Shown: positions 1 to 64,000 of the stretch, one piece after another
How the letters are laid out: the number at the start of each line of letters is the position of its first letter
Position numbering within the stretch: the first letter of the stretch is position 1
Origin: Pseudoalteromonas viridis
Lineage (GTDB): Bacteria; Pseudomonadota; Gammaproteobacteria; Enterobacterales; Alteromonadaceae
NCBI RefSeq assembly: GCF_017742995.1
Contig: NZ_CP072425.1
Coordinates: 1,984,001 to 2,048,000 of the forward strand
Direction: 5' to 3'
DNA: 64,000 nucleotides
Position numbers and translations under genes: made by a program
The notes under the pieces: model-generated
The model's database searches: none
Told to the model about the DNA's origin: nothing
Seen by the model: the letters and a program-made list of their open reading frames with translations, nothing else

Positions 1-721
1 CTGCGATTAGACCCGCTTTTGCCTCGGCAACGCCAAATCCAATCAGGTCTTGTGTGCCAAATTGCTGGCAAAGCAAATGGGTAGCTGTATCCAGATCAAA
101 CTCCCAATCCGGACGCCGTCTGGCCCCTTTTACTTGCTCAAGTACTAGCAAATTACTGAATGATTCGGGGTAGAGCAGCTCTGCCGGCTGTAATCTTTGC
201 AGCGTGGACGTCAGGGCTTCGTCGGTGGCCAGTTCAACAATGTTAAAGCGTCCGGAGTTGATATCTAAGTAAGCGACACCATACTGCTGCTTGTCTTGCC
301 ACAGCGCAGCCAACAGGTTGTCCTGACGCTCTTGCAACAGGGCTTCATCGGTCACAGTACCCGGCGTGACGATGCGTACTACTTTACGTTCAACTGGCCC
401 TTTACTGGTGGCAGGGTCGCCAACCTGTTCACAGATAGCGACAGACTCGCCCATCTGCACCAGCCGAGCGAGGTAATTCTCAACAGCATGATAAGGGACG
501 CCCGCCATTGGGATCGGTGCACCGCCTGCTTTCCCTCGATGTGTTTGTGAAATGTCCAGTAACTGGGCGGCGCGAATGGCGTCATCAAAGAACAGCTCGT
601 AGAAATCACCCATACGATAAAACAGCAGAATATCCGGGTGTTGCGCTTTGATCCTAAGATACTGCTGCATCATAGGGGTTTGTTGTTTTATAGTATGTTC
701 GGAATAAAGATCTAACGACAT
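1..721 (-). CDS. mutS: DNA mismatch repair protein MutS, N-terminal part (runs off the left edge)
   Basis: Reading leftward from the ATG at 719-721 gives an open frame to the window edge, about 240 residues. It begins MSLDLYSEH and contains [11 protein letters not shown], the mismatch-contact motif of MutS domain I, in which the Phe and Glu stack on the mispaired base. Further on are [18 protein letters not shown] and VRIVTPGT, which are strongly conserved in the MutS connector region. The ATPase and dimerisation parts lie outside the window. MutS recognises mismatches and recruits MutL. It is divergent from pncC with only 24 bases between the start codons, so the two promoters must overlap. 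The mutS / pncC-recA arrangement is typical of gammaproteobacteria. Confidence 0.96.
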
Positions 722-745
722 TACTTATACCTAAAGGAAATGAGT

Positions 746-1237
746 ATGGAGCTTCATACTGAGATAGCCGGACTGGCGGCACAATTGGGGGCTATTCTAA
801 CGAATAACGGCCTGACAATCACTACCGCGGAATCATGTACTGGTGGTGGTATTAGCTATGCGCTGACGGACACCCCAGGTTCATCAGCTTATATTGAGCG
901 ATGCTTTGTGACTTACAGCAATGAGGCAAAGGTTCAACTGTTGGGCGTTACGCACGATACCTTAACTGAGTTTGGTGCGGTCAGCCGGCAAACCGTTGAT
1001 GAGATGGTACAGGGGGCGGCGAAAGCGGCGCAGGCAGATGTGGCGATAGCGGTTTCGGGTATTGCAGGCCCGGGTGGTGGTACACAAGACAAGCCGGTTG
1101 GTACTGTATGGTTTGGCTTCTATTTACAGGGTAAAGTACTGTGTGAAGCGTGTCACTTTGCCGGAAATAGAGCCGAGGTTAGAAAGCAAGCTATTGAATT
1201 TTCTATTAGAAAAATTATTTCTCTGCTAAATGCTTAA
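746..1237 (+). CDS. pncC: Nicotinamide-nucleotide amidase PncC (CinA C-terminal domain family)
   Basis: 163 residues from the ATG at 746. An ATG at 740 is in frame, but AAGGAA at 734-739 touches it, whereas it is about 7 bases from 746, so 746 is preferred. The protein has the stand-alone CinA C-terminal fold: TTAESCTGGG with the catalytic Ser near the N-terminus, GAVSRQTV in the middle, and the glycine-rich AVSGIAGPGGG followed by KPVGTVWFGF. The family deamidates nicotinamide mononucleotide to nicotinate mononucleotide, recycling the by-product of NAD-dependent DNA ligase. It lies immediately upstream of recA, as in many gammaproteobacteria. recA has its own SOS promoter, so the two genes are not strictly co-regulated. 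Confidence 0.93.
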   Translation: MELHTEIAGLAAQLGAILTNNGLTITTAESCTGGGISYALTDTPGSSAYIERCFVTYSNEAKVQLLGVTHDTLTEFGAVSRQTVDEMVQGAAKAAQADVAIAVSGIAGPGGGTQDKPVGTVWFGFYLQGKVLCEACHFAGNRAEVRKQAIEFSIRKIISLLNA

Positions 1238-1244
1238 ATTAAGC

Positions 1245-1272
1245 TTGATACTGTAATTCCATACAGTATACT
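1245..1272 (+). promoter_or_regulatory. recA promoter overlapped by a LexA (SOS) box
   Basis: A -35 element TTGATA (1245-1250) and a -10 element TATACT (1267-1272) are separated by 16 bases. Between and overlapping them lies TACTGTAATTCCATACAGTA (1249-1268), which has the CTGT-N8-ACAG core of the gammaproteobacterial LexA box in a near-perfect palindrome. The arrangement matches the E. coli recA promoter. LexA bound here would block RNA polymerase directly, so recA should be induced by DNA damage. The site starts 7 bases after the pncC stop codon. Confidence 0.93.
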
Positions 1273-1302
1273 TGTCGTCAATACGCTAGATTGGAGAAGC
1301 AA

Positions 1303-2355
1303 ATGAACGATAACAAACAAAAAGCGCTCGACGCTGCATTGTCTCAGATTGAAAGACAATTTGGTAAAGGCTCTATCATGAAACTGGGCGACAGCCAGGC
1401 ATTGGATATTGAAGCCGTTTCAACCGGATCTTTGGGGCTGGATATTGCTTTGGGTATCGGTGGCTTGCCAACTGGTCGTATTGTAGAAATCTATGGTCCT
1501 GAATCATCAGGTAAAACCACCCTGACGCTGCAAGCCATTGCAGAAGCTCAGAAGCAAGGCAAGACATGTGCCTTCGTTGATGCCGAACACGCACTGGACC
1601 CGGTTTATGCAGAAAAGCTGGGCGTTAATGTAAACGATCTGCTTGTGTCTCAGCCTGATACGGGTGAACAAGCGCTTGAGATCTGTGACATGCTGGTACG
1701 CTCAGGTGCGGTAGATGTAGTGGTGGTTGACTCCGTCGCTGCACTGACGCCTAAAGCGGAAATTGAAGGCGAAATGGGTGATACCCACGTTGGTTTGCAA
1801 GCACGTTTGATGTCTCAGGCTTTGCGTAAACTGACAGCCAACATTAAGCGCTCAAACACTCTGTGTATCTTCATCAACCAAATTCGTATGAAGATTGGTG
1901 TGATGTTTGGTAACCCGGAAACCACGACTGGTGGTAACGCACTTAAGTTCTATGCGTCAGTACGTTTGGATATTCGTCGTATCGGCTCTGTGAAAGAGGG
2001 CGACGAGGTTATCGGTAACGAAACCCGCGTGAAAGTAGTTAAAAACAAAGTAGCGCCGCCATTTAAGCAAGCTGAATTCATCATCATGTACGGTGAAGGT
2101 ACATCTAAACAGGGTGAGCTTATCGACCTGGGTGTGAAGCACAAGCTAGTGGATAAAGCGGGTGCCTGGTTTAGCTACAATGGCAACAAGATTGGCCAGG
2201 GTAAAGCAAACTCGATTAAGTTCCTGAAAGAAAACACGGCAATTGCAGACGAGATTGAAGGCAAGCTGCGTGAAATGCTACTGCTTCAGGCAACCATTAA
2301 GCCAGAAGAGGGCGAAAGCCAGGGTCTGGCGGATGCAGAAGACCTGGAACTATAA
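1303..2355 (+). CDS. recA: Recombinase RecA
   Basis: 350 residues starting [13 protein letters not shown] at ATG 1303, with GGAG at 1293-1296. A TTG at 1291 is in frame, but it precedes the ribosome site and is rejected. Walker A is GPESSGKTT (residues 65-73), the MAW motif [10 protein letters not shown] follows, Walker B is VVVVDS, and the L2 loop region carries [22 protein letters not shown]. The acidic C-terminal tail ends DAEDLEL. RecA forms the ATP-dependent strand-exchange filament and activates LexA self-cleavage. The usual partner recX is not found downstream; the next recognisable sequence is an IS66 remnant. Confidence 0.98.
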
Positions 2356-2370
2356 CGACTACTAGCGTAG

Positions 2371-2410
2371 CGGAGCACTCAGCAGTTCATATGGGTGCTC
2401 CTTTTGTTTA
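2371..2410 (+). terminator. recA transcription terminator
   Basis: GGAGCAC (from 2372) and GTGCTCC (to 2401) form a 7-bp stem, followed by CTTTTGTTT. It starts 16 bases after the recA stop codon. Confidence 0.75.
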
Positions 2411-2573
2411 TGTGAAACATGACGCGTTTACCTAATTGACTGGCTTTGAAAGTACTGGCTATAGTAGTCTCCCAATATTGCTCGCTTTTTTCATCGCTTT
2501 TATAACTCATGACTGCGTTCAGGCACATTATGTGTTGTTCTGAGCTCACCTCATTTAGTCTTTCCAGTACCAA

Positions 2574-3576
2574 CTAGCCCAATCCCGAAAGACATTGCCA
2601 CAGCCAGTTTGCTGAGCCAAATCATCACCAGTAAATATCAATATGGCTTACCGCTGTATCGGCTGTAAAGTCTGTTCAAGCAATATGGTATCGGACTGAG
2701 CAGGCGGGCGATGGCGGACTGGATGTTCCGCTGTGCCGGTTTATTTAAACCGCTTTACGACAGGCCGCACGAAGTATTGTTACAACAACCGGTACTGGAT
2801 GGCGATGAAACCACGATTAAGGTGCTGAAAGAGGATAAAAGTTATATGTGGCTGTATTGCTGCGGCACGAACTCGTCTGCGCCAGAGGCAGCATCCCCAA
2901 CACGCCCTGTTCGACTATCAAAATAGCCTAGCGGGGCGCTGTCCTGAGGCATTTTTACAGGGTTACAACGGCTATCTGCAAGTAGGTGGTTATGCAGGTT
3001 GCGAACAAACACAAGCGACACTGGTTGGTTGTTGGGCGCACGCAAGACGCAAGTTCAAAGAAGCTGCGGATGCGCAAGTCAAAGGCAAAACTGGTAAAGT
3101 CGACTGGGCGCTCAACCATATTCAAAACTATATCGGGTTGAAACGGCGCACAAAACAGCAAGTGCTGAAGTGCGGCAAGCTGCGCGGGCACAACAAAGCA
3201 CACCGCTGCTGGCACAGTTTAAAACTTGGTTAGATAAATCCGCGCAAACGGTAGTGCCAAAATCAAAGCTAGGTGAAGCCGTCCATTACACGCTAAGACA
3301 TTGACCGAAACTCATTCGATACCTTGAAGACGGCCTGTTAAGCATGGATAACAATCGTGCGGAACGTGCCATTAAACCGTTCGTCATAGGCCGAAAGAGC
3401 TGGCTGTTTAGCTTCACCATAAGTGGCGCTGAGAGTAGCGCAATCCTCTACAACGTGATCGATACAGCCAGAGCAAACGGCCACACCCCATTCGACGTGT
3501 GATGTATTGCTTAAACGCATTAGCTCAGCCACAGTGCGATATCAACAGTTTACCGCCCTGGCATGTTAGCCTCTAG
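2574..3576 (+). pseudogene. IS66-family transposase (TnpC type), decayed remnant
   Basis: Pieces of one IS66 transposase can be read in successive frames. They are IATASLLSQIITSKYQYGLP near 2595-2655, MADWMFRCAGLFKPLYDRP and VLDGDETTIKVL near 2711-2830, then in another frame FLQGYNGYLQVGGYAG and VGCWAHARRKFKEA near 2950-3070. Next come [20 protein letters not shown] near 3345-3405, and finally the family's terminal stretch with LPPWHV ending at a TAG (3574-3576). At least three frame changes (near 2880, 3125 and 3500) and two in-frame stops (near 2668 and 3302) are present, so it cannot make an active enzyme. The N-terminal coiled-coil and zinc-finger part, the accessory tnpA and tnpB genes and clear terminal repeats were not found. 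This is an old insertion behind recA. Confidence 0.88.
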
Positions 3577-4012
3577 GTGTAATTCGCTGCACGCTTACGT
3601 ACCTGTCAGCTTTCCTTACCTGCTGCTCTGAATTAAGAAAATGCCACTGATAATATTGTATAAAAACATCGATACATGTTTGATATCAGATGAAATTTGG
3701 TCTGACAGATTGTGTACTTAGCTGGTTAAGGCTAAGTCGGTGAGGGCTTCGGGGGAAAATTAGGCTGTCAGTATGTCGCATCGATATGAGATATAAAAAT
3801 TGCTTAATGTGGGCCCAGGTAGTCCAAATCCTTTGATGATACTTTGTGCTTAGTCGAGCAGGGCATGTCTATATCAGCTGTAGTTGTGTTTAGCTGGCTC
3901 ATACAGTAATTGGCGTCATTCGTAATGATTAATAAAACGCACAAAGACGCCTTTTACACGGAAAATAAAAAAGCCGCGTAAAACGCGGCTTTAATTCAGT
4001 TTACTTTAGTGA
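3577..4012. other. Intergenic stretch without a recognisable gene
   Basis: About 435 bases between the IS66 remnant and the reverse-strand lipoprotein gene. Apart from the hairpin at 3968-3993, no open frame with a plausible start, no tRNA-like fold and no repeat shared with the rest of the window was seen. It may include decayed flank of the insertion sequence. Confidence 0.6.
3968..3993. terminator. Terminator of the surface lipoprotein gene, possibly bidirectional
   Basis: GCCGCG (3973-3978) and CGCGGC (3984-3989) form a GC-rich stem with loop TAAAA. It is preceded by a run of A and followed by TTTA, so a U-tract follows the stem in the leftward direction. Confidence 0.85.
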
Positions 4013-5974
4013 TTAGTTACCACCGGTACCTGTAACTGGCTGCTCAGTGATAGTACACGTTACTGGGATATCAAGCGTTGCAGCTGTAGTATTAGCTTCA
4101 ATTGCTTGAGTGAACCAAGTGTTGTTGTTCGGGTTCTTATAACGAACAGTGTAAGCTGCAGAATCCCCACCTTCCAGTGTTACTTCGAACTGACCTGAAG
4201 GGTAGAACGTCTTAACGAAGCGACCACCACGGAACAGTTGAGCAATAGTTGGTGTAGAAACCGGTGTTGCAGGAATGTCACCAGCGTCATTGTTTGAACA
4301 CACGAACTGAGGAGTCAATGGTTTAACAATGTTGCTTGCTGGAGCAGTGGTTAGCTGCAAGGTACCACCATCTAGGTCACACAGGTCAGTGAATTGTACG
4401 CCTGATGCTGTACCATTATCGTTTAGGTCTAGAGTTGTGCCATCTGCCAGAGTAGCACCATCCAGAATGTTCACGCCATCTTTCATCATTTTCAGTTTAA
4501 CTGGGAATGAAGGAGGGTTTCTGAAAGTACCTTTTGCAAGATTAGTGCGGTTGTATGCGCCAATCAATAGACGGTAGCTGTTAGCTTCAACCAGTACATC
4601 TGCATATACTTGGCTGTCGTTGCCGTTTGAATCTTTGATGTCAAAGCTTAAACGACGATTATCACACTTATCAGCACCGATGATGTAAGTGAAGAAGTCC
4701 AGGTTCCAGTAAGATAAGTGGTTAACCGATACTGCAACGTTGTGTGTAGTTGCATTAGCGTCTGCATCTGCTTGAACGACGCCATAGCTTTCGAAAGACC
4801 ATTTACCAGCATCTTCGTCGTAGCTCCAAACAGGGAAAATATCGTTTACTTCAATTTTTTCTGGTGCAACTGATTTAGTACAAACACCGTTTTTGAACAT
4901 GCCAGTGCCGTCAGCTTCAGCTGCCGCTTTGATTGCCGCTGCATCAGATGGGTCGCCTGTGAAAGTCATTGGACAGGTGTTTGAGGTGTTCTTGTCAATC
5001 TTCATTGCAACTTTGATGCTACCGCCATCGAAGTTGTCAACTTTATTGTTGTTTTCGTCAACCAGCTCGATTGCAACAAAACCACCGGTCGCGAATGAAC
5101 CTTCACGGTTAGTCGTGTCATTTTCAGCGACTGTTAGGCCAAGACCACCCGGGAAAGCATCAAGAGAAGAGTCTTGTGTAGCGACACTGTCGGCTTCAGA
5201 AGTTGAACGAGTCGCTTCGTTACCAAAGTAAGCTACAGTCAGGGTAGGTACTGATTGAAGCGGTTGATTGTCTTTGTCCAGGAATTTTGTGCCGTTATCC
5301 AAAGTAACCGATACACCACCGGCTGCTTTGTTAGTGTTCTTAGCAGCATCAAGATCTTTGCTCAGAGTAATGCTGTCCGCACCGTTGAGTGCCAGACCAC
5401 CGTCTGCAGTGTAAGACGTTGTTACGCCGTCGCCTGCAAGTTCGGCAAGTGTGCTTGTGGTCGCAATGATAGGTGCTGCACCGTCCGCTTGCTCAAGCGT
5501 ACGTGCTGTCAGACGAATTTGGTCTGCAACGTCTGCAGCATCTGTTGTAATTTCAACAGTACCTGAGTTTGACAGGAAGCCGTCTGCTGTTATGACAAAA
5601 TCAAAGGATAGGCCTGCTGCTGGGATAGTTTCTACTGTAAACGCGAATGAACCGCCAGTAGCAACTTTGTCTTCGTCAGTTAATGTTGCGCCTGCTGTGT
5701 TTAAAACGCTGGCAGCATTGTTGCTGGTGAAGTTGATTGAGGCACTTACTTCGTCGCTAAGAGGTTTGCCTTGCGAGTCAGTTACAACAATTGAAAAAGA
5801 ACCAGCTTGTTTTTCAACAACCTGATCTGTAGGAGGAGTAACAACTTTCTGAGTTGGCTCTGGTGGCGGCTTGATGTCAACGTTATTGTCATTGTCGCTA
5901 AAGCAGCCTGCTAAACTAACCGTAACACCCAATGCAAGGGCAAGTTTAGTTAGTTTGAATTGTTTGTTTCCCAT
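4013..5974 (-). CDS. Large exported lipoprotein of unknown function
   Basis: 653 residues from the ATG at 5972-5974 (MGNKQFKLTKLALALG). A Shine-Dalgarno-like AAAGG lies about 8 bases upstream. The longer frame starting at 6001 has no such site. The N-terminus is a lipoprotein signal, hydrophobic ALGVTVS then the lipobox LAGC, followed by an acidic flexible linker (DNDNNVDIKPPPEPTQ). The next part resembles an Ig-like beta-sandwich repeat (FSIVVTDSQGKPL, then FDFVITADGFLSNSGTVEI). The remainder is Asp/Asn/Thr-rich, with seven Cys residues after the linker. The composition suggests an outer-membrane-anchored extracellular protein. I do not recognise the family. It is monocistronic, with its own terminator. 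Confidence 0.8.
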   Translation of the reverse strand: MGNKQFKLTKLALALGVTVSLAGCFSDNDNNVDIKPPPEPTQKVVTPPTDQVVEKQAGSFSIVVTDSQGKPLSDEVSASINFTSNNAASVLNTAGATLTDEDKVATGGSFAFTVETIPAAGLSFDFVITADGFLSNSGTVEITTDAADVADQIRLTARTLEQADGAAPIIATTSTLAELAGDGVTTSYTADGGLALNGADSITLSKDLDAAKNTNKAAGGVSVTLDNGTKFLDKDNQPLQSVPTLTVAYFGNEATRSTSEADSVATQDSSLDAFPGGLGLTVAENDTTNREGSFATGGFVAIELVDENNNKVDNFDGGSIKVAMKIDKNTSNTCPMTFTGDPSDAAAIKAAAEADGTGMFKNGVCTKSVAPEKIEVNDIFPVWSYDEDAGKWSFESYGVVQADADANATTHNVAVSVNHLSYWNLDFFTYIIGADKCDNRRLSFDIKDSNGNDSQVYADVLVEANSYRLLIGAYNRTNLAKGTFRNPPSFPVKLKMMKDGVNILDGATLADGTTLDLNDNGTASGVQFTDLCDLDGGTLQLTTAPASNIVKPLTPQFVCSNNDAGDIPATPVSTPTIAQLFRGGRFVKTFYPSGQFEVTLEGGDSAAYTVRYKNPNNNTWFTQAIEANTTAATLDIPVTCTITEQPVTGTGGN

Positions 5975-6217
5975 GATTTTTACCTTTTCCTTTAAATCCA
6001 AGTAAACTGAGAGTAGTCACTAATGCTTTGCAGATGTAAGAGAGCCTTGCCCCGCACGCAAATTAGTGTTTAGAGGATAAGCCCACATTAATTTTTCGTC
6101 AAGTGAACTGCTCGATCTTTATCCAAAATTTCACATAAAATAATAACCTACTGATGTACTTTTAGGTTATCACGTCAAACGTGTTAATAATTCATTTTTC
6201 CTGACAATAATACATAC

Positions 6218-6874
6218 TTATATTTGTGCAAATGCATCGATAAATGCCTGCAATTTAATCATGTCTACGGGCTTTAGGCCGTCTGATGTCCTAACTATTA
6301 ACCCTTTTTCAACAAGCTCGCTGACCACGCGGCGGTAAGCGCGCTCAGTCGTGGCAAAGCGCTCTGCTTCTGCACTGACTGTAGTGTAGGCCCTGAGTAA
6401 TGCTGGATGATTGTTTTCCGCCCTGAGCAAGCAATCTTTCGCAATATTGTAGCTCAGCGGCAACAAGAGCTTGTCGAGGTTGATTTTTTGGTTTTCGGTA
6501 AACTTTGCTGCGATCGTCTGAGCTGTGTACAGGCTTAGCTCAGGTTGAGCCAGGAGCAGTTGTCGCCAATGTTTTAGCTCAATGAGGTTATACTGCACGT
6601 CATTCAGGCAAGTCACTGTATAAATACAGGGTTGGTTATTCAGTGCTTCTATCTCACCTATCAGGGTGTTGTTACAGTCCAGCTGACCTAACAGCAAGCG
6701 GCGGCCATTGCCCACGTCATAGCTAAAAGACACAGTACCACTTCTCACCAGGATCAGCTTTGTGAGTGGTTCATCCTGATGAATGAGCACTTCTTTTTTT
6801 GTGTGCTGAAAACTGTTACCTGCAAAACTGAGCAGTTGTTCCACCAAAGTGGTTGAAAAATGATATTGAAACAT
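6218..6874 (-). CDS. Crp/Fnr-family transcriptional regulator
   Basis: 218 residues if begun at the ATG at 6872-6874 (MFQYHFSTTLVEQLL). The frame is open to 6934, but that start would include the 12-bp palindrome at 6889-6900 and has no visible ribosome site. Residues 20-110 form a cyclic-nucleotide-binding-like beta barrel (EVLIHQDEPLTKLILVRSGTVSF, shown here without its inner turns, and LIGEIEAL). A long helix follows, then a C-terminal winged helix with FATTERAYRRVVSELVEKGLI as the probable DNA-reading segment. There is no Fnr-type N-terminal cysteine cluster. The cAMP-contact residues of Crp are not obvious, so the ligand is unknown. It stands alone, and YeiL-like is a possible relative. 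Confidence 0.82.
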   Translation of the reverse strand: MFQYHFSTTLVEQLLSFAGNSFQHTKKEVLIHQDEPLTKLILVRSGTVSFSYDVGNGRRLLLGQLDCNNTLIGEIEALNNQPCIYTVTCLNDVQYNLIELKHWRQLLLAQPELSLYTAQTIAAKFTENQKINLDKLLLPLSYNIAKDCLLRAENNHPALLRAYTTVSAEAERFATTERAYRRVVSELVEKGLIVRTSDGLKPVDMIKLQAFIDAFAQI

Positions 6875-6886
6875 CTGGATGGCTCT

Positions 6887-6902
6887 TCGGACAATTGTCC
6901 TA
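6887..6902. promoter_or_regulatory. Perfect palindrome upstream of the Crp/Fnr-type regulator
   Basis: GGACAATTGTCC at 6889-6900 is a perfect 12-bp dyad, 14 bases upstream of the preferred start of the regulator gene. Its position suggests an operator, perhaps for autoregulation. This is inference from symmetry and location only. Confidence 0.4.
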
Positions 6903-7171
6903 TTTATTAATTTGTTATGAAGATAGCATGACACTTATCGGTTTCACGCTAACTCACCCGATTGAGAGGCTAAATGCTTTTCACCCCCGTTCCCGTGTTA
7001 GAGCTTATTTCAGGTCCTAATTTCTGTGGGGTTTAGTGAGTTAGCCTTTTTATTCTGTGTTGCTTGCTAAGATGCAAGCCCGCGCTACTATAGTCGGAAG
7101 CTTATTATCCCGCATTTCGACTTTTGGCGTCTACACTGAATAATGCTAACTCAACTGCGAGGAGAGAACAA

Positions 7172-7402
7172 ATGACTTGGGAACTTTTAGGTTACATTGC
7201 GTCTGCCTTTTTAGTCGTTTCTCTGATGATGTCCAACGTGGTCAAGCTCCGCTGGTTCAACCTCGCAGGCTGTATTTGCTTTACCATTTATGGTGTGATG
7301 ATCACGGCCTGGCCGGTGGCGTTGACCAATGGCCTGCTGGCTTTGGTGAATATTTATCATTTGGCTAAACTGCACCGCGCTGATAACAACTCAGCTTCAT
7401 AA
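7172..7402 (+). CDS. Small inner-membrane protein, YgjV-like
   Basis: 76 residues from ATG 7172, with GGAGAG at 7161-7166 as ribosome site. The frame extends upstream to 7124 without such a site. It has three hydrophobic segments: LLGYIASAFLVVSLMMS, FNLAGCICFTIYGVMI and ALTNGLLALVNIYHLAKL. The pattern, a polar SN/K-x-R-W-F turn between the first two helices and LTNGLLALVN in the third, matches the YgjV family of short inner-membrane proteins. The function is unknown. The gene is isolated, between a Crp-type regulator and an amidohydrolase transcribed away from and towards it respectively. Confidence 0.7.
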   Translation: MTWELLGYIASAFLVVSLMMSNVVKLRWFNLAGCICFTIYGVMITAWPVALTNGLLALVNIYHLAKLHRADNNSAS

Positions 7403-7456
7403 AAACACCTATTGCGCGACACTCCCTGTCGCGCTTTGTTGAAAGTCTACACCAGA

Positions 7457-9100
7457 CTAATCTTGTGCATATCGCAGCTGGCCTGCAATCCAGGTTTGTT
7501 TGACCTGAATGTCCCGGATCTCCTGCTCCGGTACTTTAAAATAATCCTTATCAAGCAGGATGAAGTCTGCCCATTTACCTTGCTCCAGGCTCCCTAATTT
7601 AAACTCCTGAAAGGCTGCATAGGCTGCGTCCAGGGTGAACGCCTGCAAAGCTTGTGTGCGTGTCAGTCTTTCGTGGTTGCGCCAACCCTGCTGGGGTTGT
7701 TGTTGTGCGTTCATACGCGTGATAGCTGCGTGTAAACCGTGAAATGGATTGGCCAGCTCCACCGGAAAATCTGACCCTGCCGCCACTTTGCTACCCTGTT
7801 GTAAAAAGGTTTGCCAGGCGTATGCCCCTCTGAGTTGTTCGTCGGTCAGTCTTTGCTCTGCCATATGCATGTCGGAGGTTGCGTGGACGGGTTGCATCGA
7901 CGGTATGATATCCAGCGTTTTAAATCTCGGAATATCCTCTGGTTCCACAATCTGGGCGTGTTCAATTCTGTTTCTCAGCAATTTTCCGCCAGTGGTTTTA
8001 AATACTTTTTCGTAGCTATCCAATACCAATCTGTTGGCGCGATCACCGATGGCATGTGTATGTGCGCTGAAGCCATGCTTTACGGCTTGCGCTATCAGCA
8101 ACTCGAGGTGTTGTGGCTGCTCCAGCATTAACCCCCGATACCCCTGACGATCTTTGTAGTCTTTAAGTAATGCGGCACCACGGCTGCCCAGTGCACCATC
8201 AGCATAAATCTTCACACTGCGAATGGAAAGCATGTCGCGTTTGTCTTTGTAGATGCCTGCTTGCAACATACTATCCAGTTGCGGATCTGCGGCGCTGAGC
8301 ATGGCATAGATGCGCAGCGGCAAGGTCTGGCTTTGTGCCCGGCTCTGGTAGAGTTTCCAGGTTTGTTTGTCAATTCCGGCGTCATGGGTACTGGTTATAC
8401 CTAAGCTCAGTAAGTGTTCGCCGGCTTTGTTCAGAGCCCGATTAAGGTGTGCCGTCGAGGTAGGGGGAATGTGTTTTTTTACCAGGCTTTCTGCTTTATC
8501 AATAAAAACACCGCTCGGATTGCCTGACGGGTGACGCAGGATCTCCCCTCCGGCCGGAGACGTTGTTTTTGCATCAATGCCTGCCAACTTCATGGCCATA
8601 CTATTCACCCAGATGGCATGTCCATCGACCCGGGTCAGCACCACGGGCCGGTCTTTGACATACTTGTCCAAGTCGGCAGCGGTAGGAAAGTCGTTCGGCG
8701 TCCAGCGTGTCTGATCCCAGCCCCGCCCCAAAATCCAGCCTTTTGGATTCTGCTCGCTAAAGGCCACAAGCTGTTGGCCAACCTGTTCCACTGAATTGGC
8801 CTCACGGATATCGAGTCGGGATAAATTATTACCCAGTCCAATTATATGGCCATGTGCGTCAATCAGCCCGGGTAATAAGGTCATGCCCTGGCCGTCGAAC
8901 CTTTGGGCTTTGGGGTATTGTGTAGCGAGTTGTCTGTCGCCTGTTTTGACGACTTTGCCATCTTTAATGACCAGGGTTGCAAAGGATTTGATCTCACCGC
9001 CCCGGGTAGGGCTGTAACCGTTGACGTTGTGTATCAGAGTGAACTGAGCCTTGCTGATCCCACTGAACAAAATCAGCGCCAGGTAAATAAACCGGATCAT
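7457..9100 (-). CDS. Exported amidohydrolase (YtcJ/NfdA-like, amidohydrolase family 3)
   Basis: 547 residues. The N-terminal MIRFIYLALILFSGISKA is a Sec signal peptide, so the enzyme is probably periplasmic. The metal-binding HxH lies in LLPGLIDAHGHI (near residue 80), SVKIYADGALGSRGA holds a typical mid-barrel motif of this subfamily, HTHAIGDRANRLVLD supplies further His ligands and RIEHAQ another. The C-terminal GSDFPVE gives the catalytic Asp. This subgroup of TIM-barrel hydrolases acts on N-substituted formamides or imides; the true substrate cannot be read from sequence. It is divergent from the DUF1543 gene across a 134-base gap. Confidence 0.88.
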   Translation of the reverse strand: MIRFIYLALILFSGISKAQFTLIHNVNGYSPTRGGEIKSFATLVIKDGKVVKTGDRQLATQYPKAQRFDGQGMTLLPGLIDAHGHIIGLGNNLSRLDIREANSVEQVGQQLVAFSEQNPKGWILGRGWDQTRWTPNDFPTAADLDKYVKDRPVVLTRVDGHAIWVNSMAMKLAGIDAKTTSPAGGEILRHPSGNPSGVFIDKAESLVKKHIPPTSTAHLNRALNKAGEHLLSLGITSTHDAGIDKQTWKLYQSRAQSQTLPLRIYAMLSAADPQLDSMLQAGIYKDKRDMLSIRSVKIYADGALGSRGAALLKDYKDRQGYRGLMLEQPQHLELLIAQAVKHGFSAHTHAIGDRANRLVLDSYEKVFKTTGGKLLRNRIEHAQIVEPEDIPRFKTLDIIPSMQPVHATSDMHMAEQRLTDEQLRGAYAWQTFLQQGSKVAAGSDFPVELANPFHGLHAAITRMNAQQQPQQGWRNHERLTRTQALQAFTLDAAYAAFQEFKLGSLEQGKWADFILLDKDYFKVPEQEIRDIQVKQTWIAGQLRYAQD

Positions 9101-9234
9101 GACAGGAATTTCCTTGTGTTATTTTATTCATTTAGCAACCAATACCGCATTTTGCCCGAAAAAGACATTGAACTGAGACAGAAAAAGCGCTGTGATACCA
9201 TAATCGGGAGAATGTTCTTTTTATAGGGTCAATA

Positions 9235-9735
9235 ATGCAGTTATTTATGGTTTATTTGGGTGGTCGTCTGAGCGGCTGTCACATTGAAATGCATGACATT
9301 CGTTTTGTGGTTGGCGAGCGTATTGAAGATACATTCGGCGCGCTCAAACAGCAATGGGTCGGCGATAAGGACAAGGTTCATATGGACAGCTATGTTGCAC
9401 TTGAGCATATTGATGGCTTTCGGGTGGAACTGGTCAGTGAGCCGCCTGCGCAACAACCCAATCTGTACTTTGTTAATCTGGGTGGATACCGGCACGACAG
9501 CCTGGCGGAGCAGCATGCATTTGGTTTGTTCGTCGCCCCCACCGCCCAGATTGCCAAAGCGCGGGCGCTGGATACCTTATTGCCGGGGGTGGACTTACCT
9601 CACAAAGATGACTTGTATGCTGTGGATGATTGTATGGCGATAGATTTGATTGACGGACAGCACTATGTGCGTTTGACACCCAGTGGCCAGTCACAGTCTC
9701 TTGCACCGCAGTGGTTTGGCTATCATAAACTGTAA
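9235..9735 (+). CDS. DUF1543 domain protein
   Basis: 166 residues beginning MQLFMVYLGGRLSGCHIEMHD, the characteristic opening of DUF1543 proteins, followed by HDIRFVVGERIEDTF. A second similar unit follows (LYFVNLGGYRHDSLAEQHAFGLFVAPT), giving two related alpha/beta halves, as is usual in this family. There is no signal peptide and no recognisable catalytic motif, so it is presumably a cytosolic protein of unknown function. It is transcribed alone. Confidence 0.82.
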   Translation: MQLFMVYLGGRLSGCHIEMHDIRFVVGERIEDTFGALKQQWVGDKDKVHMDSYVALEHIDGFRVELVSEPPAQQPNLYFVNLGGYRHDSLAEQHAFGLFVAPTAQIAKARALDTLLPGVDLPHKDDLYAVDDCMAIDLIDGQHYVRLTPSGQSQSLAPQWFGYHKL

Positions 9736-9751
9736 AGCTTTACGCAAAGGG

Positions 9752-9955
9752 TCATTCCTCTTTGTCGGCCTTAATTGCGATCCGGATGGCGATAATGACG
9801 ATGGCAAACATCAGAAAAGGGAGCGCTGCTAAGGCATATTCTGCAATGTGGCTGTCCTGATAATTGGGCTGCAAAATAAAGTGTCCACCAATGCATAAAG
9901 CGATACTGACAAAGAGTAAAGGTAGCATTTTCAGTTCTTTATTGGGTTTGCTCAT
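9752..9955 (-). CDS. Small two-helix membrane protein
   Basis: 67 residues from the ATG at 9953-9955 (MSKPNKELKMLPLLF). The frame continues upstream to 10102, but that extension is basic, contains no hydrophobic segment and overlaps the proB promoter region. Two transmembrane helices are apparent, LLFVSIALCIGGHFIL and YALAALPFLMFAIVIIAIRIAI, followed by a charged tail KADKEE. No family is recognised. The gene is divergent from proB. Confidence 0.6.
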   Translation of the reverse strand: MSKPNKELKMLPLLFVSIALCIGGHFILQPNYQDSHIAEYALAALPFLMFAIVIIAIRIAIKADKEE

Positions 9956-10134
9956 GGTTTTTGCCTGTACAGTGTGTTTCGTCACAGGCTTTTTAAACGA
10001 GTTATCTCCACAACGCAAGCCATTGTCGGTGTTTCTTTGATCCAGCCCCTTTTTTAGCCTGCCATTTTTTTGCCTGCACCTTCGTGATATAACAAAGCCC
10101 AATGCCTGTCATTTGTACAGTGAGGGAATGAGGA

Positions 10135-11259
10135 ATGAAAAAAACTAAGGTAATCGTGATCAAGCTCGGCACCAGTGTCTTAACCGCAGGTACGGATAAG
10201 CTAAACAAGCCGCGTATGATCGACATTGTCACCCAGTGTATGGCACTCAAACAGCAAGGCTATCAGCCGGTGTTGGTCTCCAGTGGCGCAGTCGCGGCAG
10301 GCAGAGATGCCGTTGAGCATAGTGTGGGTGTCTCCATTGCAGAAAAGCAGATGCTTGCAGCCATAGGTCAGGGGCAATTGATCCATCTGTGGCAATCGCT
10401 GTTTGCGCTGTACGACCAGCCGGTGGCACAGCTGCTGTTAACCCGTGCCGATGTCGAAGACAGAGGGCGCTATCTCAATGCGCGCGATACCATTACTCAG
10501 CTGTTAAAACATCAGGTGATCCCCATCGTTAACGAAAACGATGCGGTTGCCACCTCGGAAATCAAAGTCGGCGACAACGACAACCTGTCATCGCTGGTGG
10601 CCATTTTGGCCAATGCCGATAAACTGCTGTTGCTGACCGATCAGCCAGGTTTGTTTACTGCCGATCCGCGCAGCAACCCGACCGCGACGCTTATCTCAGA
10701 AGTAGAGCAAATTGATCAGTCACTGATGGCGCTGGCGGGGGGAGCAGGCAGTAAGCTGGGTACAGGTGGCATGTATACTAAGCTTGAAGCGGCGCGCACG
10801 GCGCAGCGTGCGGGAATTGAAACCATCATTGCCAAAGGCGCCGAGCCACAGGTAATAGAGCAAGTGATGGCAGGTACAGCGCAAAGTACCACCTTTGTGC
10901 GTTTTGATGCACCGCTTGAGGGGCGTAAAAAGTGGCTCCTGTCGGGCCCTAAATCGGCAGGCTTTGTGCAATGTGACATCGGCGCTGTTGCAGCCATCAG
11001 TCATCAGGGCGCAAGCCTGCTGGCCAAAGGCATTGTTGCGATGGGGGGAGAGTTTGCACGCGGCGATGTCATTGAAATTCGCGATCTAGATAATCAGCTG
11101 GTTGCTAAGGGGCTGGTTGCTTTTGATCATCAGGAAATGGATCAGATCAAGCAGCTGCACAGCAGTGAGATCCCACTGGTGCTGGGTTATCCGGCCTCAA
11201 ACGTTGTGGTACATCGTGACGACTTGGTGTTGCTGGATGTCTATGCGGGCTCAGTTTGA
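10135..11259 (+). CDS. proB: Glutamate 5-kinase
   Basis: 374 residues from ATG 10135, with GAGG just upstream. The N-terminal amino-acid kinase domain has VIKLGTSVLTAG (phosphate loop), PVLVSSGAVAAGRD, NENDAVATSEIKVGDNDNLS (glutamate and ATP site) and GTGGMYTKLEAA. From about residue 280 there is a C-terminal PUA domain (ALLAKGIVAMGGEFARGDVI, then VLGYPASNVVVHRDDLVLL). The protein makes glutamyl-5-phosphate, the first step of proline synthesis, and is feedback-inhibited by proline in its relatives. The partner proA, often adjacent, is not next to it here. Confidence 0.97.
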   Translation: MKKTKVIVIKLGTSVLTAGTDKLNKPRMIDIVTQCMALKQQGYQPVLVSSGAVAAGRDAVEHSVGVSIAEKQMLAAIGQGQLIHLWQSLFALYDQPVAQLLLTRADVEDRGRYLNARDTITQLLKHQVIPIVNENDAVATSEIKVGDNDNLSSLVAILANADKLLLLTDQPGLFTADPRSNPTATLISEVEQIDQSLMALAGGAGSKLGTGGMYTKLEAARTAQRAGIETIIAKGAEPQVIEQVMAGTAQSTTFVRFDAPLEGRKKWLLSGPKSAGFVQCDIGAVAAISHQGASLLAKGIVAMGGEFARGDVIEIRDLDNQLVAKGLVAFDHQEMDQIKQLHSSEIPLVLGYPASNVVVHRDDLVLLDVYAGSV

Positions 11260-11369
11260 CGCTTTGTTTTCTGAATGTGTTTTCGGCTCAGCATGTTCGC
11301 GCGGGCAATTATTGAAAGCTGGTAAATAAACGCTAATCTTTAGAGTGAATCTGATCACCGGGCAACCAT

Positions 11370-12323
11370 GTGACTAAATCCACCTGCGGACACGAATACA
11401 CCATCAGCTTAGTGCAGCTCAAAGAAGAGCGCGCCCTGTATCAGCAGTTTTGTCATATCCTGACATCGCTGCTGCCAGAGGTGGCACTCAGCTTTTTTAT
11501 TCGTCCCAGTTTATCGCGCAAAGAGGCGCTTAAGCTGGTCTATCAGCAGCATGTGGACCAGACATTGCCGTTAGATGAAATGCTGGAAAAAGCCCAACAA
11601 TGCAGAGGCAAGCCTGCGTTGATCAGTAAATCCTATACTTGTATGCCGCTGCGGCTTGACGAACAGGTCATTGGGTTACTGTGGATCTACCAGGCATTAA
11701 CCCCGGCCAACTGTAATCTGGCCGCTCATCTGATGCATGTTTTTTTCCATCAGTTACACACCCTGGCGCTTGCCCGTATCGATCCCTTATCTCAGCTGCT
11801 GAACCGACAAACCTTTGATGAAAAAGTCCTGGAAATTGCCTCCGGTCAGGGTTTTTTGCAACCGCGGGAGGAGCTGGATCTGCGTGGCTGGTATCTGGCG
11901 CTGTTCGATATCGACCACTTTAAACGGGTGAACGACTCCTTTGGTCATGTCATTGGAGACGAAGTGATTTTATTAACTGCCCAGCACCTGAAAGACAACT
12001 TTCGCGCCGAAGACTATGTTTTTCGTTATGGGGGTGAAGAGTTTGCGGTTTTGTTTCAGGCGCATAGCGACGATGAAGCACAATCACTGTTGGACCGGGT
12101 CCGCAAGGTGATAGGCCAGGTGGCATTTCCTCAGGTGGGTCGCATCACGCTCAGCGGCGGCTATACGGAGGTAACAGATGTTATGCAGGTGTCGGAATTA
12201 GTCAACCAGGCGGATACCGCGCTGTACCATGCCAAACAACATGGTCGCAACCAAGTTGTTTTTTATTGTACGCTGGGACTCGCTGCGCCTCAGATCATGA
12301 CCTCAGATATCGAACTTTTTTAA
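11370..12323 (+). CDS. Diguanylate cyclase (GGDEF domain)
   Basis: 317 residues from a GTG at 11370. Residues 1-135 form a cytosolic sensor-like part of unassigned fold, perhaps GAF-like, with no membrane segment. Residues 140-300 are a GGDEF domain: DPLSQLLNRQTFDEK, FDIDHFKRVNDSFGH with the metal Asp residues, and the active-site loop YGGEEF near residue 221. Five residues before GGEEF is RAED, matching the RxxD inhibitory site, so c-di-GMP product inhibition is expected. The enzyme should be active, making c-di-GMP from two GTP to affect motility or biofilm formation. It sits 110 bases behind proB with no sign of functional linkage. Confidence 0.92.
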   Translation: MTKSTCGHEYTISLVQLKEERALYQQFCHILTSLLPEVALSFFIRPSLSRKEALKLVYQQHVDQTLPLDEMLEKAQQCRGKPALISKSYTCMPLRLDEQVIGLLWIYQALTPANCNLAAHLMHVFFHQLHTLALARIDPLSQLLNRQTFDEKVLEIASGQGFLQPREELDLRGWYLALFDIDHFKRVNDSFGHVIGDEVILLTAQHLKDNFRAEDYVFRYGGEEFAVLFQAHSDDEAQSLLDRVRKVIGQVAFPQVGRITLSGGYTEVTDVMQVSELVNQADTALYHAKQHGRNQVVFYCTLGLAAPQIMTSDIELF

Positions 12324-12332
12324 GTCACCGGG

Positions 12333-12353
12333 GGCCAATTTTTTGGCCAGTTT
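12333..12353 (+). terminator. Possible terminator after the diguanylate cyclase gene
   Basis: GGCCAA (12333-12338) and TTGGCC (12343-12348) pair around a TTTT loop and are followed by AGTTTGT. The U-tract is poor, so this is a weak candidate. Confidence 0.4.
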
Positions 12354-12392
12354 GTGGTATTCTACGCGCCACAAGAAACCTGGAGTATGACA

Positions 12393-12758
12393 ATGAAATT
12401 AATCCGTATGCTGCTTGGCAGCCTGATCTTAGTGTTTGATTTTATCTTTACCCCGCGCAGTAAAAAACGCCCGGCAGACGCGCAGGCAAAGTTGGATGCG
12501 CAAACTGCTAAACTGAAGCTGTATCAGTTCAAGGGCTGTCCGTTTTGCGTCAAGGTACGCCGCGCGGCGAAGCGCGAAGGGTTAAAGCTGGAAACCCGTG
12601 ATGCGATGAATAATCAGGTACACCGTCAGGAGCTGCAAGAGCAGGGCGGCAAGATTAAGGTGCCTTGCCTGCGCATTGAAGAGCAAAACCAAGTGACCTG
12701 GCTGTATGAATCGAACGACATTGTGGCGTATTTACAAAAGCTTGAACAGGCTGCTTAA
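12393..12758 (+). CDS. Membrane-anchored glutaredoxin
   Basis: 121 residues from ATG 12393, since GGAG at 12382-12385 gives a 7-base spacing; the in-frame ATG at 12387 is too close. An N-terminal helix, IRMLLGSLILVFDFIF, anchors the protein. The thioredoxin fold from about residue 45 carries KLYQFKGCPFCVKVRRAA with the CPFC dithiol, then KVPCLRI supplying the cis-proline loop, and SNDIVAYL as the glutathione-binding end. It would reduce disulfides or glutathione mixed disulfides near the inner membrane. The dithiol side probably faces the cytoplasm, given the basic residues directly after the helix, but the topology is not proved. Confidence 0.87.
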   Translation: MKLIRMLLGSLILVFDFIFTPRSKKRPADAQAKLDAQTAKLKLYQFKGCPFCVKVRRAAKREGLKLETRDAMNNQVHRQELQEQGGKIKVPCLRIEEQNQVTWLYESNDIVAYLQKLEQAA

Positions 12759-12859
12759 TCACCACATCCGGTAAACTGTGTTGCAATAGTTTGCCCGCAC
12801 AAGGGGCTATGCTAGCATTAGCCCCATGACCTCATTAGACACAATTTAAGAGAAAAAAC

Positions 12860-14347
12860 ATGACTATCCGTACGCGTGTTGCCCCGTCACCGACGGGCGA
12901 TCCCCACTTAGGCACGGCCTATATTGCGTTATTCAACTACTGTTTTGCCAAGCAGCAAGGCGGTGAATTCGTGCTGCGTATCGAAGATACCGATCAGCAA
13001 AGAAGTACCCCGGAATCAGAGCAGGCGATTATGGACAGCCTGCGCTGGCTGGGTCTTGAGTGGGACCACGGACCGGATGTGGGCGGCGAATTCGGCCCTT
13101 ACCGTCAGTCTGAGCGTAGCGATTTATATAAAAAATATGCTCACCAACTGGTTGAAGAAGGCAAGGCGTTCTACTGCTTCGCAACGGCGCAAGAGCTGGA
13201 CGAAATGCGCGAGCAGCAAATGGCTGAAGGGTTACGCCCTAAGTACGATGGTCGCGGTCTGAAGCTGAGCCAGGAAGAAATTCAGGCAAACCTGGATGCC
13301 GGTAAGCCGTATGTGATCCGTATGATGATCCCAGAAGAAGGCAGCTTTAAGTTTAACGACTACCTGCGCGGTGAGATTGAGATCCCGTGGGAAAATGTCG
13401 ATATGCAAGTACTGCTTAAAGCAGATGGCTTCCCAACTTACTTCCTGGCCAACGTAGTTGACGATCACCACATGCAGATCAGCCATATCTTCCGTGGTGA
13501 AGAGTGGATCAACTCAGCGCCTAAGCTGCTGAAGCTGTACGAAGACTTTGGCTGGCAGGCGCCGGTACTGGGGCATTTGCCACTGCTGCGTAACCCGGAT
13601 AAGTCTAAGCTGTCTAAGCGTAAGAACCCAACTTCTATTAACTACTACAAAGAAATGGGTTATCTGCCTGAAGCGGTACTGAACTACCTGGGCCGTATGG
13701 GCTGGTCAATGCCGGACGAGCGTGAAAAGTTCACTCTGGCTGAGATGATTGAACACTTCGATATGAAGCGCGTGTCACTAGGTGGACCGGTATTTGATAT
13801 CGATAAGCTAAGCTGGCTGAATGGCCTGTGGATCCGTGAAGACTTGAGCGACGAGCAGCTGATTGAGCGCTTCGTTGACTGGAAACTCAATGGTCAGATG
13901 CTGGCGCGTGTACTGCCTGAAGCAAAAACGCGTATCAACACCTTGTCAGATTTGGTCGGCCTGGCTGGTCACTTTGTGGGTGGTATTCCAGAGTATGATC
14001 CTGCGCTACTGACCGCTGGTAAAGCGGAAGAAGAAACGGTGCGTCAGGCGCTGCAATTCTTCATCTGGGAGCTGGATAAGCTGCGTCAGTGGAACAAGAG
14101 TGAGGTCTTCGCAGTGGCTAAGTCAGTTGCGACTTTCCATGAACTGAAGATCAAAGATTTCCTGGAGCCAATCTTCGTGGCTATTACCGGCAAAACCTCA
14201 TCAACTTCTGTGGTTGATGCGATGGAGATCCTGGGCTCAGACTTGTCGCGTGCACGTTTACGTGTGGCACTGAACCATCTGGGAGTTTCTAAGAAGCAAG
14301 CTAAGAAGCTGGAAAAAGCATACCGCGAGTATCCCAGCATCGGGTAA
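12860..14347 (+). CDS. gltX: Glutamyl-tRNA synthetase
   Basis: 495 residues. The class I signature is present as [16 protein letters not shown] (the HIGH motif variant HLGT) and [10 protein letters not shown] (KMSKS motif). Between them are [12 protein letters not shown] and [14 protein letters not shown] of the Rossmann domain. The C-terminal anticodon-binding helices end [12 protein letters not shown]. It charges tRNA-Glu with glutamate. It has its own promoter region and is followed by hairpins at 14366-14432. Confidence 0.97.
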
Positions 14348-14365
14348 TACACACCTGGGTATCAT

Positions 14366-14388
14366 TAACCCCGCAAAGTCGGGGTTGA
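14366..14388 (+). terminator. Hairpin directly after gltX
   Basis: AACCCCG and CGGGGTT form a 7-bp stem around CAAAGT. It is followed by GAATG rather than a U-run, so it could be a stabilising 3' hairpin; the stronger terminator lies just downstream. Confidence 0.5.
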
Positions 14389-14400
14389 ATGAAACGCATG

Positions 14401-14433
14401 ATAAAAGGCTGAACTCAGGTTCAGCCTTTTTTA
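14401..14433. terminator. Bidirectional terminator between gltX and the gpx-ohrR operon
   Basis: AAAGGCTGAA and TTCAGCCTTT pair around CTCAGG, followed by further T residues and preceded by A residues. It can serve converging transcripts from both sides. Confidence 0.9.
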
Positions 14434-14437
14434 TTGC

Positions 14438-14881
14438 CTAATTATCATTGAGCTGGCTACTTAAAAAGGTATCCAGCAGTGCCTTAAGCTGTTGCAGATC
14501 TGCCACTGGCATATTGGTCTGTGCCAGCATTTGCTGGGGAATACAGCTACAGGCGGCCTCCAGTGCTTTACCTGCATCGGTCAGATAAATATGACACTGA
14601 CGTTCATCACGCTCGGAGCGCACCCGTGTCACTAAATCCTGTTGGGCCAGTCGTTTGAGCAGTGGCGTGAGCGTGTTGCTGTTCAGCTGCGCCCGCTTGC
14701 CTATCTCTCCGACTAATAACCCATCTTGTTGCCACAAGATCATCAGGACTATGTACTGCGGATAGGTCAGGCCATGGGCTTTCAACAGCGGCTGATAGAG
14801 CCGGGTGACCTGACGTGACGCGGCATACAGGCTAAAACATAACTGGTTGTCCAGGCGCAATTGCGTGGGCTGCTCTTTCAT
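14438..14881 (-). CDS. OhrR-like MarR-family peroxide-sensing repressor
   Basis: 147 residues from the ATG at 14879-14881, one base beyond the TAA of the upstream glutathione peroxidase gene, which implies translational coupling. The frame also opens with a GTG at 14890. The protein is a winged-helix MarR member: [35 protein letters not shown] as recognition helix region, and RSERDERQCHIYLTDAG as the wing. Cys15, in LRLDNQLCFSLYAASR, occupies the place of the reactive cysteine of OhrR proteins. It probably senses organic hydroperoxides and represses its own operon through the palindrome at 15381-15402. Cys residues near 100 might serve as resolving thiols. Confidence 0.88.
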   Translation of the reverse strand: MKEQPTQLRLDNQLCFSLYAASRQVTRLYQPLLKAHGLTYPQYIVLMILWQQDGLLVGEIGKRAQLNSNTLTPLLKRLAQQDLVTRVRSERDERQCHIYLTDAGKALEAACSCIPQQMLAQTNMPVADLQQLKALLDTFLSSQLNDN

Positions 14882-14882
14882 C

Positions 14883-15365
14883 TTACGCACTTAATGCTTT
14901 TTCAATATCTTTGCTTATTTTCTCAGGTTTTGTGGTTGGTGCATAGCGCGCCAGTGGTTGACCGTCTTTACCGAGCAGGAACTTAGTAAAGTTCCACTTT
15001 ATTTTGTTGCCAAATAAGCCGGGCAGGGCGTCTTTGAGATAGGCATACAGCGGGTGAGCATTGTCACCATTGACCTCAATTTTCTCCATCATCTGAAAAT
15101 CAACCCCGTAGTTGATCAGGCAGCCCTGTTGGATCTCGCTGGCACTGCCGGGCTCCTGTTGGCCAAACTGGTTACAGGGAAAACCAATGATGGTCAGGCC
15201 CTGCGACCCGTACTGCTCATGCAGCGCCTGAAGCCCTTCGTACTGCGGCGTCAGCCCGCACTGGCTGGCGGTATTCACCACCAGCACCACCTTGCCCTGC
15301 AGGCTGCTAAACTCAAAGGGTTGTCCTTGCAGTGTATTGGCGCTGAACTCATATAGCTTGGTCAT
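14883..15365 (-). CDS. Glutathione peroxidase family thiol peroxidase
   Basis: 160 residues, cytosolic. The peroxidatic cysteine is Cys36 in VVNTASQCGLTPQYEGL, where animal enzymes carry selenocysteine. Cys64 in GFPCNQFGQQEPGS is in the conserved second motif, whose Gln also takes part in catalysis, and WNFTKFLLGKDG supplies the Trp/Asn pair. Bacterial relatives (BtuE-like) reduce lipid and other hydroperoxides, often using thioredoxin. It is the first gene of a two-gene operon with an OhrR-like repressor, and a palindromic operator lies 16 bases upstream of the start codon. Confidence 0.94.
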   Translation of the reverse strand: MTKLYEFSANTLQGQPFEFSSLQGKVVLVVNTASQCGLTPQYEGLQALHEQYGSQGLTIIGFPCNQFGQQEPGSASEIQQGCLINYGVDFQMMEKIEVNGDNAHPLYAYLKDALPGLFGNKIKWNFTKFLLGKDGQPLARYAPTTKPEKISKDIEKALSA

Positions 15366-15380
15366 TTTAAATCTCTCATG

Positions 15381-15402
15381 ATTATATCGTGTGCGATATA
15401 AT
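15381..15402. promoter_or_regulatory. Palindromic operator of the gpx-ohrR operon
   Basis: The arms ATTATATCG (15381-15389) and CGATATAAT (15394-15402) form a perfect 9-bp dyad around a TGTG centre. It lies 16 bases upstream of the gpx start, overlapping where the promoter must be. Size and symmetry fit a MarR/OhrR dimer site. The assignment to the co-transcribed OhrR-like protein is inference from position. Confidence 0.75.
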
Positions 15403-15450
15403 TTAGTGTAACCAAGTTAAGAGATCAAGTTTTATTCAGTCAGGCACTTG

Positions 15451-16326
15451 CTAGTCGGTCGACGTATTAAAACGATCTAACAGAAAATCAATGAGTAAGC
15501 GCACACGGTATGGCATCAGATCTTTACGCGGGTAAACCAGCCAGGAGGCATTATCTGTGACCTGGAACTCGTCCAGCAGGGTGATCAGCGCGCCCGAAGC
15601 AAGATGTGGCTCAACAATGTCACGCGCCAGGTGTGAAATGCCAAGACCTTGCAGACAGGCCTGCAACAGCGCGTGCGGGTGATTGGTCCGCCAGTTCCCG
15701 CTGACTTTGACTTCCTCAATGTTGTCGTCGATGGCAAAGCGCCAGCGGTTATTGGCAGCCAGCAGGCAGTTGTGCTGACTCAGCTCGTGAGGGTGTGTGG
15801 GCACCGGGTGGTGATTAAGGTAATCTGGACTGGCAACCAAAGTCATGGGTCTGGGGGTTAGTTTTCTTGCTATCAGGCTGGAGTCGCGCATGCGACCAAA
15901 GCGAATGGCCAGGTCAAAGCCGTCCTCAACCAAATCGACATTGCGGTTATTAAAATCAATCTCTACGGTGACTTCAGGGTATTGAAGGCAAAACTCTGCT
16001 ATCACCGGGGCGACGCTGTTGGCTACAAAATCCCCGGCACCGGTAATACGTATGTGCCCTTTGGGGATCTGTTGACCACCGAGCAGCTGATCGTTGGCCT
16101 CGCTAAGCTCCTGCTGGATCAGCTTGAGCTTGGCGGCATAGTGCTTGCCCGCATCGGTAAGGTTAATACTGCGTGTCGTGCGTTGCAGTAATAAGGTGCC
16201 CAGTCGCTGTTCCAGCTGCTGGATCTGACGACTGACATGGGAGGTTGATACATCCAGCGCCAGCGCGGCTTTGCTGAAGCTGCCATGTTCTACAACGGCG
16301 AGAAAGATATCCAGACCCTGCCACAT
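15451..16326 (-). CDS. LysR-family transcriptional regulator
   Basis: 291 residues. The N-terminal helix-turn-helix reads FLAVVEHGSFSKAALALDVS then TSHVSRQIQQLEQRLG, and LLQRTTRSINLTDAG is the typical wing. The C-terminal two-lobed effector domain starts near residue 90 (KGHIRITGAGDFVANSVAPV). It is of the CrgA/DhcR-like subgroup. It is divergent from the iron-type alcohol dehydrogenase gene with a 152-base shared promoter region, so that gene is the likeliest target. The effector is unknown. Confidence 0.93.
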   Translation of the reverse strand: MWQGLDIFLAVVEHGSFSKAALALDVSTSHVSRQIQQLEQRLGTLLLQRTTRSINLTDAGKHYAAKLKLIQQELSEANDQLLGGQQIPKGHIRITGAGDFVANSVAPVIAEFCLQYPEVTVEIDFNNRNVDLVEDGFDLAIRFGRMRDSSLIARKLTPRPMTLVASPDYLNHHPVPTHPHELSQHNCLLAANNRWRFAIDDNIEEVKVSGNWRTNHPHALLQACLQGLGISHLARDIVEPHLASGALITLLDEFQVTDNASWLVYPRKDLMPYRVRLLIDFLLDRFNTSTD

Positions 16327-16478
16327 TTTTATCTCTCCAGTGCAAGTAATGGCAATATAATATTTGCATTGTTGCTGTATGGCAAAATTAATTTGCCAGC
16401 CAACTAATGATCCTCACCCGCAGGCAGGCTAGACTAAACGTCGTTTTATATCGAGTCACAAATTAACAGGAACAGAGC

Positions 16479-17633
16479 ATGTTGAATTTCAGTTTTCACA
16501 ATCCAACGCAGATCCTATTCGGAGAAGGTCAGATAGGGGCGATGTCTGACAGTATTCCTGCGGATGCCAAAGTGTTAGTCATTTATGGCGGCGGCAGTAT
16601 TAAAAGTAACGGGATTTATCAGCAGGTGAGCGAGGCGCTGGCCAACCACAACTGGGGCGAGTTCAGTGGTATTGAGCCAAACCCCAGCTATCAGACCTGC
16701 ATGCAGGCGGTGGAGCTGATCCGTGCACAGGGCTATACCTACTTACTGGCTGTGGGTGGTGGCTCGGTCATTGATGGCAGTAAGTTTATCGCGGCGGCAG
16801 CTGAGTTTGACGGTGAGCCGTGGGATATTCTTGCCAAAGGCGCTGAAATCAAGTCTGCACTGGACTTGGGTGTGGTATTAACCCTGCCTGCAACTGGCTC
16901 TGAGTCGAACAGCTTCAGTGTGGTCTCGAACAAAGAAACCAATGACAAACTGCCATTTGCGTCGCCTAAGGTGCAGCCTAAATTTGCGGTATTGGATCCT
17001 CAGGTCATGGCCTCATTGCCTGAGCGCCAGCTTATCAATGGCGTGGTCGACCCGTTTGTTCACGTCATGGAGCAATACCTGACTTATCCCATTGATGCAA
17101 AAGTACAAGACCGTTTTGCCGAAGGCCTGTTGCTGACTTTGATGGAAGAAGGACCTAAGTTGTTCTCTGAGCAAGTGGATTATAAAGTCCGTGCCAATGT
17201 AATGTGGTCAGCAACTATGGCGCTTAATGGCCTGATCGGCTCTGGCGTGCCGCAGGACTGGGGGACGCACATGATTGGTCATGAGCTGACTGCGGTTTAC
17301 GGTTTAGATCACGCACAAACGCTGGCGGTTGTGTTACCCCGTATGATGCTCGAGCAGCGTGATGCCAAGCGTGGCAAACTGCTGCAATACGCCGAGCGTG
17401 TCATGGGGCTGGATATCAGCAATGAAGAGCAGGCCATTGACTTGGCCATTGAGAAGACCGAAGCCTTCTTCCAGTCTCTGGGCATGAAAACCCGTCTGAG
17501 TGACTATGGTGTAGGCGCAGATGCAGCCGATAAAATCGTGGCACAGCTTGAACGTCACGGCATGGTTGCCCTGGGTGAACATCAGCAGGTTGACCTGGCG
17601 AAATCACGCGCTATTTTGGCGGCGTGTTTGTAA
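16479..17633 (+). CDS. Iron-containing alcohol dehydrogenase, YqhD-like
   Basis: 384 residues. It starts MLNFSFHNPTQILFGEGQI, the usual opening of the YqhD/BDH branch. The nucleotide site includes LVIYGGGSIKSNG and LAVGGGSVIDGSKF. Metal ligands are expected in VVDPFVHVMEQYL and in GHELTAVYGLDHAQTLAVV, which has two His. These enzymes reduce short-chain and toxic aldehydes with NADPH and use Fe or Zn. The divergent LysR gene is its probable regulator. The following gene is 114 bases away and not obviously linked. Confidence 0.93.
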   Translation: MLNFSFHNPTQILFGEGQIGAMSDSIPADAKVLVIYGGGSIKSNGIYQQVSEALANHNWGEFSGIEPNPSYQTCMQAVELIRAQGYTYLLAVGGGSVIDGSKFIAAAAEFDGEPWDILAKGAEIKSALDLGVVLTLPATGSESNSFSVVSNKETNDKLPFASPKVQPKFAVLDPQVMASLPERQLINGVVDPFVHVMEQYLTYPIDAKVQDRFAEGLLLTLMEEGPKLFSEQVDYKVRANVMWSATMALNGLIGSGVPQDWGTHMIGHELTAVYGLDHAQTLAVVLPRMMLEQRDAKRGKLLQYAERVMGLDISNEEQAIDLAIEKTEAFFQSLGMKTRLSDYGVGADAADKIVAQLERHGMVALGEHQQVDLAKSRAILAACL

Positions 17634-17747
17634 GACTAATCTCACTGTTTGGGGCGGTGAGCGCAAATCATCGCCCTGTCTTCACGTATTTCACCCGCCT
17701 GTGATACCCTGCGCTGGTCTAAAGCAAAATCACTCGGGGTAAATAGT

Positions 17748-18392
17748 ATGGCAACAAAAGTTTGGGACGGATTCATACGGGGCTTTCACTGGCTACTGGT
17801 TATCGGTATCGCGGTGTTGTACTTCAGCGGCGAAGAAGGCTGGCTGGAAGTGCACTTTGTAACTGGCTATCTGTTACTGGCGCTGATGGCGACGCGTCTT
17901 ATCTGGGGCATCATCGGCAGTCAGACGGCAAAGCTCAGTAGCTTATTCCACCCACCCAAAGCGATTCTCGCTTCATTCAAATCGACCGCGACCTATGTGG
18001 GTCATAACCCGGCAGGCAGCCTGATGGTGCTGGCTTTCTTTGTGCTGATCAGCGTGCAACTTGTCTCAGGTTTATTTACCACCGACGATATTCTGGTTGA
18101 AGGGCCGCTGGTGGCGCATGTGCCATATAGCTGGGCTGAGCTTGCAGGTGATATACACCACACCAATATCGATATTTTGCTGATCGCCATTGCTGTGCAT
18201 ATTAGTGCCATTGTTATTTATCGGCTGAGAGGCAAAAACCTGGTTAAACCATTGCTTACGGGCAACACGGCAGAGCCTGTATCATCTGCGCCAGCTATGC
18301 GTAGCGGGTTGATCGCCTATGGTATTTTTGTTGTGCTCAGTGCAATACTCCTGTTGACGTGGGGCTATGAGCCGCTAATGGCTTTATTTTAA
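17748..18392 (+). CDS. Cytochrome b561 family protein
   Basis: 214 residues with five or more hydrophobic segments. Candidate haem ligands are His15 in IRGFHWLLVIG, the His in LEVHFVTGYLLLALMATRLIWG, and the later ones in ELAGDIHHTNIDILLIAIAVH. The pattern DGFxRxFHW...VHxxTGYxL...RLxWG is that of bacterial di-haem b561 membrane proteins. These carry electrons between quinol and soluble partners, often a c-type cytochrome. No cytochrome c gene is adjacent, so the partner is unknown. Confidence 0.9.
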   Translation: MATKVWDGFIRGFHWLLVIGIAVLYFSGEEGWLEVHFVTGYLLLALMATRLIWGIIGSQTAKLSSLFHPPKAILASFKSTATYVGHNPAGSLMVLAFFVLISVQLVSGLFTTDDILVEGPLVAHVPYSWAELAGDIHHTNIDILLIAIAVHISAIVIYRLRGKNLVKPLLTGNTAEPVSSAPAMRSGLIAYGIFVVLSAILLLTWGYEPLMALF

Positions 18393-18527
18393 TTCTGTTA
18401 AGTTGCTGCAATTGCTAAACTTTTAACAGATTAACACGTCATTTTAAGGAAACTTAAACAGATATGACCTCTGTTGGTCATAATTCTGCTAACATAGCGC
18501 GGTTTTAAAGCAATACAGAAGTGAATT

Positions 18528-19220
18528 ATGCTAACTCCTTATTACCAGCAAGAAATGGATAACGTGGCAATTAGCCGCGAGCAGGCCAGCCAGTTCGCTA
18601 AACAGGTGGCGGATGACTTTAACCCTTTGCACGACGTGGATGCCAAGAAATTCTGTGTACCGGGCGACTTGCTGTTCTCATTGGTTCTGGAACGCTATGG
18701 TGTGAGTGAGAATATGCACTTTGACTTTGTGGGCATGGTCGATGAAACCAGCCGTCTGCATTTTCCACCTATGAGCGATGCCTTTGATATCACCTCCGAT
18801 GATAAAGTGATGCTGTCGGTAAAACGCAGTGGTGAGCGAAAGCAGTGTGACAGCCTGACCAACAGCCTGATCCGCAACTACGTCGAATTCTCTGGCACCA
18901 CGTTTCCGCATGTGATCATTCCGCTGATGGCTAAGCAAAATGTGATGATCAACCCGGCGCGTCCTATGGTGATCTATGAGTCTATGTCTATCCATCTGGA
19001 CAAGTTAGACATAGAGTCGGTCACCCTCCAGCCGGCTGAGCCTGAATTTTCCTTTGAGGGCAAACGCGGCAAAATCGTACTGCGGTTTAATCTTTTCCAT
19101 GGCGATGAGCGCGTTGGCCAGGGCGAGAAGCATATGGTGGTTGCAGGCGTACGTGAATACTGTCAGGAAGCAGTCGATAAGCTGATTGAGTATTACAACG
19201 AGCGTAAAGCCACGTTATAA
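18528..19220 (+). CDS. DUF3581 family protein
   Basis: 230 residues, no signal peptide. The N-terminal part carries SQFAKQVADDFNPLHDVDAK, reminiscent of the hydratase-type hot-dog motif DxNPLH, followed by CVPGDLLFSLVLERYGVS. This agrees with the DUF3581 family found in marine gammaproteobacteria. A hot-dog fold acting on thioester-like substrates is a possible role but is not established. It is transcribed alone and ends at a strong terminator. Confidence 0.8.
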   Translation: MLTPYYQQEMDNVAISREQASQFAKQVADDFNPLHDVDAKKFCVPGDLLFSLVLERYGVSENMHFDFVGMVDETSRLHFPPMSDAFDITSDDKVMLSVKRSGERKQCDSLTNSLIRNYVEFSGTTFPHVIIPLMAKQNVMINPARPMVIYESMSIHLDKLDIESVTLQPAEPEFSFEGKRGKIVLRFNLFHGDERVGQGEKHMVVAGVREYCQEAVDKLIEYYNERKATL

Positions 19221-19242
19221 GTGTGCCGGACACCGCTGAAAT

Positions 19243-19271
19243 AAAAAAAGCCCGCAAATGCGGGCTTTTTG
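19243..19271. terminator. Bidirectional terminator between the DUF3581 and porin genes
   Basis: AAAAAAAGCCCGC and GCGGGCTTTTT pair around AAAT, with an A-run on one side and a T-run on the other. Confidence 0.93.
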
Positions 19272-19281
19272 CTTAGGGAGC

Positions 19282-20460
19282 TTAAAAAACATATTTCACG
19301 GAGAACTGGAGCCGGTCCAGATCGCCTTCTGCACCGCTTTCTGTTTCGCGCTTCGCTATTTTATATTCTGCACCAAAGGTGAGCTTTTTCACCGGAGAGT
19401 AGAGAATATTGGCACTATAACTGGTCGTTGATTCGGTAGGGTCAACCGTGACGCCGAGCAAGTTTTTGTCGTTGTCAGCCGAGAAGAAAGAATACAGGAA
19501 GGTTGAGCGCCATTGTGAGTTCCAGTAGTGCTGGTAGGCAACAAAGCCCGAGGTCGAATCAATCGCATGCAGGTCTTTGCCGTCATAGACTGCGCCATGG
19601 GCTGCATTGAGGCCGACATAGCGACCCAGTCCCTGACCCTGGGTCAGCATAAACTTCAGGTTATTATCACCAAAATTCACCCGACCAGAAGCACTTAGTC
19701 CAAATGAGGTTTCGCTCTCATCTGCCGTTGCAACTTTATAGGTTAGCTCGCGACCTAACGCGGCAACCACCAGGTGACCCCAGTCCGCTTTATAGGTATA
19801 ACGGGCGGTAAAATCGGGCATAGTGGCATCATCAGTGACAACACGGGCACCGCCTTCCGAGGTGACGGTGCTTTCTGGGTTCTCCGCAGAGAAAGACCAG
19901 TTACCTATGGTGTACTTGGCCATAGCCTGGCGCACGAACACAGTACCATCTGCCGGACCAACAAAGTCGAGGGTTTCAGGCAGTGCGCTAACATTCTGGA
20001 AGTTAGACCAGGCCTGACCAAACAGCCAGCCTTTATAGGTGACATAGGCCTGGCGGATCCTGGGTGAGTATGAGTTGGTTACGCGCTCGTTACCACCTGC
20101 TGAGGCGATAAAGTCCAGTTCAATTTTGGTTTTAATGCTGCTGCCGTCATCCAGCTTAGTATCCGTAGCCAGGTTGAAGCGGGACTGGCGTGCGTGCATA
20201 TCAAAAACGGCATCTTTGGGCTCGCCGCCACTGACCGGGGTGGTACCTGGCACATAGAAATCCCGGCCAATGTGCTGAGAGGGTAAACTGCCATCAGAAA
20301 AGTCGCTCCAGATGGCGTCTAATTTAATGTATCCACCATATTTTACCTCGGTACTGCCCAGCTCCGCGGCGTTAACACTGGATACAAGCAGGCCGCTGAG
20401 TAGTGCACTTTGCACGGCCAGGGCGCTGAGCGTTAAATGGTTTTTTCTTGCTGTTGTCAT
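19282..20460 (-). CDS. DcaP-like trimeric outer-membrane porin
   Basis: 392 residues. The signal peptide ends LLVSSVNA, cleaved before AELGSTEVKYGGYIKLDAIW. The mature protein has alternating beta-strand composition, e.g. KIELDFIASAGG, RIRQAYVTYKGWLFGQAWSN and FTARYTYKADWGHLVVAALG, and ends in the outer-membrane signature LQFSVKYVF with terminal Phe. The order of motifs matches DcaP-family porins, which pass small carboxylates. It is divergent from acs across 311 bases, so a role in taking up acetate or related acids is an attractive inference. Confidence 0.87.
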   Translation of the reverse strand: MTTARKNHLTLSALAVQSALLSGLLVSSVNAAELGSTEVKYGGYIKLDAIWSDFSDGSLPSQHIGRDFYVPGTTPVSGGEPKDAVFDMHARQSRFNLATDTKLDDGSSIKTKIELDFIASAGGNERVTNSYSPRIRQAYVTYKGWLFGQAWSNFQNVSALPETLDFVGPADGTVFVRQAMAKYTIGNWSFSAENPESTVTSEGGARVVTDDATMPDFTARYTYKADWGHLVVAALGRELTYKVATADESETSFGLSASGRVNFGDNNLKFMLTQGQGLGRYVGLNAAHGAVYDGKDLHAIDSTSGFVAYQHYWNSQWRSTFLYSFFSADNDKNLLGVTVDPTESTTSYSANILYSPVKKLTFGAEYKIAKRETESGAEGDLDRLQFSVKYVF

Positions 20461-20771
20461 AGTTGAATTCCTGTTTGCATTGCTCCGGGTTGCGCAGACA
20501 AACCCCGGGTGAGATCAGCGAAAGTGCCTCTTACCCCTCAATGTTGTTGATGGCGGCTTTTTACTCAATTAACCTTTGGTCTATACGACTAAGGTGGAAT
20601 AGCACAAAAAAGCACCGCAGATTGCACATCGCAGACCTGCAGCAGTGCCCGGCTCGTCTACTATGTTTGCAATACAGGTGCAAGTACAACTAAGGTCTAA
20701 TACTTAATATAAAAAGAGTGGGCGATCCTTGGTGCATCGCCGTCTGGCCAAAAATCAACATGGAGATGACT
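20461..20771. promoter_or_regulatory. Shared porin/acs control region with repeated ACTAAGGT motif
   Basis: 311 bases without a gene between two divergent starts. The octamer ACTAAGGT occurs at 20588-20595 and 20689-20696, 101 bases apart and in the same orientation. The first copy is the right arm of an imperfect 24-bp dyad starting ACCTTTGGT at 20572. These are candidates for regulator binding, perhaps the response regulator encoded after acs. No experimental motif is known to me. Confidence 0.4.
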
Positions 20772-22709
20772 ATGTCACAGAGCATTTATCCGGTTCCTGA
20801 AGCCATCAGGAGCGCAGCGCTGGTAGATAACGATCAATATACAAAACTATACCAACAATCCATTGACGATCCTCAGGCATTCTGGGCCGAGCACGGTAAG
20901 CGCCTTGACTGGTTTACCCCCTACAGCAAAGTAAAAAACACCTCTTTTGATAAAGGCCATATCAGCATCAAATGGTATGAGGACGGTGTGCTCAACGCCT
21001 CTTATAACTGTATTGACCGCCACCTCAAAGATAACGCAGACAAAGTCGCGCTGATCTGGGAAGGTGACGACCCAACGCAAAGCGAGCACATTACTTTCCA
21101 GCAACTGCACGATGAAGTGGCTAAGCTTGCCAATGGCCTGAAAAAATTGGGCGTACAAAAAGGTGACCGTGTTGCCATCTATATGCCAATGACCCCTCAG
21201 GCGATTTACGCGATGCAGGCGTGCGCCCGTATTGGTGCAATTCACTCGGTTGTATTCGGTGGTTTCTCGCCATCAGCCATTGCGGATCGGATCAAAGACT
21301 CAGGTGCCAAAGTGGTGATCACCTCTGATGAAGGCCGTCGCGGCGGTAACTGTGTGCCTCTTAAAGCCAATGTCGATGAGGCGGTCAGTCAGGATGGCGT
21401 CAGCATTGAGCATGTGATTGTGCATCAGCTCACCGGTGGAGAGGTGGAATGGCAGGCACATGATGTCTGGTGGCATGAGTTAGTGGCGGATGTCGCCAGT
21501 GAATGTGAACCCGAGCCGATGAACGCCGAAGATCCTTTGTTTATCCTTTACACATCTGGTTCAACCGGCCAACCAAAAGGGGTTGTACATACCACCGGTG
21601 GTTATCTGGTGTACTCCTCCATGACGCACGAGTATGTCTTTGATGTCAAAGCCGATGATGTTTACTGGTGTACCGCAGATGTGGGTTGGATCACCGGTCA
21701 CAGCTACATGGCCTATGGCCCGCTGGTGAATGGTTGTACTCAGGTAATTTTTGAAGGTATCCCGACTTACCCAAGCTCCGGTCGCATCGGTGAAGTGGTG
21801 GATAAACACAATGTCACCATTTTATATACTGCCCCGACAGCTATCCGTGCCCTGATGGCCAAAGGCGATGAGCCAGTAGTCAGCTCAAAGCGCACCAGCT
21901 TACGGATCATGGGTTCGGTCGGTGAGCCAATCAACCCGGAAGCCTGGAGCTGGTACTACGAAAAAATTGGTAACAGCCAGTGCCCCATCGTAGATACCTG
22001 GTGGCAGACAGAAACCGGCGGCATCATGATCACACCATTACCGGGAGCAACGGACATGAAACCGGGCTCGGCGACACGTCCTTTCTTTGGCATTGCTCCG
22101 GCCTTGTTCGACGCAGAGGGCAACACGCTGGAGGGCGCAGCTGAAGGCAATCTGGTGATCCTGGACAGCTGGCCATCTCAGGCGCGTACGGTTTATGGTG
22201 ACCACGAGCGTTTTGAGCAAACTTACTTCTCAGCCTACCCGGGCGTGTACTTTACCGGTGACGGGTGTCGTCGTGATGAAGATGGTTATTACTGGATCAC
22301 GGGTCGTGTGGATGATGTGCTGAATGTCTCTGGGCACCGCTTAGGTACCGCAGAGATTGAAAGCGCACTGGTAGCACACGAAGCCGTTGCAGAGGCCGCT
22401 GTAGTGGGTTATCCGCACGATATTAAAGGTCAGGGCATTTATGTGTACGTGACGCCGAACGAAGGCGTTGCAGTCACAGACGAGTTGACCAAAGAAGTGC
22501 GTAACTGGGTACGTAAAGAGCTCAGCCCAATTGCTTCACCGGATATGATCCAATGGTCACCCGGTCTGCCGAAAACGCGTTCGGGTAAAATCATGCGCCG
22601 TATTTTGCGTAAAATTGCCGCCAATGAGTATCAGCAACTGGGTGATACCTCGACTTTAGCGGACCCAAGTGTGGTCGATGAATTGATCGAAAACAGACTA
22701 AACCGTTAA
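20772..22709 (+). CDS. acs: Acetyl-CoA synthetase
   Basis: 645 residues from ATG 20772 ([15 protein letters not shown]). GGAG at 20762-20765 gives a 6-base spacing; in-frame ATGs at 20718, 20760 and 20766 are less suitable. Adenylate-forming motifs are [48 protein letters not shown] and, near the C-terminus, [17 protein letters not shown]. The Lys in SGKIMRR is the catalytic residue acetylated by protein acetyltransferases in relatives. It activates acetate to acetyl-CoA through acetyl-AMP, allowing growth on low acetate. Neighbours, a porin and a NarL-type regulator, support an acetate-utilisation block. Confidence 0.97.
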
Positions 22710-22795
22710 TTGAGCGTTAATCGCTTGAATTATGACAAAATATTGACCTACTATATCGGCTGTCGAGATGACAGCCGATTTTTTAGGAGCCAGGC

Positions 22796-23449
22796 ATGAA
22801 CCAGTTTTTAATTGCGGACGATCACCCTTTGTTTCGCGAAGCATTAAAAGGGGCACTGCAAAACCAGTTTGACGGGTTGGAGATTTTTGAATCTGAAAAC
22901 TTTGAGCAAACCTTGCAACAATTATCCGAACAGGACGAGCTGGATCTGCTGTTGTTGGATTTACATATGCCGGGGAATGGCGACTTATACGGCCTGATCC
23001 GCATTCGAGAGGATTATCCGAGCTTGCCTATTGTGGTGGTCTCGGGCAGTGAAGACCTCAATGTTATCTCTAAAGTGATGGGCTATGGGGCCATGGGCTT
23101 TATTCCTAAGGCGTCTTCATCAAAAGAGATTGTCGAGGCACTCAATCAGGTGCTTGAGGGGGATGTCTGGTTGCCAGCCAGCCTCAAAGATCAGATTGCT
23201 GAACTCGACGGAGAAGACAAGCAGCTGGCACAGCAAATTGCGTCACTGACACCACAACAATACAAGGTGTTGCAATATTTGCACGAAGGACTGCTCAACA
23301 AGCAAATTGCCTATGAGCTGAATATCTCAGAGGCCACGGTTAAGGCACATATTACGGCGATATTCCGTAAACTTGGAGTCTATAACCGTACTCAGGCGGT
23401 ATTGATTGCCGCTAAGCTGCAACTGGAACCGCTCGATAGCCAGAGTTAA
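22796..23449 (+). CDS. NarL/LuxR-type response regulator, CrbR/ErdR-like
   Basis: 217 residues. The receiver domain has IADDHPLF (acidic pocket), the phosphorylated Asp in LLLLDLHMPG, VVVSGSED and the Lys in GFIPKASS. The C-terminal LuxR helix-turn-helix reads LTPQQYKVLQYLHEGLLNKQ then IAYELNISEATVKAHITAIF. It lies 86 bases downstream of acs, on the same strand. In Vibrio cholerae and Pseudomonas, the CrbS/CrbR (MxtR/ErdR) two-component system activates acs, and its regulator is of this type, so CrbR is the likely identity. The sensor kinase, a large SSS-transporter-fused protein in those systems, is not in the window. Confidence 0.82.
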   Translation: MNQFLIADDHPLFREALKGALQNQFDGLEIFESENFEQTLQQLSEQDELDLLLLDLHMPGNGDLYGLIRIREDYPSLPIVVVSGSEDLNVISKVMGYGAMGFIPKASSSKEIVEALNQVLEGDVWLPASLKDQIAELDGEDKQLAQQIASLTPQQYKVLQYLHEGLLNKQIAYELNISEATVKAHITAIFRKLGVYNRTQAVLIAAKLQLEPLDSQS

Positions 23450-23472
23450 CAGTCATGTTGTGACAAGGAGAG

Positions 23473-23498
23473 CGCCAGCACAGATGCTGGCGTTTTTG
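23473..23498. terminator. Terminator between the response regulator gene and purU
   Basis: CGCCAGCA (23473-23480) and TGCTGGCG (23485-23492) pair around CAGA and are followed by TTTTTG. Confidence 0.85.
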
Positions 23499-23506
23499 TT
23501 ATTACG

Positions 23507-24337
23507 CTAGGCAAAAACCACGGTTTTATTGCCATTAATAAACAGCTTATGTTCCGCGGCCAGTTGAATGGCTTTGCAGAACACCACTTTTTCGATATCC
23601 CGGCCCATTTTCGCCATGGCCTCGGCGCTATCGGCATGACTCACCTGAGTGACGTCCTGCATGATGATCGGGCCTTCGTCTAATTCGTCGTTGACGAAGT
23701 GTGCCGTAGCACCAATGATTTTTACCCCGCGCTCAAACGCCTGGTGGTAGGGTTTTGCACCAATAAAGGCGGGCAAAAACGAGTGGTGAATATTAATGAT
23801 TTGATTGCTAAAACGGGCAACAAACTGTGGGCTGAGCACCCGCATATATTTGGCCAGGCCGATAAAGTCGGGCTGGTACTGCTCAATGACCTGAGCCATG
23901 GCATCGTCATGCTGTTCACGTGTCAGCCCTTGGTGTGATACCAGATGAAACGGCACGCCAAAGCCTTCTACCAGCGGTTTCAGGGTATCGTAGTTGGCGA
24001 TTACAGCCTGAATTTCAACGTTAAAGGCATTTTCGTATTGTTTTAGCAGCATACCACCCAGACAGTGGGCCTCTTTGGTGGCAAGCAGCACCACTTTGGT
24101 TTTTTCATTGCCATGTAAATGCACTTGCGCACCGTCTGGCAAAACACTGCGTAGTTGCGGTAAAAACTGCTCACCGACATCACCGGTCAGCTCAGTACGC
24201 ATAAAAAAGCGCTCGCCTGCTTTATCAACAAATTCATTGTTGCGCACAATGTTCAGGTTGTGCTCGTAACATAGTCCGGTAACCTTGGCTATCAATCCCA
24301 CATCATCACGACACTGGGTTGTTAAAACAATACTCAT
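23507..24337 (-). CDS. purU: Formyltetrahydrofolate deformylase
   Basis: 276 residues from the ATG at 24335-24337 (MSIVLTTQCRDDVGLIAKVT). The open frame continues to 24400, but without a start supported by a ribosome site. The N-terminal ACT domain covers about residues 1-80. The formyl-transferase-like domain contains VIANYDTLKPLVEGFGVPFH, FIGLAKYMRVLSPQFV and NIHHSFLPAFIGAKPYHQAF with the catalytic His, then ATAHFVNDELDEGPII with the catalytic Asp. It hydrolyses 10-formyl-THF to formate and THF, balancing one-carbon pools. An internal part of this gene (24092-24255) reappears in decayed form at 28807-28969. Confidence 0.95.
   Translation of the reverse strand: MSIVLTTQCRDDVGLIAKVTGLCYEHNLNIVRNNEFVDKAGERFFMRTELTGDVGEQFLPQLRSVLPDGAQVHLHGNEKTKVVLLATKEAHCLGGMLLKQYENAFNVEIQAVIANYDTLKPLVEGFGVPFHLVSHQGLTREQHDDAMAQVIEQYQPDFIGLAKYMRVLSPQFVARFSNQIINIHHSFLPAFIGAKPYHQAFERGVKIIGATAHFVNDELDEGPIIMQDVTQVSHADSAEAMAKMGRDIEKVVFCKAIQLAAEHKLFINGNKTVVFA
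24092..24255 (+). repeat. Internal purU segment duplicated 4.7 kb away (copy 1, intact)
   Basis: These bases of purU correspond to 28807-28969 in the same orientation, about 90% identical by hand alignment (roughly 15 substitutions and one deleted base). The two copies flank the oxoamine-synthase cassette. Confidence 0.9.
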
Positions 24338-24546
24338 ATCCTCATTCCACGTGTACTTTTTATTAAATATCCACCTTACTCCGCTGGGTGTAAAAAACAA
24401 CCAGACAAAAGTCCGCTGTGGCTACAACTTTCGGGCTATTGGTGTCTTTGTGTTAATTAACATTGGTGTTAATGTTGATTTTATATGTATAAATAACGGG
24501 GGTTGCTTGGCCCGCTGTCATATCAAACACCCATTAGGTCGCTAAG

Positions 24547-24564
24547 CTGAATTGACTCATTCAG
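24547..24564. promoter_or_regulatory. Dyad upstream of the adenylation/oxoamine-synthase gene
   Basis: CTGAAT (24547-24552) and ATTCAG (24559-24564) form a 6-bp inverted repeat around TGACTC, 50 bases before the start codon. It is a possible regulator site by size and location only. The rest of the 277-base gap (24338-24614) is AT-rich and shows nothing else. Confidence 0.3.
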
Positions 24565-24614
24565 TATCCGATTAAATATTGACCAGCCTGATAATAACAA
24601 TAAAGGAAATAATT

Positions 24615-27600
24615 ATGAGCCACGTACCGGACTCGTTCGCCTCACCTAAGCATTTGCAATCGCAAAGCAATAGCGCAATAAATGACGTGCAGCCTAAGCA
24701 CGATTCAGTTTTCGCTTCATTTGCTGCCCGGGTACATACCCACCCTCAAAAAACTGCCCTGATCGATGGCACACAGGAAATAAGCTATCAGCGATTATTG
24801 CACCGCGCTGAGGCGATTGCCGCTAAACTGGCAAACAGTGGCATTGTGCCTGGTGCATTGGTAGGTGTGTGTATGGAACGCAGCTGGGAGCTGGTGGCCA
24901 CTTTGCTCGGTGTGCTCAGAGCCGGTTGCGCTTACGTGCCGCTGGATCCGGCTTATCCGCGTGCCCGGATTGACTATATGCTGGCGCACAGTAAAGCTGC
25001 GGCGGTGATTGTCGATGGCAGTGCGTCGGCCGAGTTATGTCAAAGAGCAAGCACACACATTTTGCTGGCTGATATAGACGATGCGCGGCTGTCTCTGCCA
25101 GCGCCTGCGTGTGATGTTCAGGCGCTGGCTTATGTGATTTACACCTCGGGGTCGACTGGCGAGCCAAAAGGGGTGGCGGTCACACAATGTAATGTGCTTG
25201 CGATGTGCACGGCTATGGACGCGCTGCTCTGTGAGGAAGAGCTGAGCGGTGTGCTGGCCGCCACCTCGGTGTGTTTTGACCCATCAGTGATGGAAATTAT
25301 CGGCACGCTTTTGCTCGGTGGTACGGTGGTGCTGGCAAAAAACATTCTGGCATTACCTGATTTACAGCGCATAGATAAGGTCAGAACCTGTATTGCTGTG
25401 CCTTCAGCCATCCGGGCCATACTCAGTGGCTATACCCTGCCCAAAACGTTGCGTTGTGTGATTTTTGGCGGCGAGGTGCTCAGTCCTGCATTGGTTAAAC
25501 AAGTGTATCGTCAGCAGCCTGGCCTGCGGGTGATCAATGTCTATGGTCCAACCGAAGACACGGTATTTTCGACCGCTGCACAGCTGCCCCCGGACATGGC
25601 TGAAGTCACCATTGGTAAGCCCGTGGCAAATACCCGCGCTTACGTGCTGGATAAAGCCTTACAGCCTGTTGCCGAGGGCGAAGCGGGTGAGCTTTACCTT
25701 GCAGGAGACAAGCTGGCGGCGGGTTACCTGTTTGATAAACCGCGCACAGATGCGCGCTTTGTTATCCCTGCACCAGGCAGTGGCATTAGTGAATCGCGCT
25801 TATATAAAACCGGTGATATCTGTCAGTGGACCAGACATGGCGAGTTGCGCTTTATATCCCGGGTGGATCAGCAGGTTAAAATCCGTGGTTTTCGCATTGA
25901 GCTGGAAGAAATCGAAACGGTGCTGTGTACTATGCCGGGGATCGCAGCGGCCGCTGTGAAGGTGTTGGAGGGAGAAAGCCGGCAGGCCAGATTACAAGCT
26001 TGTGTTGTCTGTCAGCAGGGGGAAGTACTCAGCCCGGATGTGATTTTATCCTTTGTGGCCCGTCATCTGCCAAATCACATGATTCCAAATAATGTCAGCT
26101 TTGTTGATGCATTACCTTATCTGCCCAACGGCAAGCTGGATCGCAGCCGTTTACCCGATATATCGGAGGATCGAGAACCGCGGGAGTCATGCAGCACTGG
26201 CGATTCTGAACAGGCAGTAATAGAGATGATCTGTGATGAGCTGAGCACTTTGCTCGGCCACACCGGTGATGCTGTGTTGTCGCAATCCTTTGAGCAGGCA
26301 GGACTGGACTCATTGACGACGCTGGAGTTGAGTAATCGTTTGAGCAATGTACTGAATGTGACTTGCTCCGTGCAGGCAATTTATGAGTTTAATACGCCTC
26401 AGCGCCTGGCTCAGCACCTGCTGAGTTTAAGCGCAGGTAAATCATTAACGGCCCAGCAGAGCCCGCTTCGCGATACGCTTGAAGAGCTGCAATTTCAATT
26501 GCGCGCCAGTCACCCGCCTTTTGCTTTGGCCAAGGCTCCGTCTTGGTCGGCCGCGGACAAAAGCAGGCTAGTTCAGGCCGCCACTCAGATGGTGAGTGAG
26601 CGTCGCGCTAATCCGTATAGTAAGGTGCTGCGCACTGGAAGTGGTACGCGCGGTACGGTCGCTGATGCCCGGCACAGCGATGCGCGTGAGGCGATTATCT
26701 GGACCACCAATTTATACCTGGGGCTAAATCGGGATGCTGCGGTCATTGACGCTGCACATCAAGCCGTGACTGAGTTTGGCACTGGCATGGGCACTTCTGC
26801 GGCGGCGTCTGGGTTAACGGATCTGCATTTGGCGTTTGAACAAGAGTTTGCCAGCCTGGTGGGCAAGCCCGCCGCCTGTTTATTTCCAACGGGTTATACC
26901 GCCAACGTCGGTGCGGTAGCCGGATTACTGGGTGAAAACGATGTGGTGGTCATCGATCAACTATGCCATGCCTCTATCGTTGATGGCGCACGGTTATGCG
27001 GTGCCAAAGTGCGTACTTTTAAACACAATGACGTTAACGATCTGGCCTCAGTGCTCGAGACTGAGACCTCTCCCTATCGTACCGTATTGGTGGTTATCGA
27101 AGGTGTGTACAGCATGGGGGAGGGCGCCGCGCCTGTGGCCGAGATCGTGCGCATGGCTAAACGTTATCAGGCACTGGTATTGGTTGATGAAGCGCACTCC
27201 TTTGGGTTTTATGGTGAGTGTGGCGCCGGGATCTGCGCTGCGCACGGGGTAAGCGAGGAGGTTGACTTTATCATGACCACACTGAGCAAATCGCTCGGCA
27301 GTCTGGGTGGTGTGGTTGCGACCAGTGCGGAGTATGTTGAGCTGTTAAAGGCCTCGTCCAGGGCCTATATCTTTCAGGCTTCAGTGAGCCCGGCAGACAT
27401 TGCTGCGGCGCTTGCGGCACTGCAGCGGCTCCGCGATGATGACTCACTGCGTGAACGGTTGTGGGATACCGCCCGTTATATGCGGGCCCGGTTCTGTGCT
27501 GCCGGGTTTGATTTGGGCAGCGGGGATGGGCCCATTGTGACCCCACATTTTGGCGACAAAGACAGGCTATATGCAATCGTGCAGCGTTTGTTTGAAAAGG

Positions 27601-28178
27601 GCATTCAGGCCTCAGCCGTGACTTATCCGATAGTCGAAACCGGCCGCGGGCGGTTGCGTTTTATCTGCTCTGCAGCGCACACCAAAGATGATGTGGATGC
27701 GACGCTGGTGGCGCTACAAGACGCAGTAAAAGAAGTGGATGCCGTGTTGAGCAGGTCTGCGACACCTGAGTCAAATTGCATGGTTGAGGCAACTAAACTG
27801 GATAACTGGAGGACCACATTTTTGGCCTATCTGCAACGTTGGCAAAAGACGCAGCCCGGCAAAGTGCCTGATTTACAAATGGAGATCAGCACACCGAGCA
27901 GCAGATATACGCTGACCCTGTTTCAGGGCATCGTCAGCACGGACAGTCAAGTCATGGCGCAGTTACCCATATGTCGCATACATTTTTTGACGTCAGAGGC
28001 TGTTGCTGCACTGACAGACGCGGATGTACAGCGGCTGTTGCAGGGGATATGTGACGGTGAATGCGAGCTAAGTGGTCAGAGCGAAGTATTCAGCTGGCTA
28101 ATGGGCCGTTTACTGGCATTTGCGGCCGAGCCTAAATCAGTCACTGTAATGTCTGAAAATGTCGAGATTTCGTTATAG
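24615..28178 (+). CDS. NRPS-type adenylation - carrier - alpha-oxoamine synthase fusion
   Basis: 1187 residues from ATG 24615, preceded by AAAGGAAA. Residues about 30-510 are an amino-acid adenylation domain: YVIYTSGSTGEPKG (near 175), NVYGPTEDTVF, YKTGD (near 396), VKIRGFRIELEE and PNGKLDR (near 504). A phosphopantetheine carrier follows, with AGLDSL and Ser566. Residues about 650-1035 are a PLP-dependent alpha-oxoamine synthase like KBL or BioF: QLCHASIVDGARLCG, EGVYSMGEGAAP, LVDEAHSFGFYG and the Schiff-base Lys892 in TTLSKSLGSLGG. The last 150 residues match nothing I recognise. The expected chemistry is decarboxylative condensation of a PLP-bound amino acid with the carrier-loaded aminoacyl thioester, giving an amino ketone. 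By hand alignment to GrsA the specificity residues read D-P-M-A-I-G-V-V-F-K, which I cannot assign. Confidence 0.9.
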   Translation: MSHVPDSFASPKHLQSQSNSAINDVQPKHDSVFASFAARVHTHPQKTALIDGTQEISYQRLLHRAEAIAAKLANSGIVPGALVGVCMERSWELVATLLGVLRAGCAYVPLDPAYPRARIDYMLAHSKAAAVIVDGSASAELCQRASTHILLADIDDARLSLPAPACDVQALAYVIYTSGSTGEPKGVAVTQCNVLAMCTAMDALLCEEELSGVLAATSVCFDPSVMEIIGTLLLGGTVVLAKNILALPDLQRIDKVRTCIAVPSAIRAILSGYTLPKTLRCVIFGGEVLSPALVKQVYRQQPGLRVINVYGPTEDTVFSTAAQLPPDMAEVTIGKPVANTRAYVLDKALQPVAEGEAGELYLAGDKLAAGYLFDKPRTDARFVIPAPGSGISESRLYKTGDICQWTRHGELRFISRVDQQVKIRGFRIELEEIETVLCTMPGIAAAAVKVLEGESRQARLQACVVCQQGEVLSPDVILSFVARHLPNHMIPNNVSFVDALPYLPNGKLDRSRLPDISEDREPRESCSTGDSEQAVIEMICDELSTLLGHTGDAVLSQSFEQAGLDSLTTLELSNRLSNVLNVTCSVQAIYEFNTPQRLAQHLLSLSAGKSLTAQQSPLRDTLEELQFQLRASHPPFALAKAPSWSAADKSRLVQAATQMVSERRANPYSKVLRTGSGTRGTVADARHSDAREAIIWTTNLYLGLNRDAAVIDAAHQAVTEFGTGMGTSAAASGLTDLHLAFEQEFASLVGKPAACLFPTGYTANVGAVAGLLGENDVVVIDQLCHASIVDGARLCGAKVRTFKHNDVNDLASVLETETSPYRTVLVVIEGVYSMGEGAAPVAEIVRMAKRYQALVLVDEAHSFGFYGECGAGICAAHGVSEEVDFIMTTLSKSLGSLGGVVATSAEYVELLKASSRAYIFQASVSPADIAAALAALQRLRDDDSLRERLWDTARYMRARFCAAGFDLGSGDGPIVTPHFGDKDRLYAIVQRLFEKGIQASAVTYPIVETGRGRLRFICSAAHTKDDVDATLVALQDAVKEVDAVLSRSATPESNCMVEATKLDNWRTTFLAYLQRWQKTQPGKVPDLQMEISTPSSRYTLTLFQGIVSTDSQVMAQLPICRIHFLTSEAVAALTDADVQRLLQGICDGECELSGQSEVFSWLMGRLLAFAAEPKSVTVMSENVEISL

Positions 28179-28249
28179 ATACACTGTTTACTTATACAGC
28201 ATCACTGCTAGAGTAGAGTGCAATTAAGACAATGAAACAAGGGATGATG

Positions 28250-28735
28250 ATGCTTCAAACTAACGCACCAGGCGCACCCGGCGACTTCGATTTTATGATT
28301 GGCCAGTGGTCGGTACAGCACCGCCGTCTGAAGGACATACTCAATGGCGGCGATGAGTGGATAGAGTTCAAAGGGGAGTCATCAACGCTCAACACGCTGG
28401 GCGGATTTGGCAATGTGGAAGACAACCACCTGCATTTTCCAGAGGGCTCGGTGCGAGCAAAGGCGATTCGTTCATATAACGAGCGTACCGGACAGTGGTC
28501 AATCTGGTGGCTGGACGGGCGTAACCCTGGGGTGATGGATACGCCTGTAGTGGGGGAGTTTCAAGATGGCGTAGGGCGCTTTTATGCCGACGAGGAATAT
28601 CACGGCGAAGCCATTAAAGTGCGCTTTATCTGGGATGCTACTGATCCGGAACAACCGACCTGGGCACAGGCTTTTTCCAAAGATGGTGGTGAAAGCTGGG
28701 AAACTAACTGGGAGATGAGATTTACCCGCCTCTAA
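28250..28735 (+). CDS. Small lipocalin-like protein (DUF1579-type), partner of the synthase fusion
   Basis: 161 residues from ATG 28250, favoured because AAGGG ends 6 bases upstream; in-frame ATGs at 28232, 28244 and 28247 are alternatives. It opens GAPGDFDFMIGQWSVQHRRL, the typical start of DUF1579-like beta-barrel proteins, and alternates strands rich in W and D: FGNVEDNHLHFP, RTGQWSIWWLDGRNPGVMD and SWETNWEMRFTRL. There is no signal peptide. It follows the oxoamine-synthase fusion by 71 bases on the same strand. It may bind or process the released amino-ketone product, which is inference from context alone. Confidence 0.72.
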   Translation: MLQTNAPGAPGDFDFMIGQWSVQHRRLKDILNGGDEWIEFKGESSTLNTLGGFGNVEDNHLHFPEGSVRAKAIRSYNERTGQWSIWWLDGRNPGVMDTPVVGEFQDGVGRFYADEEYHGEAIKVRFIWDATDPEQPTWAQAFSKDGGESWETNWEMRFTRL

Positions 28736-28806
28736 CAGTTAAATATACCAGCTCAGACTGACCTGACAGTTACTCTTTTTCAATCGGTGACTGTCAGCCT
28801 GGATTT

Positions 28807-28969
28807 GACTTCGGCTTTTTCATTGCCATGTAAATGCACTTGCGCACCGTCTGGCAGAGCACTGCGCAGTTGTGGCCAAAACTGCTCACCGACATCACCG
28901 GTCAGCTCAGTGCGCATAAAAAGCGCTCACCTGCTTTGTCCACAAGTTCATTGTTGCGCACCATGTTCA
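28807..28969 (-). pseudogene. Truncated and frameshifted internal fragment of purU (copy 2)
   Basis: Read leftward it corresponds to PurU residues about 28-82: VRNNELVDKAGERF, then after a one-base deletion in the A-run MRTELTGDVGEQF and LPDGAQVHLHGNEK. Both ends of the gene are missing. It lies in the same orientation as the intact purU at 23507-24337, with about 90% identity. It is non-coding debris, but it marks the right border of the oxoamine-synthase cassette. Confidence 0.9.
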
Positions 28970-30391
28970 TTTAGCTGGTAGATTGTCGGAAGTGTGCTCT
29001 GCAACCGCTTGCTCGTACCGTGAAGGATAGCCACGGCGTTTAAGCAGCGCCTGCAATGCTTCTGGTGATGCTGGCTGGTGTTTTTTTGGTGTTTCAATTT
29101 CACTGTAATGAAACACCCTGAACTGACTGGTGTCGAAGGTGTCAAAATGCGGTTCAAAATTATCCCGGATCTGTGCCCACTGGGCAGCTTGTCGTTCAGC
29201 GGTTCTTGTCTTACCCTCCTCAAGTTTGTCGACCAAGTCATCCAGCATACTTGCTTTATTATTGCTCCGTTCTTTATCCCACTCCAGCCACAACGCCGTA
29301 CGTTCTTGTGCAGGCTGTTGTCGCAACAGATCAGCCGCCTGATTGAGCTGTTTGGCACCGTGTTGATTGTAAAACGACAACATGCTGTTGAGTAAATTAG
29401 TGCGACTGGATTCGCTGTCAACTTTGGCGGTATAAAAGTAATAGAGCTCATTGTCGCTGCGTTCGTCATGTGAATAAAACTCGGTAAACTGATATAGATC
29501 TGACTGCTCACCAAACAAAGAAAAAACTGCCTGGGTATCTTCGGCTTGTTGTGTTAGCAATGACATCAGCGACTCGCGCTGATTGTCTTCGACCAGCGCC
29601 GCCATATCAACCATACCACGCGTTGTGGCGTAGTCACTGGTGGCTATTCTCTCCTGCAATACCTTAAGTTCATCTGCCGACAATGTCTGCGCTGCTTTAC
29701 CCAGTTGCGTGACCATCTGACCACCAAGGCGTTGGTGATGTAGGTAGGCTTCGTGTGCATTGTAAGACCCCGGTTTCTGACGCCGTGGCTCATCCGCGCT
29801 ATAACCTGCCTTTGATGCCAGTGAATAGCGCCCATCCTGCCATCTTGCCCAGGTTTCCTGAGCACCTTTATCAATTAACTGGGCATTGATCTCAAGGGTG
29901 GTAATGCGTTTTTCTTCCGACAGAGTCGACAAATCATGAAGATAGTCTGAGACCACACCATAATCGGTCTGGTACTGATATCTTTGTTGTTCGCTGAGTT
30001 CAAAAGCACTGTCTACCAGCATTTCAACATGCGCTGTATCCAGCGACTGTGCCATCGTTAAAAAGGACTCATCTACCGCAATAAAACGCAGTTTTTCCTG
30101 ATGGTGGGTGGACAATTGGTTAAACACCGTCATAAATTGCTCTACCTGCTCCGGCGAGTTCAATTCACTGTATGTTATCACTTCGCCCTGCTCGTTGAGT
30201 TGTGCCTTCTGCAACAAGCTTGTATCTAACAAGACCTGCTGCGGCTTTTGCATTAAAGGGTGTGCATTGCCCGTGATGTTTGCATGCCAGTCATACGTAG
30301 ATGAAGAGTCAGAGGGCGTTAATGCATCGGCTTGTGGCTGTACTGGCGCGGACGACAGCACTGGCTGAGCGCCATAGTTGGTCACTTTCAT
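28967..30391 (-). CDS. Orphan protein of unknown function
   Basis: 474 residues from the ATG at 30389-30391 (MKVTNYGAQPVLSSAPVQPQ). It is very rich in Gln, Leu and acidic residues, with no signal peptide and no membrane segment, and is largely helical by composition. The first 40 residues look disordered (Ser/Pro/Gln). Stretches such as VEQFMTVFNQLSTHHQEKL and RTALWLEWDKERSNNKASML suggest a helical bundle. No family is recognised. The stop codon TGA (28967-28969) falls at the edge of the duplicated purU fragment (28807-28969), so the present C-terminus may be a product of that rearrangement. Confidence 0.65.
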   Translation of the reverse strand: MKVTNYGAQPVLSSAPVQPQADALTPSDSSSTYDWHANITGNAHPLMQKPQQVLLDTSLLQKAQLNEQGEVITYSELNSPEQVEQFMTVFNQLSTHHQEKLRFIAVDESFLTMAQSLDTAHVEMLVDSAFELSEQQRYQYQTDYGVVSDYLHDLSTLSEEKRITTLEINAQLIDKGAQETWARWQDGRYSLASKAGYSADEPRRQKPGSYNAHEAYLHHQRLGGQMVTQLGKAAQTLSADELKVLQERIATSDYATTRGMVDMAALVEDNQRESLMSLLTQQAEDTQAVFSLFGEQSDLYQFTEFYSHDERSDNELYYFYTAKVDSESSRTNLLNSMLSFYNQHGAKQLNQAADLLRQQPAQERTALWLEWDKERSNNKASMLDDLVDKLEEGKTRTAERQAAQWAQIRDNFEPHFDTFDTSQFRVFHYSEIETPKKHQPASPEALQALLKRRGYPSRYEQAVAEHTSDNLPAK

Positions 30392-30569
30392 ATCATTCCT
30401 TGTTTATGACATTACTCCTATAATAACGGCAGCATGCAGCATTTTATAAGCCCAAAGTGCTATTTTTAATGTTTTTAAGAGAGCTGAGCTCGAAACGGGA
30501 GCGAATATCTAGTCTGAATAGCGATACAGGGTTCAGAAGGGGATAGGTGAACACGCTCTGTAGCATTGG

Positions 30570-30603
30570 AAAAACACCCGGACAGCCCGCTGCCTGGGTG
30601 TGT
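30570..30603 (-). terminator. Terminator of the pyrC2-folE2 operon
   Basis: On the reverse strand ACACCC and GGGTGT pair across a GC-rich interior, followed by TTTTCC. It lies 10 bases after the folE2 stop. Confidence 0.7.
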
Positions 30604-30611
30604 CGCTTTCC

Positions 30612-31505
30612 TTATGATTTTCGGTCGTAAACGACCGCATTGTGGGCATGCAAACTTTCCTGATGCTCCACTTTAAACTGGTAGTCCGTTACCTCAGAAA
30701 TAGACTCCAGCGTTGCTTTAATACGCCTCGCCGCATCCTCACAAAACATCAGGTTTTTTGCATTCAATGCAGCAAACGCCTGCTCATCTTCGCGTTTTAC
30801 CGCTGTTTGTACTGGTGTTGCCAGGGTTTCTTCAAACAGTGCAAGCCAGTGCGCCAGATCCGGCAAGAGACCGCCTGCCAGGTCGGCTTCGATATAGGCA
30901 TAAGAGCGCTGGCTGTGCGGTGTTGCGACAGAGCCGTGCGGTCCTTTCAGCCATTCCAGTAGTTGTGCCTTGTCTATATTGTCCTGCGTGGCAAACTGTT
31001 GTTCTACTGTCTCGCTCAGTAACTGGCGAGACAAAGCCGCAGAGCACGGGCAGGTACTGCTGTAGGTAATGGTACTGATAAGCTTGCAGTAGGTTTCGCC
31101 CTCAAGGTGCTCACAGTGCAACTCTATTGGATAGGCATTGTAGCCGCTGTAGCTGCTTTTCAGTGCCGGTCTGTTCAGTGGCAGCTCAAACTTCAGTACT
31201 AGCTTGGCAGACTGACTGAGACCCTGTTGAGACGCGACTATCTCTTTGAGTACCTTGTCGAGCTGTGCAAAAGTGAGTTCTGTCCCCACCAGAGCTTGGT
31301 TGGCAAGCAGGTAAAGCCGTGACATGTGGATGCCTTTTGCACCTGTATCCAGGCTGACAAAAACGTCCATAAGCGTGTTGATGTTGACACTGGTCTGATC
31401 GCAGCGCACCAGCATCGGTAGGGCAATTTTTTCCATACCAACCCATTTTAGAGGGCTCTGATTGTCTGGTTCAAAATGGCTCGCAATATCGGGAAGTTGC
31501 ATCAT
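30612..31505 (-). CDS. folE2: GTP cyclohydrolase I type IB (FolE2), zinc-independent
   Basis: 297 residues. Family marks include GMEKIALPMLVRC near the N-terminus, VFVSLDTGAKGIHMSRLY with the GTP-site residues, STCPCSAALSRQ with the metal-binding Cys pattern of FolE2, and LMFCEDAARRIKATLE near the end. FolE2 makes 7,8-dihydroneopterin triphosphate from GTP, the first step of folate synthesis. It works with Mn or Fe, replacing zinc-dependent FolE when zinc is short. It sits 16 bases downstream of the variant dihydroorotase gene. A perfect Zur-like box is in the promoter region of this operon. Confidence 0.95.
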   Translation of the reverse strand: MMQLPDIASHFEPDNQSPLKWVGMEKIALPMLVRCDQTSVNINTLMDVFVSLDTGAKGIHMSRLYLLANQALVGTELTFAQLDKVLKEIVASQQGLSQSAKLVLKFELPLNRPALKSSYSGYNAYPIELHCEHLEGETYCKLISTITYSSTCPCSAALSRQLLSETVEQQFATQDNIDKAQLLEWLKGPHGSVATPHSQRSYAYIEADLAGGLLPDLAHWLALFEETLATPVQTAVKREDEQAFAALNAKNLMFCEDAARRIKATLESISEVTDYQFKVEHQESLHAHNAVVYDRKS

Positions 31506-31521
31506 GGTTTATGAGTCCCAT

Positions 31522-32853
31522 TTAACGGTTAAAATGTAACGCCTGCGCGGCATTGTGCTCGGTATTGACCTTGTCACCATCAAACACCATGGCACCATTA
31601 ACGAAGGTGGCACGGATCTGATGAGAGAAAGTGGTGTTATGGAACGGGCTCCACTTACACAGGTAGCGGGTTTGTTCGTGTTGTACGTGGGTTGGGTGAG
31701 TTGGATCAACTAAAACCAGATCGGCAAAATACCCTTCTCTGAGGAAACCCCGCTTATTGATAGCAAAGCGTGTCGCAACGTTATGTGCGGTTTTCTCGAC
31801 CACCTGCTCAAGTGCCATTGCGCCGCGTTTGACCTGCTCTAACAGGGTCAGTAAGGCATGTTCAACCAGTGGCAGGCCTGCAGGGGCCTGCGGATAGGGC
31901 ACGTTTTTCTCTTGCCAGGTATGCGGGGCATGATCGGTGGCAATGATATCAATGCGCCCGTCATGCAAAGCTTTTAGCAAAGCAAGCCGGTCCGATTCAG
32001 CCTTAATGGCCGGGTTACATTTGATGAGATTGCCAAGCGTCGGGTAATCTTGTTCGTTAAACCACAAATGATGAACACAGGCCTCGGCTGTAATGTGCTT
32101 TTCTGCCAAAGGCGCAGTGCTGAATAAGCTCAGCTCTTTTGCCGTGGTTAAGTGCAACACATGCAGCTGGGTACGATATTTTTTAGCAAGCGCGACGGCA
32201 TAAGAAGAGGATTGATAGCAGGCTTCATCATCACGGATCATCGGGTGATGGATGATTTGCGGTGAACCATATTGCTGCTCTATGCGTGCGGCATTTTGTT
32301 GGATCACCGAGCCTTGCTCACAGTGCGTAGCAATCAGTGTGGGGCACTCTCTGAAAATTGCATCCAAAGCAGCGGGATGCTCAACCAGTAAATCACCGGT
32401 TGAGGCACCCATAAACACTTTCACCCCACACACCTGGGTTGGATCAACGGCTTTGATCTCATCTAAATTATCAGGCGTGGCGCCGAGGTAAAATGCATAG
32501 TTTGCGACAGAGTCTCGCTGTGCAATGGCTTGTTTGTCTGCGAGGGCCTGTCGGGTGGTGGTCGAAGGGGAAACATTGGGCATTTCCATAAAACTGGTGA
32601 TCCCACCGGCAACCGCCGCAGCTGACTCGCTGGCAATGGAACCTTTATGCGTAAGGCCGGGCTCTCTGAAATGCACCTGGTCGTCTATCATACCGGGCAG
32701 TAGCCACATGCCCTGAGCATCAATGACCTCTTCACTGGGTTTGGCGGATAAATCCGGGCCAATTTCAGCAATAACCTGGTTTTCAATTCTGAGATCTGAA
32801 ATGTAAAGCTTACCTTCGTTCACTAAGGTGGCGTGTTTTATTAAGCGTGCCAT
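31522..32853 (-). CDS. Dihydroorotase, variant (PyrC2-type), Zur-linked
   Basis: 443 residues, class I dihydroorotase fold: LLPGMIDDQVHFREPGLTHK, GGITSFMEMPN, GVKVFMGAST with the carboxylated Lys, LIATHCEQ, TQLHVLHLTTAKEL and IIATDHAPHTW with the catalytic Asp. In the first metal motif the usual HxH is QxH (DDQVHF), so one zinc ligand is changed. The same variant occurs in a natural subgroup of dihydroorotases. The enzyme cyclises carbamoyl-aspartate in pyrimidine synthesis. Co-transcription with folE2 and a nearby Zur-like box point to a back-up enzyme for zinc limitation, as in published comparative studies of COG0523 neighbourhoods. Confidence 0.9.
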   Translation of the reverse strand: MARLIKHATLVNEGKLYISDLRIENQVIAEIGPDLSAKPSEEVIDAQGMWLLPGMIDDQVHFREPGLTHKGSIASESAAAVAGGITSFMEMPNVSPSTTTRQALADKQAIAQRDSVANYAFYLGATPDNLDEIKAVDPTQVCGVKVFMGASTGDLLVEHPAALDAIFRECPTLIATHCEQGSVIQQNAARIEQQYGSPQIIHHPMIRDDEACYQSSSYAVALAKKYRTQLHVLHLTTAKELSLFSTAPLAEKHITAEACVHHLWFNEQDYPTLGNLIKCNPAIKAESDRLALLKALHDGRIDIIATDHAPHTWQEKNVPYPQAPAGLPLVEHALLTLLEQVKRGAMALEQVVEKTAHNVATRFAINKRGFLREGYFADLVLVDPTHPTHVQHEQTRYLCKWSPFHNTTFSHQIRATFVNGAMVFDGDKVNTEHNAAQALHFNR

Positions 32854-33002
32854 TGGTTTCCTGATTAATTATAGAGATAAACAAAACTTAAGGCTGATCC
32901 ACTGGGCCACAACGCAGGCCCAATAGATATTGCGTGTGCTTTTCATTGCGTACCCAACTCACATATGGGTCTGTTTAGCGCAACAAAGATTGTTGATTGT
33001 TT

Positions 33003-33017
33003 TGTTATATTATAACA
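33003..33017. promoter_or_regulatory. Zur box 1 (between pyrC2-folE2 and the M3 peptidase gene)
   Basis: TGTTATATTATAACA is a perfect 7-1-7 palindrome matching the gammaproteobacterial Zur core GTTATANNATAAC with spacing TGTTATA-N-TATAACA. It is 35 bases upstream of the M3 peptidase start and 150 bases from the pyrC2 start, in the only promoter region both can use. Confidence 0.85.
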
Positions 33018-33051
33018 TGTTTGTTCTATTTTACAGATGAGAGAAACAACG

Positions 33052-35205
33052 ATGAAAAAGTTGCTAGCACTGGCGGTGAGTTCCGCCTTACTTGTAACGG
33101 CCTGCACGGGCGGGGATCGTACTTCAGGCTTGCAAAATACGGCGGCGTCTGCGACGGTAACTGAGGGCAATCCATTACTGGTATCAAGCACATTGCAATA
33201 TCAATCACCTGATTTTACCCGCATTAATGACGCGCACTTTATGCCTGCTTTTGAGCAAGGCATGGCGGAACAAATGGCCGAGGTAAACGCCATTATCAGC
33301 CAAACTGAGCCTGCCAGTTTTAGTAATACCATTGTGGCATTGGAGCGAAGTGGTGAATTACTAAAGCGCACGCAGGGGGTGTTCTTTAACCTCTCAAATA
33401 CCGACTCAAACGCCAAGCGACGCGAGATACAGTCTGAAATGGCGCCTAAGCTGGCTGGTCACTACGACAATATTTATCTGAACAAAGCATTGTACGAACG
33501 TGTTGCACAGGTTTACGGACAGCGCAATGCGCTTAATCTGAGTGCAGAAGAAAAACGCCTGACAGAAGTCTATTACAAGCAATTTGTCAGAGCGGGTGCC
33601 AGGCTGACGGACGCGCAACAAAAAGAGATCCGTGAAATCAATGCGTCATTGTCGTCATTAACCACACAGTTCTCGCAGCACCTGTTGGCCATGTCTAAAA
33701 GCAATGTGGTACTGGTTGAGGACAAAGCGAAGCTGGCAGGTCTGACAGATGCACATATCGCGCAGCTGGCACAAGCGGCTGAACAAGCCGGGTATCCGGG
33801 GCAGTATCTGATCAAAATTACCAATACTACGCGACAGCCTATTCTGGCCAAGCTCGAAGATCGTCAGTTACGTGAGCAAGTATGGCGCGCATCCGCTTAT
33901 CGTGGTTTAAAAGGTGAAAACAACAATCGTGAAATTGTCGCACAGCTGGCACAGCTCAGAGCAAAGAAGGCGGCACTGCTTGGCCATGAGAGCTGGGCAC
34001 ATTATGGCCTGGATGAACAAATGGCTAAAACACCCACCGCAGTGTATGACATGTTTGCCAGCATGGTGCCAGCGCTGTTGAAAAACGTTGAAGCCGAAGC
34101 GCAAGCCATCAAAGACAAAATTCGCGCTACGGGCGGCGACTTTGAACTACAGGCCTGGGACTGGCTGTACTATGCCGACAAGGTTCGTCAGGATAAGTTC
34201 GATTTGGATGAGTCTGAGGTTAAAGCTTATTTCGAATTTAATCGCGTACTGGAAGATGGCCTGTTCTTTACCATGGAGCGTTTGTACGGCGTAACCTTCA
34301 AGCCACGTAACGATATTCCGGTTTATCACCCGGATGTGAAAGCCTATGAAGTGTTTGACGCGGACGGCACCAGCCTGGCACTGTTTATGGCCGACTACTT
34401 TGCTCGCGACGGTAAGCGCGGTGGCGCCTGGATGAGCTCATTTGTGAAGCAGTCTGGTCTGGACAAACAACGTCCGGTGGTGGTCAATGTGATGAACATT
34501 GAAAAAGCCCCCGAAGGTCAGCCGACTCTGCTGAGCTATTCTGAAACCACTACCATGTTCCACGAGCTGGGTCATGGTCTGCACGGCATGCTGTCTCAGG
34601 TTAAATATCCCACTTTGTCGGGAACCTCGGTATCCCGCGACTTTGTTGAGTTCCCGTCTACGTTTGAAGAAGACTGGGCAATTCACCCGGAAGTTATCCA
34701 GAACTATGCCAAACATTACCAAACCGGAGAAGCAATCCCACAGGCTTTGCTGAATAAAGTGGTTGCCAGCCGCAGTTTCAATATGGGCTTTGACACGCTG
34801 GAATATGTAGCCGCTGCACTGCTGGATATGGAGTGGCATGCACTGGCGGCGGACGCGCCGTTGCAGGATCTGGTTGAGTTCGAACAAGCTGCGCTGAGCA
34901 AGCACGGTGTGAACATCGACTATGTGCCACCCAGATACAAATCGGCTTACTTTGCCCATTCAATGGGGGGCGGCTACTCCGCAGGTTACTATGCCTACAT
35001 GTGGAGTGAGATCCTGGCGGCCGATGCCTTTGCCTATGTGCAGTCGCAGGGCGGGCTCAATCGCAAGATTGGCAGCCACTATCGTAAGAACATTCTTGAA
35101 GTGGGTAACTCCCGCGACCTGATGGAATCTTACAAAGCTTTCCGTGGTGCAGAGCCAACCACCGAAGCGCTGCTTAAGCGCCGCGGACTCAACGTCGCAC
35201 CATAA
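33052..35205 (+). CDS. Lipid-anchored M3-family metallopeptidase (Dcp/oligopeptidase A type)
   Basis: 717 residues from ATG 33052. MKKLLALAVSSALLVTACTG is a lipoprotein signal with lipobox VTAC, so the enzyme sits in the periplasm or at the outer membrane, unlike the cytosolic relatives. The active site is TMFHELGHGLHGML, with HExxH at residues 504-508. The third ligand is expected in the FVEFPSTFEEDW region. GGGYSAGYYAYMWSEI is the conserved C-terminal motif of M3 enzymes. It probably degrades short peptides outside the cytoplasm. A perfect Zur-like box lies 35 bases upstream, suggesting that it is made when zinc is scarce. A cytosolic paralogue, prlC, is at 42450-44495. Confidence 0.93.
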   Translation: MKKLLALAVSSALLVTACTGGDRTSGLQNTAASATVTEGNPLLVSSTLQYQSPDFTRINDAHFMPAFEQGMAEQMAEVNAIISQTEPASFSNTIVALERSGELLKRTQGVFFNLSNTDSNAKRREIQSEMAPKLAGHYDNIYLNKALYERVAQVYGQRNALNLSAEEKRLTEVYYKQFVRAGARLTDAQQKEIREINASLSSLTTQFSQHLLAMSKSNVVLVEDKAKLAGLTDAHIAQLAQAAEQAGYPGQYLIKITNTTRQPILAKLEDRQLREQVWRASAYRGLKGENNNREIVAQLAQLRAKKAALLGHESWAHYGLDEQMAKTPTAVYDMFASMVPALLKNVEAEAQAIKDKIRATGGDFELQAWDWLYYADKVRQDKFDLDESEVKAYFEFNRVLEDGLFFTMERLYGVTFKPRNDIPVYHPDVKAYEVFDADGTSLALFMADYFARDGKRGGAWMSSFVKQSGLDKQRPVVVNVMNIEKAPEGQPTLLSYSETTTMFHELGHGLHGMLSQVKYPTLSGTSVSRDFVEFPSTFEEDWAIHPEVIQNYAKHYQTGEAIPQALLNKVVASRSFNMGFDTLEYVAAALLDMEWHALAADAPLQDLVEFEQAALSKHGVNIDYVPPRYKSAYFAHSMGGGYSAGYYAYMWSEILAADAFAYVQSQGGLNRKIGSHYRKNILEVGNSRDLMESYKAFRGAEPTTEALLKRRGLNVAP

Positions 35206-35238
35206 CTCCAACGCCTGAGGACTGCCAAAAGGTAGTCC

Positions 35239-35404
35239 TAATACCAATTCACATTAATACATAACCAATTGGAGAGATTAAATCTGCCGATAACAGTGTT
35301 AAAAATTTCTCATTTAGAACAACTAAACAGCAAAATTTTTGCCTCGTTATCGCCGAGATTTACTCGTCTCAAGATTGGCTACTTAATTATGCGGATTGGT
35401 ATTA
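35239..35404. repeat. 166-bp MITE-like element with 10-bp terminal inverted repeats
   Basis: The ends are TAATACCAAT (35239-35248) and ATTGGTATTA (35395-35404), an exact inverted repeat. Inner arms also pair, CGATAAC near 35290 with GTTATCG near 35346 and AAAAATTT with AAATTTTT, so the whole element can fold into a long hairpin. It has no coding capacity. It resembles short non-autonomous repeats common in marine Alteromonadales. It ends 21 bases before the Zur-like box of the DUF1826 gene. Confidence 0.8.
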
Positions 35405-35425
35405 CCAGCTTACAATCTTTGGATA

Positions 35426-35440
35426 TGTTATACTGTAACT
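35426..35440. promoter_or_regulatory. Zur box 2 (upstream of the DUF1826 gene)
   Basis: TGTTATACTGTAACT retains the 7-1-7 layout, with core GTTATA-C-TGTAAC, one mismatch to GTTATA-N-TATAAC. It lies 46 bases before the start codon of the DUF1826 gene. Confidence 0.65.
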
Positions 35441-35486
35441 TTTGTTGTGAGTAGCGACCAATCAGGCGCAGATGTAGGAGAAGACC

Positions 35487-36161
35487 ATGACTAATGCTTT
35501 AGCCGCCAATGACAATCCAGCAATCCCGAGCAATCGGTTTGCAGCTATATCTTCTGAGCCGAATATTCTGACGGATATCTATCGCGAAGAAATCAACCTG
35601 AGTGTCTGGCAATGTACGCTGAGTCAAGCACTTAACTCGGAAGTGGCGGACTTTATGAGTGCTGCCAGCGAATTGCAGCTGTCGATTGCCCTGACGCCCG
35701 AGCAAACGATAGACGAGCTGCACGGCGCATCAGCTTTGCTTGTTGATAAGCCTGCACTGAGCGCTCATCTGGCAATGCTGGTGGATATGTTCTGCACGTT
35801 GTTTGAACTCAAGCGCGCCGGGCTCAGGCTCACTCTGCTCAATAAAGCCATGTGTCCTAAGTTCCATGTTGATCACATCCCGTGTCGGCTGGTGAGTACA
35901 CTCGGCGGCGTAGCCTCTCAGTGGTTACCGCATGAAAAAGTGGATCGCAGCAAGCTGGGTTTGGGCAGCAAAGGCAAAAAGGATCACGAATCCGGCATTT
36001 ACACCTGTCAGTCGGACATTCAGCAACTCAATACCGGCGATATTGCCCTGTTAAAAGGCTCCGGTTGGTTTGGCAATGAAGAGGGCGCACTGGTACATCG
36101 CTCTCCGGCACCCGCTGCGGGTGAAACGCGCCTGTTGCTTACCCTGGACTTTATTGACTGA
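35487..36161 (+). CDS. DUF1826 protein, zinc-homeostasis associated
   Basis: 224 residues, soluble. It contains ILTDIYREEINLSVWQCTL, MCPKFHVDHIPCRLVSTLGG (a Cys/His-rich stretch that could bind a metal), DIQQLNTGDIALLKGSGWFG and ALVHRSPAPAAGETRLLLTL. These are the blocks expected for DUF1826. The HVD...R pattern and the C-terminal H-S-P-x-R-like end are reminiscent of cupin-like oxygenases. The biochemical role is unknown. DUF1826 genes have been noted beside COG0523 and Zur-controlled genes in comparative studies, and a Zur-like box precedes this one. Confidence 0.82.
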   Translation: MTNALAANDNPAIPSNRFAAISSEPNILTDIYREEINLSVWQCTLSQALNSEVADFMSAASELQLSIALTPEQTIDELHGASALLVDKPALSAHLAMLVDMFCTLFELKRAGLRLTLLNKAMCPKFHVDHIPCRLVSTLGGVASQWLPHEKVDRSKLGLGSKGKKDHESGIYTCQSDIQQLNTGDIALLKGSGWFGNEEGALVHRSPAPAAGETRLLLTLDFID

Positions 36162-36330
36162 GCAATTAAACCGCCGTGTGTTAGTATTTTTAGTGTACTG
36201 GCTCATGGTCAGATGAATGCCTGATCATGAGCGCTTTTAGGTTGGCTGGAGCGCAGAGTAAGAGTGGCGTTTAACCTTATACTGGCTGGCTTTTGGCCGC
36301 ACATTGATTGCAAAGTACGGCCAGGCAGGG

Positions 36331-36720
36331 TTAGTGGCAACGCCCCGTCTGACACAGATTAAAGTTTTTATAATGGCTTATCACCAGCAACACGCTGCCC
36401 AAAATGGTCAGCAGTTTTTCTCCTTCCTCGGCCATCAAATCATGAGCAAAAAAGGCGGCGAAGAATAATACCCCGATACCTGCGGTGCCGTAGCCTAGAA
36501 TGCGCCACTGATTGTGCTTTTTACACCCTAAAAATAACGCGCTACTGCTGGTCACCAGTACACCGACAAGTAGCCAGCGATGAAATGCCTCATCCGACAG
36601 GAAGGTTGCACCGAAAGCTGGAAGCAGAGCAACCAGCAGGGGTACAAACAAGCAATGCATAACGCACATTGCAGACAGGCTGATGGCATATTTGTCTAAC
36701 CGTTCAGACAGGTTTCTCAT
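36331..36720 (-). CDS. MerC-like integral membrane protein
   Basis: 129 residues with four hydrophobic segments. The N-terminal LDKYAISLSAMCVMHCLFVP contains the Cys-x3-Cys pair in the first helix that typifies MerC proteins (metal contact in the mercury transporters), and LGCKKHNQWRILGYGTAG the second conserved block. The C-terminus ends CQTGRCH, a further possible metal site. Outside mercury operons such proteins occur near zinc-responsive genes, and a near-perfect Zur-like box lies 76 bases upstream. A part in zinc or other divalent metal movement is inferred, not shown. No mer operon genes are nearby. Confidence 0.85.
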   Translation of the reverse strand: MRNLSERLDKYAISLSAMCVMHCLFVPLLVALLPAFGATFLSDEAFHRWLLVGVLVTSSSALFLGCKKHNQWRILGYGTAGIGVLFFAAFFAHDLMAEEGEKLLTILGSVLLVISHYKNFNLCQTGRCH

Positions 36721-36795
36721 GGTTTTTCACCTGATTAATTTTTGCAGCCGCTTATGCAGAGACATCAAACGAGTGGCTGAGTATAAAAAAAGAGT

Positions 36796-36810
36796 TGTTA
36801 TATTATATCA
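36796..36810. promoter_or_regulatory. Zur box 3 (upstream of the MerC-like gene)
   Basis: TGTTATATTATATCA differs from the perfect box at 33003-33017 at one position. It lies 76 bases upstream of the reverse-strand start at 36720. Its left arm TGTTATA is intact. Confidence 0.7.
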
Positions 36811-36874
36811 ATATCGTGTGGTTGAATAGCCTGTTGAAGCAGATCATACAGTGGGGTTATGTCGCTTAAGCCTG

Positions 36875-37246
36875 TTATCTTTCAGCCACTATGAGCAGCA
36901 CGCTCACAACGGCAAACAATAACCATGACCAGTGCTTTCCTCTTGATAAAAACAGCGCAAGTGCGCTGTGTAACACGAATGTCGCCGCGATGATTAGTAG
37001 CAGCATAGTTGGTGTGAATTCAGGTGAAGCCAGCGCAAGCAAAAGTGCAGCAAACCCCAGCCAGGCAATGGAGGTCAGGTGCCAGGCAAAGCGCAGCGTG
37101 CGGATGGTAAAATCGCTACTGCCAAACAGCTGTGGCAGGTTATCGCGCTTAAACAGCCGGATGAGAATAAAGCGCTCGCCCAGATAAGAGTGAGCCAGTG
37201 AGACTAAAATGAGCAGCGCAGCGGCGAGATAAAGCAGGAAAGTCAT
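36875..37246 (-). CDS. Four-helix inner-membrane protein of unknown function
   Basis: 123 residues from the ATG at 37244-37246 (MTFLLYLAAALLILVSLAHS), with GGGA upstream. The open frame reaches 37267 without a better start. Four hydrophobic stretches are separated by short charged loops. SLAHSYLGERFILIRLFKR after the first helix and TLRFAWHLTSIAWLGFAALL in the second are the most conserved-looking parts, and a His lies in each of helices one to three. No family name can be given with confidence. It is followed on the same strand by the MerC-like gene, 154 bases away and with its own box, so they are probably separate transcripts. Confidence 0.7.
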   Translation of the reverse strand: MTFLLYLAAALLILVSLAHSYLGERFILIRLFKRDNLPQLFGSSDFTIRTLRFAWHLTSIAWLGFAALLLALASPEFTPTMLLLIIAATFVLHSALALFLSRGKHWSWLLFAVVSVLLIVAER

Positions 37247-37370
37247 AACACGTCCCGGTGTTGGCAAGTCAGAGTATGACTCTATTTGTACCCTAAATGC
37301 CCTGCGATCACCAGTGACTGAGCGCTGCGTTGTTTATGCCCAACCTCCCTGTCAGGCTGGCTATATAAAA

Positions 37371-38870
37371 TTAACTACAACTAATTGAATCACCGCTGCT
37401 GTTATAGCAGGTCTCAGTTTGCTGAATAATGTGGCGGCACATATAGGCCACATTGTTTTCCATACAGTTAAAGTAAGTGCCATAAATGCCTGAGCTTCCA
37501 ACATTATAATCAACCCGCCACTCATAGTAAGAGTATGGCAGAGTTGACTGATCGCTCAGCCAGCGGCCAAAGACGGCACTAGATACAATGTCGTATAAGG
37601 GGGTTGGGCGCACACCCAGGCTGCGCCAGCCATTATTGTAACCTGAGTATTCACCAGACATTTCAACTACGGCATTGGCAGCGTCATAATAGGGGTTATT
37701 GAAATTGCTTCTCTTATCCACCTTAGACAGCAAGCCCTGATAGTCTTTTACCCAGGTGGTGCCTTCACAGCTGTTCAGGAACACCATGCCTTTATCTTTG
37801 CCTTTACCACAAGTGCCCTGAGGTGCAGCGTCAGCACTCCAGATGTAGTCGGCACTTTTTCCGCCGTGGATTTTGGCTTCAAAGCCACTGGAAGAAGTGA
37901 TGATCACATCATTGTCTTTACCGCCTTCCTGATTAGAGTTTTCGCTATTGGTAAAGAGGATGTCATCGCCATTGTTACCCCAGGCTTTGTGCCAGCGCAG
38001 CCCATTGGGGTTGCTTTCTCCATTTTCGAACAAGGCATCGTTACCATTGCCCCCGTGCAGGCGATCTTCACGGCCACCATTGCCGGTCAGGTAGTCGTTA
38101 CCATCCTCGCCATACAAAGTGTCGTTGCCCTTGTCGCCGCTGAGCACATCGTGTCCCGCACCACCGTAGAGTTTATCGCTGCCATCTTTGTTACTGTTGC
38201 AGCTGCTTTGCTCATAAATATAACCATTGTTGGCATTGGCAAGGCGACAGCCGCCACCGAGGTAGTCATTGTCGTTGCCACCGTAAAGCACATCCGAACC
38301 CTGACCGCCCATCAGCAAGTCACCGCCATCATCGCCCCACAGGGTGTCATCGTTGTAATCCCCAAACAGTTTGTCATGGTGATTGCCGCCCTTGAGCTGA
38401 TCGTTACCCCAGCCGCCGTAGAGCGTGTCGCTGCCGTCTTCACCGAACAGCTGGTCGTTACCACTGTTGCCCTTAAGCGTATCGTTGCCCCGACCACCGT
38501 AGAGACGATCGTTCTGGTTGCCGGAGATCAGGGTGTCGTTGCCATATTGTCCATACAAGGTTTGCGGCACCGAAATACTGCTGGCATCGAACGAATCGGC
38601 GCCATTGCCCAGGCGCGCTTCAAGGGCACTAAACTGGCTCATAAAAAAGGTTTCACAGCTACTGCTGCTACCCACTTTACGGGTCACAGTTAGGGTATCG
38701 CCCGATTTACTGAGCGTGAACTGCTCGCTGTGGCGTGAACCTGCAACTTTCAGCGTATCGCCGTCCAGATAAGCCGAGGCACCGCCTGCAAGCCCGCTAC
38801 AGGCCGCCATCGCCTGGCCCGAAGCTGCCAGGATAACCGCCAGACAGAGCGCATTTAACTTGGTATTCAT
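37371..38870 (-). CDS. Secreted protein with RTX (haemolysin-type) calcium-binding repeats
   Basis: 499 residues from the ATG at 38868-38870, preceded by AAGGA; the longer frame to 38939 is not supported. MNTKLNALCLAVILAASGQAMA is a Sec signal peptide. About residues 100-290 hold a run of glycine- and Asp-rich nonapeptides of the GGxGxDxLx type, such as YGGRGNDTLKGNSGNDQLFG and LYGGAGHDVLSGDKGNDTLY, broken by a Cys-containing insert. The C-terminal 200 residues are non-repetitive with several Cys, suggesting disulfides. A Sec signal with RTX repeats differs from classical type I-secreted toxins, so export may be two-step. The function is unknown; adhesin or enzyme are both possible. Confidence 0.85.
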   Translation of the reverse strand: MNTKLNALCLAVILAASGQAMAACSGLAGGASAYLDGDTLKVAGSRHSEQFTLSKSGDTLTVTRKVGSSSSCETFFMSQFSALEARLGNGADSFDASSISVPQTLYGQYGNDTLISGNQNDRLYGGRGNDTLKGNSGNDQLFGEDGSDTLYGGWGNDQLKGGNHHDKLFGDYNDDTLWGDDGGDLLMGGQGSDVLYGGNDNDYLGGGCRLANANNGYIYEQSSCNSNKDGSDKLYGGAGHDVLSGDKGNDTLYGEDGNDYLTGNGGREDRLHGGNGNDALFENGESNPNGLRWHKAWGNNGDDILFTNSENSNQEGGKDNDVIITSSSGFEAKIHGGKSADYIWSADAAPQGTCGKGKDKGMVFLNSCEGTTWVKDYQGLLSKVDKRSNFNNPYYDAANAVVEMSGEYSGYNNGWRSLGVRPTPLYDIVSSAVFGRWLSDQSTLPYSYYEWRVDYNVGSSGIYGTYFNCMENNVAYMCRHIIQQTETCYNSSGDSISCS

Positions 38871-39082
38871 TGTGAAATCCTTAGATTTTATAGTTTTGGG
38901 TTGTTCCTGCCTTAGGGTAGCGGACAAATTTGCACGCAATATGGAGCTAGCTGCTCAGTATAAGAGGATGGATCTGCATGCTGGCGCTTGGGAAAGTCTC
39001 AAGTAGCCATGTACAGACTATTGAAAAATAATCAAAAGTCAGACAAGTTATGCAGGACTCAATAAAAATAAAAGGAAGGAAC

Positions 39083-40371
39083 GTGACAGTAAGACCAACG
39101 ATAAAGCTGAGCGTCTGCGCCATACTGACGGCACTTGCAGGCCACAGCGTTGCCCAAGACAGGTTGCTGGCCGATGATGGCAGGGCGGAAGATTATTTTG
39201 GCTACGGCGCGGCAATTGACGGCAATACCGTGCTGGTGGGCGCACATCAGGCCGATGTGAATGGCATTAAAGATGGCGGTGTCGGGTATGTGTATGTGCT
39301 CGGTGATAAAGGCTGGCAGCAACAGGCTAAGCTGATCGCCTCCCCCTGTTTGCTGACGATACGCTGGGTGGCAAGGTGGTCCTGAACAACCATATCGCCA
39401 TGCTCGGTGGTATGAGGCGCGATGACAAAGGCGAAGACGCCGGTGCGGTGGTGGCCTTTGAGCGCAATGCCGGTACATGGACACAGGCTCAGATAGTGAC
39501 CGCACCCGATGCCAAACCCGGTGATGCCTTTGGCCAGAGCCTGGCATTAACAGACACGACACTGGTCATCGGCGCACCACGCAACGATACAAAAGCGAAT
39601 GACGCAGGCGCGGCCTATATTTTTCAGCGCACCGGGGGTAGCTGGCGCTACCACAGTAAAATCATGGCCAGCGATGGCGCTGCGGGCGACTTATTTGGTA
39701 TTGACGTCGCGATAGACGGTAACACCATTATAGTTGGTGCTGACTTACATGATAAAACCGCAGAAAACGCCGGTGCCGTATACGTGTATGTACTCGAAGA
39801 GAATCAATGGCAGCAGCAAGCTAAGCTGATGGCCACCGATGGTGGAGACACCGATATCTTTGGTGTCAGAGTCGCCATTTCCGGCGATACAGCCCTCATC
39901 TCCGCGCGCCGAGATGATGTAGAGCACCTGGGTGTAGATGCCGGCTCTGCTTATATTTTTGAGCGAAAAGGCACACGCTGGACCGAGGCTCAAAAACTCA
40001 CGTCACCGGATGGCTCGGCCGACGACCGCTTTGGTCGCGGTGTGGCTCTGAGCGGCGATACCGCCATCATCAGCGCCATGAACCACGACGCACAAGGCAA
40101 AGACACCGGCGCATTATACGTCTATAAAAAGCACCCCGACGGCTGGCGTTATTCATCAAAAGTGGTCGCGAAAAATGCGCAACCCGGCGACCAGTTCGGC
40201 TGGAATGTCGGCCTCTCCGACGGTAAAGCTGTGATAGCCACTCCACATCATGACACCAATGGCAAAGAGTCCGGCGCGGTTTACGTGCAGGATCTTAATC
40301 AATTCAGCGCGTTTCATATTGAGGATCGGGTTACGGTAGCGGAGAAGGGGAAAGTGAAGCCTTCGCAGTAG
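39083..40371 (+). pseudogene. FG-GAP (integrin-like beta-propeller) exported protein, one-base frameshift
   Basis: Start at GTG 39083, with AAGGAAGGA directly upstream, giving a signal peptide ending ALAGHSVAQ. Each blade repeats the pattern DxFGxxVAIDGNTxxVGA, e.g. DYFGYGAAIDGNTVLVGAH, DLFGIDVAIDGNTIIVGAD and DRFGRGVALSGDTAIISA, with G-A-V/A-Y-V/I-Y/F strands and RWTEAQKL-like spacers. At the C5 run 39342-39346 the frame ends early at RWVARWS. Adding one C restores LFADDTLGGKVVLNN and the rest of the protein to 40371. It is either a recent pseudogene, a sequencing error or a phase switch. The intact product would be about 430 residues. Confidence 0.82.
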
Positions 40372-40452
40372 AGCGGCATAGTTAATGCGTGATGCCTGGC
40401 GAATATCTAGATGGCTTGAGCTGGGCGTTGTGTGTTTAGGGTGACTGCGTGA

Positions 40453-40782
40453 TCAATTCACCAGAAATAGCGTTAATTTCATAGCACCACCAGAACCACA
40501 TAACCAGCATGCGCAATGAATAATTGTCTGCTTAAAATCACTCAACCTGGTTCTAAGCAGGTTACCTTTCGCAATATCGTCAGCTGAGTTGAAGATCCCT
40601 GAAACCCAGATAAGCCCAGTTATAGAAAGTGCTGAAATAACGAACAAGAGTCCAATCACAACCAGAATATCAGGAAGCTGCACATGTTCTGAGACATACA
40701 GGCTGCCTGCCAGCAAAAAGTAATGAAATACCCCGGTGATGAAGGCTGACTGTTTAGATGCGAGAAAGGTCATATAGGTCAT
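40453..40782 (-). CDS. Small membrane protein of unknown function
   Basis: 109 residues from the ATG at 40780-40782 (MTYMTFLASKQSAFITGVFH), with GGAG 11 bases upstream inside the hairpin at 40789-40815. A TTG at 40806 is in frame but less likely. Two strong hydrophobic segments are ILVVIGLLFVISALSITGLIW and an earlier FHYFLLAGSLYVS. The layout of short helix, HxxxLAGSLYxS, then a long helix recalls the Pycsar/CBASS-like small effector TM pairs only superficially. No family is assigned. It lies downstream of gorA. Confidence 0.5.
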   Translation of the reverse strand: MTYMTFLASKQSAFITGVFHYFLLAGSLYVSEHVQLPDILVVIGLLFVISALSITGLIWVSGIFNSADDIAKGNLLRTRLSDFKQTIIHCACWLCGSGGAMKLTLFLVN

Positions 40783-40788
40783 TGAACT

Positions 40789-40815
40789 AGCAGCTCCTTC
40801 AATCAAGGAGCTGCT
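40789..40815. terminator. Strong hairpin downstream of gorA
   Basis: AGCAGCTCCTT (40789-40799) and AAGGAGCTGCT (40805-40815) pair perfectly over 11 bp around CAATC. There is no clear U-run on the gorA side, so it may attenuate rather than stop transcription. It overlaps the ribosome-binding region of the next reverse-strand gene. Confidence 0.6.
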
Positions 40816-40834
40816 TTAGGTTAGCTAAGCTATC

Positions 40835-42197
<1,363 letters not shown>

Positions 42198-42449
42198 TTA
42201 ATCTCTGTAAATGCTGATAAATGGCCCTAGCTTAACACTATATCTGCCGGGGCAAAGTCTGGCGGGATGAATTTTTCCGATGACTGTCATCGCTTTTTTC
42301 GATGAGCCTATAAGGATGCGCACGAACAGAGCATGTATCGCAATACGGCGACCCTGTTTAATTTGTCAGGGTTGGCGGGTGGGGCCTTGTTTTTTGTCAC
42401 AATCCCCCCAAAATAAGTGAGATAAGCAAAGATCAACAAAAGAGGCGTT

Positions 42450-44495
42450 ATGACTAACCCGTTAATTGGCATGGAAGGCTTGCCACCGTTTTCAAAAATC
42501 AAACCAGAACACGTTGTTGAGGCACTCAAACAGGCCATTGAGCAATGCCGTAACACCATAGATGAAGTCTTAAAAAACGATTCATACAGCTGGGAAAACC
42601 TGGTCCTGCCGCGTGAAGAAGCCGATGATAAGCTGGCTCGCATGTGGTCGCCCGTGTCGCATATGCATTCGGTCGTCAATAACGACGCTTTGCGCCAGGC
42701 CTATGATGCGTGTCTGCCTTTGCTTTCAGAATATAGTACTTATGTTGGTCAGCACCAGGGCTTGTACGAGGCCTATAAATCGCTTAAAGAGTCTGACGCC
42801 TTCGCAACGCTTAGCACGGCGCAGCAGAAAACCATTAACAACGCACTGCGTGACTTCCAGTTGTCGGGCATAGCACTGGCGCCTGAGCAGCAAAAGCGTT
42901 ATGGCGAGATCTGTGCGCGTTTATCTGAGCTGTCGGCTAAGTTCGGTAATAACGTGATGGATGCGACGCAGGCCTGGACCAAGCATGTCACCGATGAAGC
43001 CCAGTTATCCGGGCTACCTGAATCTGCATTAGCACTGGCGGCACACACGGCGCAAAGTAAAGAGTTAGAAGGCTGGCTGTTTACCTTAGACATTCCGTCG
43101 TATCTGCCAGTGATGATCTATGCAGATAACCGCGCTCTGCGTGAAGAAATGTATCGCGCTTTTGCGACGCGTGCATCCGATCAGGGCCCCAACGCCAATG
43201 AGTTCGATAACTCCGCACTGATGAGTGAGGAGCTGGCTTTGCGGTACGAACTGGCGCAATTGCTAGGTTTTGACAGCTACGCAGATAAATCGCTGGCGAC
43301 CAAAATGGCGCAGTCACCGGAGCAGGTGTTTAACTTCTTAAACGACTTGGCCCTGCATGCTAAGCCACAGGCTGAGAAAGAGTTGGCTGAGCTCAAAGCA
43401 TTTGCAGAAAAAGAGTATGGCGCAACTGAGCTGGCCGCGTGGGATTACAGCTACTATGGCGAAAAGCTTAAGCAGGCAAAATACGCCATCTCCGACGAAC
43501 AACTGCGTCCTTATTTCCCGGCCGATACCGTACTGAAAGGGTTATTTGAAACCGTACAGCGCCTGTTTGGCATCAAAGTCACTGAAATTAAAGACTTCGA
43601 TAGTTATCATCCGGATGTACGATTCTTTGCTATTCACGATGCGCAGGATACCTTGCGTGGTCATTTCTATCTCGACCTGTATGCCCGCGAGCATAAACGT
43701 GGTGGCGCCTGGATGGACGACTGCATGGGCCGAAAAGTGCGTGCCAATGGCGAGCTACAAACGCCGGTGGCATACCTGGTGTGTAACTTTAATAAAGCGG
43801 TCGGCGATAAGCCTGCGCTGTTTACCCATAACGAAGTTACGACTTTATTCCATGAATTTGGCCATGGTATTCACCATATGCTGACTCAGGTTGATGCCGC
43901 ACCGGTTGCAGGTATCAATGGTGTGCCCTGGGATGCCGTGGAACTGCCCAGTCAGTTCCTGGAGAACTGGTGCTACGAAGAAGAAGCGCTGGCCTTTATT
44001 TCTGGTCATTATGAAACGGGTGAGCCGTTACCAAAAGAGTTGCTCGACAAACTGCTGGCGGCGAAAAACTTCCAGTCGGCGATGCAAATGCTGCGTCAGC
44101 TGGAGTTCTCCTTGTTTGATTTCCATATTCATGCCGATTTCGACCCGGCCAAGCCGTGTCAGATCCAGCAAACGCTGAATGCCGTGCGAGAAAAAACCGC
44201 CGTGGTCAAAGCGCCTGAGTTCAATCGCTTCCAGCACAGCTTTAGCCATATTTTTGCCGGTGGCTACAGCGCGGGTTACTACTCGTATAAATGGGCCGAA
44301 GTATTGTCTGCGGATGCCTTCTCGCGGTTCGAAGAAGAGGGCATTTTCAATCGCCAGACGGGGGCCGATTTTATGCAGCATATCCTGGAGAAGGGCGGTT
44401 CAGAAGAGCCGATGGCCCTGTTTACCCGCTTCCGTGGTCGCGAGCCAAGTGTAGACGCATTGCTGCGCCACAGTGGCATTGAAAAAGCAGCGTAA
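42450..44495 (+). CDS. prlC: Oligopeptidase A
   Basis: 681 residues with no signal peptide, so cytosolic. The M3 zinc site is TLFHEFGHGIHHML (HExxH at about residues 468-472), followed by VELPSQFLENWCYEEEAL for the third ligand and FAGGYSAGYYSYKWAEVL near the C-terminus. It degrades short peptides, including cleaved signal peptides. The start MTNPLIGMEGLPPFSKIKPE is standard for the family. It is divergent from gorA and has its own terminator. A lipid-anchored paralogue sits in the zinc island at 33052-35205. Confidence 0.96.
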   Translation: MTNPLIGMEGLPPFSKIKPEHVVEALKQAIEQCRNTIDEVLKNDSYSWENLVLPREEADDKLARMWSPVSHMHSVVNNDALRQAYDACLPLLSEYSTYVGQHQGLYEAYKSLKESDAFATLSTAQQKTINNALRDFQLSGIALAPEQQKRYGEICARLSELSAKFGNNVMDATQAWTKHVTDEAQLSGLPESALALAAHTAQSKELEGWLFTLDIPSYLPVMIYADNRALREEMYRAFATRASDQGPNANEFDNSALMSEELALRYELAQLLGFDSYADKSLATKMAQSPEQVFNFLNDLALHAKPQAEKELAELKAFAEKEYGATELAAWDYSYYGEKLKQAKYAISDEQLRPYFPADTVLKGLFETVQRLFGIKVTEIKDFDSYHPDVRFFAIHDAQDTLRGHFYLDLYAREHKRGGAWMDDCMGRKVRANGELQTPVAYLVCNFNKAVGDKPALFTHNEVTTLFHEFGHGIHHMLTQVDAAPVAGINGVPWDAVELPSQFLENWCYEEEALAFISGHYETGEPLPKELLDKLLAAKNFQSAMQMLRQLEFSLFDFHIHADFDPAKPCQIQQTLNAVREKTAVVKAPEFNRFQHSFSHIFAGGYSAGYYSYKWAEVLSADAFSRFEEEGIFNRQTGADFMQHILEKGGSEEPMALFTRFRGREPSVDALLRHSGIEKAA

Positions 44496-44555
44496 GTGCT
44501 GCACTTTGGTGGCGTTTTGAACATCTGTTCCCCGCATGCCACCAGAGCCGACTTA

Positions 44556-44588
44556 AAAACACCACATAAGCACTTTGTGTGGTGTTTT
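44556..44588 (+). terminator. Terminator after prlC
   Basis: AAAACACCACA and TGTGGTGTTTT pair around a 10-base loop, ending in a T-run. Confidence 0.85.
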
Positions 44589-44653
44589 CCATTCGCAAAT
44601 TAGACAGTTCACGCTATGCTGTTTTAAAGAACCAACCTTGTAGGGACCGCTGC

Positions 44654-45793
44654 ATGAGCAATTTAGTACTGGCCATTGACGACGATAAACTGGTACACCA
44701 CATTGTTGAACAATCCTTATTACACAGCTGCAAAGTCATTCACGCTTACAGTGGCGAAGAGGGACTAAAAATGGCGGCGCAGCAGCGCCCGGATATCATC
44801 CTGCTCGATATTGAAATGCCAGGCCCTTCCGGCTTTGAGGTGTGTGAGCGGCTGAAAGCCAATCCGCAGTTGTGTGATATTCCGGTGATGTTTCTGTCGT
44901 CTAAAAGCGCCATCTCAGAGCGCATGCGTGGTTACAACGCCGGTGGGGCAGACTATATTGTTAAACCGTTCGACAGCGATGAAATGCTGGCACGGATCAA
45001 AGTGCTGGACGAGTATCGCCGCCAGTCGCTCAAACTGAAGCAGGATGTACAAAAAGCCCAGATCACGGCTGAAATTGCCATGTCGGATTCGGGCGATATG
45101 GGTCGCATTATGCGTTATGTCGGCCAGTCGTATCATGCCCATGATTTGAATACGCTGTCGGCGTACTTTTTTGAGTTTTTTGTGCCGTTGCAGCTTCAGG
45201 TGGCAGTGGCGTTTTGGTATCACGACAGCGAAGTGTTTTACTCGCAGGAAGGCGCCATTCAGCCGCTGGAGCAAGAGCTGCTGGAAAAACACCGCAATGG
45301 CGACCGCTTTGTTGACTTTGGCCGCCGCACTATCATTAACTACCCCAAAGTGTCTTTGCTAATTAAAAACATGCCAACGGATGATGCGGGTTTGTACGGC
45401 CGTTATAAAGATCTGCTGCCGCACATTCTGGAAGCCACCAACGCCAAAATCAAAGATATGGAAGTCAGTGAAGTGGCACTAACAAAAGTGGAGCAAATCG
45501 GCCTGGCCTTTGAAGAGCTGAGCGACCAGCTGGGAGAGGTTGCAAGCGCATACAACGACAAACTGGCGCAGTTTTCAGCGTATGTCAGCAGCGATCAGGG
45601 CAATGGCAAGCAGGCAGAGGCAAAGCAACTATTTGAGCACTTTTCGCTGATCAACGATGATTTTTCGATAATCCGCTACAAGCTGGGTGAGATCACCGAA
45701 GTACGCCATGAGCTGATCCAAAGCTTAAATCAGATGGCCAAGCCCTGGGGCGAAGAAGACGTACCAGCACAGACCGATATAGAGCTGTTTTAA
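44654..45793 (+). CDS. Response regulator with an unassigned C-terminal output part
   Basis: 379 residues from ATG 44654 (MSNLVLAIDDDKLVHHIVEQ), with AGGGA upstream; the frame extends to 44579 without a ribosome site. Residues 1-120 are a receiver domain: AIDDDKL, the phospho-acceptor Asp in IILLDIEMPG, FLSSKSA, and the Lys in YIVKPFDS. A helical linker (about 120-150) leads to a globular region with HAHDLNTLSAYFFEFFVPLQ, then a long coiled coil (EQIGLAFEELSDQLGEVASA onwards). No HTH, GGDEF, EAL or HD motif is visible, so the output is unknown, perhaps protein-protein. No kinase is adjacent. Confidence 0.83.
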   Translation: MSNLVLAIDDDKLVHHIVEQSLLHSCKVIHAYSGEEGLKMAAQQRPDIILLDIEMPGPSGFEVCERLKANPQLCDIPVMFLSSKSAISERMRGYNAGGADYIVKPFDSDEMLARIKVLDEYRRQSLKLKQDVQKAQITAEIAMSDSGDMGRIMRYVGQSYHAHDLNTLSAYFFEFFVPLQLQVAVAFWYHDSEVFYSQEGAIQPLEQELLEKHRNGDRFVDFGRRTIINYPKVSLLIKNMPTDDAGLYGRYKDLLPHILEATNAKIKDMEVSEVALTKVEQIGLAFEELSDQLGEVASAYNDKLAQFSAYVSSDQGNGKQAEAKQLFEHFSLINDDFSIIRYKLGEITEVRHELIQSLNQMAKPWGEEDVPAQTDIELF

Positions 45794-45879
45794 ACGGGCA
45801 TAACGCGCCGCACCACAAAGTTTTCATAACTGTGATGATCCAGATATAATCTCCGTGTTTAAACTTGCGGAGCCTGCTG

Positions 45880-46635
45880 TTGATCATCCATACCCCTTTT
45901 GTTGAAAACCGACCTTATCTTGAGCGTATCGAGCAACAGTTTGCGCTGCAAAGCTGGCAGCAGGCCAATCCCAACTTCCGACTGACCTATGATGAGGCCG
46001 GTTTGCAGTTATTAAAACTGGATGAACCTAAACTAGGCGGTATCCGAGTCGATTTTGTGACCGGCGCCAGTGCCCATCGTCGTAAGTTTGGTGGCGGTAA
46101 AGGGCAGGCCATTGCCAAGGCGGTGGGGTTAAATAAAGGCGCCACTCCCGTGGTGTTAGATGCCACGGCAGGACTTGGGCGAGATGCCTTTGTGCTCGCT
46201 GCGTTGGGCTGCGAAGTGATATTACACGAGCGTCATCCGGTGGTGGCGGCACTGCTGTTTGATGGCCTGGAGCGTGCGTATCAGGACAGTGAAATTGGCA
46301 GCTGGATGCAGCAAAATATGCGTATGATCTTTGGCTCCAGCCACGACCTGCTGGCCGAGAGTGAATTAAATCCGGACGTGGTTTACCTGGACCCTATGTT
46401 TCCGCATCGTGAAAAATCTGCCCAGGTTAAAAAAGAAATGCGGGTGTTCCAGTCGCTGGTTGGCGGGGATGCCGATGCCGATGCCTTGCTACCGTTTGCC
46501 TATGCACTGGCCACCAAACGCGTGGTGGTGAAACGCCCCGATTACGCGCCCTTCCTGAACGAGCAAAAGCCCAGTATGCAGATCGAGACCAAAAAGAACC
46601 GTTTTGATGTGTATGTGAAAGCCGCGATGAAGTAA
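45880..46635 (+). CDS. rsmJ: 16S rRNA (guanine-1516-N2)-methyltransferase RsmJ
   Basis: About 251 residues from a TTG at 45880, 7 bases after GGAG (45869-45872); a TTG at 45865 is in frame but overlaps the ribosome site. No ATG is available. Family motifs are [32 protein letters not shown], the SAM-binding [40 protein letters not shown] and [13 protein letters not shown]. It methylates G1516 of 16S rRNA in the small subunit. The DPMFPH motif is the catalytic D/NPPY-like site. Confidence 0.93.
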
Positions 46636-46764
46636 AGTTCCTGTAAAAGGTAGAGAGTTCACCTACGCCAAAAGTATGTTTTTAAAAACGCCTGTTCGTT
46701 TTGTGAGCATTTTACATTAAATTGTCATAAAACATTAATAGTCTACGCCCGAATTTGAATCAAT

Positions 46765-48705
46765 ATGGCTGTAGTATCTATGCGTGTTTCTACCTTTACC
46801 CGGCTGCTTGCTGTGTTACTGGCGCTTGCCAGTATCGTGCTGGCTGCCACTTTGTTTTGGGCCAGTCAGGTCTTTAGTGAGTTAGACAAACAAAACAACG
46901 CCTATGTTACGCTGAAAAACACCATACTGATCGATTTAGCCGGTACGATCGAAGATTACCTGAGCACCGGCGACAGCCAGGAGCTTAGCAAAGCCAGCGA
47001 ACAAATAAGCACCCTTAAACAGCAACAATTGACAGCGTTGCCTTCGTCACTAGCCGGCGACATGACCAGCAGACTCGATGCACTGGATGGTGACATAAAC
47101 GGTAAATATCGTGCACTGGGCAAGCTGTCTGGCAACGAAATGGCGTTGCTCGACAACGCCATCAGGCAGATGTCGGGCTCGGCATCGTCTTTAATGAGCT
47201 ACACCGCAAAAGCGTCCGAGCACCCAATGGCACCGCGCTACTATGCGCTGGCTTCGGATTACTACGGCGAAGTAACCAACCTCAGTATTTACACCTATCA
47301 GCTGGTGATCCATTTTGAACAGCAAACCCGGCAAAACCTGATGAGCAGTGTGCGTCGTCTGCAGGAACTGGCGCAGCAAATAGAGCGGCTGGAAAACCTG
47401 GGGGTGATGAGCGAAATTGACGAAGACGAGCTATTCCTTGGTGCTGAGGCAGAAGACCTGGCACTGGAGATCAAGGCTGAGCTGGTTAGCTGGCCCAAAC
47501 GCTTCAGCCGTGATCTGGAAAATACTTTGGCGCAGGCCGAGCAACGTCAGCAGGGGATGGCGCAATTACGAGGCGATATTAAGGCCATTTCGGCGCTGGT
47601 ATTGAGCGCTGAGGTGGCGTTGCAGGCAGAGCAAAACACACTTAAGCAAAACGTCTTTACCATCTTTGGTGTGGCCATTGGCTTGCTGGTGTTGCTGGCC
47701 ATTGCCGTGTATATCGTGCAGTTTAGCCAGGTACTGACGCCACTGCGTCAGCTTCGTAATGGCTTTGCCTTCCTGATAGAAAGTAATGAACTTAAAAATA
47801 TCGACAGCCAGAATGCCAACACCGAGATTGGTGAGATCGCCAGTTATTTCAATCAGCTGATTGAGCGTCAGCGTGGTGAAGCCGAAGAGCGCGAGCAAAT
47901 GCTGGCAGTGATCAACGACTTTATGCAGGACATGAACACCAATCTGGCCAGCATCAGTGCGCTGGCCGAGACCACCTCAACTCAGGTAGAGCAAAACCAG
48001 CAACAACTTGATGAGATCAAAGCGCTGGGCGTTGAAGCCAGCGACATTAACCAGCAGGTGGCGGATAACGCCGGTGAAACCTTCTCTGCCATGAAGCAAA
48101 GTGTTGGCTATGCCGAATCAATGCTGAGCGCCAGTTCCAGCACCCAGCAGCGCGTGGAGCAGGGCCTGTCGAGCCTCAATGAGCTGCTTAATGGCGTTGC
48201 GGACGTCGGTAAGGTCATTGAAATGATCCGCACCATTGCAGAACAAACCAACTTACTGGCGCTGAATGCCGCCATTGAATCGGCGCGGGCCGGAGAGCAT
48301 GGCCGCGGGTTTGCCGTGGTCGCCGATGAAGTCCGTAAGCTGGCGCAGCAAACCCAGGATTCGCTGTCAGACATTAATGAGCAGCTGACGATCCTCAGCG
48401 ATAACTCAAGCAAAGTGTCTTCGCAGATCAGCGCGCTGGCTGATGAAGCACAGCAGCAGACCGAGCATGCTCAGGAGCTGAAGAGCAACTCAGAAGGCGT
48501 TGCCGAGCGGGCACAGAGTGCCAATCAGGTGGCAGAGCATGCCATGGAGCTGGCGCAGCAGCAAAGTTCCCTGGTGGATAATTTCAGCAGTGCCATGGCC
48601 ACGATGAAGCAACAGGTGAATGGCTCAAATCAGCAGGTGCGCGATATTCAACACAGCCTGCAAGAGCAAATGGCCAAAATTCGCCAGAGCATTGGCATTC
48701 GCTAA
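46765..48705 (+). CDS. Methyl-accepting chemotaxis protein
   Basis: 646 residues (ATG 46780 is an alternative start). A first transmembrane helix ([20 protein letters not shown]) is followed by a helical periplasmic domain of about 270 residues rich in Gln and Leu. A second helix ([21 protein letters not shown]) and a HAMP segment ([14 protein letters not shown]) follow. The cytoplasmic signalling tip reads [20 protein letters not shown] then [20 protein letters not shown]. No C-terminal NWETF-type CheR tether is present. The sensed ligand is unknown. It is an isolated gene with a leaderless-looking AT-rich upstream region. Confidence 0.95.
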
Positions 48706-48837
48706 CGGGTTTTAACCAGGCATGCTTGCTCTGGGGCACAGACAAAGCGTGCGTGTAAATGACTGTCCTTTGCTGGCAAGTCGCGTGGATCTTTGCTAAT
48801 ACTTGGCCATGCGCGACTGATAAATAAGGACAGTGCA

Positions 48838-49836
48838 ATGAACTGGTTAGCCAAAACGCTGACAACGGGCTTGTTTGCACTGGGGCTGAGTGCCTGCAGC
48901 GATAGCAATCAGCAGGCCGACTTAGATTTTACCCCGCAAAACACCGAGCGCCGTTTCTCATCGGATAACAGCCCGCTTGTCTTATTCGATGAAGCACACC
49001 ATAACTTTCTCACTATGAATGGCCGTTATCGGGCTTTTACTGACGTTTTACAAAGCGACGGCTATACCGTGCAAGCCAGCACGCAGCCGTTTACCGAGGC
49101 ACACCTTAATCAGGCCGATATTCTGGTAATTGCCAACGCACTGGACCGACAGCGCAGCGACTTTAACCCGCCATTTGGTAGCGCGTTTACAGCTCCAGAG
49201 GTTGCTGCGGTGTTACGCTGGGTAGAGCAGGGCGGCGCGTTGTTTCTGGTTGCCGATCATACTCCGTTTCCAAGAGTGATAGACAACCTCACTACCGCGC
49301 TGGGTATTGAATTCAGCGATGGCCATGTTAGCGACGCACAATTTAGCATCGCAGATCAAACCCTGGCGCCCCATGCAATTACGCTGGCCGTGGTGCCGGC
49401 ACTGAGAAAGCTGCCGGGGGCAACATCTATGACTGGGTTTGGGATAACTGGTGCCGTGGGTGGGGCAGCCTCCGCTGCGGTGGCAGAGCCGCCATCCGGT
49501 CAAATTGAACGAGTACGCTCATTTGGTGGCTCGGCTTTTAAAGTGCCGGATGGCGCGACTTCATTGCTGACTTTGGGCCCGGGCGCGACGTCTGTGACCC
49601 CCAAGATCCCTTTTCAGGTCACTGCCGATACGCCGCGCGTTGCTGTGGATGGCTGGAGCCAGGGGGCTGTGCTGGAGCTTGGCAAAGGCCGGGTTGCGGT
49701 CTTTGCTGAAGGCATGATGTTCTCGTCTCAGCGCGATACCAGCAGTGGCAAAATATACGGCATGAACAGCGCCGGGGCCGAGCACAACGAGGGGTTTTTA
49801 CTCAATGTTATGGCCTGGCTGGCGCGTGCTGAATAG
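48838..49836 (+). CDS. Lipoprotein with a DUF4350/ThuA-like (GATase1-fold) domain
   Basis: 332 residues from ATG 48838, with AAGGA 8 bases upstream. The signal TLTTGLFALGLSAC gives lipobox LSAC. After a short linker the domain reads LVLFDEAHHNFLTMNGRYRA, ADILVIANALD, EVAAVLRWVEQGGALFLVAD, and late GKGRVAVFAEGMMFSSQ, a Rossmann-like layout seen in class I amidotransferase-like domains. There the Cys nucleophile is absent, so binding or scaffold function is more likely than catalysis. The substrate is unknown. Confidence 0.75.
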   Translation: MNWLAKTLTTGLFALGLSACSDSNQQADLDFTPQNTERRFSSDNSPLVLFDEAHHNFLTMNGRYRAFTDVLQSDGYTVQASTQPFTEAHLNQADILVIANALDRQRSDFNPPFGSAFTAPEVAAVLRWVEQGGALFLVADHTPFPRVIDNLTTALGIEFSDGHVSDAQFSIADQTLAPHAITLAVVPALRKLPGATSMTGFGITGAVGGAASAAVAEPPSGQIERVRSFGGSAFKVPDGATSLLTLGPGATSVTPKIPFQVTADTPRVAVDGWSQGAVLELGKGRVAVFAEGMMFSSQRDTSSGKIYGMNSAGAEHNEGFLLNVMAWLARAE

Positions 49837-49926
49837 AAGGGGCGCTTATTGACTGCAGGCACTTGAATACGCAAATGCAGCGCTAATATCCTATTATAAA
49901 TACAAGTAAAATAAGCAGGAGACACA

Positions 49927-51489
49927 ATGAGCGACAGTAATTTAACTGAAAACTTTGAACATAAACTCAATCTGCGCAGCCTGGAGGCGGATGATTATGA
50001 CGATCTCAAAGAGGTGATGGAAATTGTCTATCCTAACCTCGGCGGCGCGCCTTCCGAGAGACAGTTCAGGGCTCAGCTCTCCAGCTTTCCACAAGGCCAG
50101 ATCTGCATTGAAGACCACGGTAAAGTGGTCGCAGCGGCGTTTTCATTGATTGTGGATTATGACAAGTTTGGCGATCACCACACCTATGATGAGATAACCG
50201 GTGATGCCTACCTGACAACACACGATCCGCTCGGCGACGTACTCTATGGGGCTGAGGTGTTTGTCCACCCCGATTATCAGGGCATGCGCCTGGGGCGGCG
50301 TTTATATGAGGCCAGAAAGGAGCTATGCCAGAACCTCAATCTTAAGTCGATTGTCGCAGGCGGGCGTATTCCCAACTATCAGCACTACGCCAGCGAAATG
50401 TCGCCACAAAAGTACATTGAACTGGTCAAAAAGAAAGAAATTTACGACCCCATTTTGAGCTTTCAGCTGTCTAACGACTTTGAGGTAAAGCGCGTCCTTA
50501 ATAAATATATGCCCGAGGATAAAGAGTCCAAAGGCTATGCCACCTTGCTGGAGTGGACCAATCTCTATTATGAGCGCAATGCGTCGCCTCTGTTTGGTGC
50601 GGTTAAAAAGTCTGCCCGGGTGGGCTGCGTGCAATGGCAAATGCGGCCACTTAATTCTGTTGAAGAGCTCACCCAGCATGTGGAGTTCTTCATTGATGCG
50701 TTGGCGGATTATCAGTGCGATCTGGCCCTGTTGCCTGAGCTGTTTAACGCCCCTTTAATGGGCATTGAGGCCCATGACAATTCGCTCGATTCCATCAAGG
50801 CACTGGCGGAGTTTTCCAATGAAGTGGTGGAGGCCATTTCGCATCTGGCGGTCAGTTACAATATCAACATTATTGCGGGCTCAATCCCGGTGATTGAAGA
50901 CAAAGAGCTCTACAATGTGTCGTATTTTTGCCGTCGCGACGGCACCATAGAGTCGCAAACTAAAATACACCCAACCCCTTACGAAAAAAGCGCCTGGATC
51001 ATGCAAGGCGGTGACAGCCTGAATGTCTTTGACACCGACTTTGGTAAAATCGGGATCCTGATCTGCTACGATGTGGAGTTTCCGGAGCTGGCGCGATTGC
51101 TCTCAGAGCAGGGCATGCAAATTCTCTTTGTGCCATTTTGGACAGATACCAAAAACGCCTATTTGCGGGTACGCTGTTGTGCACAGGCCCGGGCCATCGA
51201 AAACGAGTGTTATGTGGTGACAGCAGGCAGTGTGGGCAACCTGCCCAAAGTGGATGGCGCCGATATTCAGTATGCTCAGTCAGCGGTATTTTCCCCTTCA
51301 GATTTCGCCTTTCCCCATGATGCGACCATGGCAGAAACCACCCCTAATACGGAAATGACCTTGATAGTCGACCTGGATTTAGAAAAACTGCATGAGCTGC
51401 GCCACGAAGGATCGGTCAGAAACTATCTCGACAGACGACGCGACTTGTATCGGATAAACTGGCTGGGTGAGCAAAAAATCAAAAAATAA
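49927..51489 (+). CDS. GNAT acetyltransferase - carbon-nitrogen hydrolase (nitrilase) fusion
   Basis: 520 residues. Residues 1-215 are a GNAT-like acyltransferase domain (LRSLEADDYDDLKEVMEIVY, AEVFVHPDYQGMRLGRRLYE as acetyl-CoA loop, VAGGRIPNY). Residues about 225-510 are a nitrilase-superfamily domain with the Glu-Lys-Cys triad in ALLPELFNAP, TKIHPTPYEKSAW and IGILICYDVEFPEL. The fused layout corresponds to the YhcX-type branch. The substrate, an amide or nitrile, is unknown, and an acylated amine that is later hydrolysed is possible. The gene is monocistronic with a strong terminator. Confidence 0.92.
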   Translation: MSDSNLTENFEHKLNLRSLEADDYDDLKEVMEIVYPNLGGAPSERQFRAQLSSFPQGQICIEDHGKVVAAAFSLIVDYDKFGDHHTYDEITGDAYLTTHDPLGDVLYGAEVFVHPDYQGMRLGRRLYEARKELCQNLNLKSIVAGGRIPNYQHYASEMSPQKYIELVKKKEIYDPILSFQLSNDFEVKRVLNKYMPEDKESKGYATLLEWTNLYYERNASPLFGAVKKSARVGCVQWQMRPLNSVEELTQHVEFFIDALADYQCDLALLPELFNAPLMGIEAHDNSLDSIKALAEFSNEVVEAISHLAVSYNINIIAGSIPVIEDKELYNVSYFCRRDGTIESQTKIHPTPYEKSAWIMQGGDSLNVFDTDFGKIGILICYDVEFPELARLLSEQGMQILFVPFWTDTKNAYLRVRCCAQARAIENECYVVTAGSVGNLPKVDGADIQYAQSAVFSPSDFAFPHDATMAETTPNTEMTLIVDLDLEKLHELRHEGSVRNYLDRRRDLYRINWLGEQKIKK

Positions 51490-51494
51490 CAGTC

Positions 51495-51524
51495 AAACCC
51501 AGCACTGTGCAGTGCTGGGTTTTC
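51495..51524. terminator. Bidirectional terminator between the nitrilase-fusion and protease operons
   Basis: AAACCCAGCACTG and CAGTGCTGGGTTT pair around TG, a nearly perfect 13-bp stem followed by T residues. Confidence 0.92.
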
Positions 51525-51532
51525 GTTTGAGG

Positions 51533-51958
51533 TTATTCTGCCTCTAAGCCTTCGATATCAATCCCGAACTGAGTACTGAGCACGCCACTTAAAGCCGCAA
51601 TTCGGGCTTTAAATTCACGTAAATCTGCACCTGTATCCGCGATGAAAATAGCGCGACTGCCTCGCACATACACCAGGTTCAGGTCATGGGCTTTGGCAAA
51701 TTCACTGGCGTTGATCACCGGCTCCAGCTCGGCAACCACTTCTCCGGTTAGGGTGTAGGCGGCACCAGATTTTGCATCAATCAGAGATGTGCCGGCCTGC
51801 AAGTTGGCGCTGGCCGTTTGATACGTTTTACCATTCAGGCTGAGCGTTTGCATGGTGCTCGCGCTGAGCGGTTTTGCCTCATACACTTCGTCGGTGGAGG
51901 CACTGGCAACTGAAATGCCGCAGGCAAATAATGCGGTGGTGATTAAGCGTTTTTTCAT
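51533..51958 (-). CDS. Small exported partner of the kexin-like protease, probable external chaperone
   Basis: 141 residues; signal peptide MKKRLITTALFACGISVASA. The mature part of about 120 residues has two halves. One contains SLNGKTYQTASANLQAGTSL and VVAELEPVINASEFAKAHDL. The other contains NLVYVRGSRAIFIAD and a helix LREFKARIAALSGVL, followed by an acidic tail GIDIEGLEAE. The halves resemble short protease-propeptide folds. It lies 11 bases downstream of a protease gene that lacks an N-terminal propeptide. This is the layout of Aeromonas sobria ASP and its ORF2 chaperone, encoded directly downstream, which folds and inhibits the enzyme. Similar size supports the same job, but the sequence relation itself is unchecked. 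Confidence 0.68.
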   Translation of the reverse strand: MKKRLITTALFACGISVASASTDEVYEAKPLSASTMQTLSLNGKTYQTASANLQAGTSLIDAKSGAAYTLTGEVVAELEPVINASEFAKAHDLNLVYVRGSRAIFIADTGADLREFKARIAALSGVLSTQFGIDIEGLEAE

Positions 51959-51969
51959 GTCGGTGCTCC

Positions 51970-53778
51970 TTATTTACGACCAATAAAGCGAATGTCCCAT
52001 GACTTCAGCAAGCCATTTTCGAGGTTGTTTTTGTGCACCATATTGACGTTGGGCACACCCGCAGCACTGGGGTCAAACTGGTAGTATTCATCTTCGGCTG
52101 CGGTATCAATCACGCGTAGCGTCCACTCACCCTGGGCCTGCTCACCATAAAAATGGTGGGTTAGCATTTGGGTGTTTTCCATGCCGTTATTACCCAGGAT
52201 GGTTCCGGTGCGTGGAGTCATGATCACGCTGCGCGTACCCGATGGGGAAATTAGTTCGATTGCCAGGTCTCGGGTGCTGGTGTGGTCGATATTCACGCGC
52301 ACCTGAACGGCATCAAGCGTCATTTCTTCTGCTGAAGAATAGGTGCTCTGCACACCGTTCACATTGCCATCCGGGATCTCTGCGTTTGCATTTACCACGA
52401 AACGCTCGGTCTGTGTAAATTGCCCCAGGTTCTGGTTATAGAATCGCGCCATATTGACCGCAGCATCAACGTCTACGGCACCGAAGCCATAGTAATTGTG
52501 GAACGCATAGCCAGCAGCATTGGTTTGCCACGCATCAATGGCCTGGTAACTGACTGTTTCGCCCTGGGTATTATTAAATGACAGCGAAACCCCCGGATGC
52601 TCTGCATCTATCTTGCGTGCAGTGGAAGCCAGGATGTGACGAACATCTTGCCATGTCAGCGCCGGGTTTGCCGACATGATCAGTGCGATGGCACCGGCAG
52701 CACTGGGGGCGGCAGATGAAGTACCGTTAAAGCGCGCACCATAATCACAGGTTGGATCCAGTGGATGACCGCCGTGCAGTGCGTTTCGGCCATATGATGG
52801 ATTGTAACCCGCCTCACAGCCACTCAGGTCTGTGGTGATCATCGCGGGTGAATAGACCCCGTACTGACCACCTGTGGCCGATACAAATACAGCTGATCCC
52901 ACGGTTGAGTAAGACGAAAGCTGGCCATCGGCGTTATAGGCCGAAACCACCAGGTTCCAGAACGAGGTGTCCATGCGCTCCAGGTTGACGTTCTGTAGTG
53001 GCAAGCCGTGGTTTTTGTTATCAAAGCGCAAGTAGCCAGAGCCAAAACGCGGATCGGTGTATCTCTGGCTGGTGTAGCCATTACCGGCTGACTTTACAAA
53101 CAACGCGCCGCGACCGCCATGGGTAGTGCGGGTGATCTCTTCCTGCGCATCTTCATAGGTTTTAAGCCAAGGATCTTCCTCGTAGTCGAAGCCGACCGGC
53201 GCAGATAAAGTGCGGCCATAGCTTTGGTTAAATATCCGCGGGAAATCAAACGAATGCTTATTGTAACCATCTGAGTACATACCGTGAGACTGCAACCAGT
53301 TGGCGGTATTGTAGTTGCCTGACGAGATCAGGTTAAAGCCCACTATGCCGGCACGTGGTGCGATGCCACGCCCGCCAATGCCATTGAAAGCGCTGGCGGC
53401 GATAATGCCGGCAACCGAGGTGCCATGACTATCAGTAGGGCCACCGGGAACCAGATCGGGCGTGTCGGTGGTAAAGTTCCATGAACCCGGACGCACGTTG
53501 TCGCGTAAGTCCGGGTGAGTCAGCTCGACCGCACCGTCAATCACAGCAGCGGTAACACCGGTGCCCATAATACCCAGTGCGTGAGTCAGTGACAGGTTCA
53601 TGTCTTCGCCAGCCTGCCCGCCACGCTCTGAAAACGCAGCCTGACCGGTATTTTGCAGGTGCCACTGGTGAGATACCAGCGGATCGCCCGGCATCAGTGG
53701 ATAGTCGGCAGCCGAAACGGCCACACTGTGTGAGGCCGCGATAAGCGTGGCCAGCATGGTGAGTTTGGTTTTTATCAT
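51970..53778 (-). CDS. Kexin-like subtilisin-family serine protease with P-domain
   Basis: 602 residues. Signal peptide up to about residue 23 (SHSVAVSA), then directly the catalytic domain with no propeptide: Asp81 in VTAAVIDGAVELTHPDL, His118 in TDSHGTSVAGIIA, Ser354 in ARFNGTSSAAPSAAGA. From about residue 455 a proprotein-convertase P-domain follows (AVQVRVNIDHTSTRDLAIEL, ISPSGTRSVIMTPRTG, GEWTLRVIDTAAEDEYY). This is the architecture of the Aeromonas serine protease ASP and eukaryotic kexin. The product is probably secreted through the type II system. The next gene, 11 bases away, is a small exported protein that may be its chaperone. Confidence 0.93.
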   Translation of the reverse strand: MIKTKLTMLATLIAASHSVAVSAADYPLMPGDPLVSHQWHLQNTGQAAFSERGGQAGEDMNLSLTHALGIMGTGVTAAVIDGAVELTHPDLRDNVRPGSWNFTTDTPDLVPGGPTDSHGTSVAGIIAASAFNGIGGRGIAPRAGIVGFNLISSGNYNTANWLQSHGMYSDGYNKHSFDFPRIFNQSYGRTLSAPVGFDYEEDPWLKTYEDAQEEITRTTHGGRGALFVKSAGNGYTSQRYTDPRFGSGYLRFDNKNHGLPLQNVNLERMDTSFWNLVVSAYNADGQLSSYSTVGSAVFVSATGGQYGVYSPAMITTDLSGCEAGYNPSYGRNALHGGHPLDPTCDYGARFNGTSSAAPSAAGAIALIMSANPALTWQDVRHILASTARKIDAEHPGVSLSFNNTQGETVSYQAIDAWQTNAAGYAFHNYYGFGAVDVDAAVNMARFYNQNLGQFTQTERFVVNANAEIPDGNVNGVQSTYSSAEEMTLDAVQVRVNIDHTSTRDLAIELISPSGTRSVIMTPRTGTILGNNGMENTQMLTHHFYGEQAQGEWTLRVIDTAAEDEYYQFDPSAAGVPNVNMVHKNNLENGLLKSWDIRFIGRK

Positions 53779-54138
53779 GAGTTTAGATTCTTCTTTTTTA
53801 TGACTTGTCCCTATTTCTGTATGTACCCTATATTGTCACATTTGAAAATGCAAGGTTGTTATTTTTAAACTTTGAGTTAATAGATTTTCGCCTTGCGAGA
53901 AAAAAGTCTAAAGAATGCGACTACTTACGCGGTGATGGATGATTTTTGCCTGAATATATCGTTCTAAGCACTGATTAATACTTAGTAGTACCGAATTGTA
54001 CAGTTGCTTAACATTAGGGCGAGTGCCACAGTGCACTGCCTGTTTTTAATAAAGTAATACACAATGCAGAGAAGTTGCGTTAAAAGGGGAAGTTTCGCAA
54101 CAATAGGATGATATTGAACAAATAACAGGAAGATTCTG
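53779..54138. other. Intergenic stretch between divergent genes
   Basis: 360 bases, AT-rich, containing promoters of the leftward protease and rightward hydrolase genes by necessity. No open frame with a credible start, no hairpin terminator and no repeat was recognised. Confidence 0.6.
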
Positions 54139-55371
54139 ATGGCGAAGTTAACAACGGTTTTGCTCATGGCTGCGCTAGGTAATATCACTTGTATTGCTGC
54201 TGGAAAAACCAATGGTAGTCACCAAGGGGCGCCTGTTGCATCAGTTAAAGAAGCAAACATTAAACATTGGTGGCAACCAGAAACTGGGGAGAGGTTCTGG
54301 GACATTGCCATTCTTGACCATGCGTTTATTGATGCAGGGCCATCGGACAGACAAGATGGGATACCCACAGGCAAACTCAGTTTAAATCGCAGTGGTATTA
54401 AGCAGGTTGTTGACTTTGCCAAGGAGATAGCAAACGGTGAGCATGGTGAATACGATAGCTTGTTGATTGCTCATAAAGGAAAATTGGTGTTTGAGTCTTA
54501 TTTTAGACGCGGTCGCATCGATTTACCGCACCCTCAGTCTTCGGTCACTAAAGTTTATACTGCTCTGGCATTGGCTCGCGTCATAGAACTTGGCTATCTG
54601 ACAATGGCTGACCTGGGCAAGCCCTTGATCAGCTTTCTTAAAGAAATTGTACCTACAAGGTTAGCAAAGGGCGTTGATAAAATCACCCTGCACCAGGCTT
54701 TAACTATGACAACAGGGATCAGTCAAACCCATTCGCAGTGGGAAGCAATGCAGGCATATCCAAAGCTCATAACGGGCCAGAAAGAAGTTCAGGTGCTACT
54801 TGAGCAGAGCGAGTCTGTCAGCGCACAAACTCAAGTATTTAACTATGGTATTGGACCGCAGTTTGTAATGCAGGTGGTTGAGGCCGTGACCCCAATGCCT
54901 GTTCATGAATTTATAGAAAAAGAGTTATTCGCCAAATTAGGAATAGTTCAATATGACTGGAAAACGGCTGCAAATGGACTACCTGAATCGGTCTGGAAGA
55001 GCAGCCTAACCGCTCGGGATATGATTAAAATTGGCATGCTAGTGATGAATGAAGGAAAATGGAATAACCAGCAGCTAGTTTCGCAGGCATTTATCAACAA
55101 GGCGACTAGCCGTTTGCTTGATACCGCTGAAGAAGAGATTTTTGGTGGTGGTAAAGATGTGTCTCAACAGGGATATGGCTACTACTGGTGGCACTCGGTA
55201 TTACAACATGGTGATAAACGTTATACCAGTGTCTCTGCGCAAGGAGGTGGGGGTATATATATTATGCTGATAAAAGAGCTGGATCTGATCATGGTCGTCA
55301 CAGCTCATGCGTCTGAGAATGCAACTCAGCAGCTTGTTGCTGAACGGGTCCTGCCTGCTTTTATAAACTAA
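54139..55371 (+). CDS. Exported beta-lactamase-fold serine hydrolase
   Basis: 410 residues from ATG 54139, with AGGAAG upstream. The signal peptide is LTTVLLMAALGNITCIAA. The penicillin-binding/class C-like fold shows the SxxK nucleophile motif in HPQSSVTKVYTALAL, a Tyr at FNYGIGPQF in place of the usual YxN, and a Gly-rich third motif AQGGGGIYIML. Related proteins are esterases or D-amino peptidases as often as beta-lactamases, so no resistance function is claimed. The third bases look more AT-rich than in the neighbours, hinting at recent acquisition. It ends at a strong bidirectional terminator. Confidence 0.88.
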   Translation: MAKLTTVLLMAALGNITCIAAGKTNGSHQGAPVASVKEANIKHWWQPETGERFWDIAILDHAFIDAGPSDRQDGIPTGKLSLNRSGIKQVVDFAKEIANGEHGEYDSLLIAHKGKLVFESYFRRGRIDLPHPQSSVTKVYTALALARVIELGYLTMADLGKPLISFLKEIVPTRLAKGVDKITLHQALTMTTGISQTHSQWEAMQAYPKLITGQKEVQVLLEQSESVSAQTQVFNYGIGPQFVMQVVEAVTPMPVHEFIEKELFAKLGIVQYDWKTAANGLPESVWKSSLTARDMIKIGMLVMNEGKWNNQQLVSQAFINKATSRLLDTAEEEIFGGGKDVSQQGYGYYWWHSVLQHGDKRYTSVSAQGGGGIYIMLIKELDLIMVVTAHASENATQQLVAERVLPAFIN

Positions 55372-55392
55372 ATAGAGTGTACTGAAGGCCTA

Positions 55393-55426
55393 AAAAAAGG
55401 AAGCCGCTTAGCGGCTTCCTTTTTTA
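55393..55426. terminator. Bidirectional terminator between the hydrolase gene and valS
   Basis: AAAAAAGGAAGCCGC and GCGGCTTCCTTTTTT pair around TTA, with A- and T-runs on either side. Confidence 0.95.
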
Positions 55427-55448
55427 AATAAACAACAATCAATGATTG

Positions 55449-58295
55449 TTACAGGCTTTCGATTTTCGCTTTTTGCTCAAGCAACTTAGCTTTGGCATCG
55501 CTGTACTCGGCCAGTTTTGCTTTTTCTTTGTCGAGTACCGCCGCTGGGGCGTTGTTGACGAACTTCTCGTTTGCCAGCTTTTTCTCAACCTGTGCCAGAC
55601 CTTTTTCTGCTTTTTCAAGCTGCTTGGCGATACGCGCCATTTCGGCTTCGACGTCAATCAGGCCCGCCATTGGGATCATGATCTCCAAATCGCCGATAAA
55701 GGCAGTTGCCGATGCCGGCGCATCGTCTTTGCTTGCCAGTACCTTGATGTCTTCCAGTTTAGCCAGTGAACTCAGGAAGGCCTGGTTGTCGTCGAGACGA
55801 CGCTGATCTTGCTCAGACACATTGGCCAGTAATACACCAAGCGGTTTGCTTGGGCTGATGTCCATTTCACCACGGATGTTACGAATAGCCAGGATGAACT
55901 GCTTAACCCACTCCAGGTCTTCCATCGCTTGTGTGTCTACCTGCGACGCATCAAACTGCGGGAAGCTCTGTAGCATGATGGTGTTGGCTTCGATCCCAGC
56001 CAGCGGTGCAACACGCTGCCAGATGGTTTCTGTGATGTAAGGCATTAGCGGGTGCATTACGCGCAGCAGACCTTCCAGAACCGTGATCAGGGTATGACGT
56101 GTACCGCGTTGTTGCGCTTCGTTGCCCTTGAACAGAATTGGCTTGGTCAGCTCCAGATACCAGTCACAGAACTGGTTCCAGGTGAACTCATAAATGGTGT
56201 TCGCTGCCAGGTCAAAGCGGTAGTTGTCCAGGTGCTCACTGAAGGTTTTCACTGTGTTCTGGAACTGGCCCAAAATCCAGCGATCGGCCAGAGACACCTG
56301 CATCTCGCCACCGTTGAAGCCACAATCCTGCTCTTCGGTGTTCATCAGCACGTAACGGCTGGCGTTCCACAGCTTGTTACAGAAGTTACGATACCCTTCC
56401 AGACGGTTCATATCCCAGTTGATATCACGACCGGTTGAGGCCATGGCAGCCAGGGTAAAGCGCAGCGCATCGGTACCGTGCGCTTCAATACCATCGGCAA
56501 AGGTCTTGCGGGTGTTCTTTTCAATTTTAGCGGCCAGTTGTGGCTGCATCATGTTACCGGTACGTTTTTGAACCAGGCTTTCCAGATCGATACCATCGAT
56601 CATATCCAGTGGATCCAGTACGTTACCTTTCGACTTTGACATCTTGTCGCCATTTTCGTCGCGGATCAGACCGGTCACGTAAACGGTTTTGAATGGTACC
56701 TGAGGTTTGCCTTGATCGTCTTTCACAAAGTGCAGTGTCATCATGATCATACGGGCAACCCAGAAGAAAATGATGTCGAAACCGGTTACCAGCGTGTCTG
56801 ACGGGTGGAACATTTTCAAATCGTCGGTATTCTCAGGCCAGCCTTGCGTTGAGAAGGTCCACAGGGCAGAAGAGAACCAAGTGTCCAGTACGTCATCGTC
56901 CTGGCTCAGCACCACGTCGTCTGCCAGGTTGTTGTCGCGGCGCACTTCGGCTTCGTCGCGGCCAACGTACACATTGCCTTCATTGTCGTACCAGGCCGGA
57001 ATACGGTGTCCCCACCATAGCTGACGAGAAATACACCAGTCCTGAATGTCACGCATCCAGGAGAAGTACATGTTTTCGTACTGTTTAGGCACAAACTGAA
57101 TGTCACCGTCTTCTACTGCTTTGATTGCGGGCTCAGCCAGTGGCGCAACGCGCACATACCATTGGTCAGTCAGCAGTGGCTCGATGACGACACCAGAGCG
57201 GTCGCCGTATGGCACGGTCAGGCTGTGGTCATCGATTTTTTCCAGCAGGCCAGCTTGCTCAAACTCTTCAACAATCAGTTTACGGGCATCGAAACGGTCA
57301 AGACCGTGGAAGCGCTCTGGTAATGGTGCGTCCAGCTCCAGTGGCTTACCATCAAAGGTGAAGGTTTCGCCTTCACTTAAGATTGCTGCATCTTTGTTGA
57401 AAACGTTGATCATAGGCAGCTGGTGACGCTTACCAACTTCGTTATCGTTGAAGTCGTGGGCCGGCGTGATTTTTACACAGCCAGTGCCTTTTTCCATATC
57501 GGCGTGCTCATCGGCAACGATAGGAATACGGCGGTTGACGATTGGCAATAAGATCTCTTTGCCGATCAGGTCCTGATAACGCTCATCATCCGGGTTGACT
57601 GCCACACCGGTATCACCCAGCATGGTTTCCGGACGCGTTGTTGCAACGACTATGTAGTCTTTACCATCTTTGGTTTTAACGCCATCGGCCAGCGGGTAGC
57701 GCAGGTTCCACATGTGGCCCTGCTTGTCTTTGTTTTCTACTTCCAGATCAGAAATCGCAGTGTGCAGTTTCGGATCCCAGTTCACCAGACGCTTGCCACG
57801 GTAGATAAGATCGTCTTTATACAGACGCACAAATACTTCTTTAACCGCTTCAGACAGGCCGTCGTCCATGGTAAAGCGCTCACGATCCCAGTCTACTGAG
57901 GCGCCAAGGCGACGTAGCTGTTTTGTGATGGTGCCACCCGACTCGTTTTTCCACTGCCAGATGCGGTCGATGAATTCTTCGCGGCCCAAATCATGACGGG
58001 TTTTGCCTTCTTCGGCTGCCAGTTTACGCTCAACCACCATTTGGGTTGCGATACCGGCGTGGTCCGTTCCTACCTGCCATAAAGTATTTTTGCCCTGCAT
58101 ACGCTGGTAGCGGATCAGGGTGTCCATGATGGTGTCCTGGAAAGCGTGGCCCATGTGCAGGCTACCCGTGACATTCGGTGGCGGGATCATGATCGAATAG
58201 GCATCGCCCTGACCTGATGGCTTAAAGTAGCCATTCTCTTCCCAGCCTTGGTACAAAGACTGTTCGATATCTTGCGGATTATAGGTTTTATCCAT
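55449..58295 (-). CDS. valS: Valyl-tRNA synthetase
   Basis: 948 residues, full length for the family. Class I motifs are [15 protein letters not shown] (HIGH as HMGH) and [13 protein letters not shown] (KMSKS). [13 protein letters not shown] and the [15 protein letters not shown] block are typical of ValS. The editing domain includes [15 protein letters not shown]. The C-terminal coiled coil ([20 protein letters not shown] onwards) binds tRNA. It charges tRNA-Val and hydrolyses mischarged threonine. It follows holC by 23 bases, so the two are probably one transcript. Confidence 0.98.
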
Positions 58296-58318
58296 TACAC
58301 AGAACCTTAAAAAATACT

Positions 58319-58765
58319 TTAGTTGTCAATTTCTTTGGTTGAAATTTCAGCGCCGAGCTGACGCAGTTGCATGAACCGCTGGCGTGCCGCGTGTTTGGCA
58401 TTGCTTTCAACCGGCACAAAATCATAGATCTTGTCGAATCGGCGCACAAAATCCGGCAGCTGTTGTGCCAGATTAATTAAAATGGTGCGTCTGCCAACGG
58501 GTGGCATTTGGCCGATCTCGACCGGTGCGCCCCCTTTGGGGCCTTCGCCTTGCAGGTTATGAGGTACAAAACTGTCGGCCTCAAAACACCACAAGTGCTC
58601 GTCAACCGCATGGGCATCTTCAACGCTGTCTACGTAAATAAAGACACGTTGTCCGGCGCGATACAGCTTAGCGGCGCTGCGTGCGGCGAGATCAAAATGA
58701 GCCGGCACTGGTTTGCCCGGCTCATTATCTTGCTTTAATACAAAAAAGCGTGCGTTGATGGTCAT
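58319..58765 (-). CDS. holC: DNA polymerase III chi subunit
   Basis: 148 residues; [15 protein letters not shown] at the start, [34 protein letters not shown] and [20 protein letters not shown] are chi signatures. HolC links the clamp loader (through psi) to single-stranded binding protein at the replication fork. The order pepA-holC-valS is classical in gammaproteobacteria. holC and valS are likely co-transcribed, while pepA is separated from them by a strong hairpin. Confidence 0.95.
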
Positions 58766-58838
58766 GACATGTGGTTTTCTAGCTAGCGAAACGCCCTGTC
58801 ATAGCGGGTAAATCAGCATCTGACACAGCGTTCAAAAT

Positions 58839-58870
58839 AAAGCCGCATTCTGACACAGAATGCGGCTTTC
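58839..58870. terminator. Hairpin terminator between pepA and holC
   Basis: AAAGCCGCATTCTG and CAGAATGCGGCTTT pair around ACA. The position suggests that pepA transcription stops here and that holC-valS has a separate promoter. Confidence 0.9.
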
Positions 58871-58912
58871 ATCAATCAACGTGGTGCGCGACATCGTGTG
58901 CCGCGTCGGGAA

Positions 58913-60424
58913 TTAATCCTGAGGTTGCTCGGTCACGTCAGCACGGTTAAGCAGGTATTGCATTAACATAGGCACCGGACGACCGGTTGCACCTTTATTG
59001 GCACCACTGCGCCAGGCTGTACCTGCGATATCCAGGTGTGCCCAGTTGTACTTCTTAGTGAACTTAGACAAGAAGCAAGCGGCAGTGATAGTACCGGCTG
59101 CGCGTCCACCCAGGTTGGTGAAATCGGCAAACGGGCTCTTCAGCTGTTCCTGATAATCATCCCACAAAGGCAGCTGCCATGCACGGTCACCACTTTGCTC
59201 AGACGCTTTTAACAGGTCATGGGCCAGCGGGTTGTGATTCGACAATAAACCCGTTGCGTGATGACCCAGCGCGATAATGCAGGCACCGGTCAGGGTTGCG
59301 ACATCCACCACCACTTCCGGCTCAAACGCTTCTACGTAGGTCAGTGCATCACACAATACCAGGCGGCCTTCCGCATCGGTATTGAGTACTTCGACGGTTT
59401 GCCCTGACATAGTAGTCAGGATGTCACCCGGACGGTAAGCATTGCTGCCCGGCATGTTTTCACAGCCAGCCAGTACACCAATCACGTTGAGCGGCAGCTG
59501 CATTTGTACTACGGCACGCATCAGGCCCAACACGCCCGCGGCACCACCCATGTCGTATTTCATTTCATCCATGCCTTCGCCTGGCTTGATAGAAATACCG
59601 CCGGAATCAAATGTCAGGCCTTTACCCACAAACACAATTGGCGCTTGCTTTTGCGGCGCGCCGTTATAGTGGATCACCGACATCACGGATTCGTTGGCAC
59701 TGCCTCGGCCAACCGCCAGGTAAGAGTGCATACCCAGCTCTTCCATTTCTTTTTCGCCAACCAGGTTAACCGTGACGTTGTCGAACTCATCGGCCAGTGC
59801 CTGCGCCTGCTCACCTAAGTAGCGTGGGTTGCAGATATTGGGCGGCATGTTGGCAACGTCTTTACATAAAGTTGCGCCTGCTGCGATGGCCAGGCCATGC
59901 TCAATGGCGCTTTCACCAATGGGCAGCTCGCGACGCGTTGGGACGTTAAAAACGATTTTACGCAGCGGACGACGCGCTTCGCTCTTTTTGCTCTTCAGCT
60001 GGTTGAAGGTGTAGAGGCTGTCCTGGGTGGTTTCGACTGCCTGACGCACTTTCCAGTAAGTATCGCGCCCTTTAACATGTTGCTCAGTTAAAAAGCACAC
60101 GGCTTCCATTGAGCCGGTATCATTTAGGGTGCTGATGGTTTTGTCGATGATCTGTTTGTATTGTTTATCGTCGAGCTCGCGCTCTTTACCACAGCCAACA
60201 AGTAGCACACGTTCACTCAACACGTTTGGTACATGATGCAGTAAAAGCACCTGGCCGGGTTTACCTTCGAGGTCACCGCGGCGCAGCAGATTAGAAATAT
60301 ACCCTTCGCTGATTTTATCCAGCTGCTCCCCGACGGGTGAAAGGCGGCGTGGTTCGTATACGCCAACAACAATACACGCACTGCGTTGTTTTTCTGGGCT
60401 ACCACTTTTTACGCTGAATTCCAT
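58913..60424 (-). CDS. pepA: Leucyl aminopeptidase (cytosol aminopeptidase PepA)
   Basis: 503 residues. The M17 active site is seen as [33 protein letters not shown] and the signature [16 protein letters not shown]. Two divalent metals are bound by the Lys, Asp and Glu residues in these blocks. It removes N-terminal residues from peptides; in E. coli PepA is also a DNA-binding protein needed for Xer recombination. It is divergent from lptF over 231 bases. Confidence 0.97.
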
Positions 60425-60655
60425 TGCGACTCCTGAGTCAATGTGCTGTCTTTTTTGAACTTTTTATGCCTCAGCCACTCCATTTATGGGTGCTGAACTA
60501 AAAAACGGCCAACTGACGCGCGCATTTGGCGCTTTAGCCGGTTGCTTTAGTAGGATATTTGGATCCGATGGCATATAATAAAGTGATTAAAATAACCAGT
60601 TTACTCAAAATTTCCCACTATTCCAGTGAAATGAGACGTTTTATAGGGGCGGACA

Positions 60656-61768
60656 TTGCTTATTTTTCGATACCTGACTGCTGAGATTTTAAAATCTCAG
60701 GTCGCCGTTTTTATGACCCTTATGACCATATTCATCTCGCAGAAGTTTGTCCGGATCCTGGCGGAAGCCTCAGGTGGCAGTATTCCCGGTAAACTTGTTA
60801 TGTCTTTCCTTGCCCTGAACTTGCCTAAACTGGCGGTTTATATCCTGCCATTAAGTTTATTTTTGGGGATCATTCTTGCCTACAGCAGGGTCTATGCCGA
60901 CAGCGAAATGACGGTGCTCAAAGCCTGCGGCGTCAGCGAGTGGTATGTCGTGCGGGTCACCTTAGTGTCTAGCTTTGTGATTGCACTGATGGCGGCCGCG
61001 TTGAGCTTGTATGTGGCGCCCTGGGCAGGTGAAAAAGAAAACCAGCTGCGTGAGCAAGCCAATGCTGAGTCCGGGCTTAGTCAAATTCGCGCCGGGCGGT
61101 TTCAGCAAACCGGCAACGAAAAAGCCGTGGTGTTTGTTCACAACACCAGTGATCAGGGTAAAGAGCTCAATCGCGTGTTTGTTGCCCAGTTGCCGGATCG
61201 TGAGTCAAACCAGGCTGCGCGTATTGTATTTGCTCAGAAGGGCCGGGTGGTTGAAGAAGGCACCGGCGAGCAGCAACTGGTGCTTAGCGATGGTAAGCGA
61301 TTTGAAACCGATGGCTTTAGTCAGGCCCTGAATAAGACCGAATTTAGCAGCTATCAGGTGCAGATCCGTGAGCAGGAAATCGAACAGAGGCGTCGTAAGC
61401 TCGAAGATTTACCGTCGTCCAGCTTGCTGCAAATGGGAACGCCAGAAGCCATTGCCCAGTTCCAGCTGCGCTTATCTGTGCCTATTTCGATTATTTTGCT
61501 GACCTTGCTGGCGGTGCCGCTCAGTGTGGTGAACCCCAGACAGGGGAAATTTGCCAAACTGGTGCCTGCCATTTGTATTTATCTGGGTTATTTTATCCTG
61601 CTTAATGCCGGTAAATACCTGGTAGCAGAGGGCAAAGTACCGACTTCGGTCGGGCTGTGGTGGATCCACTTGTGTGTGTTGTTTATTGGGGCCTATCTGA
61701 TTGCCAAGGGTCGACCCTTTGGGGTATGGGTGCGCTCTATGTTGTTAAAGCGGGAGCCACAACAATGA
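60656..61768 (+). CDS. lptF: Lipopolysaccharide export permease LptF
   Basis: 370 residues from a TTG at 60656 (reads LIFRYLTAEILKSQVAVFMT, matching the family start). Transmembrane helices are at the N-terminus (VFMTLMTIFIS, LPKLAVYILPLSLFLGIILA) and C-terminus, with a periplasmic beta-jellyroll of about 140 residues between (GLSQIRAGRFQQTGNEKAVV). RVYADSEMTVLKACGVSEW is the coupling-helix region contacting LptB. With LptG and the ATPase LptB2 it lifts LPS from the inner membrane. lptG overlaps its stop codon. Confidence 0.95.
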   Translation: MLIFRYLTAEILKSQVAVFMTLMTIFISQKFVRILAEASGGSIPGKLVMSFLALNLPKLAVYILPLSLFLGIILAYSRVYADSEMTVLKACGVSEWYVVRVTLVSSFVIALMAAALSLYVAPWAGEKENQLREQANAESGLSQIRAGRFQQTGNEKAVVFVHNTSDQGKELNRVFVAQLPDRESNQAARIVFAQKGRVVEEGTGEQQLVLSDGKRFETDGFSQALNKTEFSSYQVQIREQEIEQRRRKLEDLPSSSLLQMGTPEAIAQFQLRLSVPISIILLTLLAVPLSVVNPRQGKFAKLVPAICIYLGYFILLNAGKYLVAEGKVPTSVGLWWIHLCVLFIGAYLIAKGRPFGVWVRSMLLKREPQQ

Positions 61769-62835
61769 TGAAAACGCTGGACTGGTATCTCGGGCGCAGC
61801 ATCTTTCAAACGACTGGCTTTGCGCTACTGGTGTTCGTGGGGATTAATACCTTAATTAAGTTTATTGAGCAGCTGCGTTCAGTGGGCCGTGGTACTTATG
61901 AAGTGATGGACGCCTTGCTGTTCACTTTGTACAGCATGCCCAGTGATATTGTGGTGTTCTTTCCGATGGCTGCGTTGATTGGCGGCTTAACAGGTCTGGG
62001 CGCATTGGCTTCCAGTAGTGAGCTGGTAGTGATGCAGGCGGCGGGCATGTCGCGGTTGCAGATCATCGGCTCGGTGATGAAGTCGGCCATTGTATTAGCT
62101 CTGTGTATGATGGCACTGGGCGAGTGGGGGGCTCCACAGGCAGAGCAAACCGCTAAACAGCTGCGTAATCAGGCAATTAATGGCGGTGAGGTATTTGAAG
62201 CGCAGCAGGGCGTATGGGCCAAAGATGGCAGTAATTTCATTAATATCGCCAATATCGAGAAGTCCGGCAACCTGCAAAGTGTCAATATTTATCACTTTGG
62301 TGATGATCTGAATCTGGTGAAGATCACCCGGGCTAAGTCGGGTGTTGTCACAGATGAGGGCTGGCAGCTGCGAGCCATTGAAGAAGTGATCATCGAAGAA
62401 GAGCAGATCCGCACGCAGTACGCGCAAACTCTTAACTATGTTTCTCAGCTGACGCTGGACCGACTGGATGTTGCTTCCGTTGAGCCAGATGCGCTGTCCT
62501 TCTCTGGCCTGTGGTCGTATTTACAGTATCTGGAGCAAAATGAGCAGGATACCAGTAACTATGAACTGGCGCTGTGGCGCAAAGTCATGCAGCCGCTGAC
62601 CATTGCCGTAATGCTGCTGGTTGCCCTGTCGTTTATCTTCGGGCCGCTGCGTTCGGTCAGTATGGGCGCACGGATTATTATGGGTGTGATCACTGGGCTT
62701 ATTTTCCACCTCAGCAATGAGATTTTTGGTCCGATTGTGATGGTGTATGAGATCCCACCTGTAGTGGGCGCGGTGATGCCCAGTGTGTTATTTACCGCGA
62801 CGGCGTTTTACCTGCTTAATCGCCAGCGTGGTTAG
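61765..62835 (+). CDS. lptG: Lipopolysaccharide export permease LptG
   Basis: 356 residues from ATG 61765, or 355 from ATG 61768; the first overlaps the lptF stop as ATGA, indicating translational coupling. It starts MMKTLDWYLGRSIFQTTGFA. Conserved parts are FFPMAALIGGLTGLGALASS, SELVVMQAAGMSRLQ (coupling helix with the LptB contact) and a periplasmic jellyroll, then three C-terminal helices with GARIIMGVITGLIFHLSNEI. It forms the LptB2FG transporter with LptF. A strong terminator follows. Confidence 0.96.
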   Translation: MMKTLDWYLGRSIFQTTGFALLVFVGINTLIKFIEQLRSVGRGTYEVMDALLFTLYSMPSDIVVFFPMAALIGGLTGLGALASSSELVVMQAAGMSRLQIIGSVMKSAIVLALCMMALGEWGAPQAEQTAKQLRNQAINGGEVFEAQQGVWAKDGSNFINIANIEKSGNLQSVNIYHFGDDLNLVKITRAKSGVVTDEGWQLRAIEEVIIEEEQIRTQYAQTLNYVSQLTLDRLDVASVEPDALSFSGLWSYLQYLEQNEQDTSNYELALWRKVMQPLTIAVMLLVALSFIFGPLRSVSMGARIIMGVITGLIFHLSNEIFGPIVMVYEIPPVVGAVMPSVLFTATAFYLLNRQRG

Positions 62836-62851
62836 CAAAGAGAATAAATAC

Positions 62852-62881
62852 AAAAAAGCCTGACTCAGTCAGGCTTTTTTG
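62852..62881. terminator. Bidirectional terminator between lptG and the RDD gene
   Basis: AAAAAAGCCTGACT and AGTCAGGCTTTTTT pair around C, with A- and T-runs on the two sides. Confidence 0.93.
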
Positions 62882-62904
62882 TTGCTGTTGTTGTGCCGGG
62901 CAAG

Positions 62905-63411
62905 CTAGTCCAGACTATCGTAGATCCGTTTATTTTCTTCTTTGCTTAGTACCACGACTTCGGTGCCACAAATCATATCTTGCAGCGCACGTTTGTGTTT
63001 AAAATCAATCAGCACGAGAATATTACCCAGTCCCAGCAGCGCACATAATGCCCGTGCACTGGCTCTGGGCCAGCTGAGCAACTCGCCATCTGGCGTTTGC
63101 ACTTTCAGTCGCCAGGCGCGCATGCCTATGGTCTGGCCGCTCTTAGTCCAGAAGTAAGCAAAAAACAGCACTGAGACGGCAATCAGCACAAAACCACGGA
63201 AAAATGACAATAAAGGAGATGCCTGGATCAGCGCCGAAACGTCTTCATGGTTGCCCTGAGACAGCCAGCCTGCCGAGATAAAGCCCTCAATCACCAATAA
63301 AAATACCACCATAGACAGCATTGCAAATGCAATCACGACCAGACCATCATAGATCAGAGATGCAAGACGACGGGTTAAGCCCGCACGGGGAAACGAAGCC
63401 ATTTGGTTCAC
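62905..63411 (-). CDS. RDD-family membrane protein
   Basis: 168 residues (ATG 63402 is an alternative start). The signature RRLASLIYDGLVVIAFAMLS holds the Arg and Asp that name the RDD family. Further segments are LSFFRGFVLIAVSVLFFAYF and, after a conserved KSGQTIGMRAWRLKV, a last hydrophobic stretch ending with LVLIDFKHKRALQDMICGTE. Family members are of mostly unknown function; some act as Na+/H+ antiporters. It faces lptG convergently. Confidence 0.93.
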   Translation of the reverse strand: MNQMASFPRAGLTRRLASLIYDGLVVIAFAMLSMVVFLLVIEGFISAGWLSQGNHEDVSALIQASPLLSFFRGFVLIAVSVLFFAYFWTKSGQTIGMRAWRLKVQTPDGELLSWPRASARALCALLGLGNILVLIDFKHKRALQDMICGTEVVVLSKEENKRIYDSLD

Positions 63412-63530
63412 TCATTAAAGCCGAAATATGACCTATTCTACCTGATTTTTAATCTAACACTAAAAAACCCGGCGAGTTTTCAGCAGCTGTTCATTTACCA
63501 AGCACTTAAACGACGTTTTGTAAAAAACGC

Positions 63531-63558
63531 TTGCTACCCTCCCGCCAATTTGTATAAT
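63531..63558 (+). promoter_or_regulatory. Promoter of tRNA-Leu
   Basis: -35 TTGCTA (63531-63536) and -10 TATAAT (63553-63558), spaced by 16 bases and preceded by a T/A-rich tract TTTTGTAAAAAAC resembling an UP element. It is about 95 bases upstream of the mature tRNA 5' end. Confidence 0.7.
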
Positions 63559-63652
63559 GCTGGGCATAGAGACGAAGGCATATAAAACAAAGCCTAAGCT
63601 CAAAGTGGTTTTTCTTTATTTTCTCTAAGTTAGAAGATAAAAGAAAAATTAT

Positions 63653-63737
63653 GCCAGTGTGATGGAATTGGTAGACATGACGGATTCAAAATCCGTTGCC
63701 TTCGGGCGTGGCGGTTCAAGTCCGCCCACTGGTACCA
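63653..63737 (+). tRNA. tRNA-Leu (anticodon CAA)
   Basis: 85 nt including an encoded CCA. The acceptor stem GCCAGTG pairs with CACTGGT (one G-T pair). The D arm is in TGGAATTGGTAGACA, the anticodon loop is TTCAAAA with anticodon CAA, and the long variable arm TTGCCTTCGGGCGTG marks class II Leu. The T arm GGCGGTTCAAGTCCGCC is intact. It reads UUG codons. The gene is followed by a terminator and by tandem copies of its own 3' end. Confidence 0.96.
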
Positions 63738-63745
63738 CTTTTTAT

Positions 63746-63776
63746 AACCCTGACCGAATAGGTTAGGGTTTTTTTA
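63746..63776 (+). terminator. Terminator behind tRNA-Leu (unit 1)
   Basis: AACCCTGACC and GGTTAGGGTT pair (one G-T) around GAATA, followed by TTTTT. Confidence 0.9.
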
Positions 63777-63881
63777 TGCCTGAATTTTGATATTTATGCC
63801 GAGTGTGGTGTCGGACTTGAGCCCCACGCCGGGCGTGGCACTGATGCAAGGTACGAGTCCGCCACTGGACCCACTTTTTAT

Positions 63882-63908
63882 AACCCAGCTATTAAGCTGG
63901 GTTTTTTT
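63882..63908 (+). terminator. Terminator in repeat unit 2
   Basis: AACCCAGCT and AGCTGGGTT pair around ATTA, followed by TTTTT. The stem sequence differs from unit 1 but base pairing is kept, suggesting selection for termination. Confidence 0.88.
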
Positions 63909-64000
63909 ATGTCTGAATTTTGATATTTATGCCGAGTGTGGTGTCGGACTTGAGCCCCACGCCGGGCGTGGCACTGATGTAAGTAAAGAGTCCGCCCACT

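Follow-up and report, generated by a model that had tools for sequence, protein, structure and literature searches.

Genes and boxes of the island

The window, that is the whole 64-kb stretch of DNA that was analysed, comes from a marine Pseudoalteromonas and carries an island composed of the following features.

30612..31505, minus strand: folE2, FolE2-type GTP cyclohydrolase (NCBIfam FolE2, 277 bits, cut-off 215)
31522..32853, minus strand: pyrC2, dihydroorotase paralogue (NCBIfam PRK09236, 692.8 bits, cut-off 535)
33003..33017, no strand: putative Zur box TGTTATATTATAACA between pyrC2 (minus) and the M3 gene (plus), 0 mismatches to TGTTATANTATAACA
33052..35205, plus strand: M3 peptidase of the Dcp type with lipoprotein signal LVTAC and HELGH site (Peptidase_M3, E 3.7e-133)
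35239..35404, no strand: MITE-like repeat between the M3 gene and the DUF1826 box, with 31-nt imperfect inverted ends
35426..35440, no strand: Zur-like box before the DUF1826 gene, 2 mismatches to TGTTATANTATAACA
35487..36161, plus strand: DUF1826 protein (PF08856, E 8.9e-56)
36331..36720, minus strand: MerC-like protein, predicted in the inner membrane, with CxxHC motif (PF03203, E 8e-30)
36796..36810, no strand: Zur-like box before the MerC gene, 1 mismatch to TGTTATANTATAACA

Profile searches confirmed the gene identities proposed in the initial annotation (FolE2, a PRK09236-type dihydroorotase, Peptidase_M3, DUF1826 and MerC), and the three box sequences it reported are all present at the positions given above. 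Each box lies in the promoter region of an island gene. The box at 33003 is separated by 34 bp from the M3 initiation codon ATG (33052) and by 149 bp from pyrC2, that at 35426 by 46 bp from the start of the DUF1826 gene and that at 36796 by 75 bp from the start of merC. A promoter scan around the 33003 box found no sigma-70 promoter. This box is located at position -49 in all five rubra-group relatives (loci L016-L020), where MerC is also invariably preceded by a box with at most one mismatch; the two-mismatch box before the DUF1826 gene is kept in four of the five, none being found in L018 at the two-mismatch setting.

PyrC2 features QVH in place of the usual HxH metal motif, while residues C19, H22, C23, H47 and H69 of MerC are invariant in 30 aligned rows. 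The MITE-like repeat, with relatives at 64 places in 10 Pseudoalteromonas records, is outside the regulon.

Recurrence of the palindrome and its assignment to Zur

Three matches at up to three mismatches are ordinary for the 64-kb window alone, as at least three were obtained in 30 of 100 shuffles. At up to two mismatches the pattern occurs at 17 places in the host genome and its reversed control at 16; it was rejected as a genome-wide test, control and signal being the same, and a scan for unrelated loci is uninformative at this setting.

At zero or one mismatch the host genome (5.55 Mb) has six places, every one of them upstream of a gene. These genes are M3/pyrC2, merC, the type B ribosomal protein L31 gene (one mismatch), a TonB receptor gene and the gene of an AztD-like lipoprotein, which is preceded by a tandem pair of boxes. 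At this stringency the palindrome is neither scattered over many unrelated loci nor missing from known Zur targets, the two outcomes against which the initial annotation had warned. The looser pattern TGNTANANTNTANCA gave nine places in the host genome versus two in its control, five of them before M3/pyrC2, MerC, AztD-like, EEP phosphoesterase or TonB receptor genes and four elsewhere. In 80 M3 loci (1,100,106 bases) there are 34 sites at zero or one mismatch, whereas 104 control palindromes with the half-site permuted average 0.59 (largest 11). Every one of the 34 is located upstream of M3, EEP, pyrC2, MerC, a ZnuD-like receptor or zur.

The core of the 33003 box is also the core of the proteobacterial Zur box published in PMC4219657. 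The host has a candidate for the regulator, a FUR-family gene (C1:1631991; positions 6959-7393 of locus L107) that scores 164.5 bits with the NCBIfam Zur model, just under the cut-off of 167. A box with two mismatches occurs twice at a ZnuD-like receptor of the host, this assignment and that of the AztD-like lipoprotein being profile matches below strict cut-offs. The initial annotation had recommended that a motif be built from promoters such as that of znuA. This could not be done in the host, because no ZnuA match was found in its genome and the cobW family is represented there by just two marginal matches (21.5 and 20.8 bits, cut-off 20.7), which were judged by score and context only not to be COG0523 proteins.

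A Zur regulon cluster, as initially annotated, is the best reading of the island because the box core is a published one, a Zur gene is present and the same box is found at the L31, AztD-like and ZnuD-like genes. As far as can be judged from sequence, the island boxes are Zur boxes, and Zur very probably controls the island. Fur boxes, or chance AT-rich palindromes, in an island not concerned with zinc would suit the kinship of Fur with Zur, the similarity of one boxed receptor to siderophore receptors and the two-mismatch counts, which equal those of the control. However, the inner TATA is reported, in a passage of PMC4219657, to be special to the E. coli Zur box when compared to the Fur box, the targets include the genes of type B L31, FolE2 and ZnuD-like and AztD-like proteins, and the 34 sites far exceed the number found with permuted palindromes. 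An explanation by Fur or chance is thus scarcely credible.

Predicted exported hydrolases associated with the box

The lipid anchor of the M3 peptidase is predicted by eye from its lipoprotein signal. The protein gives full-length matches to E. coli Dcp (PDB 1y79) and to the bacterial dipeptidyl carboxypeptidase 5l43, over 677 and 675 of its residues, respectively; unlike these enzymes, it combines a lipoprotein signal with a putative Zur box. Its score with the curated equivalog model PRK10280 (Dcp) is 788 bits, below the cut-off of 944, and it is therefore a Dcp relative and not the E. coli-type enzyme. The ligand loss used to recognize zinc-sparing paralogues is not seen in M3, which keeps its zinc ligands (HELGH); the M3 proteins compared below were extracted by requiring the HExGH motif, so that its presence in all of them carries no weight. 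Retention of zinc-binding residues is odd for a zinc-sparing response.

The initial annotation placed the M3 gene under a Zur box. The 33003 box is common to divergent genes and therefore does not show by itself that M3 is regulated; comparison among relatives does support this placement. A box precedes M3 or an EEP-M3 operon in 25 of 29 Pseudoalteromonas orthologue loci (21 at zero or one mismatch), versus 2 of 51 orthologue loci outside the genus. Boxes are found in 1 of 38, 0 of 5 and 0 of 3 members of paralogue clades B, D and E of the M3 tree, while distant clade C has them in 8 of 14 at two mismatches and in 14 of 14 at three. Several of the eight clade C sites are next to a divergent gene, at about -351, and the site near -80 then has three mismatches. 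The 33003 box scores 25.3 with a matrix built without it, and the host's second exported M3 (C2), which is unboxed, scores -0.9.

The arrangement of box and genes varies among loci. The box can be common to M3 and pyrC2-folE2 or head an EEP-M3 operon; M3 is divergent from a ZnuD-like receptor gene in L042, has its own box behind a run of zur-like, pyrC2 and folE2 genes in L060, and is divergent from EEP in L065, a Glaciecola. Four of the 29 Pseudoalteromonas loci (L021, L022, L032, L079) have no box at two mismatches. Five of the 25 boxed loci (L023, L025, L028, L029, L030) have their box closer to another gene, at a distance of 324-409 bp from M3, and 158 bp separate the M3 frame from the nearest box in the luteoviolacea group.

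The shared position of the 33003 box could mean that it serves only pyrC2-folE2, M3 being a bystander on its other side, as might also be read from L025, L028 and L030, where the distance of the box is 81 bp to pyrC2 but about 350 bp to M3. This is highly unlikely: the window box is closer to M3 than to pyrC2, a box precedes M3 with no pyrC2 opposite in L060 and L065, and boxes also occur at M3 genes of clade C that are located at a distance from pyrC2. The different box frequencies inside and outside Pseudoalteromonas indicate that M3 is not simply the gene next to pyrC2. There is a strong likelihood that Zur controls the M3 gene itself, and it is likely that its control covers the island with M3 included.

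A candidate for a second regulon member beside M3 is a predicted exported phosphoesterase, EEP, encoded elsewhere in the genome (PF03372, Exo_endo_phos, E 1.5e-11); its box in the host is at C1:2787628. Its motifs WNxEH, QE, NxHxKSGC, GDFNH and DHC, which we take to be the catalytic motifs, are invariant in 21 rows. Magnesium is the usual metal of the EEP family. When PDB sequences were searched with a profile, the sole match was a weak one, to OCRL-1 (E 0.0077), and a single-sequence search gave none. EEP is headed by a box in 27 of 40 loci and often belongs to operons with folE2, MerC, DUF1826, ZrgA or COG0523. In L160 EEP and an acid phosphatase domain form one fusion protein, encoded in an operon headed by ZrgA, the protein of zinc uptake operons (PF10986), that also holds pyrC2, folE2, gamma carbonic anhydrase and COG0523 genes; the host genome has no ZrgA match.

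The boxed M3 might instead be a Zur-regulated back-up isozyme for an everyday exported M3 that loses its metal when zinc is short. Extra copies, higher affinity or use of another metal would then sustain peptide breakdown, and EEP would be a stand-in for a zinc alkaline phosphatase or a zinc nuclease. Zur-linked paralogues that keep their zinc ligands (HisI, QueD, AmiA and others) are described in section 10 of PMC2770081, which offers copy number as a reason. The absence of a box at the host's second exported M3, the EEP-acid phosphatase fusion of L160 and a boxed clade C M3 gene divergent from an alkaline phosphatase gene (L290) also fit a back-up function. It leaves unexplained, however, the divergent arrangement that M3 forms with ZnuD-like receptor genes in the luteoviolacea group, and is a doubtful explanation, if one of some weight.

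A possible route for zinc in Pseudoalteromonas

Under Zur control, the island genes are probably switched on when zinc is scarce. With sufficient zinc, zinc-bound Zur would occupy the palindromes and block transcription; when zinc falls, the genes it holds would be released. FolE2 and PyrC2 would spare cytoplasmic zinc, MerC would probably help zinc across the inner membrane, and the M3 dipeptidyl carboxypeptidase would be made and lipid-anchored outside the cytoplasm. M3 and EEP would form an exported hydrolase arm at the level of the genus. M3 may trim periplasmic peptides and free zinc from peptides or proteins entering via Zur-controlled ZnuD-type receptors, a tentative role that is quite possible but short of probable.

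ZnuA is found in 3 of 80 Pseudoalteromonas genomes, ZIP in none of the 80 and MerC in 66. A joint route can be framed for this genus nearly devoid of ZnuABC and ZIP importers. ZnuD-type receptors would import zinc bound to peptides, proteins or phosphate esters, two exported enzymes under Zur control, M3 and EEP (the latter with or without acid phosphatase), would free it in the periplasm, the AztD-like lipoprotein would hold it and the MerC-like protein would carry it across the inner membrane. Taken as a whole, this route is rather unlikely.

A like kind of box is found in gamma- and beta-proteobacterial Zur regulons (Haas et al. 2009, PMC2770081), where several of the genes discussed here recur: FolE2, a PyrC paralogue, gamma carbonic anhydrase, COG0523 and DUF1826. 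The nine enzyme families named in that work comprise neither M3 peptidase nor EEP, the word "peptidase" being absent from this text and, unlike the regulons it describes, the host has no ZnuA match or convincing COG0523 protein. The proposed route resembles Fus-type import, in which a TonB-dependent receptor is combined with a periplasmic metalloprotease that frees metal from an imported protein; the Fus-type systems described in passages of PMC6793856 rely on M16 proteases and iron, while here an M3 peptidase goes with a Zur-type box. A protease gene lies beside a TonB receptor gene in L042 and its relatives but not in the window. M3, EEP or MerC was not named as a Zur target in the literature searched, at the level of titles and abstract openings and outside RegPrecise.

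If correct, the proposal would extend the response of bacteria to zinc starvation by exported hydrolases and put MerC forward as a candidate for zinc import across the inner membrane, in a genus with rare ZnuA and in which ZIP was not found. It would also make the co-limitation of zinc and phosphorus accessible to genetics, because an operon headed by ZrgA contains the fusion of EEP with acid phosphatase.

The island and its box

The three palindromes that the initial annotation had read as Zur-like boxes of a zinc-starvation island are present in the window at the positions it gave, and the island genes folE2, pyrC2, those of the M3 peptidase and DUF1826, and the MerC-like gene are all identified. 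Zinc-bound Zur would repress the island and zinc shortage would lift this repression.

33003-33017, box between pyrC2 (- strand) and the M3 gene (+ strand)
33052-35205, + strand, Dcp-type M3 peptidase gene
35239-35404, MITE-like element with imperfect inverted ends of 31 nt, between M3 and the DUF1826 box
35426-35440, box before the DUF1826 gene
35487-36161, DUF1826 protein
36796-36810, box before the MerC gene
37371-38939, adjoining the island, RTX protein carrying calcium-binding nonapeptide repeats (PF00353)

Along its length the M3 protein aligns with PDB 5l43 and 1y79 (Dcp), and it scores 788 bits with the Dcp model, below the cut-off of 944. It retains HELGH and has a signal with a lipobox-like LVTAC at its end. 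Its closest named loci, among the best 80 of 380, belong to Pseudoalteromonas rubra and relatives (94-96% protein identity). Sequence related to the MITE-like element is found at 64 places in 10 Pseudoalteromonas records, and the short M3-DUF1826 gap suggests its absence from three rubra-group loci (L016, L017 and L020). The DUF1826 protein features an HxD (FHVD) followed further on by an H..R-like pattern (VHRS); by eye these recall 2-oxoglutarate oxygenases.

Mismatches were counted against the 15-nt core of the 33003 site. Three matches at up to 3 mismatches are ordinary for the window, with no excess over chance. In the host genome (5.55 Mb, two contigs) the palindrome stands out at 0-1 mismatch: at up to 2 mismatches its 17 places show no excess over the 16 of a reversed control. 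The six places at 0-1 mismatch precede:

M3/pyrC2
MerC
type B L31
a siderophore-type TonB receptor
an AztD-like lipoprotein (tandem pair)

FolE2, PyrC2 and type B L31 are established families of zinc-sparing or zinc-freeing proteins in the cell. The AztD-like lipoprotein scores 70 bits with its model (cut-off 400). The host ZnuD-like receptor (E 1.5e-103; 347.7 bits, under the strict cut-off of 950) is preceded by two 2-mismatch sites.

The best 80 of 380 M3 loci (1,100,106 bases) hold 34 sites at 0-1 mismatch, all upstream of M3, pyrC2, MerC, a ZnuD-like receptor, zur or an Exo_endo_phos phosphoesterase (EEP) gene; 104 permuted palindromes gave a mean of 0.59 and a maximum of 11 in the same loci. 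A matrix was built from 27 distinct sites, some heading EEP-containing operons, with M3-promoter sites excluded and the two other window sites included. Its consensus is AAATGTTATAATATAACAATT; the published Zur box (PMC4219657) is GAAATGTTATA-N-TATAACATTTC. The 33003 site scores 25.3 (training median 24.5), and 5 of 270 control promoters reach at least 9.

M3 genes and their promoters in relatives

Relatives are needed to judge the regulation of M3 because a lone divergent box cannot decide it. A box counted if it had no more than 2 mismatches and lay 450 bp or less from M3, or from a same-strand EEP gene just ahead. Among the best 80 of 380 loci it is found in 25/29 from Pseudoalteromonas, 21 of them at 0-1 mismatch, and in 2/51 from elsewhere, L065 (0 mismatches) and L090 (2). 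Five of the 25 (L023, L025, L028, L029 and L030), with the box 324-409 bp from M3, lend weak support. Three Pseudoalteromonas loci (L022, L032, L079) and two further loci of other genera have a match at M3 solely at 3 mismatches, and L021 has none even at this level. The arrangements are:

rubra group: box common to M3 and pyrC2-folE2
EEP-M3 operon divergent from pyrC2-folE2 or folE2
L042: M3 divergent from a ZnuD-like receptor (scanned, E 8.8e-95)
L060: M3 with its own box after a zur-like, pyrC2, folE2 run, adjoining a ZnuD-like receptor
a Glaciecola: M3 divergent from EEP

The ZnuD-like receptors adjoining M3 in other lineages, together with its predicted export, favour a role in freeing zinc from imported peptides or proteins. 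M3 may instead be a back-up isozyme: the host has an unboxed exported M3, and Zur-linked paralogues that keep their zinc ligands are described (PMC2770081, section 10). Both roles are plausible, and close.

An M3 homologue occurs in all 80 Pseudoalteromonas genomes searched, among the matches listed. Upstream DNA of 60 listed matches beyond the close group served as paralogue control. At up to 2 mismatches the box is found in 1/38 of clade B (51-54% identity), 8/14 of clade C (40-43% identity; 14/14 at up to 3), 0/5 of clade D, the type of the host C2 copy, and 0/3 of clade E. In four of the eight in clade C the better site is at about -351 and another, with 3 mismatches, at about -80. The matrix reaches at least 9 in 11/14 of clade C and 2/38 of clade B. 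In a tree built from 54 of the 102 proteins extracted, each group is set apart by a well-supported branch, and the boxed genes fall into two clades that are separated by mostly unboxed ones. Separate recruitment would be the simplest reading; a single gain followed by losses may also account for this distribution.

At L290 a clade C M3 gene and an alkaline phosphatase gene (PF00245) diverge, with box-like sites between them; beyond the pair is a TonB receptor whose start is rich in His.

The phosphoesterase and zinc entry

The host exported EEP gene (L114, L118) has directly upstream a symmetrical box with 3 mismatches to the core:

C1:2786656-2787624, EEP, box TGATATAGTGTATCA

EEP occurs in 46/80 Pseudoalteromonas genomes. 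Among loci from 40 of the 45 non-host genomes, 27 have EEP headed by a box of 2 mismatches or fewer, either directly before the gene (13) or ahead of a run of same-strand genes with EEP last (14); five more carry a site with 3 mismatches at the gene and eight no close box, one of these with a 3-mismatch match at -276. Within 7 kb of EEP, 22/40 loci carry one or more genes from the set folE2, pyrC2, MerC, DUF1826, gamma carbonic anhydrase, COG0523, AztD-like and M3. One locus reads:

L160: box, ZrgA, pyrC2, folE2, gamma carbonic anhydrase, COG0523, EEP-acid phosphatase fusion

EEP motifs are invariant across 21 aligned rows. The family usually uses magnesium, and a metal-sparing phosphoesterase would fit. 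Elsewhere in the host (L108:4821; G000 C2:532820) a 2-mismatch box precedes, by 312 bp, an exported ORF of 729 aa, the start of which resembles, by eye, M4-type proteases.

Among 80 Pseudoalteromonas genomes ZnuA (PF01297) is found in 3, ZIP (PF02535) in none and ZrgA (NF047873) in 13. Every ZrgA match is below the strict cut-off, though the copy at L160 scores 148.7 bits with Pfam ZrgA, above the 27.4 required there. ZnuA and ZrgA are absent from the host by these models. MerC (PF03203), a candidate zinc importer, occurs in 66/80, and a further zinc route must exist because 14/80 lack it. A box with 2 mismatches or fewer lies near merC in 21 of the 30 best-scoring loci; in the other nine, merC is preceded by a Fur-family gene or ZrgA, and the box stands ahead of that gene, 627 to 1133 bp upstream of merC. 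The four regulators scanned have the Zur model as best match (54-69 bits, cut-off 167); the ZrgA preceding merC at L209 was also scanned.

A proposed exported arm of the Zur regulon

An M3 peptidase as Zur target was not found in the available parts of PMC2770081, PMC6103462, PMC10957091 and PMC4176598, which do not cover RegPrecise or prove absence; the 'merc' matches displayed there are fragments of other words, with the same limit. EEP terms were sought in the parts of PMC10957091 and PMC4176598. The background also includes parts of PMC6793856, PMC8000910 and PMC3840689. The Zur interpretation first proposed is supported and extended: the island is best read as a Zur regulon that includes an arm of exported hydrolases and is predicted to respond to zinc.
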